Part shown: in pieces, positions 1 to 42,739 of the stretch
Position numbering within the stretch: the first letter of the stretch is position 1
Layout of the letters: the number at the start of each line of letters is the position of its first letter
Assembly (NCBI GenBank): GCA_024682595.1
Contig: JAIKZA010000009.1
Span: 1-42,739 of the forward strand
DNA length: 42,739 nucleotides
Direction: 5' to 3'
Source of the DNA: Candidatus Saccharimonadota bacterium
Lineage (GTDB): Bacteria > Patescibacteriota > Saccharimonadia > Saccharimonadales > Saccharimonadaceae
The notes under the pieces: model-generated
Told to the model about the DNA's origin: nothing
The model's input: only the letters and a program-made list of their open reading frames with translations
Databases searched by the model: none
Translations under genes and position numbers: made by a program

Positions 1-1
1 T

Positions 2-130
2 GGTCCATATACCGCAAGAACGCTGCCTGAAGTTACTAAGAGTATTCAGGAATACCTAATCTATTACAACTATGCTAGAATACATACAACTTTAAGAATG
101 ACTCCTATGCAAATGTTGCAAAGGTGCTGA
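2..130 (+). CDS. C-terminal tail of an integrase-core (rve) transposase, 5' truncated by window edge
   Basis: Frame from base 2 reads GPYTARTLPEVTKSIQEYLIYYNYARIHTTLRMTPMQMLQRC*, typical of IS3/IS481-type C-termini (YN..R.H..L...TP). Confidence 0.75.
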   Translation, partial: GPYTARTLPEVTKSIQEYLIYYNYARIHTTLRMTPMQMLQRC

Positions 131-142
131 CCCCTCTAAGGG

Positions 143-844
143 TTACTCGGCGTTAGTATGTACGGCCACTACATCATCGAGGTCATCAATCGCGTCGAGG
201 ATTTTTTCCACTTTTGCTGAAGCTTCTTCGTCGACCGGAACGGTATTGTTTGGCACATATTGCAACTCTGCTGAGTCAATCTCGTAACCAGCATCAATTA
301 GACCACTGCGTACCTTGGCAAGGTCACCTGCGGCGGTATAGATGGTCGTCCCATCTTCTTCATCAGCTATGTCTTCTGCGCCAGCATCTAGTGCGGCCAT
401 CATGATTTCGTCACCTTTAGCTTTTACGAAGATAACTCCTTTACGCGTAAATTGGAACATGACTGAGCCAGGGTCCGCCATGCGGCCGCCATTTTTTTCG
501 AGCGTGTGGCGCACTTCTGGCATCGTACGGTTCTTATTGTCGGTAGCAACTTCGATGATGATTCCAACTCCGCCCGGGCCGTAAGCTTCATAAGTTTCTT
601 CAATCAAGGCGGCTGCGCTCTTGTCTGCTACGCGTGCAATCGCGCGCTCAATATTTGCTTTCGGCATATTGGCGAGCCGCGCCTTCTCGAGCACCATCGC
701 AAGTGACGGATTCATAGCAGGGTCGGTACCACTGCGCGCCGCAATTGCAATTTGGTTACCGATTTTCGTAAACAACGCACCGCGCTTGGCGTCTACAACG
801 GCCTTTTGGCGTTTAGTGGTTGCCCATTTACTATGTCCGCTCAT
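143..844 (-). CDS. yebC: YebC/PmpR family DNA-binding regulatory protein
   Basis: MSGHSKWATTKRQKAVVDAKRGALFTKIGNQIAIAAR... plus YEAYGPGGVGIIIEVATDNKNRT signatures; SD AAGGGATAAGAT upstream. Confidence 0.95.
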   Translation of the reverse strand: MSGHSKWATTKRQKAVVDAKRGALFTKIGNQIAIAARSGTDPAMNPSLAMVLEKARLANMPKANIERAIARVADKSAAALIEETYEAYGPGGVGIIIEVATDNKNRTMPEVRHTLEKNGGRMADPGSVMFQFTRKGVIFVKAKGDEIMMAALDAGAEDIADEEDGTTIYTAAGDLAKVRSGLIDAGYEIDSAELQYVPNNTVPVDEEASAKVEKILDAIDDLDDVVAVHTNAE

Positions 845-1014
845 ATCTTATCCCTTACTTTCATAACTGTATTTTCTATATTTTAACATATTTTAAACTA
901 TTTAAAACCACGCCTTGTCAAAAACATTAAGCTGATGCTTTTTCGCCCTAGCTTTTGGATGGTATTTTTTATGCATGCTTTTAAACAATATAAGCTCTAC
1001 CAGAAAGGAGAAAC

Positions 1015-1413
1015 ATGAAGTATATGAAGAAAAAAGATCTAAGTGCGAGTGAGGTTGCCCAAATAAGACGACGCTCCGACGGCTATATTTGGGCAGTTCT
1101 AGATGTGCATAATAACTCTATTGTTCTCGGAGATGAATATCTCGTCGAAATGCGTGACGACCTTATTTATAAATACCATAGCCGCCCAAAGAATATTTTC
1201 GGCATCGGTTTAGATTTGCGTACTGGCGATATAAGCTATCCGCTCGTTGTCAATCGTTTGAATAGCGTATATCGCAACAATAAGGGTGTACCGAGCCAAA
1301 TAAGGGATCGCATCGAAACCATGGTAGGGTATTATTTTGAAAGATTTGACCCTTTTTGTACGTCTAAAAATCGAGCTAGTAAAGCGCATAACTTGCAGAC
1401 GCCGCCGTGCTAG
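1015..1413 (+). CDS. hypothetical protein, DUF5674-like
   Basis: 132-aa ORF with SD AAAGGAG; pattern IWAVLDV..IVLGDEY..FGIGLD..I..PLVVNRL resembles the DUF5674 layout from memory. Confidence 0.6.
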   Translation: MKYMKKKDLSASEVAQIRRRSDGYIWAVLDVHNNSIVLGDEYLVEMRDDLIYKYHSRPKNIFGIGLDLRTGDISYPLVVNRLNSVYRNNKGVPSQIRDRIETMVGYYFERFDPFCTSKNRASKAHNLQTPPC

Positions 1414-1465
1414 ATTTTACCGAGATAATTAGTTAAAATAAAACTATAAAAACAGGAGGTTTCAA

Positions 1466-2542
1466 GTGGCTAAGAAGAGTCAGGATGCGGTGGACATGTC
1501 AGATAAAGACAAAAAGGATACGAAGAAGACAAAAGATACAACCCCGGCAATGGACGAGGGCAAAAAACAGGCCCTAAACCTAGCCTTATCGCAAATCACG
1601 AAGCAATTCGGCGACGGCTCCATTATGAAGCTAGGCGAACAGTCAAAGATTGACGTCGAGCTGTTTTCGACCGGCTCTCTTGCATTTGATCTTGCACTCG
1701 GTGGCGGCTTTCCAAAGGGGCGTATTATTGAAATCTATGGACCAGAGTCTTCTGGTAAAACAACTCTTGCACTCCATGCAATCGCCGAAATCCAAAAACA
1801 GGGTGGACAGGCTGCTTTTATTGACGCAGAACACGCTCTCGACCCAGCCTATGCGCGTAAAATTGGCGTCAAAACGGATGACTTATTAATCTCGCAGCCA
1901 GATAACGGCGAACAGGCGCTAGAAATTTGCGAAACATTAGTACGCTCTGGCGCTGTGGATTTGATCATTGTTGATTCCGTGGCCGCGCTTGTTCCGCAGG
2001 CAGAAATCGATGGCGATATGGGCGATGCGCAAATGGGGCTTCAGGCGCGCCTCATGTCCCAAGCCATGCGCAAGCTTACTGGTATTATCAGCAAGACTAA
2101 GGCTACGGTCATCTTTATTAACCAGATTCGTATGAAAATCGGTGTTCTATTTGGAAATCCAGAGACCACCACTGGCGGTAATGCGTTAAAGTTTTATGCA
2201 TCGGTGCGTGTAGATATTCGCCGTATTGGTCAGATTAAGGATGGCGACAATGTGGCTGGCAACCGTACAAAAATTAAAGTCGTCAAAAATAAAATTGCCG
2301 CCCCATTCCGAACGGCAGAGTTTGACATTATGTACAACGAGGGTATTAGCAAAACTGGTGACGTATTGGACTTGGGCGTCCAATACGGTATCTTAGACAA
2401 GGCTGGCGCTTTCTTCAAATATAATGGCGATACGCTCGGTCAAGGGCGTGAGGCTGTAAAGCGACTCTTTAAAGAGAAACCAGAACTTATGGCCGAAATC
2501 GAAGCTAAAGTTCGTGAGGCTGCAAAGACTGATGAAGACTAA
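1466..2542 (+). CDS. recA: Recombinase RecA
   Basis: GTG start after [29 protein letters not shown] Walker [33 protein letters not shown]. Confidence 0.98.
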
Positions 2543-3267
2543 TGCTTGAAACAATTACCATCTTCGACGATGATGAGGTCGCAGATAAGGCTCAATCCCA
2601 TCGTGTAACAGGCATAAAAGAAGCGGTTCGCGACCATAATCGGGTTAATGTATACATAGACGACAAATATTATTGTTCGTTAGATATTTCTCAGGTCGTC
2701 GATCTGGGCATCAAAATTGGTCGCAAGCTAAATTCCGAGCAGCTAGAAGACATAAAACGCGCTTCAGAGTTTGGCAAATTTTACGCCCGCGCACTCGAAT
2801 ATGTCCTAATGCGACCGCATTCGACTAAAGAAATTAGCGACTATTTAAGGCGTAAAACTCTCAGCAAAAAAATACGTACAAAAAATCCAAAGACAGGCGA
2901 ATATAAGGATACGGTTCGGAGCGGCTATGATCCGAGCCTAATTCCGCTTGTTCTAGAGCGGCTAGACCAGCACGGACATTTGGATGATCGTCGTTTTGCG
3001 GAGTTATGGGTTGAGAATCGCGACGTCAAAAAAGGGACTAGCTTTAAAAAGCTCCGAGATGAGCTAGCGAGGAAGGGTATTAGTCAAAAAATTATAGATG
3101 ACGTATTGTGCAGCAATATGCGCAATGAACGCGAAGAATTGCGTAAAGTTATTGCGCGCAAGTCCAACCGCTACGCTGACCGACAAAAACTAATTCAATA
3201 TTTAATACGCCAAGGCTTTACTTATTCCGATATTTTGGACGAGCTATCCTCATCCGAAGGTGCGTAG
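2542..3267 (+). CDS. recX: Regulatory protein RecX
   Basis: Overlaps recA stop (TAATG); RPHSTKEISDYLRRK, LDDRRFAELWVENR, RQGFTYSDILDEL. Confidence 0.85.
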   Translation: MLETITIFDDDEVADKAQSHRVTGIKEAVRDHNRVNVYIDDKYYCSLDISQVVDLGIKIGRKLNSEQLEDIKRASEFGKFYARALEYVLMRPHSTKEISDYLRRKTLSKKIRTKNPKTGEYKDTVRSGYDPSLIPLVLERLDQHGHLDDRRFAELWVENRDVKKGTSFKKLRDELARKGISQKIIDDVLCSNMRNEREELRKVIARKSNRYADRQKLIQYLIRQGFTYSDILDELSSSEGA

Positions 3268-3842
3268 CCAGGTTTTCTAAAGGGGTTAACAAAATTAGGG
3301 ACAAACTCCTCTTGGGCGATTTCCTTTTTCTTTTTAACTTTAACCTTGGAATCGCCGTGTTTAATTGTAATCTTAAAATCGTCAATTTCAACAATCTGTG
3401 AACGGTTTATGGTCAATTGAGGATCAAAAAACGAAGACGTAATTGGTCGCTGTACGATTAGTTGATATATGATAAAACTGCCAGAATCAACGGTATAATC
3501 GACAACTTTCCCGAGTTTTTTGCCTTTCTGGTCTACTACTTTCAAGCCGACTAGATTGAATTCCAGCGACATGATTTCGTCAAATTTTATTACATCCTCA
3601 CGCTTTGTAAAAACGTCAGCAGAGTTAACGATTAGGCCTTGGTCGCTGATTTCGCGCACATCGTTCATGTCGAGAATATTTCCAATCTCGTTATCGTTAT
3701 GAATTATTGCGCCATCAACTACGTAGGCAATGATTTTCAGATTATCTGGGTCAATGATTGCTCTAGTAGTACGGGCAATTTCGCCACCGATATGGAGGCT
3801 TAAAACGGGAAAGTCAATCAAGTTTGAACCAACCATTAACAT
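3222..3842 (-). CDS. PRC-barrel domain protein
   Basis: MLMVGSNLIDFPVLSLHIGGEIARTTRAIIDPDNLKIIAYVVDG and VGLKVVDQKGKKLGKVVDYTVD; start trimmed to 3842 because the longer ORF runs through the tilS promoter. Confidence 0.75.
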   Translation of the reverse strand: MLMVGSNLIDFPVLSLHIGGEIARTTRAIIDPDNLKIIAYVVDGAIIHNDNEIGNILDMNDVREISDQGLIVNSADVFTKREDVIKFDEIMSLEFNLVGLKVVDQKGKKLGKVVDYTVDSGSFIIYQLIVQRPITSSFFDPQLTINRSQIVEIDDFKITIKHGDSKVKVKKKKEIAQEEFVPNFVNPFRKPGYAPSDEDSSSKISE

Positions 3843-3879
3843 TTTCTTTTTCTCTCCGCTTATGGAATAATTGTAGCAC

Positions 3880-4716
3880 ATGAAAAAGGTTTTAGCGGTC
3901 TCTGGCGGTATTGACTCGGTCGTGATGCTACATATTTTTCGCAACGATTCGGAGGTGGTCGTAGCGCATTATAATCACGGTATTCGTCCTAATTCGGCAG
4001 ACGATCAGGCTTTCGTCAAGCGGCTCGCTCAAAAATACGAGTTCCCATTTGAAACTACGGATGGAAACTTGGGGCCGAATGCTTCAGAGGCGGCTGCTCG
4101 GGAGGCTCGATACCAGTTTTTTGAAGCAATCTGCAAAAAGCACGGAGGTCGTCTTCATGTTGCGCATCATCTCGATGATGTATATGAATCGATCGCAATC
4201 AACGTCTTAAGGGGGACAGGATGGCGTGGGCTTGCACCATTACGTAATCCTAATGTGGAGCGACCCTTGTTAGGATGGCGGAAGAGCGATATTTATCGCT
4301 ACGCAACCGAACATCAACTTAACTTTCGTCAGGATCAAACTAATAATGAAGATATTTATTTGCGAAATCGAGTCCGCGTGGCTTTATTGCGTGCGAGTGA
4401 TGCTCAAAAAGAACAGCTCCGTCAACTATATGAGCGTCAATGTCAAATATCGTCTGAGGTACAAAAAATTTTAGATCGTTTTGTCTCGGAGCAGGGGCAA
4501 GCCATTTTGCGCGATATTTTTATAGATATTGATGAGCAATCTGGCGTTGAGCTGTTGCGCGAATTATTGTCAATAAACGGCATTTCGCAGACGCGCCCAC
4601 AACTGCACCGCGCGCTTTCGGCGATTAAGAATTATCTTCCCGGAAAGCAATTTCCGCTAAATAAAAACAAATATATCAGAGTATCTAAATATCATTTTTC
4701 AATCAAAAGTAATTAA
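3880..4716 (+). CDS. tilS: tRNA(Ile)-lysidine synthetase
   Basis: VLAVSGGIDSVVMLHIF PP-loop; HHLDDVYESIAINVLRGTGWRGLAPL. Confidence 0.9.
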   Translation: MKKVLAVSGGIDSVVMLHIFRNDSEVVVAHYNHGIRPNSADDQAFVKRLAQKYEFPFETTDGNLGPNASEAAAREARYQFFEAICKKHGGRLHVAHHLDDVYESIAINVLRGTGWRGLAPLRNPNVERPLLGWRKSDIYRYATEHQLNFRQDQTNNEDIYLRNRVRVALLRASDAQKEQLRQLYERQCQISSEVQKILDRFVSEQGQAILRDIFIDIDEQSGVELLRELLSINGISQTRPQLHRALSAIKNYLPGKQFPLNKNKYIRVSKYHFSIKSN

Positions 4717-4770
4717 GAGATATCTGTTAAAATTTGCCAGAATTACAAAGAAATGTTAAAATTTAAGAGC

Positions 4771-5982
4771 ATGAAATTACGCAAGGTTATCGGGACATTC
4801 TCGATCCCGTCTTTAATGACCCTCGGATTCCTCGCCTCTCTGCTTTTCTTTACTATTATTGCAAAGACTGGCGGCTTTTTCGCGAGCGCGACTTCATCGG
4901 AGTCGGCAGAGAAAGATAATCAAAGTTTTGTGACTATTTATGACGGCGGTGAAAAGACCACTCTTCGCTCAGCGGCAATTACGGTGCGCGAACTTCTGGA
5001 GCGCGCTGGTATAGTTTACGACGAGTATGATACGGTTGAGCCAGGATTAGACGATGAAATCAACTCGGAAACATTCAATATTAATATCTATCGATCACGT
5101 CAGACGGTTGTAATTGACGATAATGTTAAAAAATATGTTCGCACTTCCGCCACTGAGCCCGAGCAAGTCGCCGAAGATGCTGGCTTGAAGCTTCTTGACC
5201 AAGATATTATCGAGGTAGTTGCGTATAATGGGTTACTCGAGAGCGGTATAACTACCGCATATCAAATCACGCGCGCAAAGACTGTAAATTTCGAATTTTA
5301 TGGCAAAGACATGGTTATTCGAACCCAGGCCGATACGGTTGGCGAATTCTTGGCCGAGCAGGGAATTACTGTAGACGCTAAGGAAACCTGGTCATCGCTG
5401 CAAGATGATGTTAAGTTGAAAGACGGGATTAGTCTTGCTGTCTTCCGCCAAGGAAAACAGACAAAAACGGTAGAAGAGGTCGTAAACTACAACACGAAAA
5501 TCACCTACGACTATTCGCTTAATTATGGCGTCAGAAAAGTAACAACGGCCGGACAAAAAGGTAAGAAGACTGTGACTTATGAGATAAATATGCGTAACGG
5601 CAAAGAAATCTCACGCAAAGTCCTCTCTTCTATTGTGACGCAAAAGCCAATTGACGAGCAGGTAAAGGTTGGTATGAAAGTAGACTTACCGGCCGGCACA
5701 CATAATGACTGGATGGCTCAAGCGGGGATTTCTCCAAGTGACTATGGTTATGTAAACTATATCATACAGCGCGAGTCGCACTGGAATCCGCTAGCAAAGA
5801 ACGCGTATAGTGGCGCAACGGGTCTATGTCAGGCCCTTCCGGGTAGCAAGATGGCTAGCGCGGGTAGCGACTGGGCGACTAATCCAATCACTCAGCTACG
5901 CTGGTGTAACGGTTACGCTATCGGAAGATATGGCAGCTGGGCAAAAGCGTATCAATTCTGGACCGTAAATCATTGGTGGTAA
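4771..5982 (+). CDS. G5/DUF348 domain cell-wall protein with C-terminal lysozyme-like transglycosylase domain (RpfB/YabE-like)
   Basis: N-terminal TM, ubiquitin-like DUF348 repeats, G5-like region, C-terminal YVNYIIQRESHWNPLAKNAYSGATGLCQALPGSKMASAG; adjacent to rsmA as in the rpfB-ksgA / yabE-ksgA loci. Start 4771 preferred over 4753 because 4753 overlaps the -10. Confidence 0.8.
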   Translation: MKLRKVIGTFSIPSLMTLGFLASLLFFTIIAKTGGFFASATSSESAEKDNQSFVTIYDGGEKTTLRSAAITVRELLERAGIVYDEYDTVEPGLDDEINSETFNINIYRSRQTVVIDDNVKKYVRTSATEPEQVAEDAGLKLLDQDIIEVVAYNGLLESGITTAYQITRAKTVNFEFYGKDMVIRTQADTVGEFLAEQGITVDAKETWSSLQDDVKLKDGISLAVFRQGKQTKTVEEVVNYNTKITYDYSLNYGVRKVTTAGQKGKKTVTYEINMRNGKEISRKVLSSIVTQKPIDEQVKVGMKVDLPAGTHNDWMAQAGISPSDYGYVNYIIQRESHWNPLAKNAYSGATGLCQALPGSKMASAGSDWATNPITQLRWCNGYAIGRYGSWAKAYQFWTVNHWW

Positions 5983-5983
5983 A

Positions 5984-6748
5984 ATGAAGAACCGAAAGTC
6001 TCTTGGCCAGCATTGGCTTAAAGATCGAGATATTTTGTTAGATATATCGGATATGGCGGCTACGGATGGCTGCGGCGTAGTGGTCGAAATCGGCCCAGGC
6101 CTTGGCACACTTACTTCGGCACTTTTTAAAAACTTCGAAAAAGTTGTCACTATCGAGCTAGATGATCGTCTTGCCGAAAACTTACCAAAGTCGTTTCCTG
6201 GAAAAAACCTAGAAGTTCACAATCAGGATATTCTGTCGCTTGAATTAGAGAGCTTAAATCTCCCAGAAAAATATGTTGTAGCGGGAAATATTCCATATTA
6301 CATTACCTCTCCGATTATTCAAAAATTCCTGCACGCCAATCATCGGCCGCAAAAGATAGTGTTACTTATACAAAAAGAGGTGGCTGAGCGTCTTGCTGCT
6401 GAGCCAGGCGACTATTCCATACTTGGACTATCGGCACAAATATATGCCAAAGTTTCTTTAGGGCTAGTTGTTGGGCGTGAACTTTTTACGCCGCCGCCGA
6501 AAGTAGACAGCCAAATTGTAGTTCTTGAACCACTCGACCAGCCACTGGCAACGGAATCTACTATCGCACTCATAAAGCTAGGGTTTATAGCGCCACGCAA
6601 AAAGTTGCTAACTAATTTAGCGGTCGGCACCCACCTGCCAAAAGAGAAACTTGCTGAAATATTCACTAAAAACGAGCTGAGTCTCGACGCACGTCCTGCT
6701 GATTTGTCAATATCGGACTGGGTTCGACTTGAAAAAAATATTCATTAG
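5984..6748 (+). CDS. rsmA: 16S rRNA (adenine1518/1519-N6) dimethyltransferase
   Basis: KSLGQHWLKD, VVEIGPGLGTLTSAL, VVAGNIPYYITSPIIQKFL. Confidence 0.93.
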   Translation: MKNRKSLGQHWLKDRDILLDISDMAATDGCGVVVEIGPGLGTLTSALFKNFEKVVTIELDDRLAENLPKSFPGKNLEVHNQDILSLELESLNLPEKYVVAGNIPYYITSPIIQKFLHANHRPQKIVLLIQKEVAERLAAEPGDYSILGLSAQIYAKVSLGLVVGRELFTPPPKVDSQIVVLEPLDQPLATESTIALIKLGFIAPRKKLLTNLAVGTHLPKEKLAEIFTKNELSLDARPADLSISDWVRLEKNIH

Positions 6749-6782
6749 CATTATGATATTATTAAAATAACGGCTAATTTTA

Positions 6783-7658
6783 ATGGAGGCTAATCCGGTG
6801 GATTTAGACAACCAGACCCCTGCAACAACTAACACAAACACGGATTCAGCAGCGCCTGATTTTGGCGGACCAATTAGCGAAGAAAAACTTAACGCCCAGC
6901 CAGACTTCGATATGGACGTTATTAATCAAGCCGTAATGGCCGCTGGTGACACTCCAAAAATTCAGAATACCTTTGATGTTAACGATATTAGCCTAGACGA
7001 CGTTCCAACGTCGCAATATGAACTCGATCAACGTATGACGGACGACCCAAATCTTAACTTGGCTGGCGGTAGCGATTCCGTAGGGTCTGTAAGCTTTGAC
7101 GGCTCTATTTCTAGTGGTAACGCGGGTAACACTAATATTGCTGACGATTCTTCCGCCGTTTCTCTATCTATACAATCGGCAAACTCGGAAACCATTGCCC
7201 TTGATAATGGTATTGGTGACCCCACAATTGCGCCGTCCGAATCAGCCGCCCCAAAGGCGGAGCCGTCAGCTTCTTTCGTGGCTGGTGATATTATTGATGA
7301 ACCTGATAATTCATCGGATAAAACATCCGAATCAGACGCTAAGGCTAAAGAAGAACTAGACCATATGGAGGCTTCATTTGGCCAAATTAACGTTGATCCA
7401 ATTGCCGCCGAAGAGAATGAAAAATCCGGCGCAAAGGTGACTGGCCAACTAGGAGCTCCCAGTTCTCCGACAGAAACCACAGCAAAGGCAGATGGTGCCG
7501 ATAATGCAGCTGCCCCAGCTGGTGAACCAGCACATATTGCCAATACTATTACTTCCCCAGAACAAAAAAAGAGTAAAGCCCCATTATTTATTGGTATCGG
7601 TGTAGGTGTAGCAGTAATTATTATCGCAATTATAGTTCTACTTGTAGTTATTAAGTAG
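6783..7658 (+). CDS. acidic low-complexity protein with a single C-terminal transmembrane helix
   Basis: Long D/S/A/N-rich region then KKSKAPLFIGIGVGVAVIIIAIIVLLVVIK*; alternative GTG start at 6801 has GGAGG upstream. Confidence 0.7.
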   Translation: MEANPVDLDNQTPATTNTNTDSAAPDFGGPISEEKLNAQPDFDMDVINQAVMAAGDTPKIQNTFDVNDISLDDVPTSQYELDQRMTDDPNLNLAGGSDSVGSVSFDGSISSGNAGNTNIADDSSAVSLSIQSANSETIALDNGIGDPTIAPSESAAPKAEPSASFVAGDIIDEPDNSSDKTSESDAKAKEELDHMEASFGQINVDPIAAEENEKSGAKVTGQLGAPSSPTETTAKADGADNAAAPAGEPAHIANTITSPEQKKSKAPLFIGIGVGVAVIIIAIIVLLVVIK

Positions 7659-7700
7659 GCACATTCGCCTTTCTCTATAAAAGATGTTAAAATATGATTC

Positions 7701-9110
7701 ATGAAAGAATCATATATCACTACAGCTATTCCATACGTCAACGGTAATCCGCACCTTGGCCATGCTATGGACTATCTTCTTGCGGATACACTCCGTCGGT
7801 ATATGATGTATAACGGCCAAAAGGTTCGCTTGCAGGCTGGTACTGATGAACACGGCAATAAGAACTTTAAGAAAGCTGCCGATCAAGGTGTTACTGTGCA
7901 GAAATTTGTCGATCAAAATTCTCGAAAATTCCAAGATTTCATTCATTCGCTTGGAGTAGAGTATACGGATTTCATTCGCACGACCGATCCGGACCACGAA
8001 CGTCGCTGTCAAGAAATATGGACTAAACTTTCAGATCATATTTACAAAGATAAATATACTGGTTGGTACTGCGAAGGATGTGAGGCTTTTGTGACAGATA
8101 AGGAGCGCGACGACAATCACGGCGAGTGTCCCGACCACAAAAAGCCGTACGTCAAACTTAGTGAAGAGAATTATTATTTGCGCATTTCCGATTTTAAAGA
8201 AAAAATCCGTAATGCTATCGAGTCTGACAGGCTAAAAATCACCCCAGCTTTTCGCAAGAAAGAGTTCCTGAATTTACTTAAAAACATGCCAGACGTATCT
8301 ATTTCGCGCCCAAAGGAACAGGTTGAATGGGGAATTCCAGTGCCTGGCGACGATAGTCAAGTGATGTATGTTTGGATTGATGCACTTTCGAACTATATTA
8401 CCGTTCTTGGCTACCCAGACAAAGACATTTCGGGCTATTGGCCAGCCCATACGCAAATCGTCGGCAAGGATATTTTGCGCTTCCATGCTGGTATTTGGCC
8501 GGCAATGTTGCTAGGTTTAGGACTTCCGCTGGCACACAACTTGTTAGCGCACGGTTTTATTACAGCTAATGGTGAAAAGATGTCTAAATCCATCGGTAAC
8601 GTTGTTGATCCGCAAGATATTCTTGCGAAACACGGCCTAACTCCGTTTCGCTATTACTTCTTGCGTCATGCGTCTACGACGGACGATGTGGACTTTACCT
8701 GGGAAAAATATGAAGCATCCTATAATGAACTAGCTAACGATTTAGGTAACCTTGTCCAACGACTTGCTACGCTTTGTAAAAAGAATGAGATATCAGGGCA
8801 AAAAGTCAAAAAATGCGAAAATCCCGACTTCGATTCTCGCATGCAAAAATACGAATTCAATTTTGCATTTGATATTCTTTGGGACGGTATCTCAGAACTA
8901 AACAAACGCATCGATGCAGAAAAGCCGTGGGCTCTCGTTAAAACTAATCCAGACAAAGCTAAAGAGGTTCTTCGGAAACTCGTAGCTGACCTATTGACTA
9001 TAAATGACCGACTCGCAATTTTCCTTCCAGATACAGCAGGGCAAATTGAAGAAATCTTTACAGCTAAACAAATTCAACCACCAGCAGCTCCACTATTTCC
9101 AAAGAATTAA
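7701..9110 (+). CDS. metG: Methionyl-tRNA synthetase
   Basis: NGNPHLGHAMDYLLAD (HIGH), WYCEGCEAF..GECPDHKKP zinc site, GEKMSKSIGNVVDP (KMSKS). Confidence 0.97.
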   Translation: MKESYITTAIPYVNGNPHLGHAMDYLLADTLRRYMMYNGQKVRLQAGTDEHGNKNFKKAADQGVTVQKFVDQNSRKFQDFIHSLGVEYTDFIRTTDPDHERRCQEIWTKLSDHIYKDKYTGWYCEGCEAFVTDKERDDNHGECPDHKKPYVKLSEENYYLRISDFKEKIRNAIESDRLKITPAFRKKEFLNLLKNMPDVSISRPKEQVEWGIPVPGDDSQVMYVWIDALSNYITVLGYPDKDISGYWPAHTQIVGKDILRFHAGIWPAMLLGLGLPLAHNLLAHGFITANGEKMSKSIGNVVDPQDILAKHGLTPFRYYFLRHASTTDDVDFTWEKYEASYNELANDLGNLVQRLATLCKKNEISGQKVKKCENPDFDSRMQKYEFNFAFDILWDGISELNKRIDAEKPWALVKTNPDKAKEVLRKLVADLLTINDRLAIFLPDTAGQIEEIFTAKQIQPPAAPLFPKN

Positions 9111-9111
9111 A

Positions 9112-9137
9112 AAAGCTCCCCGCGGGGAGTCTTTTTT
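9112..9137. terminator. intrinsic terminator, probably bidirectional
   Basis: CTCCCCGCGGGGAG palindrome flanked by A-tract and TTTTTT between convergent metG and the sulfatase gene. Confidence 0.85.
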
Positions 9138-9142
9138 GTGGG

Positions 9143-11038
9143 CTATTTCATCCAATACTTCTTGCCGCCTAGAATGTCGTAAGTTATTAGCTCATAGTCA
9201 TCCATGACGGATGCCATATTAATTTGGCGGCCCTCTAGGTAACTCGATGTTAGAATTGGTTCATTTGCGCAAACGTCATCTACGAGGTAATATAATGAAT
9301 CTTTTTTCCAGTTTAGGCCATTTAGCATAGTGTTGACCATGCAGTTTGGAGTCGTGGTTGGTAGCTTTTTCTCACCTTGAAAACCCGATGCGTAGTTTGA
9401 ATAAATAAAGTATGGGGTCACGCGCGATAAGTCACGTACGGCCTTTTTCTCATGCGAATTAACATTGTCAAACAGGCCCGCTGAGTGATCGCCGAAGAAT
9501 AATACGACAACTTTTTTACCTAGTTTGTCCAACTCGTCAATGAATTCGCCAAGATACTTATCCGAATTATGTAATGTCTGATAATAAATTGCTATGTCTG
9601 ACTTTTTCTGCTCGTCAACTTCGTCACCCACTATTTCAAAATTCGTTTTCTCGTAAATATCTGCATTATATGGTGTATGATTTTGCATTGTTATTAAACC
9701 AATCATTTGCGGCCCTTCATTTTCTTTTAGAACCTTTAGCGTCTGCAGATAGGCTGAGCGATCATTGATGTATTCCGAGTTGCCTTCATGCTCTTTAAAA
9801 TCTAGTTCATTTTCGGTAATAAAGGTATCAAAATCCTCGTTTGCTAGCGAGATATTGCGCTTATACATGCCACCATTAAATGGGTGAATCGCCGTTGTCG
9901 TGTATCCGCTTTTCTTCAGCATCCGCGCGATGGAAGGGATTTTTCCAGCTTTCGGAACTAGGGCAGTATACGGGACGGTATTTGTCCAATAATTCGTCAG
10001 ACTAGTCAATGTCTCAAATTCAATATTCGCCGTGCCGCCACCATAGTCCAATGAATACATTAGTCCGCTTGGGTATTTACTTTGGATTCTATGAATATTC
10101 GGCAGAATTTCTCCACCTGTGTGTTCGTAATAATCTTCAAATTTTTCACCATTAAATTCGACACTCGGGTCATAAAATGATTCATTTAATATGACTATCA
10201 CGCTCGCTTTCTCTTCTTTTGGACTTTTGCGATTCATGTTTTCTTCTTCAGCGATTGCATCGTACTTGTTTTTTATGCCAGCGATTTTGTCGCGCGAATA
10301 AATCTCTGGTTCGTCTAGTTTAAGCTTCTGGAAGTTATATAAGAACCCCAGAATGAAACCGTTATCGTCGTAGTTGCGGTTTTGATTCCAGGCTGTAAAA
10401 TGTGTACCTAAAACGGGAATATCCTCATAGCGTGTTCCGTCATGGTGTCTAATAAAATCCGTGGAAAAGAAGAATGTGCCTCCCGCTAGCATAACTACTA
10501 GCAAGCGCATTCCAACTGCGTGTCTTTGTGCTGGACTGTGTGTTTTCCAATTTCTAACTAGATTAAATCTTCTCGCCATATATTTTGAAAATAGGGCGGT
10601 TAGCCAAATGACTAGCAACACGGCAATGACTGTTTGTGCAATACTTCCGAAGTCTACGAATTTAGTAAGAGAACTGGCCTCGCTAGCGAGCTGAAAATCC
10701 TCTGGCAGCAAAGGAGTTTGGCGCGAATAGTATTTATATATATGCACATAAGTCAAAATGATTATCGAAATCCAACTAACGCCAACGGTTATAACCGGCG
10801 ACCCCAGAAGCCCCCAAATAAAAACAAGCATCAGCCACATTAGAAATACATTAAATAGGTAAACCAGTGGGCTTCCGATTACGAAACTCCAAACTCGAAA
10901 CATGTCATTCAGGAAATAGCGATATTCTAAGAACCAAGTTAATAAAAGCGCAGCTATGAATAAAAAAATTAACGACGAAGCAATATATCGTTGCTTCTTG
11001 GTCATTTTCTTCTGTATTTTTTCAAGTTTTTTCCTCAC
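9143..11038 (-). CDS. LTA synthase/phosphoglycerol transferase-like sulfatase-family membrane protein
   Basis: Multiple N-terminal TMs; ILNESFYDPSV, DYGGGTANIEFETLTSL, LITMQNHTPYNAD, VVLFFGDHSAGLF. GTG start at 11038 chosen because TGTTATACT ends 6 nt upstream. Confidence 0.85.
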   Translation of the reverse strand: MRKKLEKIQKKMTKKQRYIASSLIFLFIAALLLTWFLEYRYFLNDMFRVWSFVIGSPLVYLFNVFLMWLMLVFIWGLLGSPVITVGVSWISIIILTYVHIYKYYSRQTPLLPEDFQLASEASSLTKFVDFGSIAQTVIAVLLVIWLTALFSKYMARRFNLVRNWKTHSPAQRHAVGMRLLVVMLAGGTFFFSTDFIRHHDGTRYEDIPVLGTHFTAWNQNRNYDDNGFILGFLYNFQKLKLDEPEIYSRDKIAGIKNKYDAIAEEENMNRKSPKEEKASVIVILNESFYDPSVEFNGEKFEDYYEHTGGEILPNIHRIQSKYPSGLMYSLDYGGGTANIEFETLTSLTNYWTNTVPYTALVPKAGKIPSIARMLKKSGYTTTAIHPFNGGMYKRNISLANEDFDTFITENELDFKEHEGNSEYINDRSAYLQTLKVLKENEGPQMIGLITMQNHTPYNADIYEKTNFEIVGDEVDEQKKSDIAIYYQTLHNSDKYLGEFIDELDKLGKKVVVLFFGDHSAGLFDNVNSHEKKAVRDLSRVTPYFIYSNYASGFQGEKKLPTTTPNCMVNTMLNGLNWKKDSLYYLVDDVCANEPILTSSYLEGRQINMASVMDDYELITYDILGGKKYWMK

Positions 11039-11104
11039 GTAAATAGTATAACAGATAATTGAGCTCATGTTTGAATGCTGAATCGTTAATATTTAAACTA
11101 AGAC

Positions 11105-12571
11105 ATGGGTTTGCTTAAGAAGAATACTGTTCATATATCCGTGGTGCCATTATCTTTTTCTGTCGGTATTATTATTAGCGGTATTCTTTCGGTACTATTT
11201 AATTGAACTATAGTTTTTAATTTGGTCTCTTTTGTAGGTCTGCTTATTTTTGCTTCGCTAGTAATTTCCAGTCAACTCCGGATTATATTAGCGCTAGCAG
11301 CCGGTTGTCTACTTGGGCTATATCATTCGGGATTAAGTATTAGTAATCAAAAAATCGCCACCACGTACATTGGTCGCGAAGTAATTATTGTGGCTACTGT
11401 TCAAGATTGGCCGGAGGTCAAAAATAACCAAACCAGGCTTCATTTAGGAAGTCCACACTTTAATTATAGCACAAGCGCATTAAATTGTCAAATATATGCA
11501 ACTATGTCAGGGGTATATGATGACATAGCGCGTTCGGATCAAATAACCCTTCGCGCAATGGTCAGTGAGGGCTTCGGTGATTATGCTGTCTCGATTTATC
11601 GCCCCATTTTAATCTCGATAAGCAAGCCAGATCCGCCAGACTACTTCGTAACAATTCGCAACATTTTTACGAAACGTATTCGCCAAGCCATGGGCGACTC
11701 AGAAGAGGCGAATTTAGCGTTGGGCTTTTTAATTGGCGAGAAAGCGCTATCTGAAGATTTTAAAGCTAAACTTAGAACCGTAGGCTTATCTCATATCGTA
11801 GTAGCGTCTGGCTTTTGTTTAGCTACACTTTCGATTTTTGCACAGGAAAGCATGAGGAAAGTTTCTCGATTTGCGAGCTATGCCTTTGCTGGCATCTTGA
11901 TTCTGTCTTTTATTATGGTGGCAGGACTTAGTCCAAGTCTTTTGCGCGCCGGGCTAGTAACGGGCTCAACGTTAACGGCAGGGTACTTTGGCAGAAAATT
12001 CCACCCTGGTCGTTTATTAATATATATTGTTGCGATTTCAACTTTAATAAACCCACTCATAATTAAAAGTTTGGCATGACAGCTGTCGCTTGCGTCATAT
12101 GGCGGAATTATGTTTTTGGCACCTGTATTGAAGGAGTATTTTTATGGTAATGCCACTAGTTACGTTGGCGAAATGGTTATTGTTGCATTTTCGGCGCAGC
12201 TATTTTGTTTGCCTATAACTATTTATTCTTTTGGAGCTTTCTCGATCATCGGCATACTGGCGAATATTATCGTTACTCCAATAATTCCAGCAATAATGGC
12301 ATTAACCTTTCTTATTGGAATTACGCCAGGCTTTGCGCCAGTAGTCCTTATCTGCAAAAAAATGTTGGCGCTTCAGATTGCGGTAATTGATGTATTGAGT
12401 AAGGCGAAATGGGCTACGGTATCAATCGGGAGCGGAACTCCGCTAATTCTTATGATGTATATTCCCATCGTCTTGCTTGTGCTATTTCTAAAATCTCGCA
12501 CGAAGTATAGTTTCCGCCCCAGGTACGTACTGGATAAAATTCCAGAATATGGTAAAATATATACATGTTAA
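11105..12571 (+). pseudogene. comEC: ComEC/Rec2-family DNA-uptake channel, interrupted by two in-frame TGA codons (11204-11206, 12077-12079)
   Basis: A single frame from ATG 11105 to TAA 12571 gives MGLLKKNTVHISVVPLSFSVGIIISGILSVLFN[TGA]TIVFNLVSFVG...GFLIGEKALSEDFKAKLRTVGLSHIVVASGFCLATLS...SLA[TGA]QLSLASYGGIMFLAPVLKEYF. Confidence 0.75.
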
Positions 12572-12969
12572 TTCATTCCGAAAAGGAAATGCTTGAATAC
12601 GGCAAGAGGCTTGGTGAAACCTTGCGCGCTCCACAAGTGCTTGAGTTGCTAGGCGATGTTGGTGCCGGCAAAACTACTTTAACGCGTGGTATTGCGGAGG
12701 GGCTTGGCGTTGTCGATAGTGTTACTTCTCCTTCGTTTACGCTTTCGAAAGAGTATTACGGTTCAGACTATTGTTTAATCCATTATGATTTCTATCGACT
12801 CTCTGATCCGGGCATTATGGCTGAGGATCTTGCTGAGGCGATTAGCAATCCGAAGGCTATCGTAATTGTAGAGTGGGGGCAAAGCATTCAAGACGTGCTT
12901 CCGAAAAACAGAAAAATCATTGAAATTCGGTATATTGACGAAAAAACGAGGGAGATAAAAACAAAATGA
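12565..12969 (+). CDS. tsaE: tRNA threonylcarbamoyladenosine biosynthesis ATPase TsaE
   Basis: ELLGDVGAGKTTLTRGIAEGLGV, VTSPSFTLSKEYYGSDYCLIHYDFYRL. Confidence 0.93.
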   Translation: MLIHSEKEMLEYGKRLGETLRAPQVLELLGDVGAGKTTLTRGIAEGLGVVDSVTSPSFTLSKEYYGSDYCLIHYDFYRLSDPGIMAEDLAEAISNPKAIVIVEWGQSIQDVLPKNRKIIEIRYIDEKTREIKTK

Positions 12970-13298
12970 AACTATATCTAGACACGTCGCAGCCGCTCAC
13001 TATTATGAAGCTTGATAATAAAACATACGAATGGGATTCTGGTCGCAGCCTTGCCAAAAATCTTCTTAAATTTATTCACGACAAGCTCGCAGAGAACGGG
13101 AAAGATTGGCAAGATATAACCGAAATCGATTTTATGTCTGGCCCGGGCAGTTTTACTGGCCTACGAATTGGCGCTACGGTTGCAAACACTCTTGCCAGCC
13201 AGCTTAAAATTCCTCTATATAACCATCGCGGAGAAAAAGTAAAACTCATTATGCCAGAATATGGTCGACCTGCAAATATTACTCCCCCAAAGAAGTAA
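12966..13298 (+). CDS. tsaB: TsaB-like protein, N-terminal half only
   Basis: ATGA overlap with tsaE; KLYLDTSQP, DFMSGPGSFTGLRIGATVANTLA; only 110 aa. Confidence 0.75.
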   Translation: MKLYLDTSQPLTIMKLDNKTYEWDSGRSLAKNLLKFIHDKLAENGKDWQDITEIDFMSGPGSFTGLRIGATVANTLASQLKIPLYNHRGEKVKLIMPEYGRPANITPPKK

Positions 13299-13426
13299 TC
13301 CCGTGTTACAATAACAACAGGTAAGAAGTTACCATTTCAATTTTAATGATATTTATTTAATTTATTGATATACGCACCTTCTTTTAGTTTTTGCTAGTTT
13401 AGTGTGTATATAAGAAAGAGGAAAAT

Positions 13427-14944
13427 ATGGAGATAGGTTTGCTTATCGCCGGGTTAGTCCTAGGAGCTGGGGCTGGCGTGGGCGGTTTTTATGCCGTAAG
13501 TAAAAATAAAGAAAAAGGCGCCAAGAATAAGGCGGACGAGCTAATCCGCAAGGCGAAACATGAAGCCTCGGAGATTGTTTTGAATGCAAAAAAAGAAGCA
13601 TCAAATATCAACGACAAGACGCAACGTGAAGAAAATGAGCATCGTAAAGAATGGAAAAAGACCGAGAACCGACTTGTTGAGCGCGAGACCTTGCTCGATA
13701 AGAAGCTAGACCAACTCGATAAACGTTCCGAAAATTTGCGCAAGCAAGAAGGCGAAATCGAAGAATTGAAGGAAGAGGTACGCGCCATTCGCACAAAAGC
13801 TCAAGAGAAACTCGAAAAAATCGCTGGTCTTAGCAAGGCGGACGCCAAAGAGAAGTTGATGTCTATGACCGAGCGTGACATTAAGGGGGATCTTGCGGAG
13901 CTGATCGTAAAAGAGCAAAAAGCTTACAATGATCACATTGATGAGACGGCTGAGGCTATGCTTCTGTCTGCGATGGAGCGGATGTCCTCAGAGGTAACGG
14001 CTGATCGTACGGTTACTAGTTTGAAGTTGCCGGATGATGATATGAAAGGGCGCATCATTGGCAAGGAAGGCCGCAATATACAAGCGCTTCAGCATGCCAC
14101 TGGCGTAGATGTTTTAGTTGACGACACTCCAGGTATGGTTGTCTTAAGTAGCTTTGATCCTATTCGTCGCCAGGTTGCCCGCTATGCGCTTGAGCGCCTC
14201 ATGAAAGACGGCCGCATTAATCCATCGAGCATCGAGGACGCAGTCGCTAAGGCGGAACGCGAGATTGAGAAAGAAGTTGTTCGTGCCGGCGAAGATGCCG
14301 CACGCGAAGTTGGCGTTATCGGTATACCATCCGAGATTCTTCATCTGCTTGGCGAACTCAAGTTCCGTACTAGCTACGGCCAAAATGTTCTCCTACACTC
14401 TATCGAAATGGCACATATTGCCGGCATGATAGCTGAGGAAATTGGTGCCGATATCAATATCGCTAAGACTGCTACACTTCTGCACGATATCGGCAAGGCT
14501 GTCACTCATAAAATCGAGGGTAAGCATGCAGATATTGGCGCAGAGCTAGCAAAGAAATTCGGCATGAAGGATGAAATAGTTCATGCTATTGCCGCCCATC
14601 ACGAGGACATTGAACCATCTACCCCAGAAGCTATTATTGTCAAGATTGTTGACTCTATCTCGGCCGCTCGTCCAGGCGCGCGCAATATCTCAGCGGAAAA
14701 CTTTGCCGAGCGCATGAAAGCTCTAGAGAATATCGCTACTGGTTTCCCTGGTATCGACAAGGCTTATGCAATTTCTGCTGGCCGCGAAATTCGTGTTATT
14801 GTCGAGCCAAAACAAATCGATGATTTGTCGGCGCTGAAATTGGCGCGCGATATTGCCGACAAGATTGAAGCTACGATGCAATATCCTGGCGTTATTAAAG
14901 TGAACGTTATTCGCGAAACACGCGCGATCGAATACGCTAAATAA
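13427..14944 (+). CDS. rny: Ribonuclease Y
   Basis: N-terminal TM, coiled coil, KH domain DMKGRIIGKEGRNIQALQHATGVDVLVDDTP, HD domain TATLLHDIGKAVTHKIEGKHADIGAELA. Confidence 0.96.
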   Translation: MEIGLLIAGLVLGAGAGVGGFYAVSKNKEKGAKNKADELIRKAKHEASEIVLNAKKEASNINDKTQREENEHRKEWKKTENRLVERETLLDKKLDQLDKRSENLRKQEGEIEELKEEVRAIRTKAQEKLEKIAGLSKADAKEKLMSMTERDIKGDLAELIVKEQKAYNDHIDETAEAMLLSAMERMSSEVTADRTVTSLKLPDDDMKGRIIGKEGRNIQALQHATGVDVLVDDTPGMVVLSSFDPIRRQVARYALERLMKDGRINPSSIEDAVAKAEREIEKEVVRAGEDAAREVGVIGIPSEILHLLGELKFRTSYGQNVLLHSIEMAHIAGMIAEEIGADINIAKTATLLHDIGKAVTHKIEGKHADIGAELAKKFGMKDEIVHAIAAHHEDIEPSTPEAIIVKIVDSISAARPGARNISAENFAERMKALENIATGFPGIDKAYAISAGREIRVIVEPKQIDDLSALKLARDIADKIEATMQYPGVIKVNVIRETRAIEYAK

Positions 14945-15060
14945 TATTTTAAATATGGCATTATAAGAACGTTATTCTTAATACTTTTTGATTGTCGTAA
15001 GACGTTTCTTCTAAAAAACAAAAAATCCCATTTTTACCAATGATAATGTATAATATGCTT

Positions 15061-16101
15061 ATGGATAAAAATAAGGGAGCATTTCTTAGGGGCTTCACTA
15101 TTATTGAAGTTATGCTTTTTCTGGCGCTAAGCGGCGTTTTGTTAGCGGGCATATTGGGTGGCCTTGGAGGGAATATAGCAAGACAACGTTATAATGACGC
15201 CGTCCAGGATATAGCCAACATGATGCGTGACCAGTATTCATTTGTATCCGATACACAGATTGCACAACGCAACAAGGAAGATTCATATTGTTATGGTTTA
15301 GTCCAAAGTGATGTTAGCAATGACGACGCCAAGTCGTACTTTAGGTCACTTAATAGTTCTAGCGCAGATAATAAAATTGCATATCGCGGTCGCACCAACT
15401 GTGTAATCTATGGAGCGGTCGTGTCTATTACGGAAAAATACATAGAAACAACAGAGCTAATTGGCCGTGATTATAAAACCATAGTTAAACAACGCGAGGG
15501 TACGGATAATCCAGTTAGAAGCGATTTGTCGGATATAGAGATTTTGAAAGATGTCGTTAGCGCAAACAATGTAGCACTTCATTGCAATCTCGACGATTCA
15601 GAAGACTGCTATGTGCGCTCTGCGGATAATTCCCGTACGCAATACACGAAATGGGGTACGAGACTACTTGATCCAGAAGGCGAACCGATTCGCAAGACTT
15701 TAATGATTATTCGCTCACCTCGTGATGGCTCAATTCGCACTTATGTATGGAATGACGGAATTAAGGGTGGCTTGACTGGTCTAGAATATGTTCGTTACGA
15801 GGAGCTAAACGCAATGAATGATGGTAAAGGTCAAAAATTTAACGTAGGGCATCCGTTAGACAGCTATGGCATCAATCGTCATCTAACAGACGCTAATTTC
15901 AAAATCCAAGCACTTGATATTTGTGTCGACTCTGGCGACTCGCAAACTTATAGCAATGCACGCCGACTTATTAAAATCAAAAAAGCTGGTATGGGGCAAA
16001 GTGCTGTAGAATTGATGAATCTAGATGCCGAAAGGGAAATAAGCGAAGGTGGTGTCGATTATAGTAGCGATGCTACGTTGGGGGTAGCCGAATGTCAATA
16101 A
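15061..16101 (+). CDS. type IV pilin/pseudopilin-like protein
   Basis: Prepilin N-methylation motif RGFTIIEVMLFLALSGVLLAGI; start 15061 follows TATAAT by 6 nt. Confidence 0.75.
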   Translation: MDKNKGAFLRGFTIIEVMLFLALSGVLLAGILGGLGGNIARQRYNDAVQDIANMMRDQYSFVSDTQIAQRNKEDSYCYGLVQSDVSNDDAKSYFRSLNSSSADNKIAYRGRTNCVIYGAVVSITEKYIETTELIGRDYKTIVKQREGTDNPVRSDLSDIEILKDVVSANNVALHCNLDDSEDCYVRSADNSRTQYTKWGTRLLDPEGEPIRKTLMIIRSPRDGSIRTYVWNDGIKGGLTGLEYVRYEELNAMNDGKGQKFNVGHPLDSYGINRHLTDANFKIQALDICVDSGDSQTYSNARRLIKIKKAGMGQSAVELMNLDAEREISEGGVDYSSDATLGVAECQ

Positions 16102-16925
16102 AAAAGCATGGCGATACTATTATTGAAGTTATGATGGCCTTGGCGGTATTTGCTGTTTTAGCAATTATTACAGTAAATCTCATGAACAGTGGCATTAATA
16201 ATGCTCAACGTACCCTAGAGTACACTATGGCGCGCAACGAGATTGACTCGCAGGCTGAAGCGCTTCGCTACATTCACCAGAGTTACGTTGCGGAACGCCA
16301 GTTGGATAGAAACAGCAGCCAATTTAGAAGATTGTGGGATGCGTTGCGCAGAGTTGCAATTAAATCAAGGAATCTTGAAGATCACGCCAATAATAACACT
16401 GAGGTGAAATTCGATATCAACAATATCGAAACTTGCGGGGAGGCGTACCAAACGAACGGCATGGTTGAGTTCTATAATGCTTTTGCGCTAAATACGCGCA
16501 TGATTCTGCCAGACTCTGGCAACAATGCTACATATGGCGGCGACACTTACGCCAATCTTATTCCTGAAATTATCGTCGGTATAGATTCTCTTGATGTTAA
16601 CAGTAGAAGGGTTCTTACTGCCCCAGTCGTGTATCCGCGTATTGTGTACAAAAAGGCTAAAGATACCGTTTCAGGCGCACGTGGCGTAGATGCGGGCGCG
16701 AGCGAAAATAATGACGAAGGCGCTCTCACTGAGAAGCAAATATATAATCGCGTGGCTCGCGCTGAAGGCGTCTTTGTGATAGCTGTAGGAGATAACGACA
16801 AAGACCCAATGCGCTCAAACTACTTCGATTTCTATATTCGCACCTGTTGGCATAGCGTTGGCTCGATTGCGCCGAGTACGATTACTACAATTGTACGCTT
16901 ATACAACCCAGAGGTATTGGAATAA
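16092..16925 (+). CDS. minor pilin-like protein (PilV-like position)
   Basis: KKHGDTIIEVMMALAVFAVLAIITVNLMNSG; overlaps preceding gene. Confidence 0.7.
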   Translation: MSIKKHGDTIIEVMMALAVFAVLAIITVNLMNSGINNAQRTLEYTMARNEIDSQAEALRYIHQSYVAERQLDRNSSQFRRLWDALRRVAIKSRNLEDHANNNTEVKFDINNIETCGEAYQTNGMVEFYNAFALNTRMILPDSGNNATYGGDTYANLIPEIIVGIDSLDVNSRRVLTAPVVYPRIVYKKAKDTVSGARGVDAGASENNDEGALTEKQIYNRVARAEGVFVIAVGDNDKDPMRSNYFDFYIRTCWHSVGSIAPSTITTIVRLYNPEVLE

Positions 16926-17791
16926 TGAAAAAGCATAAGAAAGCCTTCACTGTTATTGAATTCTTGCTTGCAATGACAGTATTGTCGGTAATGTTGATGG
17001 GTATTGTCACGTTAACGATGCGAATCTTGGAAATCTATCGTAAGGGTCTTGCTCTTCGCGCGATTAATGCTACTGGGCGAGACATCCTAAATGACCTTTC
17101 GCGTTCTGTTGGCGGATCTCCAATCGTTGAGAATATCAACCCAGTTCCATCATCTGGCAGTAACGATATCCGTTGGTATGATATCAAGAAAGTTTATCGC
17201 AATTACTACAATGAAAAGATATCGTCTTCCGACGTAACCAACAATAAGAAAGTCCAAATCGGTGGCGTCTTCTGTACAGGGTCGTATTCATATGTTTGGA
17301 ATACTGCCCCGGCTATCGAACAATACCGCAAGAATCCAAACAATAAAAACAACCTGTTTACTATTGAGGGTAAAGTGTACAAACTTGCGCGTTTTCCTGA
17401 TACCGATCGTGCAGCTTGCGAGCGCGTCAATGCGAATAGTGATGATCTTAAAACTACACACATTACAAATGATATCGATAGTAGAGATGTAGTAAGCCTG
17501 ATTTCCGACGACGAATCCGACTTGGCGCTTTATGACTTTGTAGTGTTGCCTGCTACGCAAAACGCGAAAACTGGTCAAATATTCTACTCCGGATCGTTTA
17601 TTCTGGCGACCATGCGTGGCGGCGTGAATGTTTTGACGAATGGAGATTATTGCACTGGTACGGAACAAATGTATAACTCCGAGGTAGAAGCGGTTGATCA
17701 AGATTTTAATTATTGTGCAGTTAATAAATTTAATTTTGCGGTACGCGCCACGGGGGAGACGAGTAACGTGGACCAATATGGAGAGAGGTAA
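16925..17791 (+). CDS. minor pilin-like protein (PilW-like position)
   Basis: KKAFTVIEFLLAMTVLSVMLMGIVTLTMRILE; start overlaps preceding stop (TAATG). Confidence 0.7.
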   Translation: MKKHKKAFTVIEFLLAMTVLSVMLMGIVTLTMRILEIYRKGLALRAINATGRDILNDLSRSVGGSPIVENINPVPSSGSNDIRWYDIKKVYRNYYNEKISSSDVTNNKKVQIGGVFCTGSYSYVWNTAPAIEQYRKNPNNKNNLFTIEGKVYKLARFPDTDRAACERVNANSDDLKTTHITNDIDSRDVVSLISDDESDLALYDFVVLPATQNAKTGQIFYSGSFILATMRGGVNVLTNGDYCTGTEQMYNSEVEAVDQDFNYCAVNKFNFAVRATGETSNVDQYGER

Positions 17792-17792
17792 C

Positions 17793-19307
17793 ATGTCGAA
17801 TATTCAAAACAAAACTAAAAAAGGCGCTGCCGCGATCTATGTCGTCATTTTTACGGCAACTCTTTTGAGCATTATTGCACTTAGCTTTATTCGATTGATG
17901 CTATCTGAGAGTGGGCGTACAACTAACTATAGTCTTTCTCAGTCAGCCTACAACTCCGCACTAGCTGGTATCGAGGATGCAAAGATTGTTCTGCTTCGTT
18001 ATCAAAACTGCGTCAATAACGGCGGCAATACGCTTGTAGTGAATGGTGCATCTATTGATTGTAAAAAGTATGTTGAAGCTTTTACCAATAATGCTAAAGA
18101 AACCTCTCAAGACTGTGACATTATTAGCAAGATTCTTGGCTACAATACAGAAAACCACGAAACGCTAATTCGGACAAAGAGTGACAGTAATAACGTTACT
18201 GGCTCCGCAAGAGAATTTGACCAGGCATATACCTGCGTTAAAATATCTCAGAAGAGCAGAAACTATATCACTACTCTAACGAAGAATTATCCAACCAAGA
18301 TGGTACCGATTCGTACCGAATCGGCGGAGGCTACTAACAGTATAAATCGTATTGTGTTGAGCTGGTTTAGTCGTAAGGATCTTACTACTGCGAGCAATAA
18401 CTCTGGCAACATTAAGCCCGAATTTCATGCATTTAATAGTAATCCAGAGATGAAAGGTGCCCTAAAGACAAACAATAGATTCCTGAGTAATATTCCAGAT
18501 TATCAAAATACTTTCACGAATAAGCCATCGGTGCCGTCAACGATTCAGGCTACCTTAATCCAAACGGCGACGAGCTTTAAACTGAGTCAGTTCTATTCTG
18601 CCGAGAAAGATGGTAGTATCTATCGTTCTAATAGGGGTTCAATCACGCTTCGTCCGACTACTCAAAATCTTTATGGTATCACAAAAGAACAATACTCCAA
18701 CCACATTGGTACAACTTCGGCCTCCGTCTTTGCGACATCGGCCCTAAAGTCACAGAACACCCCGCTTGATGTGCATTGTATTCTTCGAGATAACGTAGAT
18801 GTCGCAAGTGGATATGCCTGTAATGCGGATATTCCAATCCCACGTCCTCGCAAATCGGTCGTTGCTAGTGAGGGCGACGCGCGTAACTACACGACTTTCT
18901 TCTTAGTTTTAAATCTGCCGTATGGTGAGCCAGAAACTGAAGTTAATGTCGAGCTACGTAACTGTATTAATGATTCTGATACGATATATGTAGACAGGAA
19001 GAACACCGACGATTCTGGTTGCAAAGCAGTAGAGTTTGCTTACGTGCAGCCAACTGTGGACGCTACTGGTCGCGCAAACGACCTATTCCGCCGCATAGAA
19101 GCTCGCATTGAGCTAGTCGATACCTACTTCCCAATTGCTAACTATGCCTTAGCGGTGAATGATCCTGATGATAACGAAGACTACGTGAAGAAAGATTTCT
19201 ATGTGACTCGCAACTGCCTCCGCAGTGAGACTACCTGGGACAGTACTACGCAAGCTGTTACCTATACGAATGGGGCATCTTGCAAGAACGCCGCCGATCG
19301 CTCATAA
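17793..19307 (+). CDS. PilX-like pilus assembly protein
   Basis: MSNIQNKTKKGAAAIYVVIFTATLLSIIALSFIRLMLSESGRTTNYSLSQSAYNSALAGIEDA; start trimmed from 17694 to ATG 17793. Confidence 0.65.
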   Translation: MSNIQNKTKKGAAAIYVVIFTATLLSIIALSFIRLMLSESGRTTNYSLSQSAYNSALAGIEDAKIVLLRYQNCVNNGGNTLVVNGASIDCKKYVEAFTNNAKETSQDCDIISKILGYNTENHETLIRTKSDSNNVTGSAREFDQAYTCVKISQKSRNYITTLTKNYPTKMVPIRTESAEATNSINRIVLSWFSRKDLTTASNNSGNIKPEFHAFNSNPEMKGALKTNNRFLSNIPDYQNTFTNKPSVPSTIQATLIQTATSFKLSQFYSAEKDGSIYRSNRGSITLRPTTQNLYGITKEQYSNHIGTTSASVFATSALKSQNTPLDVHCILRDNVDVASGYACNADIPIPRPRKSVVASEGDARNYTTFFLVLNLPYGEPETEVNVELRNCINDSDTIYVDRKNTDDSGCKAVEFAYVQPTVDATGRANDLFRRIEARIELVDTYFPIANYALAVNDPDDNEDYVKKDFYVTRNCLRSETTWDSTTQAVTYTNGASCKNAADRS

Positions 19308-19341
19308 CCAAAAACTCACCTCCAAAAGAGGTGAGTTTTTT
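19308..19341 (+). terminator. intrinsic terminator after pilin operon
   Basis: AAAACTCACCTCcaaaaGAGGTGAGTTTTTT. Confidence 0.85.
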
Positions 19342-19355
19342 AAAGCCGAATAACA

Positions 19356-19442
19356 TGGTGCCCGCGACTGGAGTTGAACCAGCACGCCCGTGAGGGCACT
19401 AGCACCTGAAGCTAGCGCGTCTGCCAATTCCGCCACGCGGGC
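19356..19442 (-). tRNA. tRNA-Leu (anticodon CAG)
   Basis: GCCCGCG...CTAGC TTCAGGT GCTAG...GGTTCAACTCC...CGCGGGCACCA; long variable arm, encoded CCA. Confidence 0.95.
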
Positions 19443-19562
19443 ATGGCTATATTTTATCACTAATCAGGGGCGCGTCAAAATTGTATTGTATGGAAAAGCC
19501 GCAGCATGTGCTGCGGCAGTGTATTTTTTGTATGGGTTCTGCGCTTATGTTGCGTTATTCGA

Positions 19563-19976
19563 CTACTCGGCCGATTCAGCCTCCATCTGGCCTGACGGGC
19601 AGATGAGAACGGCTCTGCCTACGCAGCTGCTTACTACGCTGACGGTAGCATCTTTGGAGTACGCGGATGCGTCTCCTGTGTGCGGAATCTTTCCCAGGTC
19701 ATACTTCTTCGTCTTGCCGTTTTCTACGTCGATTACTACAATCGTGTCGTCTTTGGAGAAGACGACTTCGTAATCGTTTGTAGTATTAGGCAGAAGCTGC
19801 GGCGCAATCATTAAATCGATCGCCGCGAGAAGCACCAGACCGAAGGCCACGCACCTGAAGGTGTTGGCCTGCTTCGGTACCTCTTTCAGCCTGAAGCTGT
19901 AGGCAAATGCGGCGCAAGCCACTAAGCATAAAGCAATCGGTGCAACCCATACGAAAATTGTAGAAATAGCGCTCAT
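19563..19976 (-). CDS. small hypothetical membrane protein
   Basis: MSAISTIFVWVAPIALCLVACAAFAYSF...; two TM segments; start at 19976 preceded by GGGGGG SD. Confidence 0.5.
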   Translation of the reverse strand: MSAISTIFVWVAPIALCLVACAAFAYSFRLKEVPKQANTFRCVAFGLVLLAAIDLMIAPQLLPNTTNDYEVVFSKDDTIVVIDVENGKTKKYDLGKIPHTGDASAYSKDATVSVVSSCVGRAVLICPSGQMEAESAE

Positions 19977-20126
19977 ACATTTTCCCCCCTGAGCGTTTGC
20001 ATTGGCTGTCTTTCGCACTATGCTCAGACTAATCCAACAAACATATACTAACATCGATTTTTGCAGAGGTCAAGTATCTTTTATAAAATATTTTCACCGA
20101 GATGAACTGTGGTAAAATAAAGGCAT

Positions 20127-20543
20127 ATGGCACACTATTATACAGATGGTAGCGCAAGTCCGAATCCAGGCCCTGGTGGCTATGCTGTTATTCTTGATGG
20201 TCAACCTGTCGCTCTTGGCCGGGAAGGGGATTCCACTAATATTCGTATGGAAGCTCAAGCTCTCATTACTGCCTATAAAATTGCCAAACCAGGCGACACT
20301 ATATCAACCGATAGCGAATTTTGGGTTAATGTAGTTACAAAATGGGCGCCCAACTGGCAGAAAAACGGGTGGAAAAAGAAAACAGGCGAGATTAAAAATC
20401 TCGAGCTCGTTCAAGAACTATATGCTTTATATCTTGACAATCCCGACGTAGTCCTAGAATGGACGCGTGGTCATGTCGGGACAAAAGGAAATGAAAGCGC
20501 AGACGAATGGGCAAACAAAGCCCGCGAAGGAGCAACTCTATGA
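20127..20543 (+). CDS. rnhA: Ribonuclease HI
   Basis: YYTDGSASPNPGPGGYAVIL, NIRMEAQALITAY, STDSEFWVNVV, WTRGHVGTKGNESADEWANKAR. Confidence 0.92.
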   Translation: MAHYYTDGSASPNPGPGGYAVILDGQPVALGREGDSTNIRMEAQALITAYKIAKPGDTISTDSEFWVNVVTKWAPNWQKNGWKKKTGEIKNLELVQELYALYLDNPDVVLEWTRGHVGTKGNESADEWANKAREGATL

Positions 20544-21103
20544 AAAAATCTATCGTAAAAATGAAGCTGCAGAGCCGCGCCGACTTTATACAGACGCTTG
20601 AGGAAATAAATTTTAAGTTTTCGGAAGCGTATTGGCAGCACGATCGTGTTTTTGTTCCGAAAAACTACGCTCGTGATAAATCTATGCCACGCCTATCGCT
20701 GAGAACTATCGTAAAAGCGCCAGACAAAACTATTTATGCGCTTGTATTGCGCCGCCATTTCGAAGATAAGCACCTAGATATCGTTAATTCTACGGTAGTA
20801 AAAGATTATACGGAAGCCGCCCATATCGTTTATCAGCTAGGATATGAGCTCAAGTACGAAGTTAGCCGCCGTAGGGAAGAGCTAAATATGGGTGACACTA
20901 TTAGTATATATATTGACAAAATTGACGGGCTGCCAGGTTATTATGGTCGCATAGAATCGAACCTCAGTGACAGCGATGATCCAGAAGAAGCATTTGATGA
21001 CTTAGTTGAAACTTTCCGAGTTCTAAAGGTGAAAGGCAAGCCAATCGAGCAAAGCTACGGCGAATTACTCGAGTCATCGGAACACGATACAATTGCAGGA
21101 TAA
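20540..21103 (+). CDS. CYTH-domain protein (CyaB/ThTPase-like)
   Basis: ATGA overlap with rnhA; YEVSRRREELNMGDTISIYIDKIDGLPGYYGRIES resembles CYTH C-terminal strands. Confidence 0.65.
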   Translation: MKKSIVKMKLQSRADFIQTLEEINFKFSEAYWQHDRVFVPKNYARDKSMPRLSLRTIVKAPDKTIYALVLRRHFEDKHLDIVNSTVVKDYTEAAHIVYQLGYELKYEVSRRREELNMGDTISIYIDKIDGLPGYYGRIESNLSDSDDPEEAFDDLVETFRVLKVKGKPIEQSYGELLESSEHDTIAG

Positions 21104-21133
21104 AAAATCTCCGTCAATAAGACGGAGATTTTT
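21104..21133. terminator. bidirectional intrinsic terminator
   Basis: AAAAATCTCCGTCaataaGACGGAGATTTTT between convergent genes. Confidence 0.85.
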
Positions 21134-21148
21134 AAGGCTTAAGTATTT

Positions 21149-21553
21149 TTATTTTTCGGCCGCTTTCTTTGTAGTAGTTTTCTTTGCGGTTGCTTTTTTG
21201 GCTGGAGCCTTTTTTGCGACAGTTTTCTTGGTAGTAGTCTTAGCGGCTGGTTTTTCGGCTACTTTTGTCTCTGCTTTTGGCGCGGTAGCCTTTTTGCTGG
21301 CAGCTATCTTTACATTGTGCTCTTTTGCCCATTTTGCAAGGTTTGCCTTGCGGCGGCTAGCAGTATTTTTCTTCATCAAGCCTTTTTTAACGGCTTTGTC
21401 ATACTCTGATTGGACGATTGCCATTTTTTCGGCGGTTGGTTTATTGCGGAAATCCTTCAATGCATTACGGATAACCTTTTTGGTCGCTTGATTGTTGTTG
21501 CGACGCTTAACAGCTTGGCGCGCAGCCTTCTTCGCGGATTTGATAATCGGCAT
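21149..21553 (-). CDS. rpsT: 30S ribosomal protein S20 with long Lys/Ala-rich C-terminal extension
   Basis: MPIIKSAKKAARQAVKRRNNNQATKKVIRNALKDF... then AKTTTKKTVAKKAPAKKATAKKTTTKKAAEK. Confidence 0.9.
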   Translation of the reverse strand: MPIIKSAKKAARQAVKRRNNNQATKKVIRNALKDFRNKPTAEKMAIVQSEYDKAVKKGLMKKNTASRRKANLAKWAKEHNVKIAASKKATAPKAETKVAEKPAAKTTTKKTVAKKAPAKKATAKKTTTKKAAEK

Positions 21554-21711
21554 TTAATTCTTTTTCCTTAAAATTATTATTTCGATTAATGTATATTATA
21601 TTCTAAAATTTGCAAATTGTAAAGTGTAGATATGATTTAATACTTGCAATTAGAAAAAGTTTATGCTAAACTGAATCTGATAAAGGTCAAAAATAAACAG
21701 AAAAAATAAAA

Positions 21712-23832
21712 ATGCCAAATACTAATACTCAGCCAAAAGCGAGCGGTAGCATCATATCTCAAGTGGCGGAACGTATCCGTACGAGTGATAATGTACTAGT
21801 TGCTCTCTCCAAGGATCCGAGTGTCGACGAATTGTCCGCCGCCCTTGGACTTACGTTCATATTAGATAAAATCGGGAAGCATGCGACTGCAATCTTTTCA
21901 GGTTCCGTGCCGAATGCGATAGAGTTCCTTGAGCCAGAAAAAACTTTTGAGACAAATACTAATAGCTTACAAGATTTTATTATCGCCCTAGATAAAGAGA
22001 AGGCTGACCATTTACGGTATAAAATCGATGGCGATTACGTAAAGGTATTTATTACTCCTTATAAGACCACGATTGACGAAAAAGACATGGAGTTTAGCCA
22101 TGGCGACTATAATGTTGACCTTGTTATAGCCTTAAATGTGGCAAGTTCTGACGATTTAGATTCGGCTTTGACTGAGTATGGCCGAATTATGCACGATGCC
22201 AGTTCTATTAATATCTCTGCAAATGTGCCCGGAAAATTTGGCGATATAGAATGGGGCGATCCAGCCGCATCGTCCGTATCTGAAATGATATTTAGTCTTT
22301 CGCAAGAAATAAAAGAAAAAGACAAAGATATCATAGATAAATCCACTGCCACTGCATTATTGGCTGGTATTGTTGCTGCTACAAATCGTTTCTCAAACGA
22401 GCGCACGTCGCCAGATACAATGACTGCTGCCAGCAAACTAATGATGGCCGGTGCCGACCAGCAGCTGATTTCGTCAAGTATTCCCGTTGATATTCTAACT
22501 ACGGATGTCGTGGACGCGTCGGAGGATGCGAAGGAAGAGGCGGATTCATCTGATCAAACGAGCGAGGACGCTACGAAAGAAGAGCCGGCCGAGCTTGCCG
22601 ATCCAACTAACTTCAGCATAAAACACGAAGAACCAGTAGATAAGCCGGCAGAAATCGAGCAGCCTGTGCCGAAAGTTAAAGCTATACCAAAAAATGAAGC
22701 CGCGCCAAAGGTTAAAGCTGAATTACGAACTAAGGCGGAATCAAAAGAAGAGACTGAAAAAGAAGAGGTTGAAAAAGAACAGGGTTCTATTGAGGAACCG
22801 GCTCCTGTAGCAGAAGAAGTAGCTGAAGAGCCAGTGAGGGCCGACTCTGAACCAGAACCAGAAGATAGTAAATCCGTCGACATAGAACCGGCGCCAATAG
22901 ATTCTCAGATTCCCGATTTAGAGCCCGTGACCTCGCCGACTAAACCGTCGCCAGAGCCAATTCCAGAACCAGTAGAAATGCCAATTCCAGCCCCAGCCCC
23001 ACAGCCAGAACCCGAACCGGAGCCAGCCGAACAATCCGTAGAACCTCCAATTACTCCAATAGCGCCAGCAGAGCCAGAGCCACAAATTACGCTCGCCGCA
23101 GACGCGCCAATAGCAACCCCAGAAGAGCAAGCTAAGGCTACCGCCGAGCTCGAACAGCTAGTCTCGGAACCAAAGATGTCTGGAGCTGTTGATGAATCTG
23201 TGATGGCAGAGCTTCAATCTACTCATGCTAAGAAAAATATAACACCGCCAGGTGAAGCACTTGGACCACCGGAGACACCTAAAGACTACGCCTCGTTGAT
23301 GGAGACGGAACTGTCGAAGGAGTCATTGCCACCTACGCCAATTTCTGCCACTCTCGATGAGGGTGAACCATTAGTTGCCCCAGTGCCAAATGGCGTACTA
23401 TCGTCAGACGAGCCTGCCAAACAAGATGGACCTGCAAACGACGAAGAATCGGCGGTTAAAGAGCCACCAGTTTCGGAGGAAACGGTGAATAATGAATATG
23501 TTGATCCTCTTCCGATGCCAAATGCGGATTCTATATTACCGCCACCGCCAGCCCCATTTGATCTAAACGCCGCTCCGCTAGATGCTGCTGATGCGCCGAT
23601 GTCAAGCGCGCAAGAATATGCCAATCAAATTCAAAATGAATTAGGTGGCGGTACTGCTGACGAATCGGTGAATCTAGCTACCCCGATTACTTCTATGCCG
23701 GCCGTAGACGAGCAGGCTGCCGGTAATCCTAGTAGTGCTACACAAAACAATGTTGTCCCCCACAGTATTGGCGTAATGCCAGACCAAGTCTATCCTGCCG
23801 ACCCAAGCGCCTTTAGAATTCCAGGCATGTAG
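21712..23832 (+). CDS. DHH-phosphoesterase-fold-like protein with degenerate catalytic motifs and a long Pro/Glu-rich disordered C-terminus
   Basis: NVLVALSKDPSVDELSAALGLTFIL, INISANVPGKFGDIEWGDPAASSVSEMIFSL align by eye with DHH-family motifs; residues beyond ~270 are P/E/A rich. Confidence 0.6.
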   Translation: MPNTNTQPKASGSIISQVAERIRTSDNVLVALSKDPSVDELSAALGLTFILDKIGKHATAIFSGSVPNAIEFLEPEKTFETNTNSLQDFIIALDKEKADHLRYKIDGDYVKVFITPYKTTIDEKDMEFSHGDYNVDLVIALNVASSDDLDSALTEYGRIMHDASSINISANVPGKFGDIEWGDPAASSVSEMIFSLSQEIKEKDKDIIDKSTATALLAGIVAATNRFSNERTSPDTMTAASKLMMAGADQQLISSSIPVDILTTDVVDASEDAKEEADSSDQTSEDATKEEPAELADPTNFSIKHEEPVDKPAEIEQPVPKVKAIPKNEAAPKVKAELRTKAESKEETEKEEVEKEQGSIEEPAPVAEEVAEEPVRADSEPEPEDSKSVDIEPAPIDSQIPDLEPVTSPTKPSPEPIPEPVEMPIPAPAPQPEPEPEPAEQSVEPPITPIAPAEPEPQITLAADAPIATPEEQAKATAELEQLVSEPKMSGAVDESVMAELQSTHAKKNITPPGEALGPPETPKDYASLMETELSKESLPPTPISATLDEGEPLVAPVPNGVLSSDEPAKQDGPANDEESAVKEPPVSEETVNNEYVDPLPMPNADSILPPPPAPFDLNAAPLDAADAPMSSAQEYANQIQNELGGGTADESVNLATPITSMPAVDEQAAGNPSSATQNNVVPHSIGVMPDQVYPADPSAFRIPGM

Positions 23833-23848
23833 CAAGATTGCTACTTCA

Positions 23849-23878
23849 AAAAGAGACTACGCGTGTAGTCTCTTTTTT
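23849..23878 (+). terminator. intrinsic terminator
   Basis: GAGACTACgcgtGTAGTCTCTTTTTT. Confidence 0.85.
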
Positions 23879-23895
23879 AGTATAAATACATTTCC

Positions 23896-23971
23896 TGGTC
23901 GGGGCGACCTGACTCGAACAGGCGACCTCGCAGTCCCGAACCGCGCGCGCTACCAACTGCGCCACGCCCCG
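23896..23971 (-). tRNA. tRNA-Pro (anticodon CGG)
   Basis: CGGGGCGTGGCGCAGTTGGTAGCGCGCGCGGTTCGGGACTGCGAGGTCGCCTGTTCGAGTCAGGTCGCCCCGACCA. Confidence 0.95.
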
Positions 23972-23974
23972 ACT

Positions 23975-25543
23975 CTAGTCGTTATTATAAACCTCATCTC
24001 TGGTAATTTTCAAGATTTGGTATTCGTCGCTATAATTATTAAACTTCATCGATGAAACCTCCGCCACTCGCCAACCATCACGCGGAAAGACCAAGTATGG
24101 CTCCTCGGAGCCCTCTTCGGGAGCAGTACCTACATACCAAAAAGATTCATGTTCCTCTAGCCATTTATCTAAATTGTCAATTCGCCCAAAATAACTTTGC
24201 TTCAGCGGCTCCATTGAGCCGTAGCGATAATCCGTCTGCTCATTAATGAAAAGAATTGGGTTTTCTTCAGAAGTATAGGCAGACAAATCATAGTATAACC
24301 AAGCAGAGTTTACTATTGTAGGTAATCCTTCGCCGTTATCTAGGTCGATTATTGCATTGTAAAGGTCTTTGCTGGCGGACTTTGTATCCGTATATATATT
24401 ATAGTTTCCTTTTTCATACACGGTTGCAATTCCCACGATTGAACTAGAGACTAAAATTGCCATAAATGAAAAACCGACTAATGTTGGATTTTGCAATAAA
24501 TGCAACTTCTTTCGCTTTTTCATCGATAGCTCATTTATCAACATGACCAATCCAACTCCGGCAATCAGCGGAATCGCTAGCATTGCGTACATTATGTATC
24601 GCGGAATGAAAACCGGGTTGAGCGGAGGTAGAGATAGTAGCACTAGCAATACCAATGGCACGAGCGCTAAAGATAACAGCATATTAAACGTTTTACGATA
24701 GCGTACTGCTAAAAATAGAACAACAATCACAGTGGCTGTAGCGAGTACGAGTAGCCAGTTTTGAATTTCTTCGGCCTTCATGTAGAACAGACCTTCCGCA
24801 AAATAATTTGCCATCACTGACACACTCACGGGCCCAATCCAAAATCCGTTCGATTCGACGTTTCCAACCTGCGCAACTAGGCTAGGTGCCCACGGTAAAA
24901 ATAGCACGACCGCTAATAAGTATGGCGCCCATATTTTATGCCTAAAGAAGCCTTTTACTCCATATGTAATGAGTAAATAGACTAGATGTGCGCACCAAGC
25001 AAAAGCCGCAAAATAGTGCGTCCACATACCTGCCGCAACCAAAACCGCATAAATAATCCACCAAATCTTCTTGCCGTTATCGATGGCAAGTTGTAAGAAG
25101 TATGTTGCAGCGAACACTATTGCTAGAACCATAGTATACATCCGCATTTCTTGTCCATATCGGACGAAGACTGGTGAAATGCTCAATAAGAAGCTAGCAA
25201 CCATCGCCGCTTTGAGGCCATATTTATATTTTAGCCACAAGAAAGCGAATAGAATTGCTACTGCGCCAAAGACTGTCGACATCATGCGCATAGCAAAATC
25301 AACATGACCAAACATATGCGCCCAAATCTTTAGCAGAAAATAATATAGTGGCGGATGGACATCTGCTGCCGTAAGATTCCAAATCTTCCTAAAATCAAAA
25401 CGTGTTAAATATGAGCTGAATGATTCATCGAACCAAATAGACTGGCGCAGGTTAAATATACATAATGCCATATACAATACGCCTAAAAAGGCCGGCGTCA
25501 AAATCAGAAAGACGCGTTTGCGTTTTATAAGGAATTCTTTCAT
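23975..25543 (-). CDS. GT39-like membrane glycosyltransferase (dolichyl-phosphate-mannose-mannosyltransferase-like)
   Basis: QSIWFDESFSSYLTRFDFRKIWNLTAADVHPPLYYFLLKIWAHMFG; many TM helices. Confidence 0.85.
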   Translation of the reverse strand: MKEFLIKRKRVFLILTPAFLGVLYMALCIFNLRQSIWFDESFSSYLTRFDFRKIWNLTAADVHPPLYYFLLKIWAHMFGHVDFAMRMMSTVFGAVAILFAFLWLKYKYGLKAAMVASFLLSISPVFVRYGQEMRMYTMVLAIVFAATYFLQLAIDNGKKIWWIIYAVLVAAGMWTHYFAAFAWCAHLVYLLITYGVKGFFRHKIWAPYLLAVVLFLPWAPSLVAQVGNVESNGFWIGPVSVSVMANYFAEGLFYMKAEEIQNWLLVLATATVIVVLFLAVRYRKTFNMLLSLALVPLVLLVLLSLPPLNPVFIPRYIMYAMLAIPLIAGVGLVMLINELSMKKRKKLHLLQNPTLVGFSFMAILVSSSIVGIATVYEKGNYNIYTDTKSASKDLYNAIIDLDNGEGLPTIVNSAWLYYDLSAYTSEENPILFINEQTDYRYGSMEPLKQSYFGRIDNLDKWLEEHESFWYVGTAPEEGSEEPYLVFPRDGWRVAEVSSMKFNNYSDEYQILKITRDEVYNND

Positions 25544-25583
25544 GTTTCAATTTTACCACAATTATGATATAATTGCTCTTGAC

Positions 25584-25659
25584 CGGGGTTTGGCGCAGTT
25601 GGTAGCGCGCGCGCTTTGGGAGCGCGAGGTCAGCAGTTCGAGCCTGCTAACCCCGACCA
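25584..25659 (+). tRNA. tRNA-Pro (anticodon TGG)
   Basis: CGGGGTTTGGCGCAGTTGGTAGCGCGCGCGCTTTGGGAGCGCGAGGTCAGCAGTTCGAGCCTGCTAACCCCGACCA; TGATATAAT promoter upstream. Confidence 0.96.
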
Positions 25660-25667
25660 CAAGTAAG

Positions 25668-25687
25668 AAGCCGCAAGGCTTTTTTTG
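25668..25687 (+). terminator. intrinsic terminator after tRNA-Pro
   Basis: AAGCCgcaaGGCTTTTTTT. Confidence 0.75.
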
Positions 25688-25788
25688 ATTCGTGTTTTAT
25701 TTCCCAAGTATGTTGAAAGGGCGTGTTCTTTGCTATAATTAATAGATGATAAGTGCGAGTGTGGTCGCACGTTAATTTAGGAGTTTTA

Positions 25789-27687
25789 ATGTCGGAATAC
25801 AAAAAGAGCGTACAAGGAAAACGCCCTCAGAAAAAACCAAACAAATTTCTCAATACTATTCGCCTATTCATGTTTTGGATGATCATAATCGTCATCGGTA
25901 TGGCCGTAGTTAATAGTTTAAATCCGAACGCGGCTCTCAAAACCGAAGAGCGCACTCTGACGGAAATTCTCAGTTACGCCAAAGATGGTAAACTTGAAAA
26001 GATTGAAGTGAAGGGGAATGAGCTTAATGTCACGACTAAAGACGGCTCTGACCTACCTAAGAATCTCACGTCTCGTAAAGACGGCTCCGGCACTCTCCAA
26101 GAGCAAGGTTTTGCAGAGGTCATAGAAGAGGGCAAAGTTGCGGTCGACATTAAAGAAAACGTCGACGCTCTTGGCATAATACTCGATATTGCACTTATTG
26201 TGCTACCAATAATTATTATCGTTGGTTTTCTCATCTACATGATGCGCCAAGCGCAAAACATGAATAATCAATCTATGGGCTTCGGTAAAGCCAAAGCGCG
26301 CCTGTATGGCAATGAAAAAAAGAAAGTGACTTTCGATGACGTAGCGGGCAATGAGGCGGCTAAGCAGGATTTATCTGAAATTGTCGATTTTCTTAAAAAT
26401 CCTAAAAAGTATGAGCGCCTTGGTGCAAAAATTCCGCGCGGCGTACTTCTTGCCGGTGAGCCTGGTACGGGCAAAACCCTCATGGCGCGCGCTGTTGCGG
26501 GTGAAGCGGGCGTACCCTTCTTCTCGATTTCTGGCTCTGAATTTGCGGAAATGTTTGTCGGCGTTGGCGCTTCTCGCGTACGAGACTTATTTGGCAAAGC
26601 TAAAAAGAATTCCCCTAGTATCATTTTCATCGATGAGATTGACGCGGTAGCCCACAAGCGCGATGCTCGCGGTGGTGCAGGGCGCGAAGATGAGCAGACA
26701 CTCAATCAAATCCTAGTCGAAATGGATGGTTTCGATAATGACACGGGCGTAATTGTAATCGCCGCCACTAACCGAGTCGATATGCTAGACAAAGCACTCC
26801 TACGTCCAGGTCGCTTTGACCGGCACGTGAATGTTACTTTACCAGAGCGTAAAGACCGCGTTGAGATTCTTAAAGTCCATTTCAAAAATAAGCCAGTTGC
26901 GGAAGACGTGAATATTGACGCTCTAGCCGCTAAGACGGCTGGGAGTTCTGGCGCAGACTTAGCAAACATTGCTAATGAGGCCGCAATCACGGCTGCCCGC
27001 TTAAATCATAAGGAAATCACCAATGCCGACATAACCGAAGCCTTTGAGCGTGTAGCTATCGGACCGGAGCGAAAGTCGAAAGTCATGAATGACCAAGAGC
27101 GTCGCATCACGGCCTATCATGAGGCTGGTCATGCTATTGTTGGCCACGTATTGCCAGATTCTGATCCTGTCCATAAGGTTACGATTATTCCGCGCGGACG
27201 TACTGGTGGCGTAACCTGGTTCCTTCCTCCTGAAGACCGTAGTTACAAGAACATTTACGAGCTCAAGGACGTGCTTGCGCGCGCTATGGGCGGGCGTGTA
27301 GCGGAACGCATGATTCTCGGCAAAGACGGCATCACTACTGGCGCGAGTTCAGACTTGCAACATGTCGCCGAGCTGTCTCGCGAGATGGTCTCGCAAGAGG
27401 GCATGGGCTCTAGATTGCGTGACCAAGTATTTAATACTGAGGAAGTCAACTTCTTTGGCGATCATGCAAAGAACTACTCTGAAAAAACGTCTGAAATAAT
27501 TGATGCTGAAATAGAGGCTCTTAATAAAGAAGCTGGTCAACGTGCAGAGGCTGTCTTGAAAGCGAATAAGAAGTATCTCGATGAACTTGCAACTGCACTT
27601 CTTGAAAAAGAAACACTTGAAGAGGGGGAAGTTTCCGAAATTCTGAAAGGTACAACGATGCCAGAAAGTGCAAAATTGCACGATTGA
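25789..27687 (+). CDS. ftsH: ATP-dependent zinc metalloprotease FtsH
   Basis: [31 protein letters not shown] region, [10 protein letters not shown] zinc site; ATG 25789 with GGAG SD preferred over GTG 25753. Confidence 0.97.
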
Positions 27688-27694
27688 AAAAAGT

Positions 27695-29335
27695 ATGAAA
27701 GAGCGCAGAAACCATTTTCGATCGGTCGTGTCTTTAGTAAATACTAAGCTATCGGTAAAAACCGCCGCTATTGTTATAGCCAGCTCTACGCTTATCTCGG
27801 CATTGCTCGGCATATTTCGTGATCGCTGGCTAAATTCTATGTATTACGACACTTATCCAGCAGGCCTCGATGCCTACACTGCGGCCTTTACGGTTCCTGA
27901 TTTTCTATTCTTCATTATTACGTCCGGCGCGCTTGCAGTGACTTTTATCCCTGTCTTCAATCAGCGCTTGGTAGCGGGGAATAAAAAATCCGCCTGGGAG
28001 CTTAGTGGTAGCATTTTAAATTTTTTGGCGATTCTTTGTTTAGTAGCATCGATCTTTATTATGATCTTTGCGGATCCATTAGTACGTTACGTAGTCGCGC
28101 CAGGCCTAAATGAGTCTGCAATGGCGTTGGCTATTAATATGATGCGAGTTATTGCGATTAATCCGTTTCTCTTCGCGATTGCTACGGTGTTATCGAGTAT
28201 GCAGCAGGCCGTTGGGCGTTTTGTATTCTATGCTATTGCGCCAGCACTTTATAATGTCGGAATTATAATCGGCATTCTGGTATTCACGAATGGAATTAAT
28301 ATTTTTGGCATTCAACTATTCGAAGGCGGTATTATGGGGGTAGCTCTCGGCGTAGTACTGGGCGCTATCTTGCAGTTAGTCACAAGCGTCATTGGTTTAG
28401 TTGGTCTTGGATTTGAATATGAATTCAAAATTCATTGGAAAAACCAAGGTTTTCGTTCTATTCTTAAAGTTTTGCCACTTCGTTCGGTTGACCAGGGAAT
28501 AGACTACGTCACTAGTATTATGAATACTAATCTCGCATCGCGCATGGGCGAGCAGTCTATTCGTGCATTTCAGCAAGCCTCGTCATTGCACTCTATGCCG
28601 ATTAACTTAATTGGCGTCGCAATTTCTACGGCGTTCTTCCCGAAACTTAGCGAAGAGGCTGGCCTAAAACAAGAAGAACAATATCGAGACACGCTCCGTT
28701 CTGCGTACCGAACGATCATTTGGATATCGTTGCCAGTAGCTATCGTGGCTTTCTTTATACGCGGCTATGTTGTGAACTTCATAAAGAATGGTGGTGATCC
28801 AAAAATCGCTAGCGTTCTTGCAGCTTTTGTCATCTCAATCTTTTGTCAATCGTTATACCATATCGTAGCGCGCGGTTATTATGCTCGCCAAAATACGCGT
28901 ACGCCGTTGGTAATCTCGATCTTAGCTTTTGTCGTGCAGGTTATTTTTGCGGTTAGTTTAAGCGTGCTGAATTTTGGCCCAGAAGGTCTTGCATATGCAG
29001 CTTCTGTTAGTGCGATATTTGAAGTTGGCGTACTAGCAATTTGCCAAAATCGCGATATGGAACGCAAGTTATTTGATGTAGATTTTTGGGTTGTAGTTGG
29101 TAAGATCATATTAGCCTCCACCCTTACTGGCCTAATCGCTTACCTTATGACTAAATTATTGCCACTTCGCGCCGTAGATAATTCCTTCCTTGCAACCTTC
29201 CCGAAGTTCCTTGCCATTACTGCTGTTACTGGAATTTTCTATTTAGTAATTTGTTCAGTCTTGCGTATTGAAGAAGTAAAGCCAGTTATACAAAAAATCA
29301 ACGACACACTCTTCAAAAATATTAAGCGCCAATAA
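27695..29335 (+). CDS. murJ: Lipid II flippase MurJ/MviN family
   Basis: Polytopic membrane protein; RDRWLNSMYYDTYPAGLDAYTAAFTVPDFLFFIITSGALAVTFIPVFNQ; start trimmed to 27695. Confidence 0.9.
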   Translation: MKERRNHFRSVVSLVNTKLSVKTAAIVIASSTLISALLGIFRDRWLNSMYYDTYPAGLDAYTAAFTVPDFLFFIITSGALAVTFIPVFNQRLVAGNKKSAWELSGSILNFLAILCLVASIFIMIFADPLVRYVVAPGLNESAMALAINMMRVIAINPFLFAIATVLSSMQQAVGRFVFYAIAPALYNVGIIIGILVFTNGINIFGIQLFEGGIMGVALGVVLGAILQLVTSVIGLVGLGFEYEFKIHWKNQGFRSILKVLPLRSVDQGIDYVTSIMNTNLASRMGEQSIRAFQQASSLHSMPINLIGVAISTAFFPKLSEEAGLKQEEQYRDTLRSAYRTIIWISLPVAIVAFFIRGYVVNFIKNGGDPKIASVLAAFVISIFCQSLYHIVARGYYARQNTRTPLVISILAFVVQVIFAVSLSVLNFGPEGLAYAASVSAIFEVGVLAICQNRDMERKLFDVDFWVVVGKIILASTLTGLIAYLMTKLLPLRAVDNSFLATFPKFLAITAVTGIFYLVICSVLRIEEVKPVIQKINDTLFKNIKRQ

Positions 29336-29337
29336 AA

Positions 29338-29366
29338 ATACCCCACGAGTGTGGGGTATTTTTTTA
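29338..29366. terminator. bidirectional intrinsic terminator
   Basis: AAAATACCCCACgagtGTGGGGTATTTTTTT between convergent genes. Confidence 0.88.
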
Positions 29367-29367
29367 A

Positions 29368-29736
29368 TTATTCAGACTTCTTTGTAGGATTCTTTTTAAT
29401 TATTTTCTTTTTAGCCTTTGGAGCTTCTTCCTCGACTTCATCCTCGTCGGACTCTACTATAACTTCTTCTTCGTCCAACTCCTCGTCTTCGCCATCGACT
29501 TCTTCCTCGACTTCATCTTCGTCGGACTCGCTTGGCTTCTTAAACTTTTCAATAAGTTTACTTCCGGCCTCTTTGCCTTCTTTGACGGCCTTGTCGCCGA
29601 GCTCTTTAATGTCTTTACGGGTTTCTTCGCCGCTTTTTGGCGCCATTACAATACCAGCCACTGCTCCCGCAATTGCTCCGAGCGCAGCTCCGATAAAGAA
29701 CTTGCCACTCCCGCACTTCTTATTTTCGTTGCTCAT
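29368..29736 (-). CDS. YtxH-like protein with acidic tail
   Basis: KFFIGAALGAIAGAVAGIVMAPKSGEETRKDIKELGDKA then repeated ESDEDEVEEE blocks. Confidence 0.7.
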   Translation of the reverse strand: MSNENKKCGSGKFFIGAALGAIAGAVAGIVMAPKSGEETRKDIKELGDKAVKEGKEAGSKLIEKFKKPSESDEDEVEEEVDGEDEELDEEEVIVESDEDEVEEEAPKAKKKIIKKNPTKKSE

Positions 29737-30031
29737 CTTCTTTTTCCTCCTCGTTTTTTACGATTTTCGCTTTCTTCGCCTTCTTCTTCCTGACGCCCAC
29801 GCCAGTATAGTTGTCAACGAAGTATCTAACTAAACCACCCACGGTCGTCATATCGCGTACGTTGCCGGCAATATCGTCGGCCTTTTCAGCAATACCTTGA
29901 CCTTGTATCATTATCTTTTTCGCCTCTTTCGTGACGCCTATTAGTTTTATTAATAAGATAATGAATAATAATAAGAATAGAAAGAGCATCCCTGAAAGAA
30001 TAAATACTAGTATCCAAGCGGGAGTTTCCAT
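29720..30031 (-). CDS. small membrane protein, DUF948-like
   Basis: N-terminal TM then AKKIMIQGQGIAEKADDIAGNVRDMTTVGGLVRYFVDNY; overlaps YtxH-like gene. Confidence 0.55.
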   Translation of the reverse strand: METPAWILVFILSGMLFLFLLLFIILLIKLIGVTKEAKKIMIQGQGIAEKADDIAGNVRDMTTVGGLVRYFVDNYTGVGVRKKKAKKAKIVKNEEEKEDEQRK

Positions 30032-30034
30032 AGT

Positions 30035-30877
30035 TTATATCTCCATTTTATTAAATTCTTCGTAAGCTTTGTAGTAGTTCTTTGGGTCGCCGGTTGTGAG
30101 CCATTTACCCTTGCTCTTTACGACTAGTACATCGCCAGACTTGGCAAGCTTAGTAATGGCATCGACAGTCCAAAGCTCATCGTCTAGCCCAGTATTCTTT
30201 GGCACTAAATGCGCGAAAACCTCAGGAGTCAACAGGTAGCGACCATATGAAGTTAGGTTTGAAGGTGAGAGGTCTGGCGTAGCTGGCTTCTCGACAATGT
30301 GGCTAAGAGTCTGCTTCTTCTTGTCCTTCATGGCAATCATGCCGTATTTGCACCAAACTTCTTCTGGCATTTCCTGAGCCGCAATAATCGCTTTTGCTTC
30401 CGGATTCTTTTTATATGCTTCAACCAATGTCTCTACATCACCCTTGCCGAAAATGAGGTCATCACTATAGAGCGCCAAGAAGGCTTCGTCATCGTTCAAA
30501 TATGGTTTTGCGGAGGCAATTGGTGATCCATTACCGTAAGGAAAACTTGGATCCTGTTCGATAACCGTGATATTCGCAATAGAAAGCACTTCGCGCACAG
30601 ACTCGAAACGGTCAAGCTTGTTCTGCGACTCTAGTTGCTTATAAAACTTTTCGCAAGGGTTTGTGAAGTAATCTTCGTAAATCGGTTTGCCCTCATGTGT
30701 TGCCACAATGATAATATCTTTAATTCCGCCCGCAACGCACTCTTCAACGACATATTGCATGATAGGCTTTGGGCCAAGTGGAATCATTGCTTTTGGAATA
30801 GTCTTAGTAATTGGTAAAAAGCGGCTCGCAATACCCGCATCGGTAATTACTGCTTTGGTCGGTGTTTTATATGCCAT
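30035..30877 (-). CDS. galU: UTP-glucose-1-phosphate uridylyltransferase family
   Basis: AVITDAGIASRFLPITKTIPKAMIPLGPKPIMQYVVEECVAGGIKDIIIV. Confidence 0.88.
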   Translation of the reverse strand: MAYKTPTKAVITDAGIASRFLPITKTIPKAMIPLGPKPIMQYVVEECVAGGIKDIIIVATHEGKPIYEDYFTNPCEKFYKQLESQNKLDRFESVREVLSIANITVIEQDPSFPYGNGSPIASAKPYLNDDEAFLALYSDDLIFGKGDVETLVEAYKKNPEAKAIIAAQEMPEEVWCKYGMIAMKDKKKQTLSHIVEKPATPDLSPSNLTSYGRYLLTPEVFAHLVPKNTGLDDELWTVDAITKLAKSGDVLVVKSKGKWLTTGDPKNYYKAYEEFNKMEI

Positions 30878-30898
30878 TTTAGTTACTCCTTTCTGGTT

Positions 30899-32329
30899 CT
30901 ATGACAATTTCTTTTTAATTAATTCGTTAACGGTAGCTGGGTTGGCTTTTCCTTTCGATTTCTTCATTACTTGCCCAACTAGGAATCCAATTGCTTTCAT
31001 TTCGCCATTACGAACGTCTTCGGCTGCCTTAGCGCATTCTGGCGCAGTTAATACTTCATCAATGATCACCCCTAGCGCATCTTCATCGTTTTCCTGCAAT
31101 AGATTCATTTCTTTCGCGAGTTGATGTGGGGTCTTTTGAGTATTCTTTCTATCGTACATCTCCATCAATATGGCCTTTGCGCCAGTCGACGAAAGCTCCT
31201 TTTTCTCGACCATCTCGGACAACTCGGTCAATTCGTTAGCGGTTGCAAGCGTGAAATCCTTATCAAGGTTTTCTTCTGCGAGCAATACGCCAGAGAACCA
31301 GTGTGCTACACGTGGAGCAAGTTGTACGCCACCTTTGTCTAGCACTTCGTTCAAACGCTTCGCTAGAATCGGATAATTCAAAATCGCTTCTCGTTCGCTA
31401 TTATCAAGATTAAGTACGCCAAACTTCGAGCGATACTCGTCTGGCATCATCGGCATGTTCGCCTCAACTTTATCGACGTAACTCTGTTCTAGAACAACTG
31501 GTGGGACGTCTGGTTCGGGCATATAGCGGTAATCTTGCGCATTCTCCTTATTTCGTTGCGCAGTGGTTTTTCCTGTAGCATCATTCCAGCCACGTGTCTC
31601 TTGAATAATCTCTCCTCCTTTTTCGAGTACGGAAATTTGGCGAGCAGATTCATATTCAATCATGCGTTCTACGCTACGGAAGGAGTTAAGATTTTTTGTT
31701 TCCGTGCGTGTGCCAAGCTTGTCTGTCTTTGAAACTGAGACATTTACGTCAAAGCGCATATTTCCTTGGTAAAGGTCGCCATTTGTTACGCCTGCATAAA
31801 TCATTAAGCGATGTAATTCCTCGCAATACAGTCTTGCCTGTGCGGCGGAACTCATTCCTGGCAGATCCGTGACAATTTCTAGAAGCGGTGTGCCAACGCG
31901 ATTTAGGTCTACTAGGGAATAGTTCCCGAAATGCGTCAGTTTGGCCGCATCTTCTTCTAGATGAGCGTGGTCGATTTTAACACTGGACCCATCCGGCAAA
32001 TGGACTTCGCCAGCACCAATTATGGGTTGGTACATTTGTGAAATCTGATACCCTTTTGGTAGGTCGGGGTAGTAATAATGCTTGCGATCAAAACGGCTTA
32101 CGAGATTTATTTTACAATTCATCGCCAGGCCTGCACGGACACACTTTTCAATTGCAGCCTTATTAAGTACTGGTAGCATGCCAGGTAAGGCGTAATCAAT
32201 AGGACTTACGCAGGAATTTGGCTCTTTGTCGACCGCGTCGTTGTCTACGGCGCTGAATAATTTTGTTTTGGTATTGAGCTGCACGTGGCACTCAATACCA
32301 ATTGTCATTTTGTAATCACTCTTGCTCAT
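30899..32329 (-). CDS. gatB: Asp-tRNA(Asn)/Glu-tRNA(Gln) amidotransferase subunit B
   Basis: IGIECHVQLNTKTKLFSAVDNDAVDKEPN, HLEEDAAKLTH, DLNRVGTPLLEIVT. Confidence 0.97.
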   Translation of the reverse strand: MSKSDYKMTIGIECHVQLNTKTKLFSAVDNDAVDKEPNSCVSPIDYALPGMLPVLNKAAIEKCVRAGLAMNCKINLVSRFDRKHYYYPDLPKGYQISQMYQPIIGAGEVHLPDGSSVKIDHAHLEEDAAKLTHFGNYSLVDLNRVGTPLLEIVTDLPGMSSAAQARLYCEELHRLMIYAGVTNGDLYQGNMRFDVNVSVSKTDKLGTRTETKNLNSFRSVERMIEYESARQISVLEKGGEIIQETRGWNDATGKTTAQRNKENAQDYRYMPEPDVPPVVLEQSYVDKVEANMPMMPDEYRSKFGVLNLDNSEREAILNYPILAKRLNEVLDKGGVQLAPRVAHWFSGVLLAEENLDKDFTLATANELTELSEMVEKKELSSTGAKAILMEMYDRKNTQKTPHQLAKEMNLLQENDEDALGVIIDEVLTAPECAKAAEDVRNGEMKAIGFLVGQVMKKSKGKANPATVNELIKKKLS

Positions 32330-32755
32330 TTATATTGCTCCCAAATCTTTTAAAGCCTGTCGGTAGGTCGCTAGGGCGTGCTGCGCTTGGCGATACTCAG
32401 GGTGAAAATCACTTTCGTGCGCAATTTGGTTACGCAACTTATGCGCATGCCAAACTGCGTTTAACTGAGTCAATCTCTCTTTTCCTATTTTTTTCAGACG
32501 ATCTCCCATCGTGCGTCCCTGTACGCCCATCTCGCAGAGCGCCTTGTCGAGCAACTTGTCGCCTTCGATAATTGCCATCGCATAAGTTGCGTCATTGCCT
32601 TGCTGCAGAGAGTTTTCTATTCGCATCAAATCAATCTGATAATTTTCCTTATCAAAAGCATGTGCCCTTTTTTTGGTCATCGATATCGCAAGAAGAAGCA
32701 GAAAACCAACAACCAATATGGCTACTAAAAATACTATCGGCGAGCCATCGTTCAT
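32330..32755 (-). CDS. hypothetical single-TM protein between gatA and gatB
   Basis: MNDGSPIVFLVAILVVGFLLLLAISMTKKRAHAFDKENYQIDLMRIENSLQQGNDATYAMAIIEGDKLLDKAL; tightly packed in gat operon. Confidence 0.7.
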   Translation of the reverse strand: MNDGSPIVFLVAILVVGFLLLLAISMTKKRAHAFDKENYQIDLMRIENSLQQGNDATYAMAIIEGDKLLDKALCEMGVQGRTMGDRLKKIGKERLTQLNAVWHAHKLRNQIAHESDFHPEYRQAQHALATYRQALKDLGAI

Positions 32756-34143
32756 TAAGCATTCTCCTCTACGTTTTTAGCGATATTGAGTAGAACTTGG
32801 TCGCTCTTGCGCGGGCCAATTAACTGCACGCCAATAGGTAAGCCGGACTCCGATTCGCCTGCCGGTATTGCTACAGCTGGCAATCCCGCGAGGTTTGCCA
32901 AGACGCTCATCATGTCTTCCATATACATCTGTAGTGGGTCATCAGTTTTTTCGCCAAGCTTGAATGCTGGAGCTGGTGCTACCGCGCAGAGAAGGGCGTC
33001 ATATTTTTCGAATGCTTCATTATATGCGTTAATTAACAGCGTACGCGCCTTTTGCGCCTTCAAATAATAGGCATCAAAGAAGCCGGAGCTGAGCACGAAG
33101 TTTCCGACCATAATGCGACGTTTATTTTCTGGCATAAAACCTTCGTCGCGCGTTTTGCCATAAATACTATCCAGATCAGTTATTTCGGCAGCGCGATGTC
33201 CGTAGCGAATACCGTCATAACGACTTAGGTTTGACGCTACCTCGGCCGGTTGAATAATGTAATAAATCGCTAGACCATATTTCATGATAGGCATGCTGAT
33301 TTCTTCGACTTCGTAACCGGCCTTTTTCATTTTATTGGCATAGCTCAAGACAGTTTTGCTAACTTCTGGATCGACGCCATCTTTCAAAAAGTCCTTAATG
33401 ATACCGATTGTCTTTTTCTTCGGTTTCGCATCTTCAAGCTCGCGCGTCCAAAAATCGTCTAGAGTAGTGGAATCTTTTGGGTCCTTGCCGGCAATAATAC
33501 TCATAATGAGATCAACATCTTCGGCATTATTTGCGATGCATCCCATTGTGTCGAGCGATGAGGCCATTGCGACCACGCCGTAGCGGCTTACGGTTCCATA
33601 GGTTGGTTTCATGCCCCAAACACCGTTATAACTAGCTGGCTGGCGAATTGATCCGCCAGTATCTGACCCTAGTGCGAATGGGACGATGCCTAAAGCGACC
33701 GCCGCCGCCGATCCACCACTAGACCCTCCAGCGACGCGCTCCTTGTCGCGAGCATTAAGTGTTGGTCCAAAATATGAGTTCTCTGTGCTAGAGCCATGTG
33801 CGTAGGAATCAAGGTTGGCGCGGCCAATCATGATTGCGCCTTCTGCCTCAAGCTTCGCAACCGCAGTCGCGGTGATTGGCGAAGGGAAATTATCAAGCAT
33901 ACGCGAAGCGGCCGTTGTAACGCCTTCTGGACTTAAGTAGTTGTCCTTAATTGCGTACGGTACTCCCGCTAAACGACCGACTTTCTCGCCTTTTGCGATT
34001 CTTTCATCGATTTCGCGTGCGCGGTCTAGTGCGCGCGCTTCGTTCATTGAGATGAAGCAATGATAGTCCTCATATTCTTTTGCTTTGTCGAGCGCCGCAC
34101 GGACTAAGCCTACGGCTTTAGTATTTTTGTCTGCAATAATCAT
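32755..34143 (-). CDS. gatA: Asp-tRNA(Asn)/Glu-tRNA(Gln) amidotransferase subunit A
   Basis: AGVPYAIKDNYLSPEGVTTAASRML, VAGGSSGGSAAAVALGIVPFALGSDTGGSIRQPAS amidase signature. Confidence 0.97.
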   Translation of the reverse strand: MIIADKNTKAVGLVRAALDKAKEYEDYHCFISMNEARALDRAREIDERIAKGEKVGRLAGVPYAIKDNYLSPEGVTTAASRMLDNFPSPITATAVAKLEAEGAIMIGRANLDSYAHGSSTENSYFGPTLNARDKERVAGGSSGGSAAAVALGIVPFALGSDTGGSIRQPASYNGVWGMKPTYGTVSRYGVVAMASSLDTMGCIANNAEDVDLIMSIIAGKDPKDSTTLDDFWTRELEDAKPKKKTIGIIKDFLKDGVDPEVSKTVLSYANKMKKAGYEVEEISMPIMKYGLAIYYIIQPAEVASNLSRYDGIRYGHRAAEITDLDSIYGKTRDEGFMPENKRRIMVGNFVLSSGFFDAYYLKAQKARTLLINAYNEAFEKYDALLCAVAPAPAFKLGEKTDDPLQMYMEDMMSVLANLAGLPAVAIPAGESESGLPIGVQLIGPRKSDQVLLNIAKNVEENA

Positions 34144-34427
34144 AATACTTTCGGTACCTTTATCTGATGATCTTCACTTTCGACCGTAAGGTTTAGCAAG
34201 TCTTCTCGATTTGCTTCAAATTCTTCAATTACGTCTTCGCGCCAAACATTCTGCATGTCGAAACACTGATAAGTAGGCTCGACGCCATCGGTATCCAACT
34301 CATCGAGCTGGGAAATATAACCGACGATATTATCGAGATCTTTTATTAGTGGCTCAATCTGATCTTCGCTTAGACGCAGATTTGACAATTCTGCCAAATG
34401 CAAGACATCTTTTCTAGTAATAGCCAT
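34140..34427 (-). CDS. gatC: Asp-tRNA(Asn)/Glu-tRNA(Gln) amidotransferase subunit C
   Basis: DVLHLAELSNLRLSEDQIEPLIKDLDNIVGYISQLDELDTDGVEPTYQ; ATGA overlap with gatA. Confidence 0.93.
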   Translation of the reverse strand: MAITRKDVLHLAELSNLRLSEDQIEPLIKDLDNIVGYISQLDELDTDGVEPTYQCFDMQNVWREDVIEEFEANREDLLNLTVESEDHQIKVPKVL

Positions 34428-34462
34428 ATGGTAATTATAACAGATAACAGGGAACTAACAAA

Positions 34463-36004
34463 CTAGATGTCAGACAGTGGCTCTATATTTGCATCCAACT
34501 TGCGCAAACGGTTCGCGAAATCCTCGTAGCCACGCGCAATTGAATATACGTTGCGTAAAATTGAAGTGCCAGGTGCGGCAAGCATCGCTAACATAATTAC
34601 TACCGCAGGGCGAAGCGCTGGCGGAGCCATCATTTCTGCAGGGCGCCAATTGGTTGGACCATTCACGAAGATACGATGTGCATCTAAAAGCTCAACTTTT
34701 GCATTTAGGTTAGACAATTCTGTTGAATAAATTGCGCGGTTTTCGAACACCCAGTCATGTATCAATGTCCTACCTTCTGCCGTTGCGGCAATTAAAGAGA
34801 AAAATGGCAAGCTATCAATATTCAAGCCTGGGAAGGGCATTGGATGAATTTTGTCTATTGGCGCTTTAAGGTTGGACTTCTTTAGCTTTATGTCGACTAG
34901 GCGCGTCCTTCCGTTTTCAGCCAAGTATTCATCGCTAATACGCATTTTCTGGCCCATGCTACGCAATACTTCCAATTCAATCTCCAGGAACTCAATTGGC
35001 ACTCGCTTAATCTCTATTTCAGACTTAGTTGCAATTCCCGCCGCAATGAAACTCATCGCTTCGATTGGATCTTCGCCGGGCGCATAGTCTATTTGTTTGC
35101 TAATTTTCTTTACGCCGTGTATTGTAAGGTTTGTTGTGCCGACGCCATCAATTTGTATGCCTAACTTTTGTAGGAAGAAGCATACGTCCTGGACCATATA
35201 GTTTGGGCTAGCTCCTACAATGGTAGTTTTGCCAGGGTATAATGCAGCCGCCATGACGGCGTTTTCGGTAACCGTATCGCCACGCTCCGTTAGTACGATT
35301 TTCTTGTCTTCAATTTTTATATTGCGAACAGTAGCTTCATAAAAACCAGGGTTAACTTTAGCGTCGACGTCTAGCCCAAAATTCTTTAAAGCATGTAAAT
35401 GCGGCTCAACAGTCCTAGAGCCGAGAGAGCAGCCCCCGGCGTACGGCAAGCGAAATTCCTTAAAACGGTGCAATAGTGGCCCCATAAACATAATCACGGT
35501 ACGAGTGCGTCGCGCGGCCTCTATGTCAAGATTTCCTAGGTCAAGCTTTTTTGGTGGAATTATCTCTAAGTCGTGCCCATTGTTTATCCATTCCGTTCGC
35601 ACCCCGATTGACTCGAGCACCTCTATGATACGATAAACCTCCTCGATGTGGGCTAAATGAACTAGAGTCGTCTTCTGCTCATTCAAAAGCGCTGCGCAGA
35701 GCAACCCTACAGCAGCATTCTTAGATGTGTTTATCTCGATTGAACCATGCAATTCCTTGCCACCTTTTATTTGATAGCTTTTTGAAGCGGTATCGTTGAC
35801 GGTAACGATTTGTGTGCGCAGGGCATGGCTAATTTTGCTAATTATTTCAAGTGAGGCGTTCTGTTTTCCATGCTCAATTCTATTAATCGCAGACTGGCTT
35901 GTTCCGATTTTCTCGGCCAATTCAGCCTGAGTCATATTTTGGCGAGTACGAGCAGTTGCAATAATTGCTCCAATTTCAACCATGTAGTCAGCTTGCCTTT
36001 TCAT
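34463..36004 (-). CDS. murA: UDP-N-acetylglucosamine 1-carboxyvinyltransferase (MurA) with N-terminal XRE-family HTH
   Basis: IGAIIATARTRQNMTQAELAEKIGTSQSAINRIEHGKQNASLEIISKISHAL (HTH) followed by IKGGKELHGSIEINTSKNAAVGLLCAALL and RLPYAGGCSLGSRTVEPHLHAL (catalytic Cys loop). Confidence 0.92.
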   Translation of the reverse strand: MKRQADYMVEIGAIIATARTRQNMTQAELAEKIGTSQSAINRIEHGKQNASLEIISKISHALRTQIVTVNDTASKSYQIKGGKELHGSIEINTSKNAAVGLLCAALLNEQKTTLVHLAHIEEVYRIIEVLESIGVRTEWINNGHDLEIIPPKKLDLGNLDIEAARRTRTVIMFMGPLLHRFKEFRLPYAGGCSLGSRTVEPHLHALKNFGLDVDAKVNPGFYEATVRNIKIEDKKIVLTERGDTVTENAVMAAALYPGKTTIVGASPNYMVQDVCFFLQKLGIQIDGVGTTNLTIHGVKKISKQIDYAPGEDPIEAMSFIAAGIATKSEIEIKRVPIEFLEIELEVLRSMGQKMRISDEYLAENGRTRLVDIKLKKSNLKAPIDKIHPMPFPGLNIDSLPFFSLIAATAEGRTLIHDWVFENRAIYSTELSNLNAKVELLDAHRIFVNGPTNWRPAEMMAPPALRPAVVIMLAMLAAPGTSILRNVYSIARGYEDFANRLRKLDANIEPLSDI

Positions 36005-36106
36005 ATAGATAGTATATCACGGGGCGCATAATAGCGGTATATTCCCGTTCTTATAAGTGAAATGTTGTAAAAATAACCAAAAATAGCGTCCCATTCTGCT
36101 TGCGAA

Positions 36107-36122
36107 ACACTATATATAGCGT
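36107..36122. promoter_or_regulatory. putative NrdR box 1
   Basis: ACACTATATATAGCGT versus consensus ACACWATATATWGTGT. Confidence 0.75.
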
Positions 36123-36180
36123 GTAGGCGACAAAAAATGAATCTGTTAGCGTTGTATTATTTACATTCTCTATTGCAAAA

Positions 36181-36196
36181 ACACTACATATAGCGT
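36181..36196. promoter_or_regulatory. putative NrdR box 2
   Basis: ACACTACATATAGCGT. Confidence 0.75.
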
Positions 36197-36213
36197 TACC
36201 ATTATCTCAACAA

Positions 36214-36229
36214 ACACTAAATATGGTGT
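36214..36229. promoter_or_regulatory. putative NrdR box 3
   Basis: ACACTAAATATGGTGT. Confidence 0.75.
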
Positions 36230-36277
36230 TTCGGGACAGACAAAATTCACAATTGATTCAGAACTACGGAGGTAAAA

Positions 36278-38626
36278 ATGTTCAAATCAATCCGAAAGCG
36301 CGACGGAAAGGTGACCGCTTTCAAACCAGAAAAAATTACAGAAGCTATCGCAAAAGCAGGCAGCGCTACTGGCGAATTTGGCCATGATCGTGCTCAGAAT
36401 ATTGCCGAAAAAGTTCTTCGCGTAGCGCAAGAAGAAATCAAAAGCCGTATCCCAACGGTTGAACAAATCCAGGATATTGTCGAAAGAGTCTTGATGGAAT
36501 CGGCCTTTAAGCGCACCGCAAAGGCCTATATTGAATATCGTGCTGAGCGAACAAGAATTCGCGCCGCAAAAAGCAAGCTTATGCAAACTTATGGCGTTAT
36601 TTCGGTCATTGATTCCTCCGAGGATTCATCCGTAAAGCGCGAGAATGGCAACATCGATGGCGACTGCGCAATGGGTAAAATGCTTCGCTTTGGTTCTGAG
36701 GGCTCAAAGGAATATGCAAAGTTGTTACTTCTAAAACCAGAATTTGCTGCCGCTCATGACAATGGTGATATTCATATTCACGATCTAGACTTCATGGCGA
36801 CCGGAACATTGACTTGCTGCCAGACCGACCCTCTAAAATTCTTCGAACGCGGCTTCAACACTGGTCATGGCTATCTTCGTACGCCGCAATCAATCGGCAC
36901 AGCCGCTGCGTTAGCTGCAATCATTCTTCAGGCGAACCAAAACGAGCAGCACGGCGGACAGTCAATCCCGAACTTTGACTACGCTTTGGCGCCAAGTGTC
37001 AATAAGACGTTCCGCAAAAGTCTCAAAGCTAACCTTGAAAAATACAACGATTTCACTGGCAAGAACTTAAATATTGAAATAAAAGACACTATCACCCTTG
37101 GCGACGACAAGAAACTCAGAAAGCTTAAAGTCCCAGAAAAAGTTATCGAAGACGCACATAAAGATACTGAGCATCAAACTCTACAAGCTATGGAAGGCTT
37201 CGTCCATAATCTTAACACTATGCATAGTCGCGCCGGAGCACAGGTGCCGTTTACTTCAATTAATTTTGGCACCGACACTAGTCCAGAAGGTCGCCTAGTC
37301 TCCAAGATGCTACTAGAGGCCACTATGAATGGTCTCGGCCATCATGAAACGCCAATTTTCCCAATTTCTATCTTCAAAGTTAAGGAGGGGGTCAACTATA
37401 ATCCAGAGGATCCAAATTACGATCTCTTCAAGCGCGCGATGGAAGTCTCCGCAAAGCGCCTCTTCCCGAACTTTACCTTCATTGACGCACCATTTAATCT
37501 CCAGTACTACAAGCCGGGCGATCCAGATACCGAGATTGCGACTATGGGTTGCCGCACGCGTGTATTTGGCTCTTGCTTCCCCGAGACTGATGGTCATGTT
37601 TCTGGCCGCGGCAACCTTTCCTTTACATCGCTAAATCTCGTACGCATTGGCATTAAGCACGGCATTTGCCTAGGTGAGCGCAAAGAGGCAGATTGGGATG
37701 GTTTCTATAAAGAGCTAGACGAAAAGCTTCAACTCTGTGCTGATCAGCTTTACCAACGCTTCGAATTCCAGGGCAACCAAAAGGTTAAAAACTTCCCATT
37801 CCTAATGGGGCAGGGCAACTGGGTTGGTAGCGACAAACTTAAGCCGAACGATAAGCTTCGCGACGTTATCAAGCATGGTACCTTGTCCATTGGCTTCATA
37901 GGACTAGCGGAAACATTGGTTGCAATGATTGGCAAGCATCACGGTGAAAGCGCCGAAGCTCAGGAAATAGGTCTAGACATCGTGGGTCATATGCGTGAGT
38001 TCTGTGACGAAATGACCAAAAAGCGCCATTTGAATTACTCGCTTCTTGCCACCCCGGCCGAAGGTCTTGCTGGACGCTTCACTCGCATGGACCGTAAAGA
38101 GTTTGGCAAAATTAAAGGTGTGACTGATCGTGAATTCTATACTAATTCCTTCCATGTGCCAGTCTATTATCCAATCTCAGCTTTCGATAAGATTGATATT
38201 GAAGCTCCATATCATAATCTTTGCAATGCTGGTCACATTACCTATATCGAGATGGATGGCGATCCTTCAGACAATATTGAAGCTTTCGAATCAGTTATTC
38301 GCCATATGAAAGAAGCTGGCATTGGCTATGGTTCCGTAAACCACCCAGTCGACCGCGATCCAGTATGTGGCTTCTCCGGAATCATTGAAGGCGATGTATG
38401 CCCAAGTTGCGGTCGTCGCGAAACTGATGGCGAGTTTGGCTTTGAGCGCCTCCGCCGCATTACTGGCTACCTAGTAGGCTCGCTCGAGCGTTGGAATGAT
38501 GGCAAAAAGGCCGAAGAAGCCGCTCGCGTAAAACATGACGTATCGGTGGGGCAATACGATCAGGCCACTAAGGTAAAACGCGAAGCCGAAAAAGCTGAAT
38601 TAAAAGCTGCTCTCGGCAAAGAATAA
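36278..38626 (+). CDS. nrdD: Anaerobic ribonucleoside-triphosphate reductase
   Basis: N-terminal ATP-cone, CxxC pair DPVCGFSGIIEGDVCPSCGRRE, glycyl radical RRITGYLVGSLERWNDGK. Confidence 0.96.
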   Translation: MFKSIRKRDGKVTAFKPEKITEAIAKAGSATGEFGHDRAQNIAEKVLRVAQEEIKSRIPTVEQIQDIVERVLMESAFKRTAKAYIEYRAERTRIRAAKSKLMQTYGVISVIDSSEDSSVKRENGNIDGDCAMGKMLRFGSEGSKEYAKLLLLKPEFAAAHDNGDIHIHDLDFMATGTLTCCQTDPLKFFERGFNTGHGYLRTPQSIGTAAALAAIILQANQNEQHGGQSIPNFDYALAPSVNKTFRKSLKANLEKYNDFTGKNLNIEIKDTITLGDDKKLRKLKVPEKVIEDAHKDTEHQTLQAMEGFVHNLNTMHSRAGAQVPFTSINFGTDTSPEGRLVSKMLLEATMNGLGHHETPIFPISIFKVKEGVNYNPEDPNYDLFKRAMEVSAKRLFPNFTFIDAPFNLQYYKPGDPDTEIATMGCRTRVFGSCFPETDGHVSGRGNLSFTSLNLVRIGIKHGICLGERKEADWDGFYKELDEKLQLCADQLYQRFEFQGNQKVKNFPFLMGQGNWVGSDKLKPNDKLRDVIKHGTLSIGFIGLAETLVAMIGKHHGESAEAQEIGLDIVGHMREFCDEMTKKRHLNYSLLATPAEGLAGRFTRMDRKEFGKIKGVTDREFYTNSFHVPVYYPISAFDKIDIEAPYHNLCNAGHITYIEMDGDPSDNIEAFESVIRHMKEAGIGYGSVNHPVDRDPVCGFSGIIEGDVCPSCGRRETDGEFGFERLRRITGYLVGSLERWNDGKKAEEAARVKHDVSVGQYDQATKVKREAEKAELKAALGKE

Positions 38627-38643
38627 AAGCAAATCCCCCAATT

Positions 38644-38672
38644 GCCGCGCCCAAAAACGCGGCATTTTGGGC
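38644..38672 (+). promoter_or_regulatory. nrdD-nrdG intercistronic competing hairpins
   Basis: GCCGCG(38644-49)/CGCGGC(38658-63) interleaved with GCCCAAAA(38649-56)/TTTTGGGC(38665-72). Confidence 0.55.
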
Positions 38673-38689
38673 TTAAATGAGGAAGTGTT

Positions 38690-39232
38690 ATGACAACAAA
38701 AATGAAGACTAATATTCTTTGCGAACCGCAAATGGACGTGCCGGATGGTTGCATCGTTCTTTCTGGCGACCTCGAGCACGACTCAATCGTAAACGGTCCA
38801 GGCCTTCGCGCCGTTTTGTGGACGCAAGGATGTCGCCAACATTGCCCTGGCTGTCAAAATCCAGAGACATGGGCCGAAAAAGATGTTGGCGCAGTTGTGA
38901 AAATCGAAAAAGTTAAGGACGAACTTCGCAAACTAAAGGGGCAGAGCGGTATTACTTTTTGCGGCGGTGAACCGCTTTTGCAAGCCAAAGCGTGTCTAGA
39001 AATTGCTAAGTTCTGCAAAGAAGAACTTGGCTGGAACGTCTGGTCTTTTACTGGTCTCGTCTACGAACAAATACCGCGCGATTCTGTCGCCTGGAAGTTC
39101 GTCGAAGAGCTTGACGCGCTCATTGATGGGCCTTTTATTCAATCGCAACGTGATCTTACGCTAAAGTTTCGCGGTAGCAAAAATCAACGCATTCTGCATC
39201 TCGACCGCGGCAAAATCATTAGTCAAGAATAA
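38690..39232 (+). CDS. nrdG: Anaerobic RNR-activating radical SAM protein
   Basis: VNGPGLRAVLWTQGCRQHCPGCQNPETW (CxxxCxxC); SD GAGGAAG. Confidence 0.93.
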   Translation: MTTKMKTNILCEPQMDVPDGCIVLSGDLEHDSIVNGPGLRAVLWTQGCRQHCPGCQNPETWAEKDVGAVVKIEKVKDELRKLKGQSGITFCGGEPLLQAKACLEIAKFCKEELGWNVWSFTGLVYEQIPRDSVAWKFVEELDALIDGPFIQSQRDLTLKFRGSKNQRILHLDRGKIISQE

Positions 39233-40276
39233 TTAGTTAAAACCAACAATTTTGCGGGCTGTCTTGTATCCTACTTTAGTAATCATGCGCCCGCTTTTTC
39301 CTGGTAAGTTCGTAGCCATGCCTAGTGGAGTTTTGCGCAGCCTGTAAAATAATTTCGCGTCATGACTTTTGACATAACGCCAAAAAGCCTTCTTCTTTCG
39401 GACGGCCTCTTTTGATCCATCTAATGAGAGGAATGCTGATGTAGCGGTCGTTACCTTATCGAGATATATAATCATATATTTCCGAAGACGCGGATTCTTG
39501 TTGCTAAAATCCTGATTTGCCATTATATCGACCATAATCTTATTTACCTTAATCTGCTGATCGATTCTTCCGAGCATCATCTCTTCATTTACAGACTGGT
39601 CCGAGCGGCCAATAAAATAGTGATATAAATCAACGTCTACATAATACATTTTTTCTACCGACAGCAAAGGCTGAAAGGCAAAAATATTGTCTACATAAAA
39701 AGTATGTCGAGGCAACTTGAGCCCACAGTCGCGCAATAGTTGTGTTCGAAAGTAAATATTATGCATTAGCATGTATTGAGTCTGAGTCATATGGCCCATC
39801 TCGTTCCAACCAAAAATGGTGTTTTTGGGGAATACGCGACTGAAACGCATAGTCTTTTTATGCTTTTCGCCGACTTTGTCGTAGATAAAATTCGCAATTA
39901 TCATATCAACTGGCGTATTGTTTTCTTCAAGTTCTTTAATACTCTTAAGTAGCTTCGCCAAAGCATCCGGATTAACCCAGTCGTCGCTATCGACCACTTT
40001 AAAATAAATCCCAGTGGCTTTACGGATGCCAGTATTAACCGCGGCACCGTGTCCGCCATTTTTTTGGTGAATTGCCCGAACTATTCCAGGGTATTTATGC
40101 ATAAAATCATCGGCGATTTTTGGCGTATCATCACTTGAGCCGTCATCGATAATTAAAATCTCAATTTCGTCGCCGGCGGGGAGTAAGGAGTGGATACACT
40201 TCTTCATGTATTCCTGCGAGTTGTAGCAGGGCACAGCTATGGATAGTAATTTTGGAGTCTTATTGGTCACTTTCAC
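39233..40276 (-). CDS. GT2 family glycosyltransferase
   Basis: LLSIAVPCYNSQEYMKKCIHSLLPAGDEIEILIIDDGSSDDTPKIADDF, FKVVDSDDWVNP. Confidence 0.9.
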   Translation of the reverse strand: MKVTNKTPKLLSIAVPCYNSQEYMKKCIHSLLPAGDEIEILIIDDGSSDDTPKIADDFMHKYPGIVRAIHQKNGGHGAAVNTGIRKATGIYFKVVDSDDWVNPDALAKLLKSIKELEENNTPVDMIIANFIYDKVGEKHKKTMRFSRVFPKNTIFGWNEMGHMTQTQYMLMHNIYFRTQLLRDCGLKLPRHTFYVDNIFAFQPLLSVEKMYYVDVDLYHYFIGRSDQSVNEEMMLGRIDQQIKVNKIMVDIMANQDFSNKNPRLRKYMIIYLDKVTTATSAFLSLDGSKEAVRKKKAFWRYVKSHDAKLFYRLRKTPLGMATNLPGKSGRMITKVGYKTARKIVGFN

Positions 40277-40349
40277 CTTATTATCTCACTATTTATCTTA
40301 AATGATATCACAATTGTTATAGATACTGAAAAGGAATAACTGATTATTG

Positions 40350-40823
40350 TCAGAACAGCAAGTCCAACACGCCAAATGATATTGCTAGCATAATAAGTCC
40401 GGCTAGAAGAGTGCCGCAACCTACCGCTATCATGGATTTCTTGAAGTCTAAGTTTAAGAAAGTTGCTGCCAGAGTACCAGTCCAAGCTCCTGTTCCAGGA
40501 AGTGGGATGCCTACAAATAGAAGTAGAGCAATATAAATACTATCTTTAGTTTTTGCTAAAAGTTTTTTGCTACCGTTATTGCCCTTTTTGATGCACCATT
40601 TGCAGAAATTACGAATAGGTTCATATTTAACTTTCGCCCCTTTCTCTAATAACTCACGCCCAAAAGTAAAGATAAATGGCATGGGAATCATATTTCCGAG
40701 CATTGCGGCAAGCAAGGAAAGAAAAACTGGCAAGTTCATACCTGCCGCAATTGGTATTGCGCCACGTAATTCAACAAGTGGGAACATCGCCACTAATGTA
40801 ACTAGGAATAATTTCAGCAACAT
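40350..40823 (-). CDS. small multidrug export-like membrane protein (COG2426-like)
   Basis: PLVELRGAIPIAAGMNLPVFLSLLAAMLGNMIPMPFIFTF, GIPLPGTGAWTGTLAATFLNLDFKKSMIAVGCGTLLAG. Confidence 0.85.
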   Translation of the reverse strand: MLLKLFLVTLVAMFPLVELRGAIPIAAGMNLPVFLSLLAAMLGNMIPMPFIFTFGRELLEKGAKVKYEPIRNFCKWCIKKGNNGSKKLLAKTKDSIYIALLLFVGIPLPGTGAWTGTLAATFLNLDFKKSMIAVGCGTLLAGLIMLAISFGVLDLLF

Positions 40824-40963
40824 AGCTCACCTCAACTTAATATATGATAGCATTTTCCATCTTTATATAAAAATATTGTGTTGTTTTAGCTTTATTTCTG
40901 CTACAATAAAACACAAGTGGAATGTGTGAGTAATTAATGAATCCTTAATTGTTTGGGAGTTAT

Positions 40964-41588
40964 ATGGTTTTCACAAGGGAGGTGAAAACTGGCATTAAGA
41001 GGATACTCACAATATTAATTACGTTAGCCATACTTAGCTTATTGGCTACCAGTTTTATCGTTAATGCGGTTTTCGCACAGACTGGAATGGATATTCCGGT
41101 CGAAATTTCTTGGTCTGACCAGAGTGCTACCACCCGTCCAAGCAGCGTGACGCTACGCTTGATGAATGGCAACGCTACCGTGTCAACATTAACCCCTCAC
41201 TTCGGCTAATCTCGATCCGTCAGATAGCAATAAGTGGGTTGGGGTTTTTGATGACGTCCCATATAACGCGAATTACGCAATCGTAGAGGATTCAGTTTCA
41301 GATTACTTCGATCAACATAAAACCGGCAAACTCTACACTGAAGATGGCGTATATAATTTAGAAATATCAGACTTTTCTGTCGTAGATATCGATCGCTCCG
41401 GCGTCTATAATCATGAGGGCAGCCGCAATGGTCATAATGCGGACATCGTTAAAGAAATTCGATCCTTCGCCAAGCAGTCTCGAGACTTGAATTATGCTGC
41501 AGACGACAAAATTATAGTCCTGTCTACTTGCGATAAAGATTCGAAGCATTATCGTAATGTGCTACTCGCGAAAATGGTAAAAAAGTAA
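40964..41588 (+). pseudogene. frameshifted chimera: signal peptide + Cna_B domain + C-terminal part of a class B sortase
   Basis: Frame 1 ...MDIPVEISWSDQSATTRPSSVTLRLMNGNATVSTLT then shifted frame from 41196 LTSANLDPSDSNKWVGVFDDVPYNANYAIVEDSVSDYFDQHKTGKLYTEDGVYNLEI...KIIVLSTCDKDSKHYRNVLLAKMVKK*; C run at 41193-41196. Confidence 0.75.
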
Positions 41589-41693
41589 CATCATGTTGAT
41601 ACATTGACACAAGTGCCTGGTGTGTCATAATAATAAACGGTTAAAGCCGATGTTTTTGTAATTTTCGAAAAAGTACATTAAAAAGGAGGGGAT

Positions 41694-42539
41694 ATGGTAA
41701 AGAAAGCGATTGATTTTGTTGGGTTTGGCGCTGGCGCTATTTCAGACGAGCTAGCTGAACGGATAAAACGTATATTTCGCTCAAACCAGGAAATGATATG
41801 GGTAGCGCGCCGTGCGGCCTACGCAATCTTGGAAGGCAATGTTTCTATCGACGACACTACGATGGACGTTGTGGGGCTGATGTACCAACTGGGGTATATC
41901 AGGAAGGACTTAGATCTTTCCACTTTCGCAATCAACCGAGTTTACAAGGCATTGCTAGGCAAGAGAGCTAAAACGATGATTCCTGCGCGCGTGCACGATT
42001 TCTACACAGAAACCAACGGCATCGACCGTTTCCGCTTGGCGAATATTCGGTATGAAACATTTATGCCTCAGGACGGAGACTGGAGCAAAAAAGTAATCGA
42101 CTCTATCAAAGAGTTGTTCGACGATCAGTTTCCAGCAGAGCAGCCCATGGTCTATGATGCTGTCAATCTGCGTTTTGGGCTCGAAGAAGAGAGTGGGCGT
42201 ACGTATAAACAGGTGTCGGCGATGCTTCATATTTCAGAGAGTACAGCAAAAAGCAAGGTTAGGCGCGGCCTGGAGGCTATTAACCGTTCTGGCATAATGT
42301 GGGGAACTATGCCTAACGGGGCCTTCGCTGTGGCGCCTCTCTCTATTACGCTCAAATCGAACATCGATGATATTTGCCTGACTACGCCCGCGTATTACAG
42401 CCTAAAGAAGCTCAGAATTAATACAATCGGCGATGCTCTTGAGGCTCTAAAGGGCAGAGGTAGGATTCGAGGTATCAGTGATGTGGCTAATCGTGAGCTC
42501 GAACAAAAGCTTATTCGTGCCGGTTTCGAACTAAAATAA
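41694..42539 (+). CDS. putative transcription factor with sigma-70 region 4-like HTH and RNAP alpha-CTD-like domain
   Basis: VNLRFGLEEESGRTYKQVSAMLHISESTAKSKVRRGLEAI (region 4-like) and LKSNIDDICLTTPAYYSLKKLRINTIGDALEALKGRGRIRGISDVANRELEQKLIRAGFEL (alpha-CTD-like); strong SD AAGGAGGGG. Confidence 0.75.
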   Translation: MVKKAIDFVGFGAGAISDELAERIKRIFRSNQEMIWVARRAAYAILEGNVSIDDTTMDVVGLMYQLGYIRKDLDLSTFAINRVYKALLGKRAKTMIPARVHDFYTETNGIDRFRLANIRYETFMPQDGDWSKKVIDSIKELFDDQFPAEQPMVYDAVNLRFGLEEESGRTYKQVSAMLHISESTAKSKVRRGLEAINRSGIMWGTMPNGAFAVAPLSITLKSNIDDICLTTPAYYSLKKLRINTIGDALEALKGRGRIRGISDVANRELEQKLIRAGFELK

Positions 42540-42570
42540 TCTACCCCTTCTCGGGTACCAAGGCGGTGCC

Positions 42571-42598
42571 AGCCCCCGGCTTTTTGGGTCGGGGGCTT
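42571..42598 (+). terminator. GC-rich hairpin, probable terminator
   Basis: AGCCCCCGgctttttgggtCGGGGGCTT after the regulator gene. Confidence 0.55.
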
Positions 42599-42610
42599 AT
42601 TGTAACGTAA

Positions 42611-42739
42611 AACCACCAGCTAGGCTGGTGGTTCCGTTTAGGTTTACCGATGAGTCAAAAAACTCCTTTTTGTTATGCTTTTCATATAGCCTGTCAGCTA
42701 GATAAATATACAAAAAGGAGTTTTATGTCCGTTAACGAT
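42611..42739 (+). mobile_element. probable left end of an IS200/IS605-type element, with tnpA start (ATG 42725) at window edge
   Basis: 10-bp perfect hairpin AACCACCAGC-TAG-GCTGGTGGTT (42611-42633), then 15-bp inverted repeat AAAACTCCTTTTTGT/ACAAAAAGGAGTTTT (42659-42673/42710-42724) whose right arm contains the SD AAGGAG of ATG 42725 (MSVND...). Confidence 0.6.

Follow-up and report, generated by a model that had tools for sequence, protein, structure and literature searches.

The window analyzed here, the whole stretch of 42,739 nucleotides, comes from a rumen Saccharibacteria genome of 1.04 Mb in 77 contigs. Near its end, an ORF on the plus strand (41694–42539) with an ATG start encodes a protein of 281 aa, as described in the first-pass annotation. 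A ribosome-binding site, AGGAGG, was present just upstream of the ORF (41684–41689, plus strand), and a promoter-like sequence, TTGACA-N16-CATAAT, in which a TG precedes the second hexamer, matched 11 of 12 consensus positions (41604–41631, plus strand). Because chance alone would produce approximately 3.5 sites as good as this one in the scanned region, the match is not proof of a promoter. An inverted repeat read from the sequence, TGACACA-N9-TGTGTCA (41605–41627), lies across the promoter spacer and is a possible operator; it was kept only partly in the ortholog from genome G036. After the gene, a GC-rich hairpin (AGCCCCCG...CGGGGGCT; 42571–42597, plus strand) was read from the sequence as a possible terminator, and it was absent from the output of the terminator scan.

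The closest named relative of the gene was found in the Saccharibacteria MAG Tb.RUG.403, with 86% identity. The dN/dS value of the gene against its 86% ortholog in G036 was 0.20, indicating a selected gene under purifying selection, and values of 0.23–0.27 were obtained in three other comparisons. Contig 50 of the same genome encodes a paralogue sharing 36% identity. Contig 29 of this genome also carries a second region-4-type protein (L028:1441–2472, plus strand; 343 aa, 50.6 bits) with no obvious sigma region 2.

The first-pass annotation had proposed a sigma-70 region 4 helix-turn-helix (HTH) in the middle of the protein and an RNA polymerase (RNAP) alpha-CTD at its C terminus. The HTH, at residues 150–200 (42141–42293, plus strand), matched Pfam Sigma70_r4 (PF04545) with an E-value of 1.9e-5 and 24.5 bits, which is marginal alone against the cut-off of 24.1. 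The same model was matched by 18 of 24 family members at E ≤ 1, with a best value of 1.2e-11, and the HTH thus did not fall into a non-sigma family. For the C-terminal domain, at residues 218–281 (42345–42536, plus strand), the window protein scored only 12.9 bits against RNA_pol_A_CTD (PF03118; E 0.094), and the alpha-CTD claim is unproven from the single sequence because this score is below the cut-off of 23.8. Both domains were matched at E ≤ 0.001 in 9 of the 10 relatives scanned, and seven of these (L044, L051, L057, L059, L064, L045, and L055) exceeded the curated cut-offs for both; the two E-values were 2.7e-23 and 1.2e-11 in L044 and 2.2e-20 and 9.2e-16 in L051. Furthermore, a C-domain profile of the window clade matched alpha-CTD with an hhalign probability of 98.4% over 62 columns (P 6e-15), whereas the best of 60 column-shuffled controls reached 1.8%; in these profile comparisons, segments and alignments were picked after the family had been seen, and the E-values refer to single comparisons. 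The relatives above cut-off and the clade profile together make the C-terminal alpha-CTD identity secure. Both domains were found in a single chain in the window protein, in its relatives, and in virus contigs.

We considered whether these matches could reflect chance resemblance, that is, a generic HTH joined to a generic helix-hairpin-helix domain, as the subthreshold alpha-CTD score of the window protein itself might suggest. However, the relatives scored far above the cut-off, the profile match of 98.4% stood against at most 1.8% for shuffled columns, and the family C-domain profile matched the helix-hairpin-helix proteins RuvA and LigA at 0.3% and 16.3%, respectively, compared with 98.4–99.4% for alpha-CTD. 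These results refute chance resemblance, whose probability we regard as negligible, and the C terminus did not prove to belong to a generic helix-hairpin-helix family. Kinship at the level of the helix-hairpin-helix superfamily remains, because the LigA profile matches alpha-CTD itself at 77–78%.

The N terminus, left unassigned in the first-pass annotation, is not blank but forms a further domain (residues 1–78; 41694–41927, plus strand). Its family-wide profile matched alpha-CTD with hhalign probabilities of 95.5–96.5%, compared with no more than 7% for shuffled controls. A generic helix-hairpin-helix identity was rejected for this domain as for the C-terminal one, given the low matches to RuvA (0.1%) and LigA (5.4%). 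The N-domain of the window subgroup alone matched alpha-CTD at 0.8%, and it was related to that of the core family group at 99.5% (hhalign). An AlphaFold model of residues 1–78 (pLDDT 85.9) gave no alpha-CTD match and no informative hit in a Foldseek search of the PDB. Because the profile matches and the structure search does not, we call the N-domain remotely alpha-CTD-like by profile, unconfirmed by structure. It is followed by a helical connector at residues 79–148 (41928–42137, plus strand), in which N117, Y120, and E121 are conserved. The best description of the architecture is an alpha-CTD-like domain, helices, a sigma-4-like HTH, and a second alpha-CTD-like domain. The number of alpha-CTD units varied elsewhere: a family member at L055:1201–2325 (minus strand) carries two tandem alpha-CTD domains behind the sigma-4 HTH, and a 438-aa protein adjoining a family member (L142:4553–5869, plus strand) seems to consist of several alpha-CTD-like units. 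The portion of this latter ORF contained in L055 gave a weak alpha-CTD match of 25.4 bits.

The full 281-aa protein was modeled with AlphaFold2 (pLDDT 87.8, pTM 0.72) and searched with Foldseek. The model matched the alpha-CTD chains 9dvt_A, 7vpd_S, 1doq, and 3k4g_B with probabilities of 0.99–1.00 and TM-scores by target length of 0.59–0.75, the output being silent on which query domain each chain was aligned to. It also matched the sigmaA region 4 chain 8cwr_B with a probability of 0.96. All Foldseek E-values for this three-domain query were above 0.1. A PDB sequence search with the window protein returned only spurious Bcl-2 matches (E ≥ 0.49).

Another candidate function is an alternative, possibly minimal, sigma factor guiding core RNAP to a promoter set of its own; the first-pass annotation had listed an alternative sigma-like factor among its suggestions. 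The Sigma70_r4 match is compatible with this, as is a weak match to an ECF-sigma model over residues 27–197 (E 0.0016). However, the NCBIfam ECF score was 18.1 against a cut-off of 42.9, the N-domain resembled alpha-CTD by profile and not region 2, and the Foldseek alignments to whole sigma factors, with rmsd values of approximately 14–28 Å, indicate no common arrangement. No region 2 model was found for the window protein in Pfam at E-values up to 10, and region 4 was the sole sigma model that reached the Pfam cut-offs in the proteins scanned. The failure to find a sigma region 2 makes it very unlikely that the protein is a sigma factor.

The DNA-contact residues of both modules were compared, with residue numbers following Escherichia coli. 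Sigma-4 R584, E585, R588, and Q589 are replaced in the window copy by E, S, K, and S, and at alpha-CTD R265, N268, C269, G296, K298, and S299, its C-domain has P, Y, S, S, V, and A. The equivalents of R265, N268, G296, and K298 were gone from both of its alpha-CTD-like domains. With most canonical residues missing, contacts with the −35 and UP elements cannot be taken for granted in this copy; it is doubtful whether it binds DNA in either of the known ways, and in the window lineage DNA specificity looks changed or lost. L044 and L057 and the phage members L162, L163, L164, and L167 retain all four sigma-4 residues as well as R265, N268, and C269, with K298 replaced by R in L162 and L163. L051 and L160 depart from the contact set only at Q589, and L160 also at K298, and some relatives retain R265, N268, C269, G296, and K298 of alpha-CTD. 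Because several relatives and phage members keep these residues, the fusion class looks DNA-binding.

The loss of DNA-contact residues from both modules of the window copy, with the folds kept, is consistent with a competitive mimic that would bind RNAP or sigma, but no specific DNA sequence, and dampen the housekeeping holoenzyme. The sigma-4-like HTH of such a mimic would contact the beta flap and its alpha-CTD-like arms would contact sigma or activators, in a way comparable to the anti-sigma and appropriation factors T4 AsiA and gp33. This is the main rival of a promoter-docking regulator, and we consider it unlikely but by no means negligible. Against it, the contact sets are kept in L044 and L057, in L051 except for Q589, and in phage L162–L164 and L167, so that the family as a whole seems built to bind DNA, and the HTH fold is not degraded.

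Among the matches listed, at least approximately 20 of the 295 genomes of the window's GTDB family gave a match covering the N-domain and the sigma-4 region, whereas none of 104 genomes outside this family, sampled at the order level, gave a match reaching into the N-domain. On this sampling, the fusion family is confined within Saccharibacteria to the GTDB family of the window, where its distribution is patchy. The window protein had no match in the plasmid and phage records searched, and no such record matched L051 over 80% of its length. A search of virus contigs with a sigma-4 and alpha-CTD alignment retrieved 18 relatives. L160, L162–L164, L167, and L169 had both domains above the Pfam cut-offs, whereas L168 had alpha-CTD alone. 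L162 and L163 add a Cro/C1 HTH to the pair, and L190 and L191, both originating from human faeces, have an N-terminal HTH judged by eye to be MerR-like. L059 combines sigma-4 and alpha-CTD with a weak HTH_3 match. Among three gut phage records (H24, H25, and H28), L066 and L067 showed RpoD-type proteins of the ordinary kind, and L068 yielded nothing usable.

The patchy distribution, the paralogues, and the virus fusions raise the question of whether the gene is a mobile-element- or phage-derived gene without a present host role, either domesticated or decaying cargo. A gene fragment elsewhere in G036 (L024:7567–7771, 89%) also favors this. However, dN/dS was 0.20–0.27 in all four comparisons, and the Saccharibacteria family itself was found in no virus contig, virus record, or plasmid record searched, leaving cargo an improbable explanation. 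The fragment, at a separate locus, comprises a piece of the 3′ end of the window gene together with the downstream hairpin, which suggests duplication and decay, or recombination.

Compared with known systems, the C-domain of the window protein shares, by profile and model, the fold of the RNAP alpha subunit C-terminal domain, but the protein lacks the alpha N-terminal assembly domain (no Pfam match) and the UP-element contact residues; the genome's own RpoA is encoded elsewhere (G000 C19). Like sigma-70, the window protein and most relatives contain a region-4-like HTH, but regions 1–3 were not found in the window protein, and its recognition helix lacks R584, E585, and Q589. Region-4-only phage factors, namely minimal sigma and T4 gp33, are likewise small proteins resting on a sigma-4-type HTH, but the proteins described here carry between one and three alpha-CTD-like domains in addition. 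Both phage factors are reported to interact with the beta subunit of RNAP (PMC7824862), and a search of that review found no mention of an alpha-CTD fusion. The uncharacterized virus-contig fusions (L160, L162–L164, L167, L169, L190, and L191) have the same order, a sigma-4-type HTH followed by alpha-CTD, but they lack the Saccharibacteria-type N-domain, their contact residues are mostly intact, and in some of them a Cro/C1- or MerR-like module precedes the pair, unlike the window protein. No description of a sigma-4 and alpha-CTD fusion was found in the open-access literature searched, which is not evidence of absence.

With a probability of about one half, the protein is a transcription regulator made from duplicated RNAP promoter-recognition modules that docks at promoters; its domain make-up, family, selection, neighborhood, and residue losses were observed, whereas we infer its binding, its direction of regulation, and its targets. 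This is the most economical reading because no region 2 was found and the folds are intact. Two alpha-CTD-like domains would flank the sigma region-4-like HTH, all derived from RNAP modules. The regulator would act at the upstream edge of the promoter, the likeliest site since no core-binding or promoter-melting sigma part was recognizable, with the HTH placed on DNA or the RNAP flap and the alpha-CTD-like domains serving as arms that contact DNA or RNAP. As a result, the housekeeping holoenzyme would be helped or blocked at particular promoters. Where the −35 and UP contact residues are retained, relatives probably recognize DNA resembling ordinary promoters, whereas the window copy probably reads another sequence or mainly makes protein contacts. 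The joining of the sigma-4 and alpha-CTD pair to a Cro/C1 HTH in L162 and L163 and, by a weak match, in L059, and to a MerR-like HTH in L190 and L191, points to modular use as regulators. A broader proposal, which we put forward only tentatively, is that fused sigma-4/alpha-CTD proteins are portable promoter readers common to Saccharibacteria and gut phages, often with an interchangeable targeting domain in front, that capture or displace RNAP at selected promoters, and that the lineage-specific Saccharibacteria expansion, with an extra alpha-CTD-derived arm, regulates surface genes. If so, reuse of the promoter-reading parts of RNAP, paralleled by fusions of the same kind in gut viruses, would provide a simple way of making new regulators, and the family would offer a defined set of proteins for testing what sigma-4 and alpha-CTD do outside RNAP.

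The genomes of host-dependent Saccharibacteria are small, and little is known about how these bacteria regulate their surface genes. For the promoter-docking regulator, variable surface genes would be likely targets, including the sortase/pilin operon bordered by the window gene or a paralogue. In L017, L018, and L019, a family gene adjoins a cluster of sortase, signal peptidase, and pilin-like genes, and the domain scan of the L018 cluster identified sortase, signal peptidase, DUF7601, and a Cna_B adhesin. The window carries a remnant of this operon (40949–41588, plus strand; blastn to L018), in which the start of a Cna_B adhesin runs directly into the final part of a class-B-like sortase; window positions 40301–41322 and 41300–41679 matched L018 stretches approximately 3.5 kb apart, and the remnant sortase tail was 95% identical. 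The adhesin part contains a frame break, and the remnant may reflect either a genuine deletion or a join made during assembly. In four genomes, a family gene borders the operon or its remnant, but this link is not general, and many family genes sit away from it. Nine sortases, counting the window tail, were at least 66% identical to that of L018, and for five of them (G001 C7, G006, G019, G020, and G041) no strong family member was recorded adjacent. Because the operon is also present where no family gene adjoins it, a regulatory link to the pilus operon is only a hypothesis. Elsewhere in the window, a gene on the minus strand (34463–36004) encodes an EPSP-synthase-family, MurA-like enzyme (EPSP_synthase E 5e-50) with an N-terminal Cro/C1 HTH (HTH_3 E 3e-15), and a similar 513-aa ORF was present at L017:1451–2992.
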